A DNA stretch of 52,993 nt. It comes from Candidatus Yanofskybacteria bacterium RIFCSPLOWO2_01_FULL_39_28. GTDB taxonomy: Bacteria; Patescibacteriota; Minisyncoccia; 2-02-FULL-40-12; GWA2-44-9. Below the pieces are notes generated by a model. It made no database searches. It was given only the letters and a program-made list of their open reading frames with translations, and had not been told where the DNA came from. A program made the translations under genes and the position numbers. This document shows positions 1 to 52,993 of the stretch, in pieces. Within the stretch, counting starts at the first letter, position 1, and every line of letters begins with the position of its first letter. The DNA is taken from NCBI GenBank assembly GCA_001794635.1, contig MGKE01000008.1:1-52993 (forward strand), in the 5' to 3' direction.

Positions 1-11
1 GCCATCATCAT

Positions 12-39
12 TTGCCCAAAAATACGATCTTGCTACAAT
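12..39 (+). promoter_or_regulatory. Putative sigma-70 promoter
   Basis: TTGCCC (12-17) and TACAAT (34-39) are separated by 16 bp. The predicted start near 46 precedes the small gene at 70. Confidence 0.5.
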
Positions 40-69
40 GAAAACACATATCAACTTAGTGTCTTAAGA

Positions 70-291
70 ATGGGGTCCACTTCAAAGAGACTCCGAAAAG
101 AAGGCCGAGAATTTGTCGTTACCGGCTGTCAAGCTGACGCAACTGAACTTAACAGACAGTTTTTCAATGAATTTTGCCAATCTCTCCAAAGATTCATTGA
201 CCTCAAAGGTTTTGGCGTTGATTGGGACAAAAGATGTGCAGAAACATTGTTGTCATTCATGACTTCTTTAGAAATTCACGCCAGATCATAA
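70..291 (+). CDS. Hypothetical 73-residue protein
   Basis: I do not recognise this family. The product is small and soluble, with a basic N-terminus (KRLRKEGRE) followed by alternating hydrophobic and acidic residues that look helical. No signal peptide or membrane segment is visible. It has its own promoter-like sequence upstream and a clear intrinsic terminator directly after the stop, which supports a real monocistronic gene. No good Shine-Dalgarno precedes the ATG, as for many genes in this window. Function unknown. Confidence 0.55.
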   Translation: MGSTSKRLRKEGREFVVTGCQADATELNRQFFNEFCQSLQRFIDLKGFGVDWDKRCAETLLSFMTSLEIHARS

Positions 292-316
292 ACCGACGCA
301 AGTCGGTCTTTTTTTT
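292..316 (+). terminator. Intrinsic terminator of the first small gene
   Basis: The stem ACCGAC/GTCGGT has a GCAA-type loop and is followed by a run of eight T. The T run merges into the -35 of the next promoter. Confidence 0.8.
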
Positions 317-342
317 GACAAAATCTGTTTTTTTGTTATTAT
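315..342 (+). promoter_or_regulatory. Promoter of the ADP-ribosylglycohydrolase operon
   Basis: TTGACA (315-320), a 16-bp spacer and TATTAT (337-342). The -35 overlaps the tail of the upstream terminator, so the two transcription units are packed back to back. Confidence 0.65.
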
Positions 343-373
343 ATTGGCACTACCTTAACAACATGGGGCTTTG

Positions 374-1405
374 ATGCAAAAAGTGACCTTGGATCAAATC
401 CGCGGAATGTTTGTCGGTATTGCTATCGGAGATGCTTTGGGTATGCCGGTTGAAAATTTATCTGCTGAACAAATTAAAGCAAAATATGGACGGCTTACTG
501 AATATGTCCGACCCGATGGCCACAAATGGTTTGATGGACGTGAAGCCGGAACTTGGACCGACGATACTCAGCTCACCCTTTTGGTTGCTGATTCTTTAAT
601 AGAACGAAAAGCTTTGGAAGTGTGGGACTTGGCCAACAGACATGTTGAATATTTTAAAAGAGAAGGAGATTTAGGATTTGGCCCAACAACCAGAGAGGCA
701 ATCAATAGACTCATTTCCGGAATTCATTGGGTAGAATCAGGTATAAGCAATAATCCCAAACATGGGCTGGGAAATGCTATGCCAATGAAAGTCGCTCCTC
801 TGGGAGCATACTCTGTTTCGCCATTTTTCAGAAAATGGTCTTATTGCCACACGCTTTTTGAAAGCAACCTTCGAGACTTTACCCTGATGACTCATTACAG
901 AAACATAGCCGTTGAATCAGCTTTTGCTCATGTAGCGGCCATTGAGTTCTGCCTGGAATGGAATGTCAGTAAAAGAAATATGGTTGATAATTTCATAACC
1001 GTTATAATTAACGCTTGTGAATCAGCGCCCAAAATTGAAGAAAGGTTCAAATCAGAAGATTCTCTGCTGAAACTGTTTAAATCATTTGTAAATCTGCCTT
1101 TTCAGGTGATGATAACTGATGACTTCATTGAAAGATTCGGAGGAGGAACAAGTTATGTTTATAACTCTCTCCCCTTCTCATATGGATTTTTCTTGAGAGA
1201 TCCTTTTGAGATTGACACTCTTTATGACGTAATCAACGCTGGCGGTGATACCGATACCAACGGCTCAATTGTTGGCGGAATGTTGGGCGCCTTAAACGGT
1301 GTTTCTATCTTTCCGCAACACCTGATTGACAGTTTGTGGCAGAAGGAAAGAATTCTGGCAACGGCTGATAAGTTTTACGAAACATTTTTCCAGGAATCAG
1401 AATAA
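374..1405 (+). CDS. ADP-ribosylglycohydrolase family protein
   Basis: Members of this family remove ADP-ribose from proteins or small molecules using a binuclear metal site. The family signatures are present: GDALGMPVE near the N-terminus, WTDDTQLTL around residue 60, and the C-terminal [17 protein letters not shown] motif whose Asp residues bind the metals. Length (343 residues) fits a single-domain family member. I chose ATG 374 because GGGG lies 5 nt upstream; a TTG at 371 is also in frame. The stop overlaps the start of the next Nudix gene as TAATG, which indicates translational coupling, so the pair probably process ADP-ribose or related NAD breakdown products together. The exact substrate cannot be read from the sequence. 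Confidence 0.9.
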
Positions 1406-1983
1406 TGTACAAAACCCAACTTGATTATATATTTTGTCCTTTCTGTGGAAGGTATTTGGAAGTAACCGTAGAAGAGGGGCAAGAATTAAAATACTGCTCT
1501 CAATGTAAATGGAAACACTATCTAAAACACGACATTGCTGTTGCCGGCATAGCCGTAAGATTCAATCCTCTACCTGAAACTTTGATGGTTTTAAGAAATA
1601 GAGAGCCAAATCCAGGTAAATGGTCATTCCCGGCTGGATTTGTAAACTTTGGGGAACGTCCCGATAATGCACTAATCAGAGAAGTCCGCGAAGAAACGGG
1701 TTTAACTGTAGTAAGAGCAAAGTTAATAAAAGAAGTGGTGTCAGATGATGACCCAAATAGAAGCCCCAAACAACAATCCAGATTTTATAAAATGGTCGTG
1801 ACTGGGAAAGTAAAAAATCAAGACCAAGAAGAAAATTCTGAAATAAAATGGCATAGCTTAAGCCGACAGATTCCGGTTCCGGAAATTGCCTGGGGAAACC
1901 ACGAACTATTATTTAGATATATGCAAGGAGACGTCTTATCTTTTATGGAATGGGCTGAATACTGGAAATCTGAAGTCCGCTAA
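1405..1983 (+). CDS. Nudix hydrolase with N-terminal zinc ribbon
   Basis: The N-terminal 40 residues carry CPFC and CSQC knuckles of a zinc ribbon. A Nudix domain follows, with the box starting at GFVNFGERP and ending REVREETGL, a full match to GX5EX7REUXEEXGU. This zinc-ribbon/Nudix arrangement recalls NudC-like and ADP-ribose pyrophosphatase-like enzymes that cleave nucleoside-diphosphate linkages. It is coupled by a 1-nt overlap (TAATG) to the ADP-ribosylglycohydrolase, which makes an ADP-ribose-type substrate plausible. A terminator hairpin overlaps the stop codon. Substrate assignment is inference; the fold call is secure. Confidence 0.9.
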
Positions 1984-1997
1984 ATGCGGATTTTTTT
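1976..1997 (+). terminator. Intrinsic terminator after the Nudix gene
   Basis: TCCGC/GCGGA stem with a TAAAT loop and seven T. The stem starts inside the last codons of the gene. Confidence 0.8.
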
Positions 1998-2010
1998 ATT
2001 ATTACCACTG

Positions 2011-2046
2011 TGTCTTATAATTGTGCATATGCACAATTATAAGACA
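2011..2046. repeat. 36-bp perfect palindrome between terminator and promoter
   Basis: The sequence is exactly self-complementary about its centre (GCATATGC). It sits 13 bp after the terminator of the Nudix gene and one base before the -35 of the next promoter. It has no T-run. Palindromes of 36-38 bp in the same relative place occur at 12710 and 46780. Confidence 0.85.
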
Positions 2047-2047
2047 A

Positions 2048-2076
2048 TTGACTACTTTGTTAAATTAATGTAGAAT
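2048..2076 (+). promoter_or_regulatory. Promoter of the nicotinate phosphoribosyltransferase gene
   Basis: TTGACT (2048-2053), 17-bp spacer and TAGAAT (2071-2076). The predicted start near 2083 excludes the in-frame ATG at 2077 as the start codon. Confidence 0.75.
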
Positions 2077-2112
2077 ATGGAGAATGTTCGTTGTCAATTT
2101 GGAGGAATAGAC

Positions 2113-3552
2113 ATGCTCAATTTTGACCGCTATCATGCCACCATGGGCAATTTTTCTCTGACTGACCATGCCAAGCTTCCATCAGGTAAACTTCTAGCTG
2201 ATGAAATGACAACTTTTTATGTTACTCAAAGAAAACTCAAGTTTGCCCCGTGTGTTGGCCACGATCGTCTCAAAGCTGCTCTTCGTGAAACAGAATTAGA
2301 TGTTCCCCATCTTGATTTTTTAAGAAGAGACAAGGCAAATCTTTCTTTGCTAGCTGATAAACTGTCGTCGGCTTCAAAACATGATTTTGAGGTTAGGGCC
2401 GTAACACCTGGAACAATTATGTTCAGCGGTGAGCCAATTGCTGACATAACTGGCCCCTTCTGGTTCACCCAAATGCAAGAAGTTAAATTTGAACACGCTT
2501 TTGACGAACCGATGACAGTGGCCAGTAGAGCATTAAAAGTAAGGAGAGCCGCTGGCGACAAACATGTTTCCGGTTTTTCACTAAGAAGAGACGGGAGCGC
2601 GGAACGATCTCTTGAGGTAAATAAGTACGCTTACATCGGTGGGTTTGATGACACTTCTTTCATGGAAGCGGCTTACCAGCTTGGTATTAACCCTGTTGGA
2701 ACAATCGCTCATTACTATATCCAGGCCTTTTTGGAATTTTTGTATGCCCTTCATCCGGAAAGAGATCCTCAAGGAAGAAAAAAGCATTTTGAGCAAATAG
2801 CTTTTGAGAAATGGTTGGATGCCAATCCCAACGGCACTACACTCCTTCTAGATACGTTACTGCTCAAACATGGCATAATCCACGCCATCCGAGCGGCTAA
2901 AAGTTCAGACGCCAGACGAAAAGCCCTAAAGTTTGTCCGGATTGATTCTGGGGATTTGCCTAAAAATACGCTTTGGATCAGGCGAATGCTTGACGCAAAC
3001 AATATGAAAGATGTCGGGATTATGGTTACATCGGATCTTGATGATCAAAAAATTAGAGAAATTGTCCAGACATGCTGTGACGTGGATGGATTCGGTGTCG
3101 GAACTAAGTTAATCGCCGAAGTTGAATCAGTAGCCGGAGTTATTTTCAAAATGTGCAAAATCGGTAAACAAGCTACTATGAAACTGTCTGAAAACCCCGA
3201 GAAAGGAACTTTGCCTGGCAAAACACAGGTTTGGCGGTTTATTGATAATGAAGGATTCTACATAAAAGACGTTATAACAATGGATATGGAGGTGCCTTTA
3301 AAAGAAAATTACGCTTCAGTTGCCGCTCTGCTTAGACCCTTTTTCGGAAGAAACAACCCTGATCCGTGGGTTCCAAACATTCACGATCAGCGTCAATTTG
3401 TTATTGAACAAATGAAACACTTCCGAGACATAGAAAACTATCCCGTTGAACTAAGCTCTTCTCTTCAAATCTCCATCGCAAACCTGCGAAAACGCCTATT
3501 GGAAGATGAGATGGGTGAAGAAGATGTGGTAATGGTTGATTACCCTGAATAA
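2113..3552 (+). CDS. pncB: Nicotinate phosphoribosyltransferase
   Basis: This enzyme makes nicotinate mononucleotide from nicotinic acid and PRPP in the Preiss-Handler route to NAD. Visible family features are the N-terminal LLADEMTTFYV segment, the segment from GFSLRRDGSAE to GGFDDTSFMEAAYQLGI, GTIAHYY, RIDSGDL, and GFGVGTKL, which resembles a phosphate-binding loop. It is not NAMPT-like: the human-type landmarks are absent. The start is ATG 2113, preceded by GGAGG at 2101-2105. A longer reading frame from 2077 would begin upstream of the predicted transcription start. The product is 479 residues, within the family range. A bidirectional hairpin terminator follows. Salvage of nicotinate fits an organism that cannot make NAD fully. 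Confidence 0.9.
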   Translation: MLNFDRYHATMGNFSLTDHAKLPSGKLLADEMTTFYVTQRKLKFAPCVGHDRLKAALRETELDVPHLDFLRRDKANLSLLADKLSSASKHDFEVRAVTPGTIMFSGEPIADITGPFWFTQMQEVKFEHAFDEPMTVASRALKVRRAAGDKHVSGFSLRRDGSAERSLEVNKYAYIGGFDDTSFMEAAYQLGINPVGTIAHYYIQAFLEFLYALHPERDPQGRKKHFEQIAFEKWLDANPNGTTLLLDTLLLKHGIIHAIRAAKSSDARRKALKFVRIDSGDLPKNTLWIRRMLDANNMKDVGIMVTSDLDDQKIREIVQTCCDVDGFGVGTKLIAEVESVAGVIFKMCKIGKQATMKLSENPEKGTLPGKTQVWRFIDNEGFYIKDVITMDMEVPLKENYASVAALLRPFFGRNNPDPWVPNIHDQRQFVIEQMKHFRDIENYPVELSSSLQISIANLRKRLLEDEMGEEDVVMVDYPE

Positions 3553-3563
3553 TATAGTAAACA

Positions 3564-3586
3564 AAAAGTCCCCAGAGGGGACTTTT
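3564..3586. terminator. Bidirectional terminator between convergent genes
   Basis: AAAAGTCCCC/GGGGACTTTT with a 3-nt loop serves the plus-strand pncB and the minus-strand membrane protein that ends at 3591. Confidence 0.8.
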
Positions 3587-3590
3587 AAAT

Positions 3591-4001
3591 TTATTGAACC
3601 TTATCTTTGATTCCGTTTTTGCTTATTCTCAACCTACGGAACCGATAGAAAACAAGAAAAACATATTGCTTGTAATCCCTATGAATAGCCAAGCCAGTCA
3701 AAAGAAAACCTAATCCTGACCAAAACATTAACTTAGCATAAGCCATACTTATACTCATGTGGTATATATCAGCCACCGCCCAAAAAATATTCATTAACAA
3801 CCAAGAATTTACGGCCATTACCGCCAAAACAGAACCGCTGTGTCTCTCTATGTAGAAAAATGTCATAAAGTTGAAAAAAATTGCCGGACAGATCAATACT
3901 CCTACCGCTATCGGCCATTGAAGCATCCAAGACCCATCAAGCAAAAACCAGGAGATAGTACCAAGTGTTTCAAACATCTCAAGCTTCTTATCTCTGGTCA
4001 T
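3591..4001 (-). CDS. Small multi-pass membrane protein, unknown function
   Basis: A 136-residue product with about four hydrophobic segments (around residues 12-25, 28-50, 58-78 and 88-108) and a basic C-terminal tail (FRRLRISKNG). GGAG lies 7 nt before the ATG. It is convergent with pncB and follows the terminator of the next upstream minus gene, so it looks monocistronic. I do not recognise the family. The two-plus-two helix layout with short loops is compatible with a SWEET/SemiSWEET-like or other small transporter fold, but no diagnostic motif was seen. Confidence 0.6.
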   Translation of the reverse strand: MTRDKKLEMFETLGTISWFLLDGSWMLQWPIAVGVLICPAIFFNFMTFFYIERHSGSVLAVMAVNSWLLMNIFWAVADIYHMSISMAYAKLMFWSGLGFLLTGLAIHRDYKQYVFLVFYRFRRLRISKNGIKDKVQ

Positions 4002-4060
4002 AAATTACTCCGTCAAAGTGCTTAATATAGCATATCATAAAAATAAAAAAAATCAAGTTA

Positions 4061-4082
4061 CAAAAATCGCCCGAAGGCGATT
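4061..4082 (-). terminator. Terminator of the 129-residue gene
   Basis: AATCGCC-TTCG-GGCGATT hairpin followed by T residues on the minus strand, directly after the stop of the gene ending at 4082. Confidence 0.75.
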
Positions 4083-4471
4083 CAAATAACTAACTGAATT
4101 TTTGGATTCTGGGAAAGGCAGAGATAAATGGCAGCAGCAATACAATCAGCCAGGAATCCCCTGCCAACATCTTTATTGTGCATTTTGACACCGTGCTGGA
4201 AAGCCTCTTCAACCTTTTTCATAAATGTTCTTTTAGATGAATTCATTATAGATTCATGCATCATTTTGATCGTTGGAAATCCGTTAACAAATTCTCCGTT
4301 ATGAGCAATTCCCGTAGGGGTCGTAGATGAAGCAAGATCAGCTGAATAATATTCGTGAACATTACCAACTTCCGAATGTTCAGGCACCGGTCGATCGTTA
4401 TACCGGCACAATTTATGAGCAAATCTCTTCATTTCAATAAGTTGATCCACGTCATGTTTTTCCTTTTTCAA
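4082..4471 (-). CDS. Hypothetical protein, 129 residues
   Basis: Not recognised. The protein is soluble, rich in His, Lys and Met, with a C-terminal hydrophobic helix (FLADCIAAAIYLCLSQ). The longest frame begins at a TTG; an ATG exists only at residue 14, and neither has a strong ribosome site, so the start is uncertain. A hairpin terminator follows the stop. The upstream gap with a plus-strand promoter separates it from the HD gene. No catalytic motif was found. Confidence 0.5.
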   Translation of the reverse strand: MKKEKHDVDQLIEMKRFAHKLCRYNDRPVPEHSEVGNVHEYYSADLASSTTPTGIAHNGEFVNGFPTIKMMHESIMNSSKRTFMKKVEEAFQHGVKMHNKDVGRGFLADCIAAAIYLCLSQNPKIQLVI

Positions 4472-4506
4472 TGAACTTTCAGTTTATTATACAATACATA
4501 ACAGAA

Positions 4507-4535
4507 TTGACAATACCTAGTTTTAGTGCTATTTT
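4507..4535 (+). promoter_or_regulatory. Promoter of the HD-family gene
   Basis: TTGACA (4507-4512), 17-bp spacer and TATTTT (4530-4535). Confidence 0.6.
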
Positions 4536-4590
4536 ATATCCGTGTTCCTTGAATTATATTCGTAGCCAAATCTAAAGAAAGGGGTTGCTA

Positions 4591-5244
4591 ATGCTGGCAA
4601 CACTTGAACGTTGGCGAGATCTTTGCCACCATCTTGGCGCTAAAGATAATCCTGATACCGGAAAAACTATTTTCAACACTTTTGGTGAACTTGTAACCAA
4701 ACATACTGAAAGTAACCGTCATTATAACAACATACAACACCTAGATGAAGGTTTAGTGCTTATAGACCAAGTAAAGCACTTGGCAGAAAAGCCGGACATT
4801 CTGGAAATGGCCTGGTGGTGGCATGATGAAACCTACAACATAAAAACGGAAACAAAGCTAAACGAATTAAGAAGCGCGACAAATGCTTTCATAGCTCTAA
4901 TAGAATTAGGCGTACCTGATCAAGTTTGTGTCACAATAATGGCACGAATTATGCCAACATTACACAGTTATATTCCTACTGATTTTGACGATAAGCTTAT
5001 GGTTGATATTGATTTGGTGCATTTAGCTGCTCCGTGGGAAAGTTTTTGTTTAAACGCAGAAAACTTAAGAAAAGAATATGACACTACTGTTGAAAAATTC
5101 CGAATTAGACAAGCTGAATTTTTACACAATTTTACCAAAAACCGAAAATACGTTTTCTTAACCGAATCATTCAGAGTTAAATACGAAAAACAGGCCAGAG
5201 AAAACATCAGAAGAGTCCTTGAGTTTAATCAAGGAACCCCCTAA
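4591..5244 (+). CDS. Predicted HD-superfamily metal-dependent phosphohydrolase
   Basis: The sequence matches the small predicted HD phosphohydrolase family: NRHYNNIQHLDEGL near residue 45 provides the first His/Tyr-rich motif, WWWHDETYN near 80 gives the HD pair, and a later VDIDLVHLA gives the last Asp. Such proteins are soluble, and their natural substrates are mostly unknown but are thought to be phosphorylated nucleotides or metabolites. ATG 4591 is preferred over the frame start at 4585 because AGGGG is well placed upstream. The gene stands alone between its own promoter and terminator, inside the NAD-related run. A role in that pathway is suggested only by position. Confidence 0.8.
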   Translation: MLATLERWRDLCHHLGAKDNPDTGKTIFNTFGELVTKHTESNRHYNNIQHLDEGLVLIDQVKHLAEKPDILEMAWWWHDETYNIKTETKLNELRSATNAFIALIELGVPDQVCVTIMARIMPTLHSYIPTDFDDKLMVDIDLVHLAAPWESFCLNAENLRKEYDTTVEKFRIRQAEFLHNFTKNRKYVFLTESFRVKYEKQARENIRRVLEFNQGTP

Positions 5245-5254
5245 TTTAGGGGTC

Positions 5255-5276
5255 AATCCGCACCGAGCGGATTTTT
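5255..5276 (+). terminator. Terminator after the HD gene
   Basis: AATCCGC/GCGGATT hairpin with a T run. A second small hairpin (ACCCCCT/AGGGGT) lies just upstream over the stop codon. Confidence 0.75.
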
Positions 5277-5282
5277 TAATAC

Positions 5283-5325
5283 TTGACTTCTAAAATCTAG
5301 GTGATATAGTGTAAATATAACACTA
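5283..5325 (+). promoter_or_regulatory. nadA promoter with operator-like inverted repeat
   Basis: TTGACT (5283-5288), 16-bp spacer, TATAGT (5305-5310). A perfect inverted repeat TAGTGT-N7-ACACTA (5307-5325) covers the 3' part of the -10 and the predicted start. A protein bound there would block transcription, so this is a candidate repressor site. The regulator is not identifiable from the window. Confidence 0.55.
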
Positions 5326-5349
5326 AGTTCTTTGAAATAAGGAGGCTTT

Positions 5350-6459
5350 GTGAACAAGCTGGTTCTGCCTGGCGATATTCTACGGGCTAGGGACGCAATT
5401 GCTGCCATACCCAAAGTTGACTTAGGTCCACCGATTGAGGTCCCGCCAATTCCGGAAGAAGCCAAACCAAATGGTATAACCGACGAAGAAAAACAATGGC
5501 TTACTCGTGAAATCAACCGCTATGTAAAAGAAAGAAATGCGCTCGTTTTATCCCATAACTACGAAATTCCTGATATACAAGATGTTGCCAAATATAAGGG
5601 TGATTCTATTTTTTTGGCTCAAAAGGGCAGTGAATCTGACGCTGATGTTATAGTTGAAGCGGCCGTTCTGTTTATGCCCCAGATCTTGGCCGTAATGAAA
5701 AAACCTCATCAGATTATACTTGCGCCCAGTCTCAATGCTCTTTGTTCGCTGGCCGCTCACGCTGATCCGAACAAAATAATGGACTGGAAAAAAGATAATC
5801 CGACAGGAATAGTAATAAGTTATGTAAATACCTACATAGAAGTAAAGGCGCTGAGCAATTACTGCTGTGGCTCGGCTAATGCCGCCAAAGTTATTGAACA
5901 TGTTGCTAAAACTTATCCAGATTCTCCCCTGCTTTTCTTGCCAGATGTTCATCTGGGATTCTTTGCCGCAAAAACTCTTGAAGAAATGGGTCAGTCAATT
6001 GACCGGCTCTGGTTGATGATGGGCGCTTGTCATGTCCACAATGACATCCGTCCTTATCATGTAGACAACGCCAGAAAACAACATCCCAACGCCGCCATTG
6101 CCGTCCATCCTGAATGCGGCTGCACCTCAAGCTGTATGCGCCAAGTCCAAACTGGAGAAATACCGCTAAAGTTGGTTGGATTCCGTTCAACATCAGGCAT
6201 GTTCAAATATGCTGAAGAAATCCCGCAAAAAGAAATAATCATAGCCACCGAAGTTGGCAATATATACCCCCTATCCAAAGCCGTTCCCAGCAAGACATTT
6301 ATCCCAGCCAATCCGGACGCAGTCTGTGCCTATATGAAACAAAACACTCTCCGCAATCTTTATGAATCTCTGCGTGACATGAAATACGAAATAACGGTTG
6401 ACCCAGAATTGGCTAAACAAGCTAGGGTACCGATTGAAAGAATGCTGAGAATTGTATAA
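5350..6459 (+). CDS. nadA: Quinolinate synthase
   Basis: NadA condenses iminoaspartate with dihydroxyacetone phosphate to quinolinate using a [4Fe-4S] cluster. The three cluster cysteines sit in LNALCSLA, SNYCCGSANA and HPECGC. Other landmarks are LSHNYEIPDIQDVA, LFLPDVHLG and IATEVGNIYPL. The product is 369 residues, with an N-terminal extension of about 50 residues rich in Pro before the core. The start is GTG 5350 with AGGAGG just upstream. No nadB or nadC is present in the window. Iminoaspartate would therefore have to come from an enzyme encoded elsewhere, or NadA here serves another role. A Nudix gene follows 31 nt downstream and is probably co-transcribed. Confidence 0.93.
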   Translation: MNKLVLPGDILRARDAIAAIPKVDLGPPIEVPPIPEEAKPNGITDEEKQWLTREINRYVKERNALVLSHNYEIPDIQDVAKYKGDSIFLAQKGSESDADVIVEAAVLFMPQILAVMKKPHQIILAPSLNALCSLAAHADPNKIMDWKKDNPTGIVISYVNTYIEVKALSNYCCGSANAAKVIEHVAKTYPDSPLLFLPDVHLGFFAAKTLEEMGQSIDRLWLMMGACHVHNDIRPYHVDNARKQHPNAAIAVHPECGCTSSCMRQVQTGEIPLKLVGFRSTSGMFKYAEEIPQKEIIIATEVGNIYPLSKAVPSKTFIPANPDAVCAYMKQNTLRNLYESLRDMKYEITVDPELAKQARVPIERMLRIV

Positions 6460-6490
6460 GCTAAATTCGCCAGACTAAAGGAAAATCAAA

Positions 6491-6973
6491 ATGCCGCATA
6501 CCCATCCCAGGATTTGCTGGACTACATCAGTTTATATTGTATATAAAAATAAGATACTTTTGGTTCTTCATAAAAAATTAAAAAGCTGGCTCCCCGTCGG
6601 CGGACACATTGAACTGGAAGAAGATACGGCTGAAGCGCTAGAACATGAGGTCAGAGAGGAATGCGGCCTGGATATAACCTTGCTTAGCCCGCCATTACCC
6701 AATGTACCCGAAGCAACTGACATAAAGTTTCTCCCTATACCAAACGGCTTTGATATTCATGGAATAGGTAATGGCCGAAAACACCAAAATCTTGTTTATT
6801 TTGCAATCAGTTCAAACAATCAGGCCGTCTTAGCTCCGCTTGAGCATGATGGTTTGCGCTGGTTCACTGAAAAAGAATTAGATGATCCGTCTTGGGAAAT
6901 CTGGCCCAGCGTCAAATTTTACGCCAAAGAAGCCCTTCGACAGATTCAACAAGCTCAGGATAAAAAATCCTGA
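6491..6973 (+). CDS. Nudix hydrolase
   Basis: Single Nudix domain of 160 residues. The box runs from GGHIELEED through HEVREECGL; the usual first Arg of the REUXEE part is His, while the Glu residues needed for metal binding are kept. The C-terminus ends in a helix and the stop lies inside a terminator hairpin. It follows nadA by 31 nt without a terminator between them, so the two are likely one transcript. Substrate unknown; a nucleotide-sugar or dinucleotide is possible by context. Confidence 0.85.
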   Translation: MPHTHPRICWTTSVYIVYKNKILLVLHKKLKSWLPVGGHIELEEDTAEALEHEVREECGLDITLLSPPLPNVPEATDIKFLPIPNGFDIHGIGNGRKHQNLVYFAISSNNQAVLAPLEHDGLRWFTEKELDDPSWEIWPSVKFYAKEALRQIQQAQDKKS

Positions 6974-6980
6974 GTTTTTT
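6954..6980. terminator. Terminator between nadA-Nudix unit and convergent polX
   Basis: CTCAGGAT/ATCCTGAG stem with AT-rich loop and six T. It overlaps the Nudix stop codon. Confidence 0.8.
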
Positions 6981-8697
6981 ATTTCAAGAGCTTAAGCATT
7001 TCTTGCCAACTTCTGGTATTTATAATATCAGTCTTAGTTGCCCAACCGCGGCGGGCTTGGGCGATGCCGTATTCAAGGTATTGTAAATGATAAATGTGGT
7101 GAGCGTCGGAATCAATGGCGAATTTGACGCCCATTTCTACGCCTTTACGGATATATTCGTCTTTGAGATCCAAACGATCAGGAAAAGCGTCAATTTCCAT
7201 GACAGTTTTGGTTCTTTTGGCGGCTTTTAATAATTCCTCGACATTGACCGGATAAGCAGGCCGTTTATTGATTATCCGACCAGTAGGGTGAAAAATTATG
7301 TCTACATTGGGATTTTCCACCGCTCGAATTATGCGGTTAGTCATATCCCCTTCCGACATATTAAAATTCTGATGAACCGCCGCTCCAACAACATCAAGTT
7401 TAGCTAAGATCTCGTCATCAATATCCAGCGTGCCATCTTTCATGATGTTAACTTCGGCACCTTTAAGAACCTTGAACTTTGAACTTTTAAACTCGCGATT
7501 GACTTCGTCAATCGCCGCCATTTGTTTTAACAACCGCTTCTCGTCACTTCCACCGGTCATAGCCAAAGATTTAGTATGGTCAGTAATACATATATATTCC
7601 AGTCCCATCTTTTGAGCCGCCCCGGCCATTTCTTTAATGGAATGTTTACCGTCAGTCCAATCTGTTTGGACTTGTAAGTCGCCTTTTAAGTCTTCGTAGC
7701 CGACCAATTTCGGCAGTTTACCTTCAAGAGCCGCTTTAATTTCACCGGAGTCGTTGCGAATTTCCGGAGGTATCCAATCCATACCGAGTTTTTGATAAAC
7801 TTCTTCCTCTGTTTTTGAGGCCAGCAACTGTTTATTTTTCCAAAGGCCATAATCGTTCAAAAGCCATCCCTTTTTTTCCGCTATAGCGCGAATAGCGATG
7901 TTGTGATGTTTGTTTCCAGTCCAAGCAATCATAGCCGCGCCGAATGATTTGGGCGAAACAACTGATATGTCAGCGTCCATATCTATATCTAAGCGCACTA
8001 ATGCCCGGTACTCTCCTTTAGTATAAACGTGTTTTATTTCAGGAAATTTTAAAAATTTATTAATAATCTCCGTAGGATTATCTGAAAACGCTATGAAATC
8101 AAGATCACCAATCGTTTCTTGCCTGCGACGCAAAGAACCGCCAAATTCAGCCAATTCTACTCCTGGTAAAGATCTGATTTTTTCAAGTAAGGTTTTGGCT
8201 ATTGGCACAGCATAGCCCAGAATTAGCCTTCCGCCTGAACTTTTAACAAATTCTATGCCTTTCAGGATTTTTTGCTCGGTTTTTTCACCAAGACCCTTTA
8301 TCTTTCTTATTTTCCCGGCTTTGGCCGCTTCTTCAAGCTTTTCAAGATTTTTTATCTTTAGCTTTTTATAGAGGAGGAGTATCGTTTTCGGCCCGACCCC
8401 CTCAACTGAACGTAAGCACTCAATATCAACCGGCAATTCTTTTTTTAACTTTTCATAATTTTTAATATGGCCGGTTTTGATATACTCTTCAATATGTTCG
8501 GCGATACTGGCACCGACTCCGGGAATATTTTCAAGAGCTTTCAAGTCCCCATTTTTATAAATATCTTTGACGTCTTCTTCCAAATTTTCCAAAACCTCTG
8601 ACACTTTCTCATAAGCTTGGGGCTTGAAAGCCACTCCTTTTATTTCAAGAAATACCGCCATTTCGCGGAAAATTTTAGATAATACTTGATTTAACAT
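6979..8697 (-). CDS. polX: Family X DNA polymerase with PHP domain
   Basis: Bacterial PolX fills short gaps in base excision repair and carries a PHP phosphoesterase domain. Order seen: helix-hairpin-helix segments (residues ~55-70, 95-105, 132-142), nucleotidyltransferase core with GGSLRRRQETIGDLDF at 186-201 and the third Asp in VRLDIDMDAD, then PHP domain from ~335. In the PHP domain ITDHTKS, HQNFNMSEGD, IIFHPTGR and IDSDAHH are kept, but the first metal motif reads DLQVQTDWTDG, with Gln where the family normally has His at two positions. The 3'-5' exonuclease site may be altered. It lies 6 bp downstream of the half-MFS gene and is probably co-transcribed. Confidence 0.93.
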   Translation of the reverse strand: MLNQVLSKIFREMAVFLEIKGVAFKPQAYEKVSEVLENLEEDVKDIYKNGDLKALENIPGVGASIAEHIEEYIKTGHIKNYEKLKKELPVDIECLRSVEGVGPKTILLLYKKLKIKNLEKLEEAAKAGKIRKIKGLGEKTEQKILKGIEFVKSSGGRLILGYAVPIAKTLLEKIRSLPGVELAEFGGSLRRRQETIGDLDFIAFSDNPTEIINKFLKFPEIKHVYTKGEYRALVRLDIDMDADISVVSPKSFGAAMIAWTGNKHHNIAIRAIAEKKGWLLNDYGLWKNKQLLASKTEEEVYQKLGMDWIPPEIRNDSGEIKAALEGKLPKLVGYEDLKGDLQVQTDWTDGKHSIKEMAGAAQKMGLEYICITDHTKSLAMTGGSDEKRLLKQMAAIDEVNREFKSSKFKVLKGAEVNIMKDGTLDIDDEILAKLDVVGAAVHQNFNMSEGDMTNRIIRAVENPNVDIIFHPTGRIINKRPAYPVNVEELLKAAKRTKTVMEIDAFPDRLDLKDEYIRKGVEMGVKFAIDSDAHHIYHLQYLEYGIAQARRGWATKTDIINTRSWQEMLKLLK

Positions 8698-8703
8698 TGG
8701 GGA

Positions 8704-9327
8704 CTATGCTTTATCCGGTTGAGGTTTAACCTGACCCTGGTCGACTTTGGCTTTTAGATCTTTGTATATTTTAATTTGTTGTAAAATTCCGAAAACAGCT
8801 AAAATTCCAGCTGCAATAAAAACTGCTTTAAAACCTAGCCGATTGGCTAAAACTCCACCAATTGCTGCTGAACCAGCAGTGGCTATCCCGATCGTAATTG
8901 ATTCAAACGACCACTCTATATTCTCATGACGCTTATCTAGGTGTCTTGAAAAAATGGCATACCAAGGCGGCACCAAAAAAGCCAGACCAATACCGTAAAT
9001 TGCCTGAATCATGTACAGGTGAGATATCTTGCTGGCAAAAAGGTAAAGGAATGGGGCAATAGCTATAAGAAAACCTCCAAGAACCATGGAATAAAAATCA
9101 TCATACTCGCCGTGATTTCTATCAAGATACTTGGCAATCGGCAGTTGCAACACCACTTTGAACAATTGGGTAATGCCGGCAGCAAAACCAATTACCTCTA
9201 TTGACCCGCCTTCAATTTGCTTAGTTACAAAAATTGCAAATATCGGACCATAAAGACCCAGTCCGGAGTTAAGATAAAAATCTGAAATAATCATTGTCCG
9301 AATAACATGATTGATACGCATAGGCAA
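8704..9327 (-). CDS. Half-length MFS-type membrane protein
   Basis: 207 residues with six hydrophobic segments. The pattern ending in the DRNHGEYDDFY loop resembles the cytoplasmic loop of MFS carriers after helix 2. Canonical MFS proteins have twelve helices and about 400 residues; this one stops cleanly after six with a basic tail (KDLKAKVDQGQ), so it is a half-transporter that would need to dimerise, or a remnant that still has a clean frame. Six-helix MFS-like proteins are seen in reduced genomes. Substrate unknown. The next gene, polX, begins 6 bp downstream. Confidence 0.75.
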   Translation of the reverse strand: MPMRINHVIRTMIISDFYLNSGLGLYGPIFAIFVTKQIEGGSIEVIGFAAGITQLFKVVLQLPIAKYLDRNHGEYDDFYSMVLGGFLIAIAPFLYLFASKISHLYMIQAIYGIGLAFLVPPWYAIFSRHLDKRHENIEWSFESITIGIATAGSAAIGGVLANRLGFKAVFIAAGILAVFGILQQIKIYKDLKAKVDQGQVKPQPDKA

Positions 9328-9333
9328 AGTAAC

Positions 9334-9442
9334 TAGTGGTTAGTATCTAGTGATTAGTTTAGCAGATTTAATTAAAAAATAAAATCAACTTTAACAAGTT
9401 GATTTTATTTTACTAGTCACTAAACACTAACGACTAATCACT
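9334..9442. repeat. Composite inverted repeat and terminator-like hairpin
   Basis: The core AAATAAAATCAACT (9377-9390) pairs perfectly with 9397-9410 and would act as a terminator for the subtilase. It is framed by AGTGATTAGT (9349-9358) and ACTAATCACT (9433-9442), with further partial copies of TAGTGGTTAGT nearby. The whole 109-bp gap therefore folds into one long stem with bulges. Confidence 0.7.
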
Positions 9443-9444
9443 TC

Positions 9445-10686
9445 TTATAAATGGGGGAAGCCGTAACCCGAATTATCATCTTCTCCTACCGGAGGAATTA
9501 AGTCGCCTGAAAATGTTTTAAGTAAGTTGCGAGTAGCCGAATCCGGGTCCTCGGCATCTTTCTGCCATAATTTTGCCGCAAGTCCTGTGATATGAGGCGT
9601 GGCCATGGAAGTGCCTGATAAAATCACATAGCCGCCATCTTTCCAAGTTGATTCAACAATAACTCCTGGGGCGGCAAACTCTATATCGCCCTGCTCAATA
9701 ACATTAGCGGTGGTTGTGGAGTTAACACCGCGTGAACTCCAGTCAGCTATATCAAAATTAATATCAAAAGCTCCTACGGCAACGGCATCTGGATTAGCAC
9801 CAGGATAATCAATACTGCCGGCATCGGGTCCGTCATTACCGGCAGCGGCAATTATTAGAACGTTTTTACTAACAGCATAAGAAATAGAGTCTTTAATGAG
9901 GGAGCTTTCCGTATCACTTCCCAAGCTTAAATTAATAATATTAGCGCCCTGGTCAGCAGCAGTCTTAATAGCAGTAGCTATATCATCAGACCAACAAGAA
10001 CCATTCGCGCCGCAAACCTTATATGAAAAAAGGTTAGATTCCGGAGCAACACCGTATATACCCTTATTGTCAGAACCGCCATCTGCAAGAATAATACCGG
10101 AAACATGAGTTCCGTGACCGTTTTTGTCTTCACATTTACCGTCAACAACCGGCTGTTTAGCTGCGGTAAAATCTTTACATTGGCTTATTCTTCTTTTAAG
10201 GTCAGTATGATCTGCAAACACGCCCGTATCCAAAACAGCAATATTGACATCTTTTCCGCCTGAAGTTATGGAAACAAGAGGATTGTTTCCATAAATAGCT
10301 TCTATGCCCCAGGGTAACTGGTCAGAAGGAAGAAGACGGGTTTGAGGAGTTGTCGGTTTAGAAGGTTTTGCCTCGGTTTCACTGTTTTTATCTTTTTCCT
10401 GATCATTAGAAACAGCACTAATAGAATCAGCGTTTTCTGCCAAAATAAAAATCTTTTGAACCGGTACCGCATCTACACCAAACACCTTAACAACTCTGAG
10501 CTGCCATTCGGTCAGATCAGAAGTAAACCCATCCTTAAACTCGTGCCTGACACCAAACGATTTCTTCCAAAAACCAGAGTTTGACTTGACCAAATAGCGA
10601 GTATCATCAGTAGCTCCTTGAGCAACGCTAGAAAACCCGAAAACAAGGGAAAAGATAAGAAAATAAGCTATTTTTTTGATGTTCAT
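9445..10686 (-). CDS. Secreted subtilisin-like serine protease (S8 family)
   Basis: An N-terminal signal peptide (KKIAYFLIFSLVFGFSS, cleavage near AQGA) directs export. A prodomain-like region of about 60 residues and a Pro/Thr/Glu-rich linker follow. The catalytic triad is visible: Asp153 in AVLDTGVFADH, His191 in NGHGTHVSG, and the Ser in LSGTSMATPH near the C-terminus; the oxyanion Asn lies in AAAGNDGPD. Length 413 residues, compact for the family with no C-terminal accessory domain. Probably degrades extracellular protein, perhaps at the host surface, but that role is inferred. It has its own 3' hairpin. Confidence 0.93.
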   Translation of the reverse strand: MNIKKIAYFLIFSLVFGFSSVAQGATDDTRYLVKSNSGFWKKSFGVRHEFKDGFTSDLTEWQLRVVKVFGVDAVPVQKIFILAENADSISAVSNDQEKDKNSETEAKPSKPTTPQTRLLPSDQLPWGIEAIYGNNPLVSITSGGKDVNIAVLDTGVFADHTDLKRRISQCKDFTAAKQPVVDGKCEDKNGHGTHVSGIILADGGSDNKGIYGVAPESNLFSYKVCGANGSCWSDDIATAIKTAADQGANIINLSLGSDTESSLIKDSISYAVSKNVLIIAAAGNDGPDAGSIDYPGANPDAVAVGAFDINFDIADWSSRGVNSTTTANVIEQGDIEFAAPGVIVESTWKDGGYVILSGTSMATPHITGLAAKLWQKDAEDPDSATRNLLKTFSGDLIPPVGEDDNSGYGFPHL

Positions 10687-10724
10687 ATATTATCATTTAA
10701 ATATAACATATCCAGCTAAAATTA

Positions 10725-11423
10725 TCAAAAATTATCCACATCACTTTTATCGTTGCCGTTAAGCACTTTATCCAGCCCGTTTTTAATCTTTTCGCTAAGG
10801 TATCTGATCCTTTCATGCATTAAAATAGATTGAACAAAAGCCGATTTAATAGCCAGTTTAAGTATATAAATTAAAACAATCGCCCCACCCAAGAAAATTA
10901 TAAAATATGTAAAATTTCTTAAATAAATTATGAAAAATTTGTAACTCTGACCGAAGAAATAGCCAATAAATAAAGTCATCGCCACCCAACCAATTGAACC
11001 AATAAAGTTGTACAGAGTAAATCTTTTAAGATTATACTTCAATGAGCCGGCTATAATCAGAGCGGCGATAGTCAAAGAAAAAGTGAATTTGGTTATAATT
11101 ATTGCTTTGCCGCTGTGGATTTCAAAATAATGCTGAACGGTGTTTATTATCTTCTCGCTTTTTGGGTCTTTCCTGCCCCATTTATCTATTGGTTTGGCCC
11201 CACCAAAATATCCAACTAAATACCAAAGATAACCATTAACCGTATACCCCAGAGTAAAGACTAAAAAAGTAGGCAATAATGGAATTGAATTAGTAGAAAC
11301 CAAAAAACCTCCTAGAACCATCGTGTTCAGCCCCTCAATCATCGCCCCGAGAAACAAAAAAATATACTTATGTTCAAGAATTAAGGGAAAGTGCAGCTGA
11401 AGAAAATTTAGGAATTGTTCCAA
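10725..11423 (-). CDS. DedA family membrane protein
   Basis: 232 residues, with hydrophobic segments matching the DedA/SNARE-associated fold. FLGAMIEGLNTMVLGGFL near residue 25 corresponds to the conserved re-entrant segment, GYTVNGYLWYLVGYFGG to the second, and ITKFTFSLTIAALIIAGSLKYNLKRFTLYN to the conserved F-x-R region, in which the usual Arg is replaced by Lys-Phe. DedA proteins move lipid carriers or phospholipids across the inner membrane. It stands between two hairpin-forming gaps and looks monocistronic. Confidence 0.82.
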   Translation of the reverse strand: MEQFLNFLQLHFPLILEHKYIFLFLGAMIEGLNTMVLGGFLVSTNSIPLLPTFLVFTLGYTVNGYLWYLVGYFGGAKPIDKWGRKDPKSEKIINTVQHYFEIHSGKAIIITKFTFSLTIAALIIAGSLKYNLKRFTLYNFIGSIGWVAMTLFIGYFFGQSYKFFIIYLRNFTYFIIFLGGAIVLIYILKLAIKSAFVQSILMHERIRYLSEKIKNGLDKVLNGNDKSDVDNF

Positions 11424-11434
11424 TTCTTCCTACC

Positions 11435-11518
11435 AATTACGAATCAAAACGAATTTACAAATCTACAAATTCTTTAATCTTTATCCGTAGATTCGTATAT
11501 TTGTGACTATTCGTAATT
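11435..11518. repeat. Imperfect inverted repeat in the DedA/UDG gap
   Basis: AATTACGAAT (11435-11444) pairs with ATTCGTAATT (11509-11518). Inner arms rich in CGAAT/ATTCG and ACAAATCTAC-like words extend the hairpin. It covers the stop of the glycosylase gene and may act as its terminator. Confidence 0.6.
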
Positions 11519-12125
11519 AGTGGTTAAACTGTCTTAGGGTTTCAAAATCCTTTTTAAGATCTTCCTTCATATTTCCATTATACACCGCCACGGCCGGATG
11601 GTATAAGGGAATGATTTTAACGGCACCATAATTAATTTGGGCTTCCAAAATTTTACCATGCATCTGGCTGATTGATTCAAGCTGGCTACCCAAGCCGAAT
11701 TTATTAATTATATAAACCATGGAGAATCTGCCAAGGGTAGCAATGACTTGCGGCTGGATTATTTCTATCTGACGATCAAGGTAAGAAGAGTAGGACTCAA
11801 TTTCATGAGGCAAAGGATCGCGGTTCATTGGCGGCCGGTCTTTAACGATGTTGGTAATATAAACATCATTTCTTGGAATATTAATTGAGTTTAAAAGTTC
11901 GTCAAGAATCCTACCCGATGCCCCGCAGAAAGGCCTTCCAGTTTCGGCCTCATTTTTACCAGGCGCTTCACCGATAAACATAATTTTAGCATAATGACTG
12001 CCTTCGCCTATCACTGGAAAAACTTTATTTTGAACCCTTTCGGCATAAAGAGGCAAGTCTTTACCATGAATTATTTCATCTTTGATTTTGCGAAGAAGTT
12101 CGGTGCGGTTATTTTGAGTATCCAT
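11517..12125 (-). CDS. Uracil-DNA glycosylase, family 4-like, without cluster cysteines
   Basis: The protein matches the UDG superfamily: FIGEAPGKNEAETGRPFCG (motif A), TNIVKDRPPMNRDP, and PLYHPAVAVYNG (motif B). Family 4/5 enzymes normally bind a [4Fe-4S] cluster through four Cys, two near the N-terminus and two around the CRPP region. Here the corresponding positions are non-Cys (VKDRPP instead of VKCRPP, and no CxxC at the N-terminus); the only Cys is in GRPFCG. It should remove uracil from DNA in base excision repair, with a fold stabilised without iron. 202 residues, typical length. Confidence 0.88.
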   Translation of the reverse strand: MDTQNNRTELLRKIKDEIIHGKDLPLYAERVQNKVFPVIGEGSHYAKIMFIGEAPGKNEAETGRPFCGASGRILDELLNSINIPRNDVYITNIVKDRPPMNRDPLPHEIESYSSYLDRQIEIIQPQVIATLGRFSMVYIINKFGLGSQLESISQMHGKILEAQINYGAVKIIPLYHPAVAVYNGNMKEDLKKDFETLRQFNH

Positions 12126-12193
12126 AATCTATTTCATACTAATACTTATTTTGGCAAAATAAAACCTGCCCAGAGTTGGGCAGGCCGGAAGTT

Positions 12194-12625
12194 TTAGTAT
12201 TCTCGCTCTTCGCCAAAAATCATAAATGAAGGAGTGTCTTGATGACGCTTTTTTGTTTGAGAATCACTATTCTCTTTTTTTTCTTCGCAATCCCTGCATC
12301 TAGCGGCAAAAGGAAGAGCTGCTAAACGTTTAATGCTAATATTGTGTCCACAATCTAAACAAATACCATATATTCCCTCATCAAAACGCCGGATTGCTTC
12401 GTTGAATCTTTTCAATGTTTCACTATTAAGTCTAGCCAGAGAATCTTCCACACAATCACGATTCTGTTGATCGGCTTGATCAGCCGAGTCACCTAAAACT
12501 CGCTTAATTTCGTTATCAGTTCCAGAAGCAATAACTGCTTTGGTTTTAATGCTTAGTTTAGTTTCCAAAGCATCTCGCTTTTCAACAAGTATACGGCGGA
12601 CATCTTTTCTGTTTCGCTCGGCCAC
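12194..12625 (-). CDS. DksA/TraR family zinc-finger protein
   Basis: 143 residues. An N-terminal helical coiled coil (residues ~5-85) is followed by a four-Cys zinc finger, CLDCGHNI...CRDCEEKKE, near residue 92. The motif IRRFDEGIYGICLDCG is characteristic. Such proteins bind in the RNA polymerase secondary channel and modulate transcription, often with ppGpp. A Shine-Dalgarno-like GGGAG lies upstream. A promoter-like TGGACA-17-TATAAA precedes the gene, itself preceded by the 12710 palindrome. Confidence 0.88.
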   Translation of the reverse strand: MAERNRKDVRRILVEKRDALETKLSIKTKAVIASGTDNEIKRVLGDSADQADQQNRDCVEDSLARLNSETLKRFNEAIRRFDEGIYGICLDCGHNISIKRLAALPFAARCRDCEEKKENSDSQTKKRHQDTPSFMIFGEEREY

Positions 12626-12709
12626 TTTGGTCTCCCTTACCGTAAAAGGACTGACTTAATTTATAGCATTTGTAATGAAGAATGTCCACCCCGCACCTTG
12701 AAGTTGAAG

Positions 12710-12747
12710 ATTGTCATAAAATAGGCAATTGCTTATTTTATGACAAT
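12710..12747. repeat. 38-bp near-perfect palindrome, family member 1
   Basis: Self-complementary about CAATTG with one mismatched pair. It is 37/38 identical to 46780-46817. It lies after the terminator of the small basic-protein gene and upstream of the DksA/TraR promoter. Confidence 0.9.
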
Positions 12748-12766
12748 GGAAAATTGTAAATTTAAA

Positions 12767-12787
12767 GGGGCGACACTTTGTCGCCCC
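12767..12787 (-). terminator. Terminator of the 45-residue gene
   Basis: GGGGCGAC/GTCGCCCC stem with a 5-nt loop, followed by TTTAAATTT on the minus strand, directly after the stop. Confidence 0.75.
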
Positions 12788-12792
12788 TCACT

Positions 12793-12930
12793 TCACCGAT
12801 TCTTCTTCCGCCCGTGGTAACAGCGGCCTCGGGCAGTGCATGCGCCTGTGCGCGTATGCTTCACGCGGCCCTTGATTTGGGCCTTGTCCACGGTCTCGAA
12901 TTTGACCGCATAGGCTCTCTTTTTGGCCAT
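12793..12930 (-). CDS. Small basic protein, 45 residues, two cysteines
   Basis: The frame begins ATGGCCAAAAAGAG with AGAGG 6 nt upstream and ends TGA just before a strong terminator. The product starts MAKKRAYAV and ends CYHGRKKNR; it carries 15 Lys/Arg, two Cys (positions 31 and 37) and few acidic residues, as expected of an RNA- or ribosome-binding protein. The third codon positions are GC-rich, unlike its AT-rich neighbours. I do not recognise the family. The clean start, stop and terminator make it likely to be a real and well-expressed gene. Confidence 0.72.
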   Translation of the reverse strand: MAKKRAYAVKFETVDKAQIKGRVKHTRTGACTARGRCYHGRKKNR

Positions 12931-12944
12931 GATGTACCTCTTAT

Positions 12945-14354
12945 TTAAATTATATCACTATTTGAGATAAAAGTCAATATGCCGAGAGATCCCCACAAAA
13001 CCAGACTTCCCTGCTGGATAGTTAAGAAAAGATGGTCAAAAAACCCAATAAAAAGCAGAGAACAGAAGAAAACTAGAAAAGATAACTGATACGGTCTTTG
13101 TAAATTAGTTTTTAAAATAAAATCTTTAATAATATAAATTAAAAAAACAACGAAAGATAAAATGCCCAAAACCCCAGTTTCAGAATAAACAAGCAGATAG
13201 ATATTATGCACCGGCTGATAAGTATAATTAGGCAAGTTGGATTTATTTTCAGCCAACCAGCCGACGAAATTACCGATTCCAACGCCAAACAAATTAAATC
13301 CTATTTTTAAAGATTCCTTGGCATAAAACGTCCTCAATTCAATCGCTTGGTCTTCGCCACTAATCGTAAGCCGAACTTTAATTTCATTAAAGTAAAAAGA
13401 ACTGAAAATAACCAAGACACAAAAACTGACCAACAAAATAGCTTTAATTCTTTTACGACCATCTTTAGTGCCAAAACTTAAACGATAGTTACGGCGAAGC
13501 CGAATTATAATCACTCTAAGACAAAAAGATGCAAACCAAACAAAGATAATCGTTCTGGAAAACGTAGTAAGAAAGGCAAGGAGTAAAACACCGTAAAAAA
13601 CCAGTGTGACCTTGTCCCGTAAAGGGACGTGGTCCCAACGGGACTTTACGTCCCAACTATCGGCTAGAGGTTGATGTTCTGAGTGAAGGCGGGAATATAA
13701 ATAAATAAAGTAAAAAGAAAAGAGAGCTAGAAAAAGATAAACAGCCAAAACATTGGGATGAGGAGTTGTGCCATAAACACGAATAACCTTTTCTCCTGTC
13801 GGAAGATAAAATGAAGCGATTCCCGACAAATCAGAATTAATAATACTTTCGCCGAGAAATCTTAAACCAGTGCTTGATTGTTTAAAAAATTGGATAATTG
13901 CTATGACTGATTGGAAAATTCCTCCGACAAAAATAGCCAAAAAAGAATTGTAAAGGCCAAACTTTTTTAAAGCATAATTTACTAGATACCAATAAAAAAC
14001 CGAAAATTCTAACAACTTTAGCCATTGAAACCAACTGACTATCGGATTAGTTGAGTTTGTGATTGAAATAGCAGAAACAGCAAGAAAAATAATTAAAAAA
14101 TACTCATAAACTTTAAAATTTTGAATTGCACTTTTTATTTTTAACTTTTTACTTTTAACTTTAGGTGTCGTGGATAGAAAACTATTATATAGCCAAAACA
14201 AGAAAAGTATAAAAAACAAAACATCCGTAAAATATATGGACACCGACGTCCACTCATTGAACCGCCAGCCTTCATACCACAAAATTTTCCTAGTTTGGAA
14301 AGGAATTGAGAAAAGTAATAAATAAAAAAGATATTTTTCTAGTTTTTTGAACAT
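12945..14354 (-). CDS. O-antigen ligase/Wzy-like polytopic membrane protein
   Basis: 469 residues with about ten to twelve hydrophobic segments. The signature region GVGIGNFVGWL...QPVHNIYLLVYSETGVLG near residue 370-410 matches the Wzy_C domain of O-antigen ligases and polymerases, enzymes that transfer glycan chains outside the membrane. A charged insert after residue ~225 (LADSWDVKSRWDHVPLRDK) corresponds to a set of overlapping hairpins in the DNA (13614-13654), and another Lys-rich insert (KVKSKKLKIK) to an AT-rich tract. The start codon lies just inside a dispersed repeat copy (14359-14501). The glycan it handles is unknown. Confidence 0.82.
   Translation of the reverse strand: MFKKLEKYLFYLLLFSIPFQTRKILWYEGWRFNEWTSVSIYFTDVLFFILFLFWLYNSFLSTTPKVKSKKLKIKSAIQNFKVYEYFLIIFLAVSAISITNSTNPIVSWFQWLKLLEFSVFYWYLVNYALKKFGLYNSFLAIFVGGIFQSVIAIIQFFKQSSTGLRFLGESIINSDLSGIASFYLPTGEKVIRVYGTTPHPNVLAVYLFLALFSFYFIYLYSRLHSEHQPLADSWDVKSRWDHVPLRDKVTLVFYGVLLLAFLTTFSRTIIFVWFASFCLRVIIIRLRRNYRLSFGTKDGRKRIKAILLVSFCVLVIFSSFYFNEIKVRLTISGEDQAIELRTFYAKESLKIGFNLFGVGIGNFVGWLAENKSNLPNYTYQPVHNIYLLVYSETGVLGILSFVVFLIYIIKDFILKTNLQRPYQLSFLVFFCSLLFIGFFDHLFLTIQQGSLVLWGSLGILTFISNSDII
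13614..13654. repeat. Hairpin-rich in-frame insert in the Wzy-like gene
   Basis: GTCCC-GTAAA-GGGAC (13614-13628), GGGAC-GTG-GTCCC (13624-13636) and GGGAC-TTTAC-GTCCC (13640-13654) are overlapping hairpins made of the same five-base words. The sequence remains open in the coding frame and encodes a charged loop. Confidence 0.7.
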
Positions 14355-14358
14355 TGTT

Positions 14359-14501
14359 CGCTTTCGGGACTAGCCATCTTCAGCACGCCTCCGGCCAGCC
14401 AGCGCTGGCCTCAGCTATTATCGCCCTCGCTTTTCCGCCTAAGAAGGCGGAACCATGCAAAGCTTCGGGTCTCAAATGCTTTAGATGGCCAGTCCCTACG
14501 C
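14359..14501 (-). repeat. Dispersed structured element, copy C (divergent)
   Basis: Read on the minus strand, it shares with the copies at 17516 and 23420 the words GGCCATCT-AAGCA-TTGAGACC, AGCTGAGGC and GGAGGCGTGCTGAAGATGGC. The closing arms are GGGACT/AGTCCC, different in sequence from both other copies. An inner hairpin TTCCGCCTTCTTAGGCGGAA replaces the inner stem of the other copies. It lies immediately upstream of the Wzy-like gene. Confidence 0.75.
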
Positions 14502-14590
14502 TTATAACTTTTATAAAATTAAATAGTCGGCTACGCTCAATGCTTTAAATATATACTTTTTTTATTGAACCAGAAAGTGGATTTTTGAAA

Positions 14591-14640
14591 TTAAAAAGCC
14601 CCGCACCAGAGGTCGCTATGCGCGACTTGGTGCGGGGACT
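14591..14640 (-). terminator. Terminator of the GC-rich membrane protein gene
   Basis: CCCCGCACCA (14599-14608) pairs with TGGTGCGGGG (14628-14637), with an inner TCGC/GCGA stem and a T run on the minus strand. Confidence 0.8.
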
Positions 14641-14648
14641 TAACTGAC

Positions 14649-16490
14649 TTACTTCTTCGGGATCTGTTTCTCAAGCTCCCGAAGTTGTTCTGGTGTCAGA
14701 TTCTTTATCCGCTCTGTGATTGTCCGGGCATCCTCGGTTGCTTCTCGACTGCCACGAGCCTTCTCGTCAGCAGTACGGGCTTCGGTCTGGATCGGACTTT
14801 CAGACAGCTTGATTGCTAGATTGTCGAAGCTGTGCATCGGGATGACGTCCCGATCAGAGACGTATATCTCGATTCTCACCAGGTGGCCCTCTCTGGTGAC
14901 CGGCAGTTCCGGCGAATGACCGGCACCTGCGGTAAACAGATGGGGAATGTCCTTCAGATAGAGGTAGTACACCGTACCTTGCGTTGGAGTGACTTCACTC
15001 CCCACAAGAGACACAATGCCTTCAACGACCTGTAGGTTTCGGTTGCCTTCGACTGTTGCCCGACGTCCGGTTTCAGTCAGAAGTTTTTCGTAGTTCCTAA
15101 CTGTTTCTTGAGCGCTTCGTCCGCTTGCAACGGTCTGAATGTCGTTGATCGAAACCATGGCCACTCCTTGGAAAGCATGGCTTTCGTTCAGGAGCGGAAC
15201 CACGGCTGTCGGCAGGCCATTGACGTTGTACAACTGAACCGCTGCACCGTGCAGATGCTTGAACTGGATGTCCTGATTCTTATTGACTGCATCCAACACA
15301 GCTGACGTTGTACCGCCTCCCGGCATTTGGTATCTGATGGTCTTGCCTGTCCGAGAGTTGGTATAGACGAGAGCAACCAGTGAGTCGTCACTGGAATTTG
15401 TCGAGGTAATGTCAGTCACCCATTCCGGCTGATCGCCGTTGCCATAGATGAGCAAAGCGCCGTCTCTGTCAGACATGGTAAGGCCTTTCTTGCCCCACCA
15501 GCTGTTGAGCCATCCACTCGAGTACGAACCTTGCCAATTCAGGTAGTTGACGATGAAGTCGTCGGAGACGACCCGGTCAACCCAGCTGGGTACTTTGCTC
15601 AGTTCGTGGAATGTGTTGTTGCCCGAGAACGGATCAACAACCACTACTCCAAGAACTTTTGCACCCGACCAGCCGAGAGTCGGCTTGAAGGCAGTGATAA
15701 CCCACCACGGGTTTCCTTCGTCGTCGATCTCAAGCGATGTTTCAGTTAGGCCAGTGCCGAGATAACCGTTGTTTCGTAGATAACGCTCCAGATTGTCACC
15801 AAAGAAAGCGCCGGGCGTATAACGCATACGCTTTCCTTCGGGGAACTGGACAAGCTCGGCCTGTCGGTGAGGATCTTCTCCTGACACCTTGACGTAGCCG
15901 GGAGTGCCGTTGGTGTTCAACCAGACACTGAAACCGGCGAAGTCCAACGGTGCCACGAAAGTCAGCTCGCCTTTGATCATCTGCACGGTCATCGTCCCAA
16001 GTTCGAACTGGCTTCCAATGGCGCCGGCGGTACCAAGCACCTTCTGGGCTTGATACGAGGCGTTCTCGTTGCTTGCCATTCTCATGTGAGCCGGATCTTT
16101 CGGCTGAATGTCCTGAGTCCAAACCCGCTCTTCAATATCACCCAAGTGGTTGATGACTGAAGCATAGGTATTCGCTCGAAGCATTGCCGAATTGAAGAAG
16201 GCAACTCCGATGTAGATCACGACTGCACCGACAGGAAACACCCACAACAACGGGGTGCCGTCGTCGTCAGCAACAGCAATAATCGCCGCAACCACCCACC
16301 AGATCATGGTCATGAATCCCACGAGTCCGAAGAGCGGATAAACGGTCGTTGCCACAGCGACGTAGAAAATTGCCCAACCAAGAACGAAGGTCACGACGCC
16401 TTGCACGACAGCAGCAATCGGCCTTTTCACCAACATGAGCGGGAGAGCGCCAACAACCGCACTGATCAAAGCCGCAAATAGATAATACAT
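14649..16490 (-). CDS. GC-rich membrane-anchored protein with large external domain, unknown
   Basis: 613 residues. The N-terminus holds four or five hydrophobic helices (to about residue 100), followed by a long soluble region rich in Gly, Asn and Trp with beta-strand-like alternation, and a charged C-terminal helix (RTADEKARGSREATEDARTI). I recognise no family. ATG 16490 is chosen because AGGAG lies 8 nt upstream; the frame extends nine codons further, but those codons encode the ribosome site itself. Base composition is far higher in GC than its neighbours, pointing to transfer or strong codon selection. It has its own promoter and a strong terminator. Confidence 0.8.
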   Translation of the reverse strand: MYYLFAALISAVVGALPLMLVKRPIAAVVQGVVTFVLGWAIFYVAVATTVYPLFGLVGFMTMIWWVVAAIIAVADDDGTPLLWVFPVGAVVIYIGVAFFNSAMLRANTYASVINHLGDIEERVWTQDIQPKDPAHMRMASNENASYQAQKVLGTAGAIGSQFELGTMTVQMIKGELTFVAPLDFAGFSVWLNTNGTPGYVKVSGEDPHRQAELVQFPEGKRMRYTPGAFFGDNLERYLRNNGYLGTGLTETSLEIDDEGNPWWVITAFKPTLGWSGAKVLGVVVVDPFSGNNTFHELSKVPSWVDRVVSDDFIVNYLNWQGSYSSGWLNSWWGKKGLTMSDRDGALLIYGNGDQPEWVTDITSTNSSDDSLVALVYTNSRTGKTIRYQMPGGGTTSAVLDAVNKNQDIQFKHLHGAAVQLYNVNGLPTAVVPLLNESHAFQGVAMVSINDIQTVASGRSAQETVRNYEKLLTETGRRATVEGNRNLQVVEGIVSLVGSEVTPTQGTVYYLYLKDIPHLFTAGAGHSPELPVTREGHLVRIEIYVSDRDVIPMHSFDNLAIKLSESPIQTEARTADEKARGSREATEDARTITERIKNLTPEQLRELEKQIPKK

Positions 16491-16562
16491 CTCTTTTCTC
16501 CTTGCTATTTGAGGCATAGCTGCCGTCCGGGTTGTCGACGAACTGTCTCAACTGATGCCTAT

Positions 16563-16592
16563 ATTTTAACATAATCTGCGTATTTTTGTCAA
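16563..16592 (-). promoter_or_regulatory. Promoter of the GC-rich membrane protein gene
   Basis: On the minus strand, TTGACA (16592-16587), 18-bp spacer and TAAAAT (16568-16563). The leader of about 65 nt is GC-rich like the gene. Confidence 0.7.
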
Positions 16593-16661
16593 TGGTTTGA
16601 CTGAATTAAATCTTTATTTAATAATCTAGACCAGTATCTTGAAGTTTGAGAAGGATAAATT

Positions 16662-17060
16662 GTGAATGGAGCAATGATTTTGCAAGCGGCTATTGCTGGA
16701 CTATTTTTCAGTGTTTGGCCTCTTTTGATGAACAGAAGCGGGCTTCCAGGTATGCACGCAGCTTTTATTTTTGTATTGATCCAGCTTCTAATTATTACTC
16801 CACTAGTAATAAGCGGTCTTGATTCAAACATGTTTAACCGCTGGTCTGTTGCCGCAAGCATCTTTGCATCTATTGGATTATTAATATTTACCAACGGACT
16901 TGAAAAAATATCCCCTAAAGAAGTAAGTAATTTTTTTGTTATAGTACTGGTAGTCCAAGTCTGCGTCCCGGCAATATACCAGGTCGTCCTTACCGGCATA
17001 ACCCCGCAAAGAGCATTGGGTTTCGCCGCCGCCCTAATCGCCGCGATTTTGTTAAAGTAA
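16662..17060 (+). CDS. Small EamA/DMT-like membrane protein
   Basis: 132 residues with four to five hydrophobic helices. Features such as PLLMNRSGLPGMHAAFIF and NGLEKISPKEVSNFFVIVLVVQV resemble a half DMT (drug/metabolite) transporter, with the conserved start-of-helix Pro and Gly positions. The start is GTG 16662 with AAGGA upstream. A minus-strand open frame over the same region is its shadow. Substrate unknown; a half-size carrier would have to work as a dimer. Confidence 0.65.
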   Translation: MNGAMILQAAIAGLFFSVWPLLMNRSGLPGMHAAFIFVLIQLLIITPLVISGLDSNMFNRWSVAASIFASIGLLIFTNGLEKISPKEVSNFFVIVLVVQVCVPAIYQVVLTGITPQRALGFAAALIAAILLK

Positions 17061-17071
17061 ATACATAAATA

Positions 17072-17100
17072 TTGACTTTTAAATACCGTGGTGTTAATAT
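17072..17100 (+). promoter_or_regulatory. Promoter of the small lipoprotein gene
   Basis: TTGACT (17072-17077), 17-bp spacer, TAATAT (17095-17100). Confidence 0.7.
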
Positions 17101-17127
17101 AAACAAGTTCTGAGAGAGGACCTGACA

Positions 17128-17436
17128 TTGAAAATACTCTTGAAAATACTGCTTCGGTTCTTTTTCATTTTTGCCATGTTTTTATTTATTGGATGTGAGG
17201 AGTCTCAGGCAGCAAAAGAAATAAGACTAAGACAAACAGCCGAAAGAGTTACACAACAAAAGGTCAGAGTTGCCGAAGAAATAGTTTCAAATATAAACTA
17301 CTTCATGGACCCGAGAACAAAACTTTGTTTTGCTTATTACCGGGAAAATTATTCTAAGGGTGGACCAGCTCTTGCCACCGTCCCCTGTGAAGCGATCCAG
17401 CCTAACTTGCTTGGCACAGCCCCTATTTCTGAGTAA
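17128..17436 (+). CDS. Small lipoprotein
   Basis: 102 residues starting from TTG with AGAGGA 8 nt upstream. A basic, hydrophobic signal (KILLKILLRFFFIFAMFLF) ends in IGC, a lipobox-like site that would be lipidated and anchored in the membrane. The mature part begins EESQAAKEIRLRQ and forms an amphipathic helix, then DPRTKLCFAYYREN and VPCEAIQP with two Cys that could form a disulfide. Family not recognised. It has a consensus promoter and a strong terminator. Confidence 0.72.
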   Translation: MKILLKILLRFFFIFAMFLFIGCEESQAAKEIRLRQTAERVTQQKVRVAEEIVSNINYFMDPRTKLCFAYYRENYSKGGPALATVPCEAIQPNLLGTAPISE

Positions 17437-17446
17437 GTGTATCTTG

Positions 17447-17481
17447 CCCGTCAGTAAAATCTGACGGGTTTTTATTTTATA
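17447..17481 (+). terminator. Terminator of the lipoprotein gene
   Basis: CCCGTCAG/CTGACGGG stem, AT-rich loop, then TTTTTATTTT. Confidence 0.85.
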
Positions 17482-17515
17482 AAAACCAACTGATGGTTAC
17501 GGTCGAGAAATCGAG

Positions 17516-17691
17516 CCCAGCCCTTGGCCATCTGAAGCAATTGAGACCCCGAGGTCGCTGGATGATATAATATTGGCCGTTTTAGGCCAAATCAGCCAGC
17601 GACCAGAGGGGCGAACTTAGCTGAGGCGACGAGGCAGCTCCGGAGGAGTGCCGAGGAGCCGGAGGCGTGCTGAAGATGGCTTAGGGCTGGG
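17516..17691 (+). repeat. Dispersed structured element, copy A
   Basis: A 176-bp element. Its terminal arms CCCAGCCC and GGGCTGGG pair, next to GGCCATCT / AGATGGC. Inside, GGTCGCTGG pairs with CCAGCGACC around a TGGCC/GGCCA hairpin. The core is nearly identical to 23420-23609 apart from a few small differences, while the outermost arms differ. It lies between the lipoprotein terminator and the convergent permease gene. It contains no credible coding frame. Confidence 0.88.
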
Positions 17692-17728
17692 CGAGATGGA
17701 TGAAGAATTAGTAAGGTGAGAGCAATTT

Positions 17729-18877
17729 TTACCTCGTAAATAATGTATAACCAATACCGCCGGCAAAGATAAAAGCCAAGAGATATAACGTCCAAGCGGG
17801 AATTCGTAGACTATATTCCGGAACCCTGTCGCCATGTGATTTTGCTTTGATATACATGAATATAAGAATGAAGGCCTCAAGTCCAATCCCAACTGCTCCG
17901 GCCAAACTAATAACGTCAATAAAATTCCTTAATCCTCCCAAAAACAAAACAAAAGGCGGAGTAACAACCAATAACCACGATATTTTTCTTCCAAACCCAT
18001 AATCAAGCATGAAAACCTCAAGTAAAGCAGTGCTAAGCATAAGATACGAAGTACTGACAGCCATAATACCGAATAAAGAACCAAGAAATACTATTCGTCC
18101 GCCAATTTGGTCAATCAGGCCGCTAATAGCATCGGGAGTAGTTGAATCACCGGAAATCCCTAAAACGGTAAGCCCAAAAACAAAATACAAAATCGCAACT
18201 AATAATACTGAGGCAAAGATAGCTTTCTTAAAATAATTCTCACTACCAGTAAGGATCCGGCGTTGAATCGGTATCGCCGACAAACCGCCAAAAGCAAAAA
18301 GTAAAACTCCGTAAGGAAAGAACCAAAACTCAAGATTTACATACGAATAGTTTGAAAGATTAACATCCCCTATTCCAAAACCAAAGATAAGGCCGATAAC
18401 GGCAATGAAAAGAAAAGAAAGCCCAAGTTCCACCCAAGCTACCGTTCTGATACCAAGCAAAACCAAAAAAGAAGCAATGCCAAAAAACCAGATACTAAAA
18501 CTGCTGGGAGACAAATAAAAAACAGAGGATAAGACATTCGGTAAAAATTCACCGGCAATAATAATATAAGCAAGCAGGGCGGCATAAGTTGTCAGGAGCA
18601 AAGAAAAGAAAAGCAGTCGTTTCCAGAAATTGCCAAGATAAAGCTGGGTATAACCAACCATCTGATGGGGCTGATGAGTTCTCAGAATAACTTCGCCGTA
18701 AATAAAGTATAAAAACAAGGTAGCCAGTCCGGTACCAATCAAAAACAAAAAACCGATCCAGAAACCGGCTTTAGCAAAGGCGAACGGAATTCCAAAAACC
18801 CCGACCCCAACCATTGTTCCAATTAATACGGCCGTTGCCTGAAGGAATGGCTTATTTTTCAGAATCTGAATCAACAT
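17729..18877 (-). CDS. Amino-acid permease, aromatic/HAAAP-like
   Basis: 382 residues with eleven hydrophobic helices. The N-terminal ATAVLIGTMVGVGVFGIPFAFAKAG is the unwound first helix of APC-superfamily amino-acid carriers, of the tryptophan/tyrosine permease subgroup. A conserved FAFGGLSAIP helix follows near residue 195. ATG 18877 is preferred: AGGAGG lies 9 nt upstream within the end of the preceding MgtC gene, whereas the longer frame starts at a GTG that abuts the ribosome site. The overlap of about 26 bp with mgtC indicates coupling. The likely role is import of amino acids the cell cannot make. Confidence 0.85.
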   Translation of the reverse strand: MLIQILKNKPFLQATAVLIGTMVGVGVFGIPFAFAKAGFWIGFLFLIGTGLATLFLYFIYGEVILRTHQPHQMVGYTQLYLGNFWKRLLFFSLLLTTYAALLAYIIIAGEFLPNVLSSVFYLSPSSFSIWFFGIASFLVLLGIRTVAWVELGLSFLFIAVIGLIFGFGIGDVNLSNYSYVNLEFWFFPYGVLLFAFGGLSAIPIQRRILTGSENYFKKAIFASVLLVAILYFVFGLTVLGISGDSTTPDAISGLIDQIGGRIVFLGSLFGIMAVSTSYLMLSTALLEVFMLDYGFGRKISWLLVVTPPFVLFLGGLRNFIDVISLAGAVGIGLEAFILIFMYIKAKSHGDRVPEYSLRIPAWTLYLLAFIFAGGIGYTLFTR

Positions 18878-19388
18878 GATGAACACCCTCCTTTAATTCT
18901 CCGAAAATCCCTTCTCCTCTATATCGCATTTCTCTAGTCAAATATTTCTCAACCAACCAAAGTCCGCCTAAAACCAGATAAACAATCAGGGTTGTAATAA
19001 TAGCGGCTGAATACATTCCTAAACCACTGGCAATACCGACTATTGCTACCGCCCAAAGACTGGCCGCAGTTGTAGTCCCTTCAATTTTGCTTTCCCTTCT
19101 CAAGATCGTGCCGGCGCCAATAAAACCAATGCCGACGATAATATTGGCGATAAGATGATAGTCAAAACCATATTCCCCGTTAACCGATGGATAATTCTCA
19201 AAAAGATATATGGAAATTACACTCGCCAATGCTGCGCCCAAGCAAACAAGAATATGAGTTCTCAAGCCAGCTACTTTTCCAGAACGCTCTCGCTCAAATC
19301 CAACAATCCCGCCAAGCAAAGTAGCTACTAGAAGCTTGTCTATGGTGTCAAAATCTAATTTAGACAAAATATCGGTCAGCCATTCCAT
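18852..19388 (-). CDS. MgtC/SapB family membrane protein
   Basis: The family pattern is clear: LLGGIVGFERERSGKVAGLRTHILVCLGAA, then IVGIGFIGAGTILR and TTAASLWAVAIVGIASGLGMY, giving four to five helices. 178 residues, with a short acidic tail (HHVDSDSEK) and no ACT-like domain. MgtC proteins modulate ATP synthase or magnesium homeostasis in other bacteria; the role here is unknown. ATG 19388 (MEWLTD) matches the usual family start. The frame extends upstream to a TTG. It overlaps the permease start. Confidence 0.88.
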   Translation of the reverse strand: MEWLTDILSKLDFDTIDKLLVATLLGGIVGFERERSGKVAGLRTHILVCLGAALASVISIYLFENYPSVNGEYGFDYHLIANIIVGIGFIGAGTILRRESKIEGTTTAASLWAVAIVGIASGLGMYSAAIITTLIVYLVLGGLWLVEKYLTREMRYRGEGIFGELKEGVHHVDSDSEK

Positions 19389-19448
19389 AGACTTAAGATT
19401 AGAATATTTAAAAAAACAAAACAACTAAAATTGTGAACATTTCAATTA

Positions 19449-21785
19449 CTACTTGAGAGCTATCTTGAGGACATCTTCCATTGTTTTAGCAAAATAGAAC
19501 TTCATGTCTTTTTTAATTTCTTTGGGAATATCCTCCATGTCTTTTTTATTCTCTGCCGGAAGAATTACGACTTTAAGCCCGGCTCGGTGAGCGGCCAAAA
19601 CTTTTTCTTTAACTCCGCCAATTCCCAACACCTTGCCGCGAAGCGTTACTTCTCCGGTCATGCAGACTTCTTTCTTGAAAGGTTTTTTCAAAAACATGGA
19701 TATAAGAGCAGTTGTTATGGTAATACCGGCTGATGGTCCGTCTTTTTTGATTCCCCCTTCAGGAACATGGATGTGAATATCATCTCCGCTAAAATCTTCT
19801 TTCACACCAAATTTTGCTGAATAAGCCCGAGCAAAACTCAAGGCGGCTAAAGCCGATTCTTTCATCACTGATCCCAATTGACCAGTTATGGTAAGTTTTC
19901 CCTTGCCAGGCATTTTAGTAACTTCAATATCCAAAATCTCTCCCCCAACCGGCGTCCAACCAAGACCAGTAGCCCGACCAATCTCGTCCTTAGTTTCAGC
20001 CATCTGGTGAGAATATTTTGCCGGACCAAGATAATTATGTACCGTTTCTTTGGTTACGGTTATTTGTTTATGAGAAGACGATTCAACGAGTTTTCTTGTA
20101 ATTTTTCTGGCAATCGCCGCCAGTTGGCGCTCCAAGTCTCGGACCCCAGCTTCTCGAGTGTGTTTTTGAATAATATCTGAAAGAGCTGAGTCAGAGAAAG
20201 TTAAAGCTCTTTTTTTGAGCCCATGTTCAATAAACAACTTGGGTAAAAGAAAGTTTTTGGCAATATGCAGTTTTTCCATTTCAGTATAGCCGGGAAAGGG
20301 AATAACTTCTAAACGGTCTCTCAAAGCTGGAGGGATTGTTTCAAGAACATTAGCTGTAGTGATAAACATTACTTCTGACAAATCAAAAGGCACTTCAAGA
20401 TAATGATCTGAAAAAGAATTGTTTTGTTGCGGATCTAAAGCTTCCAAAAGCGCCGCTGAAGGGTCACCGCGGAAATCCATGCCAATTTTATCTATTTCAT
20501 CAAGCATAAAAACAGGATTCTTGACTCTAGCCGTATTGAGACCCTGTATTATTCTTCCCGGTAAAGCGCCGACATAAGTCCTTCGGTGGCCCCTGATTTC
20601 AGCTTCGTCTCTTAAACCGCCCAGAGACACCCTGACAAATTTGCGCCCCAACGCTTTGGCAACAGATTGGCCGATTGAGGTTTTGCCAGTGCCAGGCGGA
20701 CCGACAAGACAAAGAATCGGCCCTTTTAATTTACCGACTTGTTTCTGGACAGCTAAATATTCAAGGACCCGTTCTTTAACTTTGGTTAAACCGTAATGAT
20801 CTTGGTTTAAAACTTTTTCCGCTGTCTTGAGATCTATTTTCTCTTTTGTTTTTTTAGACCAAGGCAATTCTACAATCAAATCCAAATAAGTTCTCAAATA
20901 TGATACTTCCGGATTAAAAGGAGGCATTTTCATCATACGGTTTAACTCTTTGGTCGCCTTTTCTTTAACTTCCTTAGGCATTCCGGCTGATTCAATCTTG
21001 GTTCTCAAACCATTAAATTCATCTTTTTCATCGTCAACACCAAGCTCTTTTTCAATGCTTTTCAGCTGTTCCCGCAAAAATAATTCTTTTTGCATCTTGC
21101 CGATTTGTTTTTTGGTTTCTTTGGTAACAACTTTTTCAGCTTCTGATATTTCAATCTCACGGGTTAAAAAATAGTTAAGCTTTTTCAGGGCTTCAACTGG
21201 ATTTACGGCCTCAAGAATACTCTGCTGGTCTTGAATTTCCAGGCCCAAATTTACCGTAACCAAGCTGACTATTTGGTCGGTGTCTTTAATTTGAGACATC
21301 ATATAAATTATTTCCGGAGACACTGACGGGAAAGATTTGAATTCAGAAATAGTGCGGAACTGGTCTATCACTAATCTGGTCAAAGCCCTTTCTTCAAGAT
21401 CATCACCGCTCGTTCCTTTGCCGGCCATCGGCTCAAATTTAACTTTAAAAAACGGCTCTTCGCTGGAAAAATCAGATATTCTGGCTTTAACCAGTCCTTC
21501 TACGTCAACCTTTGACGAGCCGTCGGGTAGTTTAAAAGTGGAAACTATTCGGCCCACAGTGCCGACCCGGAATAAATCAGGAGTCTGAACATTGTCTTCA
21601 ATGTTTTTCTGAGTAACAAAAAACACCAATCTTTCATTGGTCATTGCTTGTTCCAACGCCGTCATTGATTTGGGCCTTTGAACAATAAGGGGAATTACAA
21701 CTTTCGGGAAAAGAACGGTGTTTTTAAGTGCTATCAACGGTAATTCCTCCGGAATAAATATATTGTTTATTTTAAAATTCGGCAT
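19449..21785 (-). CDS. lon: ATP-dependent protease Lon
   Basis: 778 residues with the LonA layout: N-terminal substrate domain (LPLIALKNTVLFP), coiled coil to ~residue 300, AAA+ module with Walker A GPPGTGKTS, Walker B MLDEIDKIG and sensor region, then the protease domain with catalytic Ser in KDGPSAGITI and Lys in GVKEKVLAAHRAG. It degrades misfolded and regulatory proteins in the cytoplasm. Usual length. The gene lies between mgtC and a LOG-family gene, all on the minus strand, with short gaps lacking obvious terminators. Confidence 0.97.
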   Translation of the reverse strand: MPNFKINNIFIPEELPLIALKNTVLFPKVVIPLIVQRPKSMTALEQAMTNERLVFFVTQKNIEDNVQTPDLFRVGTVGRIVSTFKLPDGSSKVDVEGLVKARISDFSSEEPFFKVKFEPMAGKGTSGDDLEERALTRLVIDQFRTISEFKSFPSVSPEIIYMMSQIKDTDQIVSLVTVNLGLEIQDQQSILEAVNPVEALKKLNYFLTREIEISEAEKVVTKETKKQIGKMQKELFLREQLKSIEKELGVDDEKDEFNGLRTKIESAGMPKEVKEKATKELNRMMKMPPFNPEVSYLRTYLDLIVELPWSKKTKEKIDLKTAEKVLNQDHYGLTKVKERVLEYLAVQKQVGKLKGPILCLVGPPGTGKTSIGQSVAKALGRKFVRVSLGGLRDEAEIRGHRRTYVGALPGRIIQGLNTARVKNPVFMLDEIDKIGMDFRGDPSAALLEALDPQQNNSFSDHYLEVPFDLSEVMFITTANVLETIPPALRDRLEVIPFPGYTEMEKLHIAKNFLLPKLFIEHGLKKRALTFSDSALSDIIQKHTREAGVRDLERQLAAIARKITRKLVESSSHKQITVTKETVHNYLGPAKYSHQMAETKDEIGRATGLGWTPVGGEILDIEVTKMPGKGKLTITGQLGSVMKESALAALSFARAYSAKFGVKEDFSGDDIHIHVPEGGIKKDGPSAGITITTALISMFLKKPFKKEVCMTGEVTLRGKVLGIGGVKEKVLAAHRAGLKVVILPAENKKDMEDIPKEIKKDMKFYFAKTMEDVLKIALK

Positions 21786-21831
21786 TTCTAGAATATTTTA
21801 ATAAATTTTGAGAAAAAGTCAACCAATCAAC

Positions 21832-22563
21832 TTAGTAGTACCAATCTTCTCTTGGTGGGGCATCTTTTATGAGTTCAAAGGCCTCTTCGGCTGTATCAAC
21901 TATTTTATAAATAAGAAAATCTTCTTTATCTATTGTCTTGTACTCTTGATATAGAACATTTTTTAAACAATTATCTATGTGGCCCCAGTAATCTGTTCCT
22001 ACTAGAACAACTGGTATTTTTTCTGATATTTTTTTGGTTTGGATCAAAGTTATCAACTCAAAAACTTCATCCAACGTTCCCAGCCCGCCAGGAAAAAATA
22101 CATACGCCCGAGCGGCAAAAGAAAGCATGACTTTTCTTACAAAAAAATAATGGAAAGCTGCGCTTTCCTGGACATAGGGATTTATTCTTTGTTCCATTTC
22201 AAGCTGGATATTTAATCCGATTGACTTGCCTCCGCCCTCAACCGCTCCCCGATTGCCTGCTTCCATAATACCGGGACCGCCGCCAGTAACTACGGCAAAC
22301 CCGTCTTCAGCCACCATTTTACCCAGCTTACGGGCTTCTTCATACCATCTATCACCTTCAACGGTTCTTGCAGAACCAAAAAAGGACACTGTTTTTTTAA
22401 AATCAGCTAAAAATTGCCAACCATCAACAAATTCAGAAAGTATCCTAAACACTCTCCAGTGAAGTGAAGTCCTGAAATCTTCCCCCGGTTTAGGTTTTGG
22501 CTTTGGCGGCGGTAGTTTGGAAGCCGGAAGATTTAGCTTGCTCTTTTTAATACCATTAGTCAT
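21832..22563 (-). CDS. LOG family protein (TIGR00730-type phosphoribohydrolase)
   Basis: 243 residues. VTGGGPGIMEAGNRGA and PGGLGTLDEVFE are the two signature motifs of LOG proteins, which cleave the ribose-5'-phosphate from N6-modified AMP in plants and some bacteria. In bacteria without cytokinins the physiological substrate is unclear, though nucleotide salvage is likely. An N-terminal Pro/Lys-rich leader of about 25 residues (LPPPKPKPKPGED) is unusual. It lies upstream of lon on the same strand. Confidence 0.88.
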   Translation of the reverse strand: MTNGIKKSKLNLPASKLPPPKPKPKPGEDFRTSLHWRVFRILSEFVDGWQFLADFKKTVSFFGSARTVEGDRWYEEARKLGKMVAEDGFAVVTGGGPGIMEAGNRGAVEGGGKSIGLNIQLEMEQRINPYVQESAAFHYFFVRKVMLSFAARAYVFFPGGLGTLDEVFELITLIQTKKISEKIPVVLVGTDYWGHIDNCLKNVLYQEYKTIDKEDFLIYKIVDTAEEAFELIKDAPPREDWYY

Positions 22564-22610
22564 AATAAATTTATCTTACAACTTTGAGGATATTTTTGAA
22601 GAGGATAACT

Positions 22611-22837
22611 TAGCTCGCCCCCACCTCATCTTCATCAAAGGACTACGCCTCATGGAGTCCTTACAGTCGCAGAGGTTATATTTTCTCTGACCAATGGTGG
22701 TTGCCCCCGGTCAGGCCATGCGGATCGGCCAAAATCCCGACCGAGCCTGACCACCCCCATTGGACTCCCAGGAAAATATAACCTCTGCTCCTTAATGACT
22801 ATCTATTCGTTGTATTGATTCAGATGAGATGGGGCTA
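22611..22837. repeat. 227-bp nested palindromic element between genes
   Basis: The gap before the 22954 gene is one folded structure. A 17-bp perfect inverted repeat (22669-22685 with 22772-22788), CCAATGG/CCATTGG (22691, 22757) and GGTCAGGC/GCCTGACC (22709, 22745) nest inside an imperfect outer stem around CTCATCT/AGATGAG. A side hairpin AAGGACT/AGTCCTT lies at 22638-22662. It is GC-richer than its surroundings. No coding potential is apparent. Confidence 0.85.
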
Positions 22838-22908
22838 CGCAATATTGACGGCTAAAAGGTTTCAAAAATGGTACGGAAAGGATTCGCTGTGATTTTTTTA
22901 TACAAAAC

Positions 22909-22937
22909 TTGCAAAGTTAATAAAAATGTGATATAAT
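22909..22937 (+). promoter_or_regulatory. Promoter of the 90-residue gene
   Basis: TTGCAA (22909-22914), 17-bp spacer and a consensus TATAAT (22932-22937). The predicted start near 22944 leaves about 10 nt of leader before ATG 22954. Confidence 0.75.
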
Positions 22938-22953
22938 CTGAAACGAGGTGAAT

Positions 22954-23226
22954 ATGTCGCCACTCCCAGTGAGATCAGGTCGATTAGAGGATCCGGTTTT
23001 CCTAGAAGAATTTCGACTACACATTGTCTCGGAACTTCTGGAACTGGTCACCCATCCTGGTTCTGGATATGGCTCCAGAGCTAGCGAAATTTACACTCGC
23101 TTTGACAACGAAGGACAACTTCCTCTTAGTGACAGACTCGTAGACGGTATGTTTGTAAGATGCTGTCAGGAAATCAGACTAACTCCTGACGAAATCAACC
23201 AACTCCAATCCCAATGGTTTTCCTAA
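22954..23226 (+). CDS. Hypothetical acidic protein, 90 residues
   Basis: Starts at ATG 22954 with GAGG 5 nt upstream; a GTG two codons earlier is in frame. The product is soluble and helical, rich in Glu, Leu and Arg, with no recognised domain. The C-terminus (ELTPDE-like region and NQLQSQWFS) ends cleanly before a strong terminator. A consensus promoter upstream supports expression. I do not recognise the family. Confidence 0.65.
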   Translation: MSPLPVRSGRLEDPVFLEEFRLHIVSELLELVTHPGSGYGSRASEIYTRFDNEGQLPLSDRLVDGMFVRCCQEIRLTPDEINQLQSQWFS

Positions 23227-23271
23227 AAGTTATCCTTCTAACTCAACTGATCAACATCTGCCAAATTATAC

Positions 23272-23309
23272 AAGCCTCGCATGGTTAATCACCACACGAG
23301 GCTTTTTTG
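23272..23309 (+). terminator. Terminator of the 90-residue gene
   Basis: AAGCCTCG/CGAGGCTT stem with a 17-nt loop and six T. A near-palindrome around GTTAAACA/TGTTTAAC follows at about 23374-23395. Confidence 0.75.
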
Positions 23310-23419
23310 TTTTCACGAAAAAATATAAAAATTGCGTTGCCTTAGGTTTTCTGAAACCTTTGACAAACATGTTAAACATCGAGTGTTTAACATTGCTTTA
23401 ATAATTTGAACCGCAAACA

Positions 23420-23609
23420 GCGAGTGAAGCTCTTGGCCATCTGAAGCAATTGAGACCCCGAGGTCGCTGGATGATATAATATATTGGCCGTTTTAGGCCA
23501 AATCAGCCAGCGACCAGAGGGGCGAACTTAGCTGAGGCGACGAGGCAGCTCCGGAGGAGTGCCGAGGGAGCCGGAAGCGTGCTGAAGATGGCTTAGGGCT
23601 TCGCTCGCT
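23420..23609 (+). repeat. Dispersed structured element, copy B
   Basis: The core is nearly identical to 17516-17691, but the closing arms are GCGAGTGAAGC and its complement-like GCTTCGCTCGC. These differ from copy A yet still pair. The inner GGTCGCTGG/CCAGCGACC stem is retained. It sits directly against the stop codon of the beta-CASP nuclease gene. Confidence 0.88.
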
Positions 23610-23613
23610 CACA

Positions 23614-24984
23614 CTACAACTCGAAACCTTCTCCCATCTCCGGTACAAATGTTTCCACGTTAAATTCTTCTCTTATTTTACCAGATAAAACTGAACTGGA
23701 ATGGTATTCGCCGTGAATAATAAAAACTTTTTTAAGATTGCCGTCTTGTTTGGCTTTACCGACCCAATCTATCAACATTACCTGGTCGGCGTGAGCCGAA
23801 TAGCCCTCTATTGACCGAACTGAACAATTAACCTGAACCTTCTGACCAAGAATTTTAACTTCTTTCTTGCCATCTAATATTTGTCTTCCCGGTGAACCTT
23901 CAACCTGATAACCGACAAAAAGAATCGTGGAATTAGGATCAGGCAAATATTCCCTCTCGTGGTAAAGTATTCTACCCCCCAGTGACATCCCCGAACCGGC
24001 AATAATTATTTTAGAAAATTTTATATCATTGATTGCCTTAGATTCCTGACTTGAAAAAGTAAGATGAAGTCCTGGAAAATTAAATATATCGTCACCCGTT
24101 CTAATGTCATGGATAACTTTTTTGTTAAAATAACGCTCATAGTTTTTGTAAACTTTGGTTAATTTAATCGCTAAAGGCGAATCTAGAAATACCGGAATTT
24201 TGGGTAAAGTTTCATGTTCTATAAGTTCATTAATTTCATAAATTAACTCCTGAGTCCGTTCAATGGCAAACGTTGGAATCATTAACGTTCCGCCTTTTTT
24301 GACTGTTTCCTCTATTACTTGCCGTAAAATTTCTTTCTTATCCACGTTTTTATCATGCAACCGATCACCATAGGTTGATTCTACGACAACATAATCGGCC
24401 TGGTTAGGCATATCATAGTGCTTAAGAAGCGGAACCGGATAATTACCCAGGTCTCCTGAAAAATAAATACTCTTTGACACTCCGGTTTCTTCTTTCCAGT
24501 TTATTTCAATTATGGCCGATCCCAATATGTGGCCAGCATCATGAAAAATAGCTTTAATATCTTGGCCTAAATCCAACTCTTCTCCATACTCAACCCCTTG
24601 TGACAAAAGAAAGGCCTGATGCAAGTCTCCAGAGCTAAATAAGGGATCGTGGCCATCTTTTTTTGCTTCGTCTTTTATAAGATCCATATTATCGTCAAGG
24701 GCAATGGCCGATAAATCAATGGTCGGTTTCGTTGCAAAAAATTTTCCCCGAAAACCCTCTTTATATAATTTGGGCAATCGGCCAGAATGATCGGCATGAC
24801 TGTGAGTAAGCAAAACAAAATCTATTTCTTTCGGATCGTAAGCAAATGAAGAATAATTTAATGTCTCAGCAAATTTGGAACCCTGGAAAAGTCCGCAATC
24901 AACCAAAATCTTTTTTCCTTTGTGTTCAAGTAAAAAATTGGATCCTGTTACTTGTTGAGTAGCGCCGTAAAATGAAATTTTCAT
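23614..24984 (-). CDS. Beta-CASP metallo-beta-lactamase ribonuclease
   Basis: 456 residues. LLTHSHADHSGRLP (residue ~57-70) supplies the HxHxDH zinc site; later His/Asp motifs (DAGHILGSA, FSGDLG) complete it. The beta-CASP region carries ESTYGDRLH, IPTFAIERTQE and GMSLGGRILYH, and the C-terminus HGEYHSS supplies the last His. Such enzymes process or degrade RNA, like RNase J or CPSF73-type nucleases. The length lacks RNase J's C-terminal domain, so a YsiP/YhfI-type exo-endonuclease is possible. Its start overlaps the presenilin-like gene by 4 nt (ATGA). Confidence 0.92.
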   Translation of the reverse strand: MKISFYGATQQVTGSNFLLEHKGKKILVDCGLFQGSKFAETLNYSSFAYDPKEIDFVLLTHSHADHSGRLPKLYKEGFRGKFFATKPTIDLSAIALDDNMDLIKDEAKKDGHDPLFSSGDLHQAFLLSQGVEYGEELDLGQDIKAIFHDAGHILGSAIIEINWKEETGVSKSIYFSGDLGNYPVPLLKHYDMPNQADYVVVESTYGDRLHDKNVDKKEILRQVIEETVKKGGTLMIPTFAIERTQELIYEINELIEHETLPKIPVFLDSPLAIKLTKVYKNYERYFNKKVIHDIRTGDDIFNFPGLHLTFSSQESKAINDIKFSKIIIAGSGMSLGGRILYHEREYLPDPNSTILFVGYQVEGSPGRQILDGKKEVKILGQKVQVNCSVRSIEGYSAHADQVMLIDWVGKAKQDGNLKKVFIIHGEYHSSSVLSGKIREEFNVETFVPEMGEGFEL

Positions 24985-25805
24985 ATTAAAGAGATTAGAT
25001 AACCGATTATCGTCATTGTGGCTATAGGCGGTAGGGCAGCCATTGGTTTTCTTTCTTTTTGATTTACAAAAATTAAATGAGTCAAAAATAAACCGGCAAC
25101 CACAAAAACAGCAACTATTATGGCCCGGCTGATTGATGTAGCTGCTACTGAACTTACAAAAACCAGAGGCAATCCAATATCACCGGATCCTAAAATCATA
25201 AACTTTTCACCAAATTTTTGCCCAGCTTCTGGTTTGTGATAGAAAAAGTCTCCCATTTCAAACGGGATCACAAAACCAAGAATCGCCCCGCTTTCAACCA
25301 TACCCCTAGCCATTTGAACCATGTGTTTAGTCCAGTAAACCGCAAGAATATCATAGAAAGACAGGATAACAAGCAAGGCAATACCCATGTTTGGAGAAAT
25401 AGTAATACCTAAAATACTAGCGATACCGGCTATGCCAAACATAATTGAAACATCATGAACAAAAACATTGCGGGCCATAATAAAAATAGCAACTAAAGAT
25501 ATTGCCAACAAAACATCCCAAGGAAAATCTACAAATGAACCAAATATAATTTGAGAGCCGGAAAAAATAATAAGCAAGAGAAAAAACCTGAAGGCAAACA
25601 CGTTAACCTGCCTGAATCTTTTCATTAGTAAAATAAGGACTGCAAAAAATACCAAAAACAAACCGAGACCATCAAAAGAAAACTGTGGCGCAATAGAACT
25701 TTGTTCAACCAATGGAGCATAACGATAAGCAATAATAGCGCCAATCAAAAAAGTAGGGATAAACAAAATCAACTCTTTTAGAAATAACCCCGGTTTAATG
25801 ACCAT
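24981..25805 (-). CDS. Presenilin/SPP-type intramembrane aspartyl protease
   Basis: 274 residues with about nine hydrophobic helices. The two catalytic motifs are present: YD at 151-152 (SFYDILAVY) and GSGD at 206-209 (ILGSGDIGLPLV), followed by PMAALPP at 254-260, equivalent to the PALP motif. This is the signature of family A22 proteases (presenilin, signal peptide peptidase and archaeal homologues), which cut within membrane helices. The catalytic Asp residues are Asp152 and Asp209. The start of the beta-CASP nuclease overlaps its stop by 4 nt, so the two are translationally coupled. Substrate unknown. Confidence 0.9.
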   Translation of the reverse strand: MVIKPGLFLKELILFIPTFLIGAIIAYRYAPLVEQSSIAPQFSFDGLGLFLVFFAVLILLMKRFRQVNVFAFRFFLLLIIFSGSQIIFGSFVDFPWDVLLAISLVAIFIMARNVFVHDVSIMFGIAGIASILGITISPNMGIALLVILSFYDILAVYWTKHMVQMARGMVESGAILGFVIPFEMGDFFYHKPEAGQKFGEKFMILGSGDIGLPLVFVSSVAATSISRAIIVAVFVVAGLFLTHLIFVNQKERKPMAALPPIATMTIIGYLISLI

Positions 25806-25827
25806 GCAAAAAGTTTAAAGTTTTAGT

Positions 25828-26280
25828 TTATCTGACAATTATTGTACCGACTTCTTCGTTTTTCTTGTCATTATAATAACCAAATATCCCTTTCTCTGAA
25901 AAAGTATAAGAAAAGTAGCTTCCTTGAGGAATATCTCCAACACTGTCAAAGAGGGGTATCTTGCTTACGCCTTGAATATCAGCAATTACTCTAATACCAA
26001 AGAAGCTTTCATTCTTAAATCTAACCGTATCGCCAGCCCTTATCCTTAAATTTGTCGGGCTAAAAACTCCGCTCTTATAGATAACCGTATAGAACCTCGG
26101 CTCTTTTGTAATTTCTGGTGTTACTGTTGGAATGTTGGAAGATAAATTTCTGGTATCGCCCATGATTTGGATAGCCCCAGCCAGCAAAAGAAGCATCATA
26201 ATAATAAGTACCCAAAACACCGCCGGATTATGGCGGTCAGGGCCATTTTTGATTGCGCTAATCAGCTTCGGCTCAAACAT
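25828..26280 (-). CDS. Membrane-anchored cupredoxin-like protein without copper ligands
   Basis: 150 residues: a cytosolic N-terminus, one helix (PAVFWVLIIMMLLLLAGA, ~20-40), then a cupredoxin-like domain (FSPTNLRIRAGDTVRFKNES and YFSYTFSEKGIFGYYNDKK). The usual copper-binding His, Cys, His and Met of plastocyanin-like domains are not found, so this would be a structural or protein-binding module outside the membrane. It lies 22 bp upstream of the presenilin-like gene on the same strand and may share its transcript. A function with the protease is possible but unproven. Confidence 0.72.
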   Translation of the reverse strand: MFEPKLISAIKNGPDRHNPAVFWVLIIMMLLLLAGAIQIMGDTRNLSSNIPTVTPEITKEPRFYTVIYKSGVFSPTNLRIRAGDTVRFKNESFFGIRVIADIQGVSKIPLFDSVGDIPQGSYFSYTFSEKGIFGYYNDKKNEEVGTIIVR

Positions 26281-26313
26281 ATCCCTATTTTAACATAAAA
26301 TTTGCCCAAAACA

Positions 26314-26336
26314 AAAAGACCCTTGCGGTCTTTTAA
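26314..26336. terminator. Terminator of the PIN-like gene
   Basis: AAAAGACC/GGTCTTTT stem with a 5-nt loop and flanking A/T runs on both sides, overlapping the stop at 26333. Confidence 0.75.
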
Positions 26337-26827
26337 AAACTTAGATATTCTTTTAAAAATTCATTCGCCTTATGAAAAGCGCACTTCAGGTCATCAGATC
26401 TTCCATGTCCAGAATTTGGACAGTCAACTTGAACAATAAAAATATCTAGATTATCCCAGGAAATTGCATTTCCTGAAAACTCAAAATTGAGCCAAAACTC
26501 TTGTGTCAATTTAAAAACTTCCAAGTCTCTTTTAACATCTTCTATAAAGTTACGGTCTTTGGTCAAAATAATAAAAGCGCATCTGGCCGGATTTATTTTG
26601 CCTTCAGCAATACCGTTAATTATCCTGGAAACAAAGTATAAAAAAACCCTTAAGTCTGACCAACCTTGGAATTTTTTGGTATTGCAGTGCTCAACTGTAA
26701 CTTGGTTTTTAAAGCGATGCAGACACAAAATGCCTGGCCTGGTTTGGCAGTTTTCCTGGCATCTCTCTAGAGTTGGCAGATTAGCATCAAAACATATAAC
26801 GGCTTCCAGTTCCTTTTCTGTGCCCAG
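26333..26827 (-). CDS. Mut7-C/DUF5615-like PIN-superfamily protein, start uncertain
   Basis: The open frame continues upstream of the first conventional start. The in-frame translation shows AVICFDANLPTLERC near the N-terminus and CAFIILTKDRNFIEDV in the middle. These two Asp-containing motifs (FDANLP and LTKDRNF) recall DUF5615/Mut7-C PIN-like proteins, thought to be RNases. No ATG, GTG or TTG lies upstream of these motifs before the stop at 26840-26842. A CTG at 26827 has AGGA 7 nt upstream and would give a 164-residue product; starting at the internal TTG (26728) would cut off the first motif. Confidence 0.55.
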   Translation of the reverse strand: MGTEKELEAVICFDANLPTLERCQENCQTRPGILCLHRFKNQVTVEHCNTKKFQGWSDLRVFLYFVSRIINGIAEGKINPARCAFIILTKDRNFIEDVKRDLEVFKLTQEFWLNFEFSGNAISWDNLDIFIVQVDCPNSGHGRSDDLKCAFHKANEFLKEYLSF

Positions 26828-26871
26828 AGACGTATCCTTTCAAAGAACCACGAGTTGATGTAAATATGATA

Positions 26872-28257
26872 CTACCCTGATTTGAGAAGGTCAATAACGG
26901 TTTGTTTGTCTGACCACGGTATCTTTTTATTCCTGGCTGCAGCCATAGACGTTTCCGAACCCTTGCCGGTAATTATCACCGTATCGCCTTTTTGAGCCAT
27001 AGAAATTGCTTTTTGAATTGCTTCTTTTCTATCTAAAATTTTACTTGTTACTTGTTGCTTGTTACTTGTTGCTGATGAAAAACCAGAAGCAATTTGATCT
27101 AAGATTTCTTCTGGTTTTTCATCATACGGGTCTTCGTTGGTCAAAATTATCTCATCACAATATTGAGCCGCCATCCGCCCAAACTCCGGTCTTTTCCACT
27201 TATCTCTTCCTCCTCCAGCTGCTCCCAAAACGCAAACGAGCTTATTTGCGTTTTGGGAGCCCTGAGCTTGTCGAAGGGCCAGTTCATTTTTCAACGTCTT
27301 ATATACTGCTTCCAAAGAATCCGGTGTATGGGCGTAGTCCACAACTACATTAAACGGCTCTCGTTGCAAGAACTCCATGCGACCGGGAATAAGTTTGATA
27401 GATTCAAGCGCTGGTTTCATGCTTGGCAAATCTATTTTATACATCGCTCCCACCGCCAACGCCGCCAGACAGTTCATCACATTAAATTCGCCCGCCAGAT
27501 TAATATCAAAGTAAGTGCCATATAATTCAAAGGAAGTTCCTTTTTGTGTTAATTTGACTTTATCAGCAACTAGGTCGCCCTTTTTCAGGCCAAAAAATAT
27601 TTTATGCTTAGCTGGAAAGTTACCGAACAAATCCGTGTGCTGATCGTCAGCATTAATTACATGAATATTTTTGGTCTTATTAAATAATTCCTGTTTGGCT
27701 TGATAGTAATTTTCAAAAGAACCGTGGCTTTCAAGATGTTCTTTGTGTAAGTTAGTAAAAACAGCGCAATCAAAACTAATTCCCAAATGTCTTTTTTGCT
27801 TAATACCTTCTGAAGTCACCTCCAAAACAAAATATTCACAACCAGCTTTTACTGCTTCGGCTAATAATTTTTGAAGCCGAAAACGGCCAGGCATGGTCAT
27901 TTTCAAAGTGTTCGGCCATTCTTTGTCTTTTATTTTGTATCCAAGAGAGCCACAAGCAGCGACTCCCCCCACTTGGACGTTCAACTTCACCCCACTTGGA
28001 CGTTCAACTTCCAAGTCAGCCTCTAAAATTTTTGTGATCAGATAAACAACCGTTGATTTACCCTTGGTTCCAGTTACACCGATAACTTTTAATTTCTTTG
28101 AAGGAAATCCATAAACCAAAGCTCCCGTGTAAGCGAGGATTGCGTGATAAGCAGGCTGAAAAAAATTAAAAACTGATTTTGGTATCAGCTTCTTGACACT
28201 AAATAATACTTTGTCTAATATGTTCTCTTTGAGCATAGAATAGTCAAAATATATCAT
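26872..28257 (-). CDS. murE: MurE-type Mur ligase
   Basis: MurE adds the third amino acid to UDP-MurNAc-dipeptide during peptidoglycan assembly. Motifs: GVTGTKGKST (P-loop, ~residue 62), VLEVTSEGIKQKR, FTNLHKEHLESHG, DYAHTPDSLEAV and NEDPYDEKPEEI. 461 residues, slightly short at the N-terminus. Three sequence stretches look like inserted repeats: SGVKLNVQVGG (a duplicated 23-bp unit), LALRQAQGSQNANK (palindromes at 27222-27279) and TSNKQQVTSK (a CTTGTTA-type tandem). The other mur genes are not nearby, so it is scattered. The start may be the second Met (residue 8), with a promoter-like sequence nearby. Confidence 0.93.
   Translation of the reverse strand: MIYFDYSMLKENILDKVLFSVKKLIPKSVFNFFQPAYHAILAYTGALVYGFPSKKLKVIGVTGTKGKSTVVYLITKILEADLEVERPSGVKLNVQVGGVAACGSLGYKIKDKEWPNTLKMTMPGRFRLQKLLAEAVKAGCEYFVLEVTSEGIKQKRHLGISFDCAVFTNLHKEHLESHGSFENYYQAKQELFNKTKNIHVINADDQHTDLFGNFPAKHKIFFGLKKGDLVADKVKLTQKGTSFELYGTYFDINLAGEFNVMNCLAALAVGAMYKIDLPSMKPALESIKLIPGRMEFLQREPFNVVVDYAHTPDSLEAVYKTLKNELALRQAQGSQNANKLVCVLGAAGGGRDKWKRPEFGRMAAQYCDEIILTNEDPYDEKPEEILDQIASGFSSATSNKQQVTSKILDRKEAIQKAISMAQKGDTVIITGKGSETSMAAARNKKIPWSDKQTVIDLLKSG
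27222..27279. repeat. Two abutting palindromes inside murE
   Basis: A 15-bp perfect inverted repeat, CTCCCAAAACGCAAA at 27222-27236 with its complement at 27245-27259, is followed at once by GCCCT-N11-AGGGC at 27259-27279. Both stay in frame. The second carries a CTTCGACAAGCTCAGG-like core on the minus strand. Confidence 0.8.
27967..28010. repeat. Tandem 23-bp duplication inside murE
   Basis: CCCCACTTGGACGTTCAACTT occurs at 27967-27987 and 27990-28010. Part of it is also inverted against AAGTTGAACG-like sequence nearby. It encodes an extra loop before a conserved GG. Confidence 0.8.
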
Positions 28258-28299
28258 AAATTAACCAAAAAGTAAGCCTTTTTCGGGCACGACTAACTG

Positions 28300-28328
28300 T
28301 TGACAAAGTAATATCAGTATGTTATACT
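28300..28328 (+). promoter_or_regulatory. Consensus promoter of the structured RNA
   Basis: TTGACA (28300-28305), 17-bp spacer, TATACT (28323-28328). The predicted start is at about 28335. This is one of the best promoters in the window. Confidence 0.85.
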
Positions 28329-28334
28329 TAAAAA

Positions 28335-28869
28335 ATACTTGTTCTTACTGGGCCTTATGGGGGTTCAGAAAAGGCTTCAAGAAACCAAGCTTAGCTTGAT
28401 AGAAGCCTTTTCCGAGTCCCGTAAACCCGAATAAAAAACTTCGGAGAGACTTGGGGCTTTAAGAAAGGAGGGGTAAAATTATGTCTTTCGCCGGGAAATC
28501 GGCGAGAAGAGCGAGTGGTTCCGTACACAAGCCGGAAACACAACCACCCCCTCTTCAGTGTAAAAAACCATTCTGGAAAGACGGGTCTGTGCGGACCTGA
28601 CATCACCGCACGGGAGAGCTTCGGCTCTCCCTCCTTCATCTTTGATCTTAATCTGAAATATATTAAGATTATAGATGAGGGGAGCAGGTACGGGAAGATG
28701 CGAGGCGAACTACCCGAACGCATCACCTGCCACCCTCAATCTCCCGTCCTTAGCAAATAGAAGCTGGACGGGCTAGAGACCAACCACTTTCGCCTAGAGC
28801 TAATAAGTGGGAGGGTACTGAATGCGGACATTCGGTGGTACGCCGGGCTAGCAGCCCGGCTTTTGTTTT
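28335..28869 (+). ncRNA. Candidate ~535-nt structured non-coding RNA, family not recognised
   Basis: The region has a consensus promoter, a strong terminator and no convincing reading frame. It folds into many local stems: GGGTT/AACCC enclosing AAAAGGCTTC/GAAGCCTTTT (28361-28428), CCGAA/TTCGG, CGCCG/CGGCG, GTGGTT/AACCAC with TTCCG/CGGAA, GTGCGG/CCGCAC, GGGAGAGC-TTCG-GCTCTCCC (28612-28631), ATCTTAAT/ATTAAGAT, GCAGGT/ACCTGC with GATGCG/CGCATC, CCACTT/AAGTGG and ACTGAATG/CATTCGGT. A longer stem pairs AAGGAGGGG with CCCCTCTT. CCCGTCC (28743-28749) can pair with either GACGGG at 28580 or GGACGGG at 28766, possibly a switch or pseudoknot. It lacks the RNase P and tmRNA landmarks I know. Confidence 0.75.
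28842..28869 (+). terminator. Terminator of the structured RNA
   Basis: GCCGGGCT-AGC-AGCCCGGC followed by TTTTGTTTT. Strong intrinsic terminator. Confidence 0.92.
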
Positions 28870-29799
28870 CTAAAAAATCTTTCTGGCTAGTGAGTAGACT
28901 AAGTACCAAAACCTTGAGACGACTAAATCAAATGAGCCGGGATATTCTTTTAAATCCCCTCCCCAACCAAGCTTGAAACGAGTTACACCTGGCCACTTTT
29001 TTGCATCAATTCCCCACAAGTCATAATTAGTAAGCTGGTAAGCTGGTAAGCTGGTAAGCTTAAGAAATTTAATAATGTTCCAGTGCATAAAATATGGCGC
29101 CATTAAGTTCTTATATTCCCTATCCATCGCTCCATGAAGATAATAAGCGAAGTTATGATATATCATAACCATTGCTCCTCCGATATATTTATCTTGAAGT
29201 TTCACTAGAAATAATTTAGTGATTAATTCTTGTCCTTCACGGAAAAAATTAAGCATTTTTTCGTAATACTCTTTTGAGTTGGTTGAGAATTGATCTTTTT
29301 TAGCCGTTTGTTTTAATAACTTCCAAAAGGTGTCAATGTCATTGCTTTCCTCAAGCACCAGACCCTTTTTTTCAGATAAGTTGATATTATATCTGGTTTT
29401 ATGATGCATTCGTGATAATAACTCTTCTTCTGATAAGTTAAGATTAATAATTACTGTCTTGGAGGGCTGAATTTGTTTTCGCGATCGTCTAAATCCTTTT
29501 CTATATAAAAGTTCCATAACTATGTCAGATAGCGGCTCAACTTTAACAAAAATTGCTTTTTCTTCTTTCGCTAAATATTTTAAATATTTAATAAAATTAG
29601 CTAACTCATTTTTGATTCCGCCTCTTATATCATCTAGCTTTACTTCTGGCCCGTGAGGTATATACAAATAACTTTTTCCAAACGGAAGATCATGCTTTAT
29701 TATATTGGCCCTGATCTTACTATCGTTAAATCTCCAGACTTTATGTCCAACACTTTCCTGAAACTTCGCCCACTCTTCCGTTTGTAGAAATGATTTCAT
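28870..29799 (-). CDS. FemAB-family aminoacyltransferase
   Basis: 309 residues of the FemX/FemAB fold: two GNAT-like halves with the segment MHHKTRYNINLSEKKG (near 130), GGAMVMIYHNFAYYLHGAMD (near 205) and YDLWGIDAKKWPGVTRFKLGWGG at the C-terminus. These enzymes add amino acids from aminoacyl-tRNA to the peptidoglycan stem peptide. A coiled-coil arm is not obvious. A short tandem (CTGGTAAG x3) encodes part of SLPAYQLTNY. No gene-specific promoter was identified. The gene ends where the structured RNA's terminator lies, so the two are convergent. Confidence 0.88.
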   Translation of the reverse strand: MKSFLQTEEWAKFQESVGHKVWRFNDSKIRANIIKHDLPFGKSYLYIPHGPEVKLDDIRGGIKNELANFIKYLKYLAKEEKAIFVKVEPLSDIVMELLYRKGFRRSRKQIQPSKTVIINLNLSEEELLSRMHHKTRYNINLSEKKGLVLEESNDIDTFWKLLKQTAKKDQFSTNSKEYYEKMLNFFREGQELITKLFLVKLQDKYIGGAMVMIYHNFAYYLHGAMDREYKNLMAPYFMHWNIIKFLKLTSLPAYQLTNYDLWGIDAKKWPGVTRFKLGWGGDLKEYPGSFDLVVSRFWYLVYSLARKIF

Positions 29800-29823
29800 T
29801 GTGGATAAATTAGCGAAAAATTC

Positions 29824-29925
29824 TCAATAGCTTGGAATCATCTGAAGGGGTGTTAGCAGATTGATTCCCATATGTAATCTTTCTTGATTGTAATATATTA
29901 AATACTTTTTTAAAGCTTTGTTGAT
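29824..29925 (-). pseudogene. Remnant of an IS3/IS481-type transposase C-terminus
   Basis: A 34-codon stretch on the minus strand reads ALKKYLIYYNQERLHMGI and then NLLTPLQMIPSY before a stop. The YYNQER-HMGI-TPLQ pattern is the C-terminal end of rve-type integrases. The frame is blocked by a stop just upstream at 29926-29928, and its 5' end overlaps the end of the small membrane gene. Only this fragment remains; no flanking repeats were found. Confidence 0.75.
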
Positions 29926-30251
29926 TTATCCAAAATTTTGACAATCCTACTCATGGCGACAAATCCGTAGGCCCAAAGTAATGGCAGCCAAATAGGCATT
30001 ACCCCAAACAAACTGTTTCTATAAAACACCTCCACTCCGGTAAGAATAAAAATATATTCAAAGAAAACCATCAGTAAAAACCCGGCCACGAAAATTAACG
30101 ATTCCTTGGGCTCTCTTTTCTTCAAGAATGACACAACAACAACCAACCCAAATGCCGCTGTTAATAGAAAATCATTAGAAATTAACGGTATCAACCCAAC
30201 CATTACCAAAATCGGAATAGAGTTTAAAAATATTTTGTAGATTTTATTCAT
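29910..30251 (-). CDS. Small membrane protein, DUF2878-like
   Basis: 113 residues with four hydrophobic helices. The C-terminal half TGVEVFYRNSLFGVMPIWLPLLWAYGFVAMSR resembles a conserved pattern of small uncharacterised membrane proteins with a TGV..Y....G-MP-WLP motif. Function unknown. The last codons overlap a transposase fragment, so its 3' end may have been formed by an insertion. Confidence 0.6.
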   Translation of the reverse strand: MNKIYKIFLNSIPILVMVGLIPLISNDFLLTAAFGLVVVVSFLKKREPKESLIFVAGFLLMVFFEYIFILTGVEVFYRNSLFGVMPIWLPLLWAYGFVAMSRIVKILDKSTKL

Positions 30252-30281
30252 AAATAAGATGGGGCGAAGCCGAGATTATAA

Positions 30282-30893
30282 CTATCGTTTTCCGAGCAAC
30301 CTCAATGCTTCCCGGACTCTCTCCTCAAGTGTCTTACCCTTAGATTCTTTCAAAGCATCTTTAGCTTGATATTGGCTGTAACCAAGAGCCAAGAGAGCTT
30401 CTATTGCCTGTCCCTCCTGACCTAAGTCTATTCCTTTCAAGTCTCCAATGTCCAAATGATCAACTTTGTTTTTGAGTTCAAGTATTAATCTTGAAGCTGT
30501 CTTAGGGCCTAATCCCGAAACTCTTTTTAAATAATCTGCGTCCTCATTGATAACCGCAGCCTTAAGATGTTTCGGCTCAATCACTGAAAGAATACCCATA
30601 GCGCTCTTCGGCCCAATGCCGTTTACACTGGTAATCAAATGAAATAACTCCAAATCATCCTTATCCGGAAACCCGTACATATCAAAAGTCCCCTCTCTCA
30701 TATTTAGTTGAGAATGAATAAATAATTTGACCTTACCCCCATTGACATCGGAGTTTGTTTTTGCTAAAATATTTAATACCTTGGGGGATACTATTACCCT
30801 ATACCCTATACCCCCCTGACCGGGCAGGCCGGTATTCAAAATGACGTATTTATCACCAAAATGTTCAATTGTTCCCTCTAAAAAGCTAATCAT
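30282..30893 (-). CDS. ruvA: Holliday junction branch migration protein RuvA
   Basis: RuvA forms the tetramer that binds four-way junctions for the RuvB motor. The 203-residue protein has the N-terminal OB-fold (MISFLEGTIE...), two helix-hairpin-helix motifs (VNGIGPKSAMGIL at ~104 and VSGLGPKTASRLILELK at ~136), and the C-terminal RuvB-binding domain (IEALLALGYSQYQA). An insertion of tandem CTATACC units in the OB-fold (around 30800) adds a few residues. It is divergent from uvrB with only 17 bp between the starts. Confidence 0.95.
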   Translation of the reverse strand: MISFLEGTIEHFGDKYVILNTGLPGQGGIGYRVIVSPKVLNILAKTNSDVNGGKVKLFIHSQLNMREGTFDMYGFPDKDDLELFHLITSVNGIGPKSAMGILSVIEPKHLKAAVINEDADYLKRVSGLGPKTASRLILELKNKVDHLDIGDLKGIDLGQEGQAIEALLALGYSQYQAKDALKESKGKTLEERVREALRLLGKR

Positions 30894-30910
30894 TATATTA
30901 AGAGTAGCAA

Positions 30911-32971
30911 ATGTTTAAACTAACATCAAAATATTCTCCAACTGGCGATCAGCCAGACGCAATCGCCAAACTCACTAAAGGACTTAAATCCGGCAAAAAA
31001 CACCAGGTGCTTTTGGGTGTAACGGGTTCAGGAAAAACTTTTACCATGGCCCAAGTTATTGCCAACTATGGCAAGCCGACCTTAATTGTTTCCCACAACA
31101 AAACTCTAGCCGCCCAATTATATAAAGAATTCAAGGAATTTTTCCCAAACAACGCCGTTCACTATTTCGTTTCATATTACGACTACTACCAGCCCGAAGC
31201 CTATATCCCCCACACTGATACCTATATTGAAAAAGATTCAAAAATTAATGAAGAGATAGACCGTCTAAGACATGCCGCTACCCAGGCTTTGATGTCCAGA
31301 GATGACGTAATTATCGTTGCCTCTGTTTCCTGTATATACAACCTTGGCTCGCCGGAAGAATACAAAAACATGGGTCTTAATATTTTTGAAAGCCAGAAAT
31401 TAAAACCCGACGAACTAATCAGGGGGTTAGTCCGCTTACAATACGCCCAAGACATAGAACTGAAGAGAGGCTGTTTCCGTAAAACCAGAAACGAAATAGA
31501 GCTGATGGGACCGGACGGACAAAATATTTTTAAAATAACTTTTGGGCCGATTTACTCTGCAACCTCAAAAAACAAATACACCCCGTCGGAAGGAATAATA
31601 AAAATAGCTCACGCCAGCATTACCGAGCCGGAAGAACTTGAAACCAAAGACCCCCAGTTTGAAAAAATCCTTGAAACCACAATATTGCCGGCTAAATATT
31701 GGTTAACTTCGGATAACAAAATAGGTATTGCCATTGAAAACATCAAAGCCGAACTTCAGCAAACAATGAAAGTTCTTAAAAAGAAAGGTAAAACTTTTGA
31801 AGCTAACCGTTTATATGAAAAAACAATGAGAGACATTGAAATGATGAGAAAAACTGGCTATTGCCACGGTATTGAGAACTACTCAAGACATATTGACTTC
31901 AGAAAATCCGGCGAACCACCTTATACTCTTCTTGACTTCTTTATTTCTAAGGGGGGATTTTTGACCATTATAGACGAATCGCATATTTCCCTGCCACAGT
32001 TCCGAGGAATGTATTTCGGCGATCATTCCCGCAAAAGCACTCTGGTAGATTATGGTTTCCGCCTGCCTTCAGCTCTAGATAATCGCCCTCTTAAGTTTCC
32101 GGAATTTGAAAAAAGAATACAAAATTTAGTTTACGTTTCAGCCACACCAAGCGAATATGAATTAAAAAAGGCCGGCAAAGAAAACATTGCCGAGCAGCTT
32201 ATCCGTCCGACCGGACTTCTTGATCCGACTATTGAAATACAACCGACCGAAAACCAGATTGAACACCTAATTGATGAGGTTAAAAAAAGAATCGTAAACA
32301 AAGAGAGAATAATTGTTACAACCTTGACCAAGAGAATGGCCGAGGATCTTTCAGAATTTTTGGCTGATGCCAAAATTAAAGTTAATTATCTTCACTCGGA
32401 GATTAAAACCTTAGAAAGGTTAAAAATATTAAAAGACTTCCGTCTTGGAACTTATGACGTGCTAGTCGGAGTTAACTTGTTAAGAGAAGGACTTGATTTG
32501 CCAGAAGTTTCTCTAATAGCTATTCTTGATGCTGACAAAGAAGGATTCCTCCGAAACACAACCACCCTTATTCAAACCATGGGCCGAGCGGCAAGGCATG
32601 TTAATGGTCACGTAATTCTCTACGCCGACAAGATGACCAAATCTATTCAGTCAGCCATGCATGAAACAATGCGCCGAAGAGAAAAACAGGAAGCCCACAA
32701 TACCGCTAACAACATTACTCCAACTACAATCATAAAAGCTATTGGTGATTTTGACCTACCAATTTCAAATAATGGCCTTGGTAAAACTAGACGCTGGGGC
32801 AAAGAAGAAGATGACATGGTTTATGTTTTCGGAAATGGCAGTAAGAATAAAATAATCGGCCAACTGACCAAAATGATGGAGCGCGCCGCCAAAAAAATGG
32901 AGTATGACAAAGCACTAGCATTACGGGAACAAATTAGGAAAATAAAAACCGGCTCGGTGGAGTCGGCTTGA
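30911..32971 (+). CDS. uvrB: Excinuclease ABC subunit B
   Basis: UvrB is the damage-verifying helicase of nucleotide excision repair. 686 residues: Walker A GVTGSGKT (~36-43), beta-hairpin YYDYYQPEAYIP (~95), DEAD-like IIDESHIS, motif VI QTMGRAARH, ATPSEYEL, and the C-terminal UVR domain MERAAKKMEYDKALALREQ that contacts UvrC. Standard length. The start is ATG 30911 with a weak AAGAG upstream. Only 17 bp separate it from the divergent ruvA, so the two share a very small control region. Confidence 0.97.
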   Translation: MFKLTSKYSPTGDQPDAIAKLTKGLKSGKKHQVLLGVTGSGKTFTMAQVIANYGKPTLIVSHNKTLAAQLYKEFKEFFPNNAVHYFVSYYDYYQPEAYIPHTDTYIEKDSKINEEIDRLRHAATQALMSRDDVIIVASVSCIYNLGSPEEYKNMGLNIFESQKLKPDELIRGLVRLQYAQDIELKRGCFRKTRNEIELMGPDGQNIFKITFGPIYSATSKNKYTPSEGIIKIAHASITEPEELETKDPQFEKILETTILPAKYWLTSDNKIGIAIENIKAELQQTMKVLKKKGKTFEANRLYEKTMRDIEMMRKTGYCHGIENYSRHIDFRKSGEPPYTLLDFFISKGGFLTIIDESHISLPQFRGMYFGDHSRKSTLVDYGFRLPSALDNRPLKFPEFEKRIQNLVYVSATPSEYELKKAGKENIAEQLIRPTGLLDPTIEIQPTENQIEHLIDEVKKRIVNKERIIVTTLTKRMAEDLSEFLADAKIKVNYLHSEIKTLERLKILKDFRLGTYDVLVGVNLLREGLDLPEVSLIAILDADKEGFLRNTTTLIQTMGRAARHVNGHVILYADKMTKSIQSAMHETMRRREKQEAHNTANNITPTTIIKAIGDFDLPISNNGLGKTRRWGKEEDDMVYVFGNGSKNKIIGQLTKMMERAAKKMEYDKALALREQIRKIKTGSVESA

Positions 32972-32982
32972 GTTGTTACTAC

Positions 32983-33405
32983 TTAAATTTCAGATTTAAA
33001 TTCCAGATCATATCGGCTCTTTAGAAAATCTGTTATCTCTGTTATAACATCGTCGTGGTCAGTAAAGCCCCTGACATGAACCCAGTTGCCACCTTGATGT
33101 TCAAAACAGTTATATTGAATTTTTTCATTTTGATGGTCGGGGGTGTGTTGAAGAGAAGCATAGAAAAGAAACCAGGGCTTGTCATTCTCGTCGTGGTAAA
33201 TATTGATTAGTTGTTCAATCCCGCCGTTTTGGTAATAAGAATCTATTTTCAGATAAACTTGTTTTCCGCCATGAACAGCCGGAACTGAAACTGACTCCAT
33301 CTTCCACGTTGAATAGTCAGGAAGAGCAACTTGGGCAGTAGCTAAAGAACTGAAGATCAATGTTGCAAAAACGGTCAATACGGCCGGCCAAAGACGGAGT
33401 TTCAT
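32983..33405 (-). CDS. Secreted hypothetical protein
   Basis: ATG 33405 gives MKLRLWPAVLTVFATLIFSSLATAQ, a signal peptide with cleavage near ATAQ; AAGGA lies just upstream. A longer frame to 33522 would add 39 hydrophobic residues that overlap the S20 start region, which is unlikely. The mature part (about 115 residues) holds many His/Asp/Tyr and resembles no domain I know; it ends KSRYDLEFKSEI. It converges with uvrB, ending 12 bp after it, with only a weak hairpin in between. Confidence 0.65.
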   Translation of the reverse strand: MKLRLWPAVLTVFATLIFSSLATAQVALPDYSTWKMESVSVPAVHGGKQVYLKIDSYYQNGGIEQLINIYHDENDKPWFLFYASLQHTPDHQNEKIQYNCFEHQGGNWVHVRGFTDHDDVITEITDFLKSRYDLEFKSEI

Positions 33406-33478
33406 GATTTCCTTCATTATCAAATAACATTTACCCTGCTTGTATAATATAAACAAATATAGTAATATAAGCAATACC

Positions 33479-33733
33479 GTGCCAATTACAGCATCAGCAA
33501 AAAAGGCGCTAAGACAATCCATAAGGCGAAAAGCCAGAAATTTAATACGCTCAAATGCTTATAAAACAGCTGTTAAACAGTTAAAAAAGGCAGTCGCTAC
33601 CAGCAAAGAAGAGGCCCAAAAACTTCTGCCTAAGGCCTACAAAGCCATAGATAAAGCCGCCAAAACCGGCGTCATCAAGAAAAATAAAGCCGCCCGACTC
33701 AAGTCCGGTGTTGCCAAACTCTTAGTCAAGTAA
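33479..33733 (+). CDS. rpsT: Ribosomal protein bS20
   Basis: 84 residues starting at GTG 33479: PITASAKKALRQSIRRKARN, then a Lys/Ala-rich helix and KNKAARLKSGVAKLL. The basic three-helix bundle and SAKKALRQS motif identify S20, which binds 16S rRNA. The longer frame begins upstream at 33440, but those residues are not S20-like. A TATAAT box lies at 33443-33448 with a poor -35. A strong terminator follows. Confidence 0.93.
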   Translation: MPITASAKKALRQSIRRKARNLIRSNAYKTAVKQLKKAVATSKEEAQKLLPKAYKAIDKAAKTGVIKKNKAARLKSGVAKLLVK

Positions 33734-33735
33734 AA

Positions 33736-33761
33736 ACCGGCCGCCTCAGGCGGCCGGTTTT
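33736..33761. terminator. Bidirectional terminator between rpsT and ftsW
   Basis: AAACCGGCCGCC-TCA-GGCGGCCGGTTT with A and T runs on the two sides. It overlaps the stop of the FtsW/RodA gene. Confidence 0.88.
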
Positions 33762-34842
33762 AAACTCTCTTTGCCACATTCAAAACAATTCCCACTCCAG
33801 CCAGTAGAACCATCATTGCTGTTCCGCCGTAACTGACAAATGGTAAAGGAATTCCGGTCAAAGGCACTAAACCAATTATTGCTCCGATATTTAGAAATGC
33901 CTGGCCGACAATCCAGGCCACCACTCCCATTACAAGTAGTTTACCAAATTTATCGCTAATATTGTGGGCTGTCTTAACCGTTAGAAAGGTAAAAAATACA
34001 AATAACCCAATCAAGACGCCTGCTCCAACCAGACCCAGCTCTTCTACCAAAATTGCAAAAATAGAATCATTGGTTACTTCGGGAAGAAAGCCAAATTTTT
34101 GAGTACTCTTGCCAAAACCAACCCCAAACATACCTCCCGAACCAACAGCAATAAGAGATTGGTTTAACTGGTAAGAAATACCTCTCGGATCAATTGATGG
34201 GTCAAGAAAAGTCTTAACCCGATTAAATCTATAAGGTTCAACCACAATCATCAAACCCAGAACACCAATAATAAGCAGGCCGATAATTAAAAAATGTTTG
34301 ACCGGAGAACCGGCGAAAAAATAAATGGCCGATGAAATTATTGTTACTATGATTAGTGTTCCGATATCTGGCTGAAGCAAAAGAAGAATTGCTACAAAAC
34401 TCAAGACAATAAGAAATGGGGCTGTGCCATAAGACCAGTTTCTGATTCTCTCATCGCGATTGCCAAACCAAGCGGCCAGATAAATTATTAGAGCCAATTT
34501 TAAAATTTCTGATGGCTGGAGAGATAAGCCGCCAATATCAAGCCACCTTGTTGCGCCTTTTAAGTTGTGACCAAAATTAGGCAGAAAAACCAAGATCATC
34601 ATCAAAAGAGCGCCAAACAAAATCGGAAGTGACACTTTTTTCCAAAATTTATAATCAATTTTAAAAAACAAAAACATCAATGCCAATCCGGGTAAAACAC
34701 CGTACAATAGTTGGTGGGTTAAATAATAATAAGAAGAACCGAATTTCTTCTGTCCTTCCACAATTCCAGCCGACGACAAAACAATTAGTCCAAAAATAAG
34801 CAGAAGTAAGGTTGTAGCAAAAATCGCTTTAGCCATATACAT
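33760..34842 (-). CDS. ftsW: FtsW/RodA/SpoVE (SEDS) family glycosyltransferase
   Basis: SEDS proteins polymerise peptidoglycan strands outside the membrane. The 360-residue protein has about ten helices and the signatures SLQPSEILKLALIIYLA, GVGFGKSTQKFGFLPEVTNDSIFA and SYGGTAMMVLLAGVGI. RodA and FtsW cannot be told apart safely from sequence alone; ftsW is my best guess. A -10-like TATACT lies only a few nt upstream of the ATG, so the transcript may be leaderless. The terminator of the ABC remnant lies directly upstream. Confidence 0.9.
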   Translation of the reverse strand: MYMAKAIFATTLLLLIFGLIVLSSAGIVEGQKKFGSSYYYLTHQLLYGVLPGLALMFLFFKIDYKFWKKVSLPILFGALLMMILVFLPNFGHNLKGATRWLDIGGLSLQPSEILKLALIIYLAAWFGNRDERIRNWSYGTAPFLIVLSFVAILLLLQPDIGTLIIVTIISSAIYFFAGSPVKHFLIIGLLIIGVLGLMIVVEPYRFNRVKTFLDPSIDPRGISYQLNQSLIAVGSGGMFGVGFGKSTQKFGFLPEVTNDSIFAILVEELGLVGAGVLIGLFVFFTFLTVKTAHNISDKFGKLLVMGVVAWIVGQAFLNIGAIIGLVPLTGIPLPFVSYGGTAMMVLLAGVGIVLNVAKRV

Positions 34843-34852
34843 CTAGTATAAT

Positions 34853-34876
34853 ATAAAACCCGAGATTTATCTCGGG
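34853..34876 (-). terminator. Terminator of the ABC remnant
   Basis: CCCGAGAT/ATCTCGGG with a 2-nt loop, followed on the minus strand by TTTTATATT. Confidence 0.85.
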
Positions 34877-34877
34877 T

Positions 34878-35600
34878 CTATTCCTGAAAACTTTGAAGAT
34901 CAACTAATTTCTTGTAAATCCCATTTAGGGCCAACAACTCGTCGTGTCTGCCAATCTCAGCAACTCCTCCGTCGTGAAGAACAACTATTTTGTCTGCCTT
35001 TTTAACAGTGCTTAAGCGATGAGCAATAATTAATGTGGTTCTGCTCTTAATAAGCACTTCTAGGGCCTGTTGAACATACATCTCTGATTCAGAGTCAAGA
35101 GCCGAAGTTGCCTCGTCTAAGATAAGAATTTTCGGGTCCCTAACGAGAGCTCTGGCAATAGCCACTCTCTGTTTCTGACCGGCTGAAAGTTTAACTCCCC
35201 TCTCTCCTACAATCTGATCGTAACCATCAACAAATCTTTTTCCGGTGATAAAATTATGAGCATACGAGACACGAGCGGCCTCTTCAATAACCCTTTCATC
35301 TTTCATCTTATCAATATCACCATAAGCAATATTGAGCCTGATAGTATCGTTGAAAAGAGAAACATCTTGAGGAACAACAGCCATCTGTGACCTTAGTGAG
35401 TTTAAAGTCAAACATTTTATATTATTGCCCCCAATCATGATTTTACCTTCCGATGAATCATAATACCTACATATCAGATCTATTAGTGTTGTTTTTCCTA
35501 CACCGCTTTCTCCCACAATAGCAACTGTCTCGCCTTCTTTAATGGTTAAATTTATTTTCTTTAGAACTGGATCGCTGGTTTCTTTATATCCAAAAGACCA
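34878..35600 (-). pseudogene. ABC exporter, ATP-binding domain only (5'-truncated)
   Basis: The C-terminal 212 residues form an intact nucleotide-binding domain: GESGVGKTTL (Walker A), VVPQDVSLF (Q-loop), LSAGQKQRVAIARAL (signature), ILDEATSALD (Walker B) and IIAHRLSTVKKADK (switch His). The frame continues upstream through SFGYKETSDPVLKKINLTIKEG and then stops making sense at about 35598. The usual transmembrane domain of an MsbA-type exporter (about 330 residues) is missing. The frame meets another gene fragment head to head on the opposite strand. Not functional as an exporter by itself. Confidence 0.8.
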
Positions 35601-35757
35601 ATATGCTATAGGATTTTCCTATGACTACACCCACCAAGAACCATCCGAAGGCCAAAACAAAGAATATATGGATCCGGTAATGGATATCTTAAAAAGAAAA
35701 TTCGGTAATGACTTGGTTGGTTGGGACATCGCTTCGCCAGTCTGGATAATTAAATAA
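35599..35757 (+). pseudogene. 3' fragment of an unrecognised gene, opposite strand
   Basis: The last ~52 codons read YAIGFSYDYTHQEPSEGQNK and then EYMDPVMDILKRKFGNDLVG before the stop at 35757. The composition looks coding and continues cleanly to a terminator-bearing gap, but its beginning would fall inside the antisense ABC fragment, so the gene is 5'-truncated. I do not recognise the protein. Confidence 0.5.
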
Positions 35758-35798
35758 AATTTAAACTGTAACCAAAAGGGTTAAGGACACGGAATTAT

Positions 35799-35820
35799 AA
35801 AACCGCCGAGAGGCGGTTTT
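35799..35820. terminator. Bidirectional terminator
   Basis: AAAACCGCC-GAGA-GGCGGTTTT between the + strand fragment and hicA. Confidence 0.85.
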
Positions 35821-35835
35821 ATAATTTGATAATGT

Positions 35836-36072
35836 TTATTTTTTACCCAAAAGTCGAAGAAATTCCTGAACAGGTATTTTTGATTGTCGCAAAATACTGG
35901 CCAAATCCTTTCTAGATATATCTCGCGTATGCCGAGGTACTGTTGCAAATCTATTGTGGTCTTTAAAATGCCTGAGAAATACATGACTTCCTTTTTGTCT
36001 GACGACAAAAAAACCAGCTTTCAATAAAACTCTAACAATAGCCGAATAGTTGAGCATCGGTAAAATGCTCAT
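35836..36072 (-). CDS. hicA: HicA-type mRNA interferase toxin
   Basis: 78 residues matching HicA: a double-stranded-RNA-binding fold with LLKAGFFVVRQKGSHVFLRH (the catalytic His lies in GSH) and VPRHTRDISRKDLASILRQ. HicA cleaves mRNA when the antitoxin is lost. Its start overlaps the end of hicB by 4 nt (ATGA). Order is antitoxin then toxin, the reverse of the common hicAB order. No helix-turn-helix is visible in the pair. Confidence 0.88.
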   Translation of the reverse strand: MSILPMLNYSAIVRVLLKAGFFVVRQKGSHVFLRHFKDHNRFATVPRHTRDISRKDLASILRQSKIPVQEFLRLLGKK

Positions 36073-36350
36073 AGATGCATTGCCACTGGACCGGAAAGTT
36101 TAGAAAATTTTCCGCGGCCACTTACCCGGCCTTCATCGTCAATAACGACCTTGTCGTCATCAAAGGCAACCTCACAAAGTAGTTCAATGAGGTCTTTGGC
36201 CATATATTTGGCATCGGAAAGCGTTGAGCCCTGTGTCATTGTCTTGTCAAAACTCGGGACTTCAACAAGAAACAACTTGTCAGCGCGATCGTACCATATT
36301 GCCACGTTAAAATTTCCATATTTAGTTTTTATCAAATATTTCTTTTTCAT
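36069..36350 (-). CDS. hicB: HicB-type antitoxin
   Basis: 93 residues with the degenerate RNase H-like fold of HicB: YGNFNVAIWYDRADKLFLVEVPSFDKTMTQGSTLSDA. It neutralises HicA. The typical C-terminal DNA-binding domain (ribbon or helix type) is short or absent, so autoregulation is doubtful. The 4-nt overlap with hicA indicates coupled translation. Confidence 0.78.
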   Translation of the reverse strand: MKKKYLIKTKYGNFNVAIWYDRADKLFLVEVPSFDKTMTQGSTLSDAKYMAKDLIELLCEVAFDDDKVVIDDEGRVSGRGKFSKLSGPVAMHL

Positions 36351-36374
36351 ATACCCGTAAACATAGCATGGAAA

Positions 36375-37517
36375 TTAGAAAAATGAAATAGGTGGAATTT
36401 TTGAATCTATTAAAAAAATAATGAGTCCAATAATAGCCCCGATAGCTGATACCATCCAAAAACGCATTGTGACTTGTGTTTCAGGCCAGCCGAGAGCTTC
36501 AAAGTGATGGTGAATAGGCGTAGAAAGAAATATTTTCTTGCCACGCAATTTTTTAGAAATTAATTGAATAATAACCGAGCCGGACTCCATTATAAAAATA
36601 ATGCCGATTGGTATAAGAAGTAGTGGTGTGTTAGTAAGCATAGCCACAACACCGATAGTCACCCCAAGGGCCATTGAACCGGTATCACCCATAAAAAACT
36701 TGGCCGGATAAATATTGAACCACAAAAAGGCGACCAGCGAACCCATAATTGCCGCCATAAAGACAACTAGATCCATCCTGCCTTGATCAAAAGCAATAGC
36801 GGCATAGGCTCCAAACATAGTAAGAAAAACACCGGCTGCCAGACCGTCCAGACCATCAGTTTCATTGGCAGAAAAAGCCGAAGCCATAATTATAAAAACA
36901 AAGAAAACTATATACCACCAACCAACTTCTAAATCTCCAAGAAAAGGAATATTAATAAAGTCCCAGCCGAGCTTTGTATAAAACCACCAAGCGCCGCCAG
37001 CCCCGACAAGGGCATACATAATCAAACGATGACTCATTCTTAATCCACCGCCGCCAGGCCCAACTCTTAAAACTCCAAGAAAATCATCAAGTAAACCAAA
37101 CAAAGCCGCCACTATCATCGCCGCAAAAGGAACCCAGGTTTGCCCACGAGAAAGGAAGTTGAACTGACCAAGAACGGAATTAGGATACCATTTTGATAAT
37201 AACCAAAATCCAAGCGTCAAAATAACAACTGCGGCCCAAATCACCACCCCACCCATAGTTGGTGTTCCCTCCTTTTTCTTGTGTATTTTACCCATGATAG
37301 AACCCCCCTCTGTATGAAGCAGTTTAAATGCAGTTTCAGTTTTAATTTGTTTGCCTAGGTTGTGTTTATATAAAATTTTTGTCCAAAAAGGAGTAATTAA
37401 AAATGTTACAAAAAAAGCCAGTGTCGCCATGATGAATATACGAACCACATTAAATATTGTGAAAACACTATCGCTCAATTTAAAATTAAAAATTAAAAAC
37501 TCAAAACTACAATTCAA
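36375..37517 (-). CDS. mraY: Phospho-N-acetylmuramoyl-pentapeptide transferase
   Basis: MraY makes lipid I from UDP-MurNAc-pentapeptide and undecaprenyl phosphate. 380 residues with ten helices and the signatures HKKKEGTPTMGGVV, GLLDDFLG, NETDGLDGLAAG, FMGDTGSMALG and STPIHHHFEALGWPE. The N-terminal ~18 residues are encoded by an AT-rich tract (AAAATTAAAA repeats) and look like a recent extension; the true start is probably just before SDSVFTIFNVV. It lies upstream of hicBA and downstream of dacA on the minus strand. Confidence 0.95.
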   Translation of the reverse strand: MNCSFEFLIFNFKLSDSVFTIFNVVRIFIMATLAFFVTFLITPFWTKILYKHNLGKQIKTETAFKLLHTEGGSIMGKIHKKKEGTPTMGGVVIWAAVVILTLGFWLLSKWYPNSVLGQFNFLSRGQTWVPFAAMIVAALFGLLDDFLGVLRVGPGGGGLRMSHRLIMYALVGAGGAWWFYTKLGWDFINIPFLGDLEVGWWYIVFFVFIIMASAFSANETDGLDGLAAGVFLTMFGAYAAIAFDQGRMDLVVFMAAIMGSLVAFLWFNIYPAKFFMGDTGSMALGVTIGVVAMLTNTPLLLIPIGIIFIMESGSVIIQLISKKLRGKKIFLSTPIHHHFEALGWPETQVTMRFWMVSAIGAIIGLIIFLIDSKIPPISFF

Positions 37518-37590
37518 AATCTAAAATTTATTTAATAAATTTTGAATTTTAACCTGAAATTTTAACTTTTAAATTTTTACTTTTAACTAT
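37498..37590. repeat. AT-rich imperfect inverted repeat in the mraY/dacA gap
   Basis: TTCAAAAT..AAAATTTATT against AATAAATTTTGAA forms a long weak stem, next to TTTAACTTTTAAA tracts. It extends into the 5' end of mraY. No gene is seen. Confidence 0.55.
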
Positions 37591-38526
37591 CTACTGCCAT
37601 TTATACGCTTGCCTGGCCCAGTCTATTAATTTCTGGGTATCACCAAACCGATCTTGCGACCCAAGAACAATACTGACAATTTTGGATGGATAATCGGGAA
37701 CGCTGGCTACCAATATCATACACTGACCCGCCCCATCTGTATAACCAGTTTTGCCGCCAACCAAATCTTTTATTAATCCGATGAGCAGATTAGTGCTTCT
37801 AGCTGTATGTTTAATTTTCTCATCACTTGATTCAATAATCGTTGTCTTCTTGGCTGATATGTCCCAAATCTCCTGATAGTTCAAAGAGTATTCTACCAAT
37901 TTTATTAAATCTTGAACAGAAGAATGGGCATTATCATTCAACCCGGCCGGATCAATAAAATTAGAATTAAACATTCCGAGTGATTGTGCTTTCAAATTCA
38001 TTTCTTGAACAAAATCTATTTCGCTGGTTTTTGCGTAAGAAACTAGGGCATAAGCAGCGTCATTAGAAGATTCTATGAGCATCAGTTTCAAAAGATTGCG
38101 GATGCTAATTTTTTCACCTAAATACAAATCCTGTTTCTCTCCATCTACCTTAATTGAGTCTTCTGAAATGGTTACAATATCATCTAAGTTCGTCTTTTCC
38201 AATACTATAACCGCACTCATAATTTTAGTTAAAGAAGCTATTGGAAGTTTTAAGTCGCTATTTTTTTCAAACAAAAAACGGCCTGAGCGAGTGTCATAAA
38301 TTAGAGCCGATTTGGCGCTTAACACTGGCTCAGGAAAATTTGAATTTAGGACTGGGATATAATTCGGCCCGGAGATTGGCAGTATAAAAGCTTGTTGTTT
38401 TTCGTCAACATAGTCATAAGAAAAACTAATTACTCCAACGTTGTCCCTAGAGTTTTTAAAGACGAAAAAAAAGTTAACGGCAAAAAGAACAATTATGGTA
38501 ATTGTGGCAAAATAAACTTTGAACAT
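37591..38526 (-). CDS. dacA: D-alanyl-D-alanine carboxypeptidase (S11, PBP5-like)
   Basis: 311 residues with an N-terminal membrane anchor (VYFATITIIVLFAVNFFFVF). The penicillin-binding motifs are SLTK (in IASLTKIMS, ~residue 97), SSN (in ESSNDAAYAL) and KTG (in GGKTGYTDGAG). It trims the last D-Ala from peptidoglycan stem peptides. The C-terminal amphipathic domain of E. coli PBP5 is lacking, so the N-terminal helix alone anchors it. It sits 8 bp after aspS, probably in one transcript with it. Confidence 0.92.
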   Translation of the reverse strand: MFKVYFATITIIVLFAVNFFFVFKNSRDNVGVISFSYDYVDEKQQAFILPISGPNYIPVLNSNFPEPVLSAKSALIYDTRSGRFLFEKNSDLKLPIASLTKIMSAVIVLEKTNLDDIVTISEDSIKVDGEKQDLYLGEKISIRNLLKLMLIESSNDAAYALVSYAKTSEIDFVQEMNLKAQSLGMFNSNFIDPAGLNDNAHSSVQDLIKLVEYSLNYQEIWDISAKKTTIIESSDEKIKHTARSTNLLIGLIKDLVGGKTGYTDGAGQCMILVASVPDYPSKIVSIVLGSQDRFGDTQKLIDWARQAYKWQ

Positions 38527-38534
38527 TACTAAAA

Positions 38535-39956
38535 TTACTTTTCAATCTTTAGGTGCAATTCTTTAAGCTGCTTTTTACTAAGCTCTGAGGGTGCAACCAT
38601 AACCGACGTGCGGCCAGAGCTTGTTTGGGGAAATGCCTGAACCTCTCTCAAAAATTCCTCTCCGGTAAAAGTCATAATCAATCTTTCTATTCCATGAGCA
38701 AGGCCGCCGTGCGGCGGAGCCCCATATTTAAATGCTTCCAACATATGGCCAAATTGCTCTTGTATTTCTTCTTTTGTATAACCCATTACCTTAAAAACAG
38801 CTTCCAACATTTCTGATTTGTGGGCGCGAATACTACCGCCGCCAACTTCAAACCCATTGCAAACCAAGTCATATTGAGTTGTGAGTATTTTGTCTATGTT
38901 TTCACCCTTCAAAAGCCAACCTACGTGTTCCGGCTTGGCATGAGAAAATGGATTGTGAGTAAAAGTCCAGTTACCTTCAGTGTTTTTTTCAAAGAATGGA
39001 AAATCTTTTACCCAGGCAAAAGCTAAAATCCCGTTCTTTTTATCTTCTTCGGTTCTTAAGTCAAACTTATCCGCACCAAATTTATCCATAGCTTCCTGGT
39101 AAGTAAATACCGGAAATGGCTTTTGTTTTAATTTGTAACCCATTCCTTCTGCGACCGTTGTGATCATCTCTTCATCTAAAGCCATAAATTCTTCCTGATT
39201 CACAAAACTCATTTCCATATCAATTTGGCTATGCTCAAATCCCCTATCCGCCCTCAAATCATCATCGCGTAAACAGCGAGCTATCTGGAAATATTTTTCA
39301 AAACCGGCTACCATCAGCAATTGCTTATACTGTTGCGGACTTTGTGGTAAAGCAAAAAACTTGCCTGGATTAATACGCGACGGCACGACAAATGTACGCG
39401 CACCTTCAGGAGTCGGAGCCGAAAGTATCGGCGTTTCAATTTCTATAAATCCTTTTTTAAATAAAAACTGTCTGATGCGATCTACAAACTCAGAGCGCAG
39501 TTTTATGTTTTTCTGAAGACGAGGTCTCTTTAAATCCAAATATCGGTATTTCAAACGCATCTCTTCATCAATATCATGACCGTCAGTATCAATAGGAAAA
39601 GGCATTGCTTCCGACTGGTTTAAAACTTCCAGTTCCATTGGTTCTATTTCAACCTTGCCAGTTTCAATTTCCGGATTAACCATTTTTTCTGGACGTTGCT
39701 TAACAAGTCCTTTCACGCGAATGACCCATTCCGGACGAAGTTTTTCAGCCAGGTCATAGAGGTTAAACCTCTCGGCAGATTTAGATTTAACCTCAATCTC
39801 TGGGGATTTGACAAAAACCATCTGAACTACTCCACTTCTGTCCCGCAGATCAATAAAAATTATTTTCCCCTGATCACGCCGGACATTAACCCAACCGAAA
39901 AGATCAACTTCCTTTCCGACAAGGTCTTTAGTTTCAGCTATATAAGTGCGTTTCAT
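38535..39956 (-). CDS. aspS: Aspartyl-tRNA synthetase, without GAD insertion
   Basis: The frame begins at ATG 39956, with a TTG two codons earlier. 473 residues: N-terminal OB-fold anticodon domain (GWVNVRRDQGKIIFIDLRD), class II core with QSPQQYKQLLM, CLRDDDLRADRGFEHSQIDMEMSFV and the GGLAHGIERLIM motif 3. Bacterial AspRS usually has ~590 residues with a ~100-residue GAD insertion. That insertion is reduced here to the short stretch around YQEAMDKFGADKFDLRT. Discriminating and non-discriminating forms cannot be separated by eye. It precedes dacA. Confidence 0.95.
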   Translation of the reverse strand: MKRTYIAETKDLVGKEVDLFGWVNVRRDQGKIIFIDLRDRSGVVQMVFVKSPEIEVKSKSAERFNLYDLAEKLRPEWVIRVKGLVKQRPEKMVNPEIETGKVEIEPMELEVLNQSEAMPFPIDTDGHDIDEEMRLKYRYLDLKRPRLQKNIKLRSEFVDRIRQFLFKKGFIEIETPILSAPTPEGARTFVVPSRINPGKFFALPQSPQQYKQLLMVAGFEKYFQIARCLRDDDLRADRGFEHSQIDMEMSFVNQEEFMALDEEMITTVAEGMGYKLKQKPFPVFTYQEAMDKFGADKFDLRTEEDKKNGILAFAWVKDFPFFEKNTEGNWTFTHNPFSHAKPEHVGWLLKGENIDKILTTQYDLVCNGFEVGGGSIRAHKSEMLEAVFKVMGYTKEEIQEQFGHMLEAFKYGAPPHGGLAHGIERLIMTFTGEEFLREVQAFPQTSSGRTSVMVAPSELSKKQLKELHLKIEK

Positions 39957-39991
39957 GATCAAATATTAACATAGAAAGTATAAACAATAAA

Positions 39992-40019
39992 GAAAAAGGC
40001 TCGCAATTTAACGCGAGCC
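39992..40019 (-). terminator. Terminator of the 84-residue membrane protein gene
   Basis: GGCTCGC/GCGAGCC stem; the stop of the gene lies within it and TTTTTCTTT follows on the minus strand. Confidence 0.8.
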
Positions 40020-40262
40020 AGTCCGAACTATCCGCCCTATATTAATAAAACCAAGTAGAGCCTGTTTCCACGTTGTCGGGTTTTTTTGAATAGGTGGTAA
40101 TTGATCTATACGTTGATTAACCCAACTCCTGAAAGGAGGATCTTCCTCATTACCATAAGAAGGGTTACCCCCAGACGAAATGCTCACAGACAACAAACCC
40201 AAAGCCACTATTAACCAAGCAATTAGCAACAATAAGCTCCCTACAACAATCGCAACATTCAT
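40008..40262 (-). CDS. Small single-helix membrane protein
   Basis: 84 residues. One N-terminal helix (VAIVVGSLLLLIAWLIVALGLL) is followed by a soluble tail (SSGGNPSYGNEEDPPFRSW...). GGGGGAG lies 6 nt before the ATG, one of the better ribosome sites here. The stop lies in a terminator. Not recognised; the single helix with a polar tail is compatible with a small membrane-bound regulator or assembly factor. Confidence 0.62.
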   Translation of the reverse strand: MNVAIVVGSLLLLIAWLIVALGLLSVSISSGGNPSYGNEEDPPFRSWVNQRIDQLPPIQKNPTTWKQALLGFINIGRIVRTGSR

Positions 40263-40278
40263 CTCTCGCTCCCCCTTG

Positions 40279-41259
40279 CTAGACCAACGAACTGGAAATT
40301 ATTCTATCAAATAAGTCGGAAAGTGTCAAGCCGGCCACTTGAGCCGCCTTAGAGAAAAGCGAATTAGTTGTTAGCCCTGGAAGAGTGTTGGTCTCAAGAA
40401 CATAAACATCGTTTCCACGAACAATCATATCGGTTCTTGAATAAGCTTTGCATCCCAATAATTGATGGGTTTTAACAGCAGTTTCTTGAATCCGTTTCGT
40501 AACTTCTTCATCCAAAAAGGCCGGAGTTATCTTGTCACAATAACCAGTAGTATATTTAGCTTTATAATTAAAAAACTTATTCCCCTTTTTGGGCACAATC
40601 TCGGTCACAGGCAATGCTGCCACTTGCTGGCCATTGTAATTTTCAAGAACCCCACAAGTTACCTCCTTACCGTCAATAAACTCCTCTATCAAAATTTTGC
40701 CGTCTAATTTAAAAGTTTCTTTAATTGCCTTTTCAAGTTGAGTTAAATTTTTGACTATTTGTACTCCCACCGAAGAACCACTGGAACATGGCTTAACAAC
40801 TACCGGCAAATTAGTTACCTTGCCAACAAAAAGCTTTAGCAACGCCTGGTAGTTATCCCCTTTTCTTATCTTCAATGTCTTTGGAACCTGTAAACCGGCT
40901 AACTTAAATATTTCTCGGCTTCTTAATTTGTCCATCGCCAAAACTGACCCGCAAATACCAGAACCGGTATATCGGACACCGTGGTATTCCATTATAGCTT
41001 GGGCCTTTCCATCTTCGCCAAATGAACCATGAAGCGCGTTGAAAACAATATCACAGCTTTTTAGAGCGTTGACATCAGTAGATGGTTTGCCGTCAACAAA
41101 CCATTTCTTGTCTTTTGAGATCTTTATAACAACCGGCTGGTACTTAGACTTGTCTAAATTATCAAACACATTCTGGCCCGTAGCTAAAGATATTTCGTGT
41201 TCTGCTGAAGGCCCGCCCATTAAAATACCTATTTTGAGCTTCTTTTTTAGTATTTTCAT
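40279..41259 (-). CDS. ddl: D-alanine--D-alanine ligase
   Basis: An ATP-grasp enzyme that makes D-Ala-D-Ala for peptidoglycan. Motifs: GILMGGPSAEHEISL, NALHGSFGEDGKAQ, VVKPCSSGSSVGV, EEFIDGKEVTCGVL and ETNTLPGLTTNSLF. The ATG at 41259 (MKILKKKLKIG) is the usual start; the longer frame adds 21 hydrophobic residues without family support. It is followed by a small membrane gene 16 bp downstream. Confidence 0.95.
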   Translation of the reverse strand: MKILKKKLKIGILMGGPSAEHEISLATGQNVFDNLDKSKYQPVVIKISKDKKWFVDGKPSTDVNALKSCDIVFNALHGSFGEDGKAQAIMEYHGVRYTGSGICGSVLAMDKLRSREIFKLAGLQVPKTLKIRKGDNYQALLKLFVGKVTNLPVVVKPCSSGSSVGVQIVKNLTQLEKAIKETFKLDGKILIEEFIDGKEVTCGVLENYNGQQVAALPVTEIVPKKGNKFFNYKAKYTTGYCDKITPAFLDEEVTKRIQETAVKTHQLLGCKAYSRTDMIVRGNDVYVLETNTLPGLTTNSLFSKAAQVAGLTLSDLFDRIISSSLV

Positions 41260-41305
41260 TATTTTTAAATAATCTACCACGAAAAGATACGCCCGACAAA
41301 TCATC

Positions 41306-41334
41306 TTGACTAAACCAATCAAAAGTTATAAAAT
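41306..41334 (+). promoter_or_regulatory. Promoter of the HD/ppGpp-hydrolase-like gene
   Basis: TTGACT (41306-41311), 17-bp spacer, TAAAAT (41329-41334). The predicted start near 41341 leaves about 3 nt before ATG 41344, so the mRNA is probably leaderless. Confidence 0.72.
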
Positions 41335-41343
41335 CAAAGCAAC

Positions 41344-41928
41344 ATGATTGATCGTGATATTTTTTTCAATTCTATAGATAAAGAGCTGGGAACCGAGGAT
41401 AGGGATCGGATTGAGTGGGCTTATTCTTTGGCTAAATACTACCACCGACCCCAAGTTCGTGACAGTGGTGAGAGATATTTTGAACATTGCAAATCTGTCG
41501 CCATGATATTAATAGAATTTGCCCCAACTTCGCCAAGCGAAATTATAATGGGACTGCTTCATGATATATGCGAGGATCAATTCGTTCCCCGAGGAATGAT
41601 GCGCCAGCTATTCGGTGAAAAAATAGACGAGGGATTAAAATTACTTTCTAACCAAAAAACAATATTCAGAACAATGGCCAAAATAGAAAAAATTGACCGG
41701 CCCAAAGAAGAATATTTTGCGATGCTTATGGACGCACCCTTAGGAGTTAGGAAAGTAAAGCTGGCTGACCGATTGCATAATTTAAAAACTCTGGGCGAAT
41801 GCGCCCCCGAAAAAATAAAAAGAAAGGTTGCGGAAACAGAGAAGTATATATTTCCATTGGCTAAAAAAACTGACAGCAAACTCTTTGAAGCAATCAGAAA
41901 AGAATGTAAAAAATTTAATACAAAATAA
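41344..41928 (+). CDS. HD-domain protein, RelA/SpoT-hydrolase-like
   Basis: 194 residues. RDSGERYFEHCKSVAMIL, GLLHDICEDQ (HD...ED) and VRKVKLADRLHNLKTL match the N-terminal hydrolase domain of RelA/SpoT and small MESH1-like enzymes, which cleave ppGpp. The synthetase and regulatory domains are absent, so this would be a small alarmone hydrolase or a related nucleotide phosphohydrolase. The start codon lies almost at the predicted transcription start and has no Shine-Dalgarno. It converges with a small membrane gene through a shared terminator. Confidence 0.88.
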   Translation: MIDRDIFFNSIDKELGTEDRDRIEWAYSLAKYYHRPQVRDSGERYFEHCKSVAMILIEFAPTSPSEIIMGLLHDICEDQFVPRGMMRQLFGEKIDEGLKLLSNQKTIFRTMAKIEKIDRPKEEYFAMLMDAPLGVRKVKLADRLHNLKTLGECAPEKIKRKVAETEKYIFPLAKKTDSKLFEAIRKECKKFNTK

Positions 41929-41954
41929 AAACAGCATTACTTAGCTGTTTTTTT
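41927..41954. terminator. Bidirectional terminator
   Basis: AAACAGC/GCTGTTT with flanking A and T runs, between convergent genes. Confidence 0.75.
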
Positions 41955-42341
41955 ATTTCTAATTTCCAGCAATTCCACTTGGACATTGTTTACATAAAGC
42001 TTGTATGGTTTTGAAAGATCACACTCTTCTTCTGGTTTACGGCCACACTCAAAAGTCACATCTGCGATATTGTTTATGTGTTCAGAGAAAAGATGCAAAT
42101 GTCCAGGAGAAGGACGAAAATGGATATTTGTTTTGTCATCAACCATCTGAACCCAGACAGAACCGTCGTTTTCAACTTTTAGAATCCAGGATTCGTCGTT
42201 ACTGTCTTTGTGGAAAGATTCTGTGACTAGAGGAACCGGATCTGGCAACTGACGGTCAAAATCTGAACGATATAACATTAAAAAGTTAATAAAAACAAGA
42301 ACTAATAAAATCAGAATGAGCACTTGTCTCTTAAGTGACAT
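41937..42341 (-). CDS. Membrane-anchored hypothetical protein
   Basis: 134 residues. An N-terminal helix (VLILILLVLVFINFLML) is followed by a soluble domain containing two Cys (FECGRKPEEECD) that may form a disulfide outside the membrane. A promoter-like TTGACC-17-TATAAA lies upstream. Not recognised. The C-terminus is basic (RNKKTAK). Confidence 0.62.
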   Translation of the reverse strand: MSLKRQVLILILLVLVFINFLMLYRSDFDRQLPDPVPLVTESFHKDSNDESWILKVENDGSVWVQMVDDKTNIHFRPSPGHLHLFSEHINNIADVTFECGRKPEEECDLSKPYKLYVNNVQVELLEIRNKKTAK

Positions 42342-42441
42342 AATAAAACAACCCCTATGTCAAAAAACGATTACTAGATTTATATAACAAAGAACACTAA
42401 GGGTCAAATTGTGTTTAACAAAACATTAAAGTGTTATAAAA

Positions 42442-42463
42442 TTAAAAACTGGCTAAGCCAGTT
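42442..42463 (-). terminator. Terminator of the 168-residue gene
   Basis: AACTGGCT/AGCCAGTT hairpin next to the stop, followed by TTTTTAATTTT on the minus strand. Confidence 0.75.
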
Positions 42464-42968
42464 AAATAGTAATCGTTAATTCGGGAAAGGGAATGCTTGC
42501 TATCTGTTTTTCTCTTATATCCTGACACTTATCATGAACCTGAACCAATTTCTTTTCAAATGAATTTCCTTCCAGTACATAAACTTCAACAGCTATTCTG
42601 TTTACCCCCCAGACTTCCTTTTTACACCAATGACACAATGGCAGATTCTGACTGCTGGCGGTGTAATCCCCATTAACCGTTTCGGTTATTTTGTCTTCCA
42701 ACACTAGGACAGGAAATTTTTGATCGTCTCTGTTGGGGTTCCATAAACCATCCACCTTGGCCATCCTGGGGCCACTCTCAGAAAAACTTAGATGGAGCAG
42801 ATTTTTGCCAACAGTTAATACTTTGTATATATAAAAACAACTAAGACCCCTCCTCATTAATTGTTTTCTCAAAAATTCCATAACTTTTTTATCATCCCTA
42901 CTACTTTCAAGCGAAAGAGTGAAAACACTGCCGTGCGAATCATGGACATTCAAAATCTGTGCCTTCAT
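42462..42968 (-). CDS. Hypothetical protein with C-terminal zinc knuckle
   Basis: 168 residues; AGAGAGG precedes the ATG. The C-terminal part holds CHWCKKEVWG and later HDKCQDI, an arrangement (CxxC...HxxC) that could bind zinc. The N-terminal part, SLESSRDDKKVMEFLRKQLM, is not similar to anything I recognise. A consensus promoter precedes it and a terminator follows, so it is monocistronic. It lies downstream of the homing endonuclease gene, without sequence relation to it. Confidence 0.65.
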   Translation of the reverse strand: MKAQILNVHDSHGSVFTLSLESSRDDKKVMEFLRKQLMRRGLSCFYIYKVLTVGKNLLHLSFSESGPRMAKVDGLWNPNRDDQKFPVLVLEDKITETVNGDYTASSQNLPLCHWCKKEVWGVNRIAVEVYVLEGNSFEKKLVQVHDKCQDIREKQIASIPFPELTITI

Positions 42969-43002
42969 AACACCTCTCTAATATGTAAACGAGCGTACCA
43001 AT

Positions 43003-43031
43003 ATATTAACTTAAAAAATCATATATGTCAA
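43003..43031 (-). promoter_or_regulatory. Promoter of the 168-residue gene
   Basis: On the minus strand, TTGACA (43031-43026), 17-bp spacer and TAATAT (43008-43003). Confidence 0.75.
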
Positions 43032-43052
43032 CTACCACATTATTTTAAGAGT

Positions 43053-43889
43053 TTATTGATAAGAACTAATAAGATTGGCCAATATTTTTCTCTTTTCTAA
43101 AGACCTTTTCCAAACACTGTTTAACCGCTTGCCATTTATTCTTAGGCCCTTAGAAAAATTGATTTCCTTTGCAAATTTTTCAATATTTATTCTTTTAGTT
43201 ATTAGGATTTCGTTAAAACGATAACTTACAGACGACGATATCCCGAATTCATTTAGCAAACTCGCTACCAAACCAAGAATTTTTTTATTGTGCTGATATC
43301 CCTTTATCCTACGTTTACTGTTTTTGGATAATCTAAAATCAACCGACCCCTCATCATCAAAAAAAGCTTTTAAAAATTCACGCTTACATTTAACTGATAA
43401 ATTTTTGATATCCCTTATCAACTTCTCGGACTTTTTATTAAAATAGTTTGCCAACTCTACGTTATGATAAGCCACGCGAACCACACCCTTACTATAATAT
43501 ATCTTTGGCTTGCCATCATATATTTTGGCCATTTTAAAAACAAAATTCCTGATTAACGAACTATTGCGGTTATAATACAAAATTCCACTATTTCTAATTG
43601 CTCCATCAAACAACATGTGTCCGACAAGGTTAACCAGAGATGGCGACCATCTGTTAAATTTAATATAACTATGTCCCAGCAAACTTTTACCCTTAGCAGG
43701 CCCCTTTCCTTTTATTGTGTTCGCTTTAATATTTTTGATTTTCTTTACTAATTTATTGCTTTTTGGAATGTTTTTAATGTGAAAATAGACCGTTGTTTTG
43801 GGTTTGTTTGTTATTCGGCAAATTTCTCCTAATGTATGACCTTTGTTTCTTAAATCCTTACACCAATTTTTAAATTCTACGAGTTGCAT
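43053..43889 (-). CDS. LAGLIDADG homing endonuclease with HTH, downstream of tRNA-Lys
   Basis: 278 residues. An N-terminal helix-turn-helix-like segment (GHTLGEICRITNKPKTTVYF, ~17-36) precedes two LAGLIDADG helices: LVNLVGHMLFDGAIR (85-99) and EFLKAFFDDEGSVD (171-184), each with an acidic catalytic residue. The two-motif form acts as a monomer that cuts long asymmetric sites. Basic composition (many Lys) suits DNA binding. The ATG lies only 6 nt after the last base of tRNA-Lys on the same strand, so it is probably co-transcribed with the tRNA. It is not inside an intron: the tRNA is intact. Confidence 0.85.
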   Translation of the reverse strand: MQLVEFKNWCKDLRNKGHTLGEICRITNKPKTTVYFHIKNIPKSNKLVKKIKNIKANTIKGKGPAKGKSLLGHSYIKFNRWSPSLVNLVGHMLFDGAIRNSGILYYNRNSSLIRNFVFKMAKIYDGKPKIYYSKGVVRVAYHNVELANYFNKKSEKLIRDIKNLSVKCKREFLKAFFDDEGSVDFRLSKNSKRRIKGYQHNKKILGLVASLLNEFGISSSVSYRFNEILITKRINIEKFAKEINFSKGLRINGKRLNSVWKRSLEKRKILANLISSYQ

Positions 43890-43895
43890 TCAGTG

Positions 43896-43968
43896 TCCGC
43901 CCAGTAGGAGTCGAACCTACGACCCTCTCGTTAAAAGCGAGCTGCTCTACCAACTGAGCTATGGGCGG
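43896..43968 (-). tRNA. tRNA-Lys (anticodon TTT)
   Basis: A complete cloverleaf: acceptor CCGCCCA/TGGGCGG, D-arm GCTCAGTTGGTAGAGC, anticodon loop CTTTTAA, T-arm GTAGG-TTCGACT-CCTAC, discriminator A. 73 nt; CCA is not encoded (CAC follows). The -10 of its promoter ends about 8 bp before its first base, leaving at most a few nt of leader. Confidence 0.96.
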
Positions 43969-43976
43969 ATTAAACA

Positions 43977-44005
43977 ATTCTAGCATAATGAATAAATTAA
44001 GTAAA
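43977..44005 (-). promoter_or_regulatory. Promoter of tRNA-Lys
   Basis: On the minus strand, TTTACT (44005-44000), 17-bp spacer, TAGAAT (43982-43977). The predicted start at about 43970 nearly equals the mature tRNA 5' end. Confidence 0.7.
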
Positions 44006-44085
44006 TGGATGTTTGGGGATAAAGTCCTAAGTTCGTTAGTTAAGTGAATATTATTACATTAAGAAAATAATTTATTATTAATAAA

Positions 44086-44146
44086 CCGTTCCGATTCTAC
44101 CCTACAGGGCGGACAGGTTGACAAAATGCCACGAGAGTGGTATTTT
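44086..44146 (+). promoter_or_regulatory. tRNA-3'-like module 1 with promoter
   Basis: CCGTTCCGATTCTACCCTAC is followed by GGGCGGACAGGTTGACA. The words GTTC-GA-T-C-TAC and GGGCGGACA recall the T-arm and acceptor end of the nearby tRNA-Lys, which lies in the opposite orientation. TTGACA (44118-44123), 17 bp and TATTTT (44141-44146) form a promoter, with a CCAC/GTGG hairpin in the spacer. A related module occurs at 44499. Confidence 0.5.
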
Positions 44147-44175
44147 GTTTTGTAGTTCTCAAGAAAGGATCTTCA

Positions 44176-44463
44176 ATGCCATCTCTTAACGAGATTGAGA
44201 TTCCAATCGGTAAATTTATATTGCTTGGAGGAGGAGTTGGCGGAGAGCTTGGATTTTCTCTATGTGGTACTTTTTCAACCGTAGAAGAGGCCCAACGAGA
44301 AAAAGATAAATGGTTAGGTCGGGCACCTTTTTATGCTTCTAACCACGCAAACGCTAAAGGAGAAAATCTAAGTTCGGATATTATCTGTGATCCAGATAGG
44401 TGTTTGGAATATCTTGGAATGACTTTTGATATCTACAATGATAAGAAAGAACGAGTCGGCTAA
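44176..44463 (+). CDS. Hypothetical protein, 95 residues
   Basis: ATG 44176 is preceded by AAGGA at a good distance; the longer frame to 44137 begins within the promoter region. A Gly-rich start (LLGGGVGGELGFSLCG) is followed by a helix (STVEEAQREKDKWLG) and a Cys/Asp-rich C-terminus. Function unknown. Its stop lies inside a small hairpin terminator, and the next gene begins shortly after. Confidence 0.62.
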   Translation: MPSLNEIEIPIGKFILLGGGVGGELGFSLCGTFSTVEEAQREKDKWLGRAPFYASNHANAKGENLSSDIICDPDRCLEYLGMTFDIYNDKKERVG

Positions 44464-44480
44464 ATGCCGGCTTTTTTATA
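44456..44480 (+). terminator. Terminator after the 95-residue gene
   Basis: CGGC-TAAAT-GCCG with flanking G/C pairs and six T. An ATG in the loop is not a likely start. Confidence 0.65.
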
Positions 44481-44498
44481 TAAAAATCTCCTCAATTT

Positions 44499-44535
44499 CC
44501 GTTCCGACTTCCTGCCACAAGGCGGACACTTGACG
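44499..44535 (+). repeat. tRNA-3'-like module 2
   Basis: CCGTTCCGACTTCCTGCCAC and then GGCGGACACTTGAC parallels module 1 and the tRNA-Lys 3' end plus flank (GGCGGACACTGA). The start codon of the next gene follows within 2 nt, as the endonuclease start follows the tRNA within 6 nt. A hairpin ATGGTA/TACCAT overlaps the start. Confidence 0.5.
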
Positions 44536-44847
44536 ATGGTATTGTTTAATGCTACCATTTTGTATCTTTTACATCCCGAGCAAGTGGACTATTGGACCGC
44601 GCATCCTGGATTTGTTGGTTTAATATTGTTATTTTTATTTGCTTTTTTCCCAAGAGTTTCAATGCTCTTTACCATAGCTTTTACTTTTACTTGGAAGGGG
44701 TGGCTTGGCTGGTTATTTCTACCCTCTTTCGTTGTAGCTTATCACGCAATCAGCATATACGGTGAAACTAACCCGATTTTAGCTGGTATCGCATGCTTGT
44801 GGGTTTTATCTAAAGTTATTGGTTTTGTTCTAAAAATTCTTTCTTAA
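44536..44847 (+). CDS. Small membrane protein, three helices
   Basis: 103 residues from ATG 44536, with hydrophobic segments around 5-12, 28-45, 48-65 and 72-100. Not recognised. The longer frame from 44464 starts inside a terminator and is unlikely. If the TTGACG at 44530 were used as a -35, transcription would begin after this ATG, so the start codon is uncertain. A terminator follows. Confidence 0.5.
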   Translation: MVLFNATILYLLHPEQVDYWTAHPGFVGLILLFLFAFFPRVSMLFTIAFTFTWKGWLGWLFLPSFVVAYHAISIYGETNPILAGIACLWVLSKVIGFVLKILS

Positions 44848-44863
44848 TCATTTTGAATAAATT

Positions 44864-44887
44864 GCCGACTAACTAGTCGGCTTTTTA
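44864..44887 (+). terminator. Terminator after the small membrane gene
   Basis: GCCGAC/GTCGGC stem, six-nt loop, TTTTTAATT. Confidence 0.8.
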
Positions 44888-44915
44888 ATTAAAAAATAAA
44901 AAGCGGGATTACCGC

Positions 44916-45440
44916 TTAGATTATTTTTAACTCCTGAAAGATATCAAACCACACTAGTTCAAGACCTGGCGACTCCTGCCACTGGGATTCTATTGATTCC
45001 TTAATTGAAGCCACCCAAGATTTTTCTTCGGCTTTTTCAGCTAACTTGAGCCGCTTCAGATACTCATGAGTCTTAGTGGCTAGAATTCTTATTTCTTCAA
45101 CCGACATCCAACCAACCCATTTAGTCTCATCTAAACTCGGCCGTAGCTGTCCTTGCCATTTAACTTCAAAAACTTGCCAAAAATGATAAAGACCGCCGCG
45201 ACGGCACAGGTTATTCGTTTTGCCATTTTTGATGAGAACCAGAGGCCTGGGAGCACCGACTATTTCAAGGCCGGTTTCTTGTCTGAATTCTTTGCAACAA
45301 GCCAACGGATATTGATCACCATCACAATGGCCAGCCGGCGGAGCAAAACCAAATGGAAATTTTTTTCTTTCAATCATTAATATTTTTCCCTCGCCGTCTC
45401 TGGCTATTGCTCCAACAGAGGTGCGATCACATACATCCAT
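44916..45440 (-). CDS. Nudix-fold protein with degenerate box
   Basis: 174 residues from ATG 45440, which overlaps the stop of the HD gene as TAATG, with AAGGAG 9 nt upstream. The Nudix region reads PAGHCDGDQYPLACCKEFRQETGLEIV: the first Glu is Gln, the first Arg is Lys, and the second conserved Glu pair is changed (FRQE). Metal binding may be weakened, so activity is uncertain. A C-terminal helical region of ~60 residues follows. It is translationally coupled to the HD gene, suggesting joint nucleotide processing. Confidence 0.75.
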   Translation of the reverse strand: MDVCDRTSVGAIARDGEGKILMIERKKFPFGFAPPAGHCDGDQYPLACCKEFRQETGLEIVGAPRPLVLIKNGKTNNLCRRGGLYHFWQVFEVKWQGQLRPSLDETKWVGWMSVEEIRILATKTHEYLKRLKLAEKAEEKSWVASIKESIESQWQESPGLELVWFDIFQELKII

Positions 45441-46705
45441 TAACCATTCTCCTTCTTTATGAGTTGATAAATTTTCAAGGAATTCCTGTATATTACATCC
45501 CTCTCGCCAACAATGCAAACCCTGATCGCAAGATAGTCACTCATTTCCGACTTAAGGGCTTCAAAATATTCTTTCTGGGTATCTTTAAGTGAAAGTATGC
45601 GGCCATTGTCGTGATACAATATGTCTTGAGGAACAAACCGCCAAGGAGTTAAGGTTGGCACAATTACCACTTTATGAACCGGCACTTTTACCAATTTAGC
45701 AACCTTTGATTCAAGTTTTTCTAAGTCCTTGGGTGAAGCACGACCCATCAGTTTTTCAAAAAATTTCAAATCCTCTCCAATAACTTTAATCTTCTTGCCG
45801 GCAATCCTTTCTTTGAATTCCCTGTTTTTTAAACGAATCACCAAACCAGTCCGGGGAAGCACCCTATTTTTAAAACAATTGTAAAGAAAATGAAGGTCTT
45901 CGTTTTTACTGGTATAGATCAAAGCCAGCATTTCATTGTCGTTTAGTTCCCACAATTTAGACGGATTAAATTTTTCCAAATTCATTAGTATGGCTATCAT
46001 TTTCTGTAAAAACCTCTGACTGATAAGGGCCGACTTGTGAAGATAAACTTCTTTATACATATAAATATACAATCTCTGCATTTGCTTAGCCGCTTCAAGT
46101 GATTTCTTGTCAATAACAAGTTTGCCTTTCAAATAAATCAAGTAGTTAAAAATACTCTCAATGTCAGGCCTTTGGCCAAAACCGGTATGGTATGTATCCC
46201 GTTCAAGATAATCCAGCTTATCCATACCGACATTTTTATCCATTACAATATTGAAAAGTGGGTTTTGATGCTTAAACATTTTTTTTATAAATTCATAGTC
46301 GCCGCCGCTTTTTTTAACCGCGTTTTTCATTTGTTCAAGCACAACGAGGCCGTTTTCATTCTCATCGCCTCTTAACTGAGTCAACTCTTCTATCCCATGA
46401 GAAAAAGGCCCGTGACCAATGTCGTGCATCAAAGCAAAGAGAGGTACATTTTTGACTTCGTGTTTATTTAAAAAACCGCCTTCGGCCATTTTTTTGCAAA
46501 ATCTTTTGGTTTTTCTATAAACTCCTAAAGCATGCTCAAAACGATTGTGAGTTGCCCCAGGAAAAACCGCCAGCGTCGTCCCAAGCTGGGAAATGTGAAG
46601 CAGCCGCTGGAACAGAGGGTGATTGATTATCGGCATTATTTCTCGTATATCTATAGATTCATTGGGCGGAATACGAATATACTTTTTGTAGAACTTGTTA
46701 AGCAT
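45440..46705 (-). CDS. HD-domain phosphohydrolase, dGTPase/SAMHD1-like
   Basis: 421 residues. NRFEHALGVYRKTKRF, FALMHDIGHGPFSHG and VGMDKLDYLERDTYHTGF are the H...HD...D motifs of the COG1078/SAMHD1-type family, which hydrolyses nucleoside triphosphates. A C-terminal region of about 150 residues includes a conserved substrate/regulation segment. The start is ATG 46705, one nt after an inverted repeat GATACT-ATA-AGTATC (46707-46721) that could be an operator. It forms an operon with the coupled Nudix gene. Confidence 0.9.
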   Translation of the reverse strand: MLNKFYKKYIRIPPNESIDIREIMPIINHPLFQRLLHISQLGTTLAVFPGATHNRFEHALGVYRKTKRFCKKMAEGGFLNKHEVKNVPLFALMHDIGHGPFSHGIEELTQLRGDENENGLVVLEQMKNAVKKSGGDYEFIKKMFKHQNPLFNIVMDKNVGMDKLDYLERDTYHTGFGQRPDIESIFNYLIYLKGKLVIDKKSLEAAKQMQRLYIYMYKEVYLHKSALISQRFLQKMIAILMNLEKFNPSKLWELNDNEMLALIYTSKNEDLHFLYNCFKNRVLPRTGLVIRLKNREFKERIAGKKIKVIGEDLKFFEKLMGRASPKDLEKLESKVAKLVKVPVHKVVIVPTLTPWRFVPQDILYHDNGRILSLKDTQKEYFEALKSEMSDYLAIRVCIVGERDVIYRNSLKIYQLIKKENG

Positions 46706-46706
46706 G

Positions 46707-46721
46707 GATACTATAAGTATC
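46707..46721 (-). promoter_or_regulatory. Operator-like inverted repeat before the HD gene
   Basis: GATACT-ATA-AGTATC lies immediately before the ATG, overlapping the place expected for the -10 region (ATACTT) and the ribosome site. Confidence 0.45.
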
Positions 46722-46779
46722 TAGTTTTGAGTAAATAAATCAAGCTCGCTCAAAGACTCAAGTTTATTATTTATTGTAA

Positions 46780-46817
46780 ATTGTTATAAAATAGGCAATT
46801 GCTTATTTTATGACAAT
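46780..46817. repeat. 38-bp near-perfect palindrome, family member 2
   Basis: 37/38 identical to 12710-12747, at 34 kb distance. It lies 6 bp after the terminator of the MazG-like gene and about 75 bp upstream of the HD start. Confidence 0.92.
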
Positions 46818-46843
46818 CTAAAAAACGCTCATATTTGAGCGTT
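46818..46843 (-). terminator. Terminator of the MazG-like gene
   Basis: AACGCTC/GAGCGTT stem, then TTTTTTAG on the minus strand. Confidence 0.8.
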
Positions 46844-46848
46844 GTAAA

Positions 46849-47211
46849 TTATGACTCTTCAAGAATTATTCTCTTTTTGAACTGGCCACGTTTTTGGGCT
46901 TTCTTTCTTTTTACTAACATGACTCTTGGTATTTGGGATTTGATCAATGGCCCCCCCCTTTCACCCCGATACCGTAAAACCGCGTCAAGAACTTCCAAGA
47001 AATCTGCTGTTTCTTCAATGAGTTTTTCTTCGTTATCTTCTGTTGCGACATACTCTTCTATTGCTTCTAATAACTCCCCGCATTCTTCTTCAAGTTTTTC
47101 TTTCAATTTATTCCAAAATTCATAATTACTGCTAGCCACATGAAACTTAAGCTTCCCACCCCTCTTTTTAATAATTTCCGGAATCCTGTCCCGCACCAAC
47201 TTATTGTATTT
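46849..47211 (-). CDS. MazG-like nucleotide pyrophosphohydrolase
   Basis: 120 residues from ATG 47211: YNKLVRDRIPEIIKK is the typical N-terminus, and WNKLKEKLEEECGELLEAIEEY with ETADFLEVLDAVL gives the EExxE...ExxD metal motif. Enzymes of this type hydrolyse (d)NTPs to monophosphates. The C-terminal tail is basic and long. The next upstream gene overlaps it closely. It belongs to a string with the HD and Nudix genes. Confidence 0.85.
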   Translation of the reverse strand, partial: KYNKLVRDRIPEIIKKRGGKLKFHVASSNYEFWNKLKEKLEEECGELLEAIEEYVATEDNEEKLIEETADFLEVLDAVLRYRGERGGPLIKSQIPRVMLVKRKKAQKRGQFKKRIILEES

Positions 47212-47215
47212 CATT

Positions 47216-47428
47216 TTAAGTGTAAGAAATACTTTTGCCAGTAACAATATTTTTAACCTGCGCTATTCCTCCAATTGTATCTGCAATACCAACCCAATGT
47301 TTTGCTTGTTTGGTAGCCTCGTTTTTACTCATTAATCCCTCGTATTTTAAATTGGATCCATGGCCACTAACATACAAGCCATACCAATGATCAATAAAAA
47401 AGTATAGGGTGATTTTTAAAAATTTCAT
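47216..47428 (-). CDS. Small hypothetical protein, 70 residues
   Basis: GGGAG lies 7 nt before the ATG. The N-terminal part is aromatic (LKITLYFFIDHWYGLYV); the C-terminal part (NEATKQAKHWVGIADTIG) looks helical. Not recognised. It precedes the MazG-like gene by only a few nt and probably shares its transcript. Confidence 0.6.
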   Translation of the reverse strand: MKFLKITLYFFIDHWYGLYVSGHGSNLKYEGLMSKNEATKQAKHWVGIADTIGGIAQVKNIVTGKSISYT

Positions 47429-47492
47429 TATGTTCTCCCATCATGTAAATATACTAAACTCAAACTAACACAACACAAAAATAAATCAATAA

Positions 47493-47736
47493 AACAAAGC
47501 TAATCTTTAATATTTTGCAGACCATTTGGTTTCAAGGCTAACATAATACTCAAATTAGTTAATAATTTGCTTTACTCAATAAATTTTAGTCGGAAAAATT
47601 AAACAATGGTTATGATATATCATAACCATTGTTTAATGCACACGGATACTAAAATTTATTGAGTAAATTGAGACTAATTTGAGTATTTGTCCGAAGAAAT
47701 CCAACCGGTCGAAAAATATGAAAGATTAGCTTTGTT
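47493..47736. repeat. 244-bp nested inverted repeat
   Basis: Four nested perfect arms: 47493-47508 with 47721-47736 (16 bp), 47546-47559 with 47673-47686 (14 bp), 47572-47590 with 47648-47666 (19 bp) and a central 40-bp perfect palindrome at 47598-47637. The spacers between the arms have diverged. The right outer arm is the last codons and stop of the ATPase gene, so the left arm is an inverted copy of a coding end. Confidence 0.92.
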
Positions 47737-49561
47737 CATTACCACCCATCGCCTCTTCCAATGCTTTCCTTAAATCATTAGTATTAACTTCAACCTTGGG
47801 TCTTTCTTTCCTTTCGTCCATCCTTCTGCCTCTAAAGTTAACTGGACCTTCCCTAAGTGCTTGGTTTAATGAGACGGGCCGTGGTTGTTCTAATGGTTTT
47901 GGCGGTTGAAATTGAGGTTTAGGCGATAACTGTTGAGCTTGAGATTTTGGTTGAATTTGAGGCGGTATTTGAACCTGGAGTTTAGTTTCAATCCTGGTTT
48001 CTGTTTGCAGTTGTGGTTTAGTCTGTAATGGTTGCGGAGATCTTTGCTGCCGCTCTTCCGGAGCAGACCTGGATCTTTGATCAGGATATTGTGTGGCAGA
48101 ATACATGTCTTGTCTAGGCGAGCCGCCGTAGCGAGCCTCGCCTGAAGGCGGGCGGTCAAAGGATGGCCGTCTATCTTGTTCAAAACGTCGTGGTTCAGGC
48201 CTTGGACCGGAATCACTAAATCTGGGCTGACCATCATAGCGAGTTTTGGGCTTTGGCTTCTCTTCGGCCTGCATAGAACCAGCCCATTCAGCAATAAGTT
48301 GCTCAACCACTTCACGAGGTGTGGCATAGGTTTTTCTAGAAAATTCAATAACTTCTTCCCGGTTTGTTTTTTCTAATTTAGGAAACGGTGGAATAGTCTG
48401 GGCGGAAAAACCTCTTGAAGAAACTCCGTCAATCATTAATTTTAGGTAAATATTATATTTACCTAAATTAACAATGTCGTTCATCAAAAAATCCGGCTGA
48501 AACCATTTTTCCAGAAACTCTCCATCTTCAGCTCCCACTCTGAAAGAAATTATTGTGCCGACATTACCAAAAACAGCATCCATAACTGGTTCTTCCATTT
48601 GTTTGATGTATTGATGAGCCATGATCAAACTCAAATGATATTTTCTGGCCTCGGATAATATATTAGCAAATGATTCGGTGGCAAAATGCTGGAATTCGTC
48701 AACATATAAATAGAAATCCAACCGATCTTTTTCGGCTATATCCACTCTAGACATAGCGGCTAATTGGATTTTGGTTACCAAAAGTGCGCCAAGTAATCGT
48801 GAAGCGTCTTCTCCGATTTTTCCCCGAGAAAGATTAACAATAAGAATCTTGCCTTCATCCATAATTTTCCTAACATCAATAGCAGAACGGACTTGACCAA
48901 TAATATTTCTGATTAAATTGTTGGAAATAAATTGACCGATCTTGTTCTGAATGGCCGGTGTCGCTTCCTGCATATAACGGTCGGTGTATTTGGCAAACTC
49001 GTCAACCCAGAAAGACCTGACAATCGGATCTTTGAGATTAGCTACAACTTTGTCCCGATAGTCTTTGTTGGAAAGCATCCTATTAATTCCCAGCAGGGTG
49101 GCTTCCGGATATTCAAGCAAGGCCAAAATAGTATTGTTTAAAATATATTCCATTCTACCCGACCAAACTTCAACACCGAATATTTTCTTGAAAACCCCCA
49201 GAAGACCGGAAGCAACCAAATGACGAAATTCATAGCCGACTTTTTCCATCACATTAAAAGCGATGGGGTGGCTTAAATCGCCAGGATCAAGATAGATTAC
49301 ATCTTTTATCCTTTCAGCTGGAATATGATCCAGAAGATCATCAGCGGCGTCACCATGAGGATCTATATAAGCAAGACCTCGGCCAGCTTCAATATCCTGA
49401 ATAGCCATATTCTTTAAGAATTCGGTCTTACCCATTCCCGTAGATCCGACTACATACATATGGCGACGGCGATCATCTGATTTAATGCCAAACCGCCACC
49501 TTTGATTACGGAAGTTTGTCTCTCCTAAGACGACCAATTGATTGTCAGTATTTTTAAGCAT
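47726..49561 (-). CDS. VirD4/TraG-type AAA+ ATPase (secretion/conjugation motor)
   Basis: 611 residues. VVGSTGMGKTEFLKNM (Walker A), AYIDPHGDAADDLL, LDFYLYVDEFQHFA (Walker B) and the TraM-recognition-like region near MAHQYIKQMEEPVMDAVFGNVGT identify a hexameric DNA- or protein-pumping ATPase of the T4SS coupling/HerA class. No N-terminal membrane anchor is seen, but the next gene upstream encodes a membrane protein that may supply it. The last ~180 residues are Pro/Gln-rich and low complexity. The start is ATG 49561, following a TTG. Third gene of an operon with 49700 and 50961. Confidence 0.9.
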   Translation of the reverse strand: MLKNTDNQLVVLGETNFRNQRWRFGIKSDDRRRHMYVVGSTGMGKTEFLKNMAIQDIEAGRGLAYIDPHGDAADDLLDHIPAERIKDVIYLDPGDLSHPIAFNVMEKVGYEFRHLVASGLLGVFKKIFGVEVWSGRMEYILNNTILALLEYPEATLLGINRMLSNKDYRDKVVANLKDPIVRSFWVDEFAKYTDRYMQEATPAIQNKIGQFISNNLIRNIIGQVRSAIDVRKIMDEGKILIVNLSRGKIGEDASRLLGALLVTKIQLAAMSRVDIAEKDRLDFYLYVDEFQHFATESFANILSEARKYHLSLIMAHQYIKQMEEPVMDAVFGNVGTIISFRVGAEDGEFLEKWFQPDFLMNDIVNLGKYNIYLKLMIDGVSSRGFSAQTIPPFPKLEKTNREEVIEFSRKTYATPREVVEQLIAEWAGSMQAEEKPKPKTRYDGQPRFSDSGPRPEPRRFEQDRRPSFDRPPSGEARYGGSPRQDMYSATQYPDQRSRSAPEERQQRSPQPLQTKPQLQTETRIETKLQVQIPPQIQPKSQAQQLSPKPQFQPPKPLEQPRPVSLNQALREGPVNFRGRRMDERKERPKVEVNTNDLRKALEEAMGGNEQS

Positions 49562-49591
49562 CAAAAGTTGTAAATGCTAGTTATTAAATTA

Positions 49592-49706
49592 AAAATGTAA
49601 ATATCAAAATTAAAAATGACAATGTAAAATCATAAAATTTTCTGAATTCTTATAATTTTTACATTTTGAAATGTAATTTTTCATTTTGATTTTTGATTTT
49701 TACATT
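49592..49706. repeat. AT-rich imperfect inverted repeat
   Basis: AATGTAAAAATC-like words on the left recur inverted on the right, filling the 130-bp gap between the ATPase gene and its upstream partner. It reaches into the end of the partner gene. Confidence 0.6.
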
Positions 49707-50950
49707 ATCGGCAGTCCTACCGGTGGTTCGCCCTTTTTAGCTTCAACACGAGGTAATAATGGAGACTTCACTCCAACATCAGGAAAATGGTAAATCGTCG
49801 CCAGTTCTTCAGTGTTTAAAACGTATTTCATAAAAGGCATTTTTCTTTCTTTAAATGCCTGATAAATAGATACTTTCTTACGATAGAGTTTTGATTTCTT
49901 AAATAGTCCTTTGGCAAAAGTCAGAGTAAGTTTATTGTGTTTGAACCCGTTTAAATTCAGGGAAGAAAACTGCCTGAAAGCGCCGGTAACACCAGCGACA
50001 TGAGCTTGGTGAAAGTCATCTTTCAGTCCAATATACAAAAACCTGATTCCTGTTTCGTAACCAAGTTTATCCCAACTGCGTTCAACCGCTTTTAATATCT
50101 CTTGCTTGCCCGGACTTAAGTCAGCTCTCTTTTCTTCTTTTTTATCAGATGAAGAGCCGCTCACACCGCCTATGGCTTTATCTATGGAGAAAATTACATC
50201 AGATAAAAAGTTGCCCTTTAATGACGGGGTTGATTTACCCATAATTTTGTCTATTTCGGCTTGACCTTTCTTAATCCAACCATCACCAGTAGGAGCACCT
50301 AGAATCTGGACCCATATTTGTTCCCCGGCATGAAGAGTGCTAAAAAGTTCCGACAATGAAGCTAGAGGATCAACCCTCTTCGGATCATCCGGACCCATGC
50401 CTTTTTCTTCAAATTCAGGGTAGGTTCTGATGGGGAAAGCATCGGGTTTGTTTAATATCATTTCCGCGCCCCATAAATCATATTTGTCATCCGGAAGAGT
50501 TATGGGCAAATCATTAACATAGTCCGGTGCTTCTGATATCTCTGATTCAGGATATTGGGCATAAATTTGAGATTCTACAACATTTCTATATTTCTCCTGG
50601 GTTCGGATATAGAAATGAGTTTCCCCGCCCCTGCCAACCATTTCAAAAGAATACCAGTCAGGGACTTTTCCTTTAAAAAGTCGGGCGTGCCATTTTATCG
50701 GTATAACATAAACTCCATGCAAACCGGCAAAAACCTGCTCCATCGCTTTTGGACTTTTACGAACTTCGTGGGGTGGAGTTATCTCAAGCAAAATCCACTT
50801 TAAAGAAAGCCGGTATTTTAGATTTGTATAAATTTTGAGAGCAGAGAAAGAAACAATAAATAAAAGAACAGGCAAATAGATCCACCAAAAAAAGAGTAGA
50901 AATGAAAAAACCGTCTTGATACTATCAAGTATTAAAAGAAATGAATTCAT
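49700..50950 (-). CDS. Membrane-anchored partner of the VirD4-like ATPase
   Basis: 416 residues. Two N-terminal hydrophobic helices (residues ~10-45) anchor a large cytosolic domain with a conserved start LKWILLEITPPHEVRKSPKAMEQVF. Such proteins are found next to VirD4-like ATPases in CPR genomes; I know no defined function, and it may supply the anchor missing from the ATPase. A linker rich in Gly/Ser/Lys (KAIGGVSGSSSDKKEEKR) divides it in two. It lies 10 bp after the stop of the regulator gene upstream, in one transcript. Confidence 0.75.
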   Translation of the reverse strand: MNSFLLILDSIKTVFSFLLFFWWIYLPVLLFIVSFSALKIYTNLKYRLSLKWILLEITPPHEVRKSPKAMEQVFAGLHGVYVIPIKWHARLFKGKVPDWYSFEMVGRGGETHFYIRTQEKYRNVVESQIYAQYPESEISEAPDYVNDLPITLPDDKYDLWGAEMILNKPDAFPIRTYPEFEEKGMGPDDPKRVDPLASLSELFSTLHAGEQIWVQILGAPTGDGWIKKGQAEIDKIMGKSTPSLKGNFLSDVIFSIDKAIGGVSGSSSDKKEEKRADLSPGKQEILKAVERSWDKLGYETGIRFLYIGLKDDFHQAHVAGVTGAFRQFSSLNLNGFKHNKLTLTFAKGLFKKSKLYRKKVSIYQAFKERKMPFMKYVLNTEELATIYHFPDVGVKSPLLPRVEAKKGEPPVGLPIM

Positions 50951-50960
50951 TCGCTAATGA

Positions 50961-51998
50961 CTATACTTTTCTTAAAACGTAGCTTCCGTCTTCCTTTTTT
51001 GAAAAAACTTTGGAATCTTGAAGGTTTAAAAGGATAGTGTTTTCTTTAACCATTCTAGCATTCATAACCTTGGCCACCAAATCAGCTTTAGCTAAAGGTT
51101 TATTTGAGCTCCTAAGAACATCTACTAAAACGTCTTTGACGGTTCCCGGTTTATATCCCCACTCTGATAAGCCATACATCCCCCGACCAACTAAAACAAA
51201 CCTTGAGTCTTTGATAAGTTCATTATGAACAGTTTGAACATTGGCCTTTTTGGATGAAAACCCTGTTTCATTGATAAGTTTGGCTATTTCAGAAAAGTGT
51301 TTGGGTTGGCTTTCCTTTTTTAGTATCAAGTAAGCTTTATCCCTAACACCCTTTGGTTTAACTTCAGCCCAACCAACTAAACCGACTTCACCGAATACGT
51401 TTTTGCCAAGTTCCTTACTTATATTTAAAAGCATATTAAAATCTTTGGTGCCCCTAACCCCACTGTTAGCAACAAATAAGGCAAGCTCAGATGCAGCAAC
51501 GGGGCTTTTGTTACCTTCAAGAACTCTGACCACTTCCAATACATTGGTTTTGAATAAATCGGCACCTTGTTTGTCCACAGCCCAAAAAGAATGGAATAAG
51601 TCGTTTTCTCCAAATCTAACCGGCTCTCCGGCAAGAGCGAGAACGAAAACCAATGAAGCGTTAACCACATTCTCCCTATCATTTCCACTGAAAGCCTTAA
51701 ACATTTCGCTTTCCTTCATAACTCCCCCGTTGCCAGCCAATATTTCTTTGGCCAAAGATACATATTTAACTATATCAGGAGAACTGGCAACAGATTTAGC
51801 AAGCTGATTTAGAGAAAACTCTTCTATTTGCCTAACCCTTTCCCTGGTTATGCCGTAGCTTTTGCCTATTGACTCAAGGGTTTCTTTTTTGCCTGTTTTC
51901 AGACCAAAACGACGGGATATGATATCCTTATTTCTAGACGACAAGCTCTTCATTAGTAGAGCCGCTGTTTTTGTTATAGCAGAACTTGAATTTGCCAT
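50961..51998 (-). CDS. Sigma-70 region 4-like and HARE-HTH-like regulator
   Basis: 345 residues from ATG 51998 (a TTG at 52022 is also possible). The N-terminal RNKDIISRRFGLKTGKKETLESIGKSYGITRERVRQIEE segment is a clear sigma region 4 helix-turn-helix, yet no region 2 (core-binding) is present, so it cannot be an ordinary sigma factor. The C-terminal half contains FSEIAKLINETGF...VGRGMYGLSEWGY, the pattern of the HARE-HTH domain, and a third winged-helix-like part. It heads the operon with the membrane partner and the VirD4-like ATPase, so it may control that machine. Confidence 0.8.
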   Translation of the reverse strand: MANSSSAITKTAALLMKSLSSRNKDIISRRFGLKTGKKETLESIGKSYGITRERVRQIEEFSLNQLAKSVASSPDIVKYVSLAKEILAGNGGVMKESEMFKAFSGNDRENVVNASLVFVLALAGEPVRFGENDLFHSFWAVDKQGADLFKTNVLEVVRVLEGNKSPVAASELALFVANSGVRGTKDFNMLLNISKELGKNVFGEVGLVGWAEVKPKGVRDKAYLILKKESQPKHFSEIAKLINETGFSSKKANVQTVHNELIKDSRFVLVGRGMYGLSEWGYKPGTVKDVLVDVLRSSNKPLAKADLVAKVMNARMVKENTILLNLQDSKVFSKKEDGSYVLRKV

Positions 51999-52037
51999 GT
52001 TTGACTTAGCTTTCTTTCCCAAAAAGCTGTTTAATAT

Positions 52038-52066
52038 ATGATAGCATTAGTATGTAAATAGGTCAA
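52038..52066 (-). promoter_or_regulatory. Promoter of the regulator/ATPase operon
   Basis: On the minus strand, TTGACC (52066-52061), 17-bp spacer, TATCAT (52043-52038). It lies right next to the end of the transposase gene. Confidence 0.65.
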
Positions 52067-52081
52067 GTGTTGATTACTGAG

Positions 52082-52993
52082 TTAGGTGAATAATGCGGTT
52101 ATCCCACTCATCCACTCAAGAATTTCCATGATGCTGGTAAGGTAGCAGTTGGCACGGAAGTTCTTGAGATGACGAGTTCTCTCTTCACCAAGTCTGAAGA
52201 CCCGCTTCTTTCTCGAAAAATATCTCTCAATCTCTGATCTTTTGTTAAGAAAGCTTCGGTTAAGGGTTCTACCTCCCTCTTTTCCTTTCCGATTTCTGGT
52301 AATGGCTTCCGAAGTCAGGCCGACAACCTCTTTGTGAGTGCGTCTGACTGGGATGCCGACTTTGGCATGTTTCCATTTTTGTTTAGCTTTGAAAACTAAT
52401 TCTTCTCCGTCATAGCCCATATCAGCTAGAAAACTTTTGACCTTTTTCCTCCATTCTTTAGGCGAACCACGAATTAAGTTTTTACCGAGCATAATATCTG
52501 ATCTGGCTCCAGGAGTAGCCACCTGAAGTAATGGCAATCTGGTCTTAAAATCAATCATTTGATGAAGTTTAAAGCCATTTTTCTCCTTGTAGCCATTGTA
52601 TTCGGAACCAATCTCATCTTTCTTGGAATATGTTTCGACAAAGGATGAATCAACAATTAGATTTAACTTTTCTCGGTTCTTCACTATCCAAGAAACCAAG
52701 GTTTTGAATATTACAGGAAACCACAGTTTTTTAATCAATCTCTGCCTGAATTTTACAAAGGTTGTATGGTCTATCCCAGACATACTCTCTAAATCTCGGT
52801 AACTGCAACCTTGAACTTGTCGATACATCAGCCAACAGAACATGATTACTTTATCATAGCCTTTTCGACCTCTGGGATTCGACCCCAGAAACTTACTGAG
52901 AGTTTTTCTTACTGTTGGATTGTTCATCCATTGAAATCGGGCATAGACTGGGATAGGATTAAAAGAACAAGAAGCGCCTATTTGGTTAAATGG
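52082..52993 (-). CDS. IS5-type DDE transposase, continues past the window edge
   Basis: The frame is open from 52993. A methionine exists at 52927, but the translation upstream (NPIPVYARFQW) looks coding, so the true start may lie beyond the window. The DDE motifs are VDSSFVETYSKKDE, DMGYDGEELV and RSEIERYFSRKKR. The family fold is IS5/IS4-like. Terminal inverted repeats cannot be confirmed because only one end is present. The gene is intact as far as it is seen. Confidence 0.88.
   Translation of the reverse strand, partial: PFNQIGASCSFNPIPVYARFQWMNNPTVRKTLSKFLGSNPRGRKGYDKVIMFCWLMYRQVQGCSYRDLESMSGIDHTTFVKFRQRLIKKLWFPVIFKTLVSWIVKNREKLNLIVDSSFVETYSKKDEIGSEYNGYKEKNGFKLHQMIDFKTRLPLLQVATPGARSDIMLGKNLIRGSPKEWRKKVKSFLADMGYDGEELVFKAKQKWKHAKVGIPVRRTHKEVVGLTSEAITRNRKGKEGGRTLNRSFLNKRSEIERYFSRKKRVFRLGEERTRHLKNFRANCYLTSIMEILEWMSGITALFT

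Follow-up and report, generated by a model that had tools for sequence, protein, structure and literature searches.

What kind of sequence keeps its ends complementary when those ends change from copy to copy is the question raised by an element that occurs three times in the window, the 52,993-nt stretch analysed here, which is contig C8 of the 815 kb draft genome of Candidatus Yanofskybacteria bacterium RIFCSPLOWO2_01_FULL_39_28. The genome has a fourth copy on a different contig (C14:94583-94747). The copies and arm sequences quoted in a preliminary description of this DNA were all found where it had placed them (Table 1), and its remark that no reading frame lies inside agrees with our observation of no ORF within the window copies.

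The element and its family

Folding of the three window copies gave z values of -9.2, -6.2 and -8.7 against dinucleotide shuffles, each copy being far better folded than its shuffles. The cores of copies 2 and 3 are 97% identical while their outer arms differ, and the hairpin GGTCGCTGG/CCAGCGACC is present in two of the window copies. Copy 1 adjoins the start codon of a Wzy_C-domain gene and is an exception to the stop-codon rule described below. Copies 1 and 2 (window 14359-17691) also bracket, in inverted orientation, a block of genes including ORFs of 622 and 179 aa without a Pfam match, and this block was not found at the same locus in the related genomes compared.

Table 1. Positions of the element copies and their parts in the window.
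Feature	Position	Strand	Remarks
Copy 1	14359..14501	-	Short P2, no TATAAT; arms GGGACT/AGTCCC
Copy 1, outer arms GGGACT/AGTCCC	14366-14371/14491-14496	-	
Copy 2 with outer stem	17510..17697	+	ATC-GA-GCCC ... GGGC-GA-GAT
Copy 2, outermost arms CCCAGCCC/GGGCTGGG	17516-17523/17684-17691	+	
Copy 2, closing stem P1, 5' arm	17515..17533	+	
Copy 2, closing stem P1, 3' arm	17674..17692	+	
Copy 2, hairpin P2	17547..17611	+	TATAAT bulge at 17566-17571
Copy 2, hairpin P3	17620..17666	+	Closed by GCTGAGG...CCGGAGGC
Copy 3	23420..23608	+	Stem stops just before the stop codon of a beta-CASP gene (minus strand, 23614)
Copy 3, outermost arms GCGAGTGAAGC/GCTTCGCTCGC	23420-23430/23598-23608		One G.T wobble

Every copy has the same fold, a three-way junction composed of a closing stem (P1), a GA/GA internal loop, two hairpins (P2 and P3) and conserved joining sequences, in a unit of 100-200 nt per copy. 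Read 5' to 3', the folded strand consists of the P1 5' arm, GA, AGC or GAC, a conserved CAnTnGAGAC, P2 and GCGAAnnTAGCTGAG, followed by P3, CCGGAGGCGTG, GCT or GTC, GA and the P1 3' arm. The tandem GA/GA loop bounds P1 on its inner side, with GA on both sides in 37 of 49 copies, and often another bounds it on the outer side, where the 3' motif of this second GA-rich loop was observed near the element in 31 copies versus 6 in a control window. In the longer forms, an unpaired part of P2 contains TATAAT (31 of 48 copies, missing in 17; none on the complement). A few copies are truncated, e.g. G003:C4:2430.

The family was collected with covariance models. Because hairpin tips vary in length, a first set of 21 copies was trimmed to a gap-free core of 111 columns with the structure written by hand, and an unpaired A in the P1 5' arm of some copies was taken out to hold the register. 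The first model placed the element at 47 sites in one Ca. Yanofskybacteria family, where 12 of 28 genomes carried it, and at one site in another family of the order; a second model built on 49 copies (R2) raised the carriers to 13 of the 28 genomes. The family thus comprises about 50 copies in these 13 genomes and one further genome of the same order, counts that rest on rough model E-values and on genomes that are nearly all drafts, one per species. Samples of 285 genomes from the class and 286 from the phylum yielded no additional carrier, with strict filters and few candidates scored per genome, so that weak relatives could be missed. Viral contigs and phage and plasmid collections gave no match to the element, no Rfam family reached its gathering score at any element (a lax search returned none that was convincing), and literature searches found no description of it. 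Since the fold is constant, the closing stem varies by copy and most copies immediately follow a stop codon, we regard this as a real and undescribed family of structured DNA elements.

Other fold-back elements were observed in the window and the surrounding loci. A nested element of a different family (TTTTGCAGACC...GGTCGAAAAA, TTTGTCCGANGAAAT) occupies window 47493-47736, its stem covering the stop codon of a 612 aa gene at 47726, and a relative of it with other arms was found at L156 10228-10412. Another palindromic repeat (window 22620-22840) has a 100% copy at G000:C7:44149-44365 and copies of 79-80% on C15 and C6. The hairpin module AGGCGAAGG...GGAATCGCC (L128 2001-2212, L159 3843-4103) occurs both in the P3 tip of the present family and inside a different fold-back family; fold-back families nest in one another. 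Together, the window and loci L113-L171 (400 kb) contain 85 long inverted repeats (arm score of at least 14) compared with 5 after block shuffling, many of them ending at stop codons.

Pairing, strand and position

In the trimmed set of 21 copies, 91.4% of cells were paired and 24 of 31 pairs had changed on both sides. The 49-copy alignment (47 distinct copies), biased towards the structure because it was fitted to it, gave 93.0% of cells paired, and both sides had changed in 28 of 31 pairs, including all 14 pairs of P1. The covariation score was 0.728, compared with 0.231 in shuffles and at most 0.197 with slid partners. Two checks are independent of the alignment. Free folding gave back the shape in nearly all copies, and a search for non-complementary arms among more copies (n = 44), an outcome that would have counted against the preliminary description, instead showed arms pairing with their own partner at a mean of -19.2 kcal/mol versus -7.5 kcal/mol with the partners of other copies. 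The exchange of AGC/GCT for GAC/GTC beside the tandem GA is itself compensatory (pairs 26-236 and 27-235). The constraint on P2, on P3 and most of all on P1 is for pairing and not for sequence.

The same strand folded better in 47 of 48 copies, by a mean of -13 kcal/mol, and the trimmed set contained 35 G.T wobbles compared with 13 A.C mismatches. By simple longest-ORF calls, on which all position statistics rest, 41 of 48 copies had an opposite-strand gene beyond the 3' end (binomial p 6e-7, a value that treats copies as independent, which those within a genome are not), the folding strand in these being antisense to the following gene; the seven exceptions include window copy 1. The opposite-strand stop codon was commonly located 4-14 nt past the modelled end. 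Outer stems often ended within a few bases of this codon, and some covered the stop and one or more codons. The usual position of a copy is therefore immediately behind a stop codon, with its orientation fixed.

Arrival and descent at a gene/tRNA-Val junction

A junction between a conserved gene end and a following tRNA-Val(CAC) was found across the family. Without the element the gap measured -1 to 63 nt (12 genomes), while in three genomes, where the element begins immediately behind the stop codon, it measured 210-229 nt; this contrast shows that the element arrived at the junction. Other genomes carry different fold-back inserts there, and at two loci (L199 in G006 and L204 in G008) Y1 transposase genes of RAYT-like type were observed inserted at the junction with short palindromes beside them. 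The 12 short junctions, empty of the element, contained no matching inverted repeat, so the arms were not simply taken over ready-made from the site. The earlier suggestion of a mobile element that captures flanking inverted ends is thus supported in its mobility and not in the capture. Its proposal to look for empty sites in relatives was followed at this junction; the window loci are syntenic, but their intergenic sequence is too diverged to define sites, and the related genomes are too distant for exact empty-site reconstruction.

The copies at this junction in two sister species of the same genus (G003 and G001) had an identity of 0.55 in the core, as low as between the cores of unrelated copies, and of 0.73-0.74 in the arms. 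Two copies within G001, by comparison, had a core identity of 0.96 and arm identities of 0.63-0.73. Core similarity therefore goes with the genome and arm similarity with the locus. At the shared site the two species differ by the compensatory changes AGC/GCT to AGT/ACT and AGCC/GGCT to AAC/GTT; since arms tied to a locus have diverged yet stay complementary, pairing has been kept by compensatory change. The same split between core and arm explains window copies 2 and 3, for which hairpin capture is not needed. Comparison of genomes thus shows copies turning up at otherwise nearly empty junctions and persisting by descent.

These results sharpen the view that arm differences amount to direct covariation within one genome. 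The arms do covary, but cleaner evidence exists, since within a genome the cores, unlike the arms, are homogenised; the argument for selection on the fold is carried by the orthologous site. Selection on a folded form, one of the possibilities raised at the outset, is strongly supported by the covariation, the one-strand folding and the compensatory changes at that site.

Readings of the element

The element probably represents a non-autonomous mobile element recognised by its fold. To the fuller statement, that these are dispersed, non-coding, non-autonomous and putatively mobile elements recognised by shape and not by sequence, we give a probability of about 0.5. An enzyme acting in trans would recognise the folded strand, either as single-stranded DNA of the gene's template strand or as antisense RNA, and would place it behind stop codons, where it would be harmless. 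Exchange of cores between copies, by gene conversion or re-insertion, would then homogenise the cores while the arms drift under compensatory mutation, giving a closing stem that changes by copy but always pairs. A more specific form of this reading is tentative, namely that the folded single strand is a unit set behind stop codons by a host or phage enzyme, with an exchangeable core on a locus-specific, co-evolving stem, and is one of several such families nesting in each other's loops in these reduced genomes.

No partner enzyme was found among Y1 and reverse transcriptase genes. Y1 transposases/RAYTs were not detected in G000 and G003, both rich in copies, no element was observed in 18 loci around Y1 genes, and the presence of reverse transcriptase did not track the element; both candidates were rejected for lack of association. 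No target-site duplication was established.

Comparison with known systems gave partial likenesses. RAYT-associated REP/BIME sequences are likewise dispersed, intergenic, palindromic and non-coding, and some REPs are found about 15 nt or less from a stop codon; those no more than 15 nt away are reported to cause ribosome stalling (PMC12306157). The present element is larger (100-200 nt) and forms a three-way junction, the GTAG/GGAG foot tetranucleotide of REP/RAYT systems was found in only 4 of 48 copies, and no element lay beside the RAYT genes examined, which carry short palindromes of their own. In the broad sense of a REP-like extragenic palindrome, the element does belong, being a dispersed intergenic imperfect palindrome near gene ends. 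Integron attC sites keep their structure while their sequence varies, lie behind a stop codon and fold on the strand antisense to the gene, all of which the element shares. Its conserved part, however, is the junction and not the foot, the R-box pair (RYYYAAC / GTTRRRY) was found at the foot in 0 of 48 copies, and no integron integrase exceeded the TIGR02249 cut-off in the 28 family genomes (incomplete drafts), so an attC/integron identity was rejected. ERIC and other MITE-like intergenic repeats are dispersed, non-autonomous imperfect palindromes of 100-200 bp; the element differs in a closing stem free to vary, in a fixed orientation to the neighbouring gene and in its restriction, as sampled, to one Yanofskybacteria family and one genome of the order. 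With the structured RNA families of Rfam it has covarying stems and conserved loop motifs in common, without a gathering-score match.

The latter likeness bears on a possible but clearly less probable alternative, a structured non-coding RNA gene present in many copies and transcribed antisense to the gene end, its stems evolving by ordinary RNA compensation with genomic spread as a secondary matter. RNA families typically have conserved unpaired motifs and tandem GA loops and show covariation, and both the fixed folding strand and TATAAT in P2 on that strand alone would fit such a gene. However, TATAAT is internal to the element and absent from 17 copies, no promoter signal was evident upstream (7.8 matches versus 7.6 in shuffles), a terminator-like T-run followed the element in 3 copies compared with 7 in the control region, and Rfam gave no match. 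A reading of the element as a terminator was rejected on the same scarcity of T-runs.

Templated DNA repair (quasi-palindrome correction by template switching) might keep arms complementary without selection on the fold, stem growth stopping at coding sequence. We consider this unlikely. Outer stems do stop at stop codons or reach a few bases into them, as if coding sequence limited the palindrome, and the excess of long stems is general in these genomes (the 85 inverted repeats versus 5 above), but such repair would erase the GA/GA mismatches, which 37 of 49 copies conserve, and would leave folding on one strand unexplained.

Slightly less likely still is insertion into the loops of pre-existing hairpins such as gene-end terminators, with the arms as captured target sequence, which would suit the near-identical cores and different arms of copies 2 and 3, the hairpin modules nested in the tips of these elements and the terminator-like arms of one G020 copy, but is opposed by the 12 short junctions lacking an inverted repeat, by the low number of copies (9 of 48) with a run of five T on the sense side of the gene and by arms that evolve by compensation at a shared site.

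In this family complementary pairing is kept from copy to copy and from species to species even as the sequence is replaced, and its orthologous copies and natural empty junctions provide what is needed to separate insertion, gene conversion and compensatory change. The family also points to folded intergenic elements as a little-described layer behind the stop codons of Patescibacteria, a group whose small genomes might have been expected to shed such sequence.
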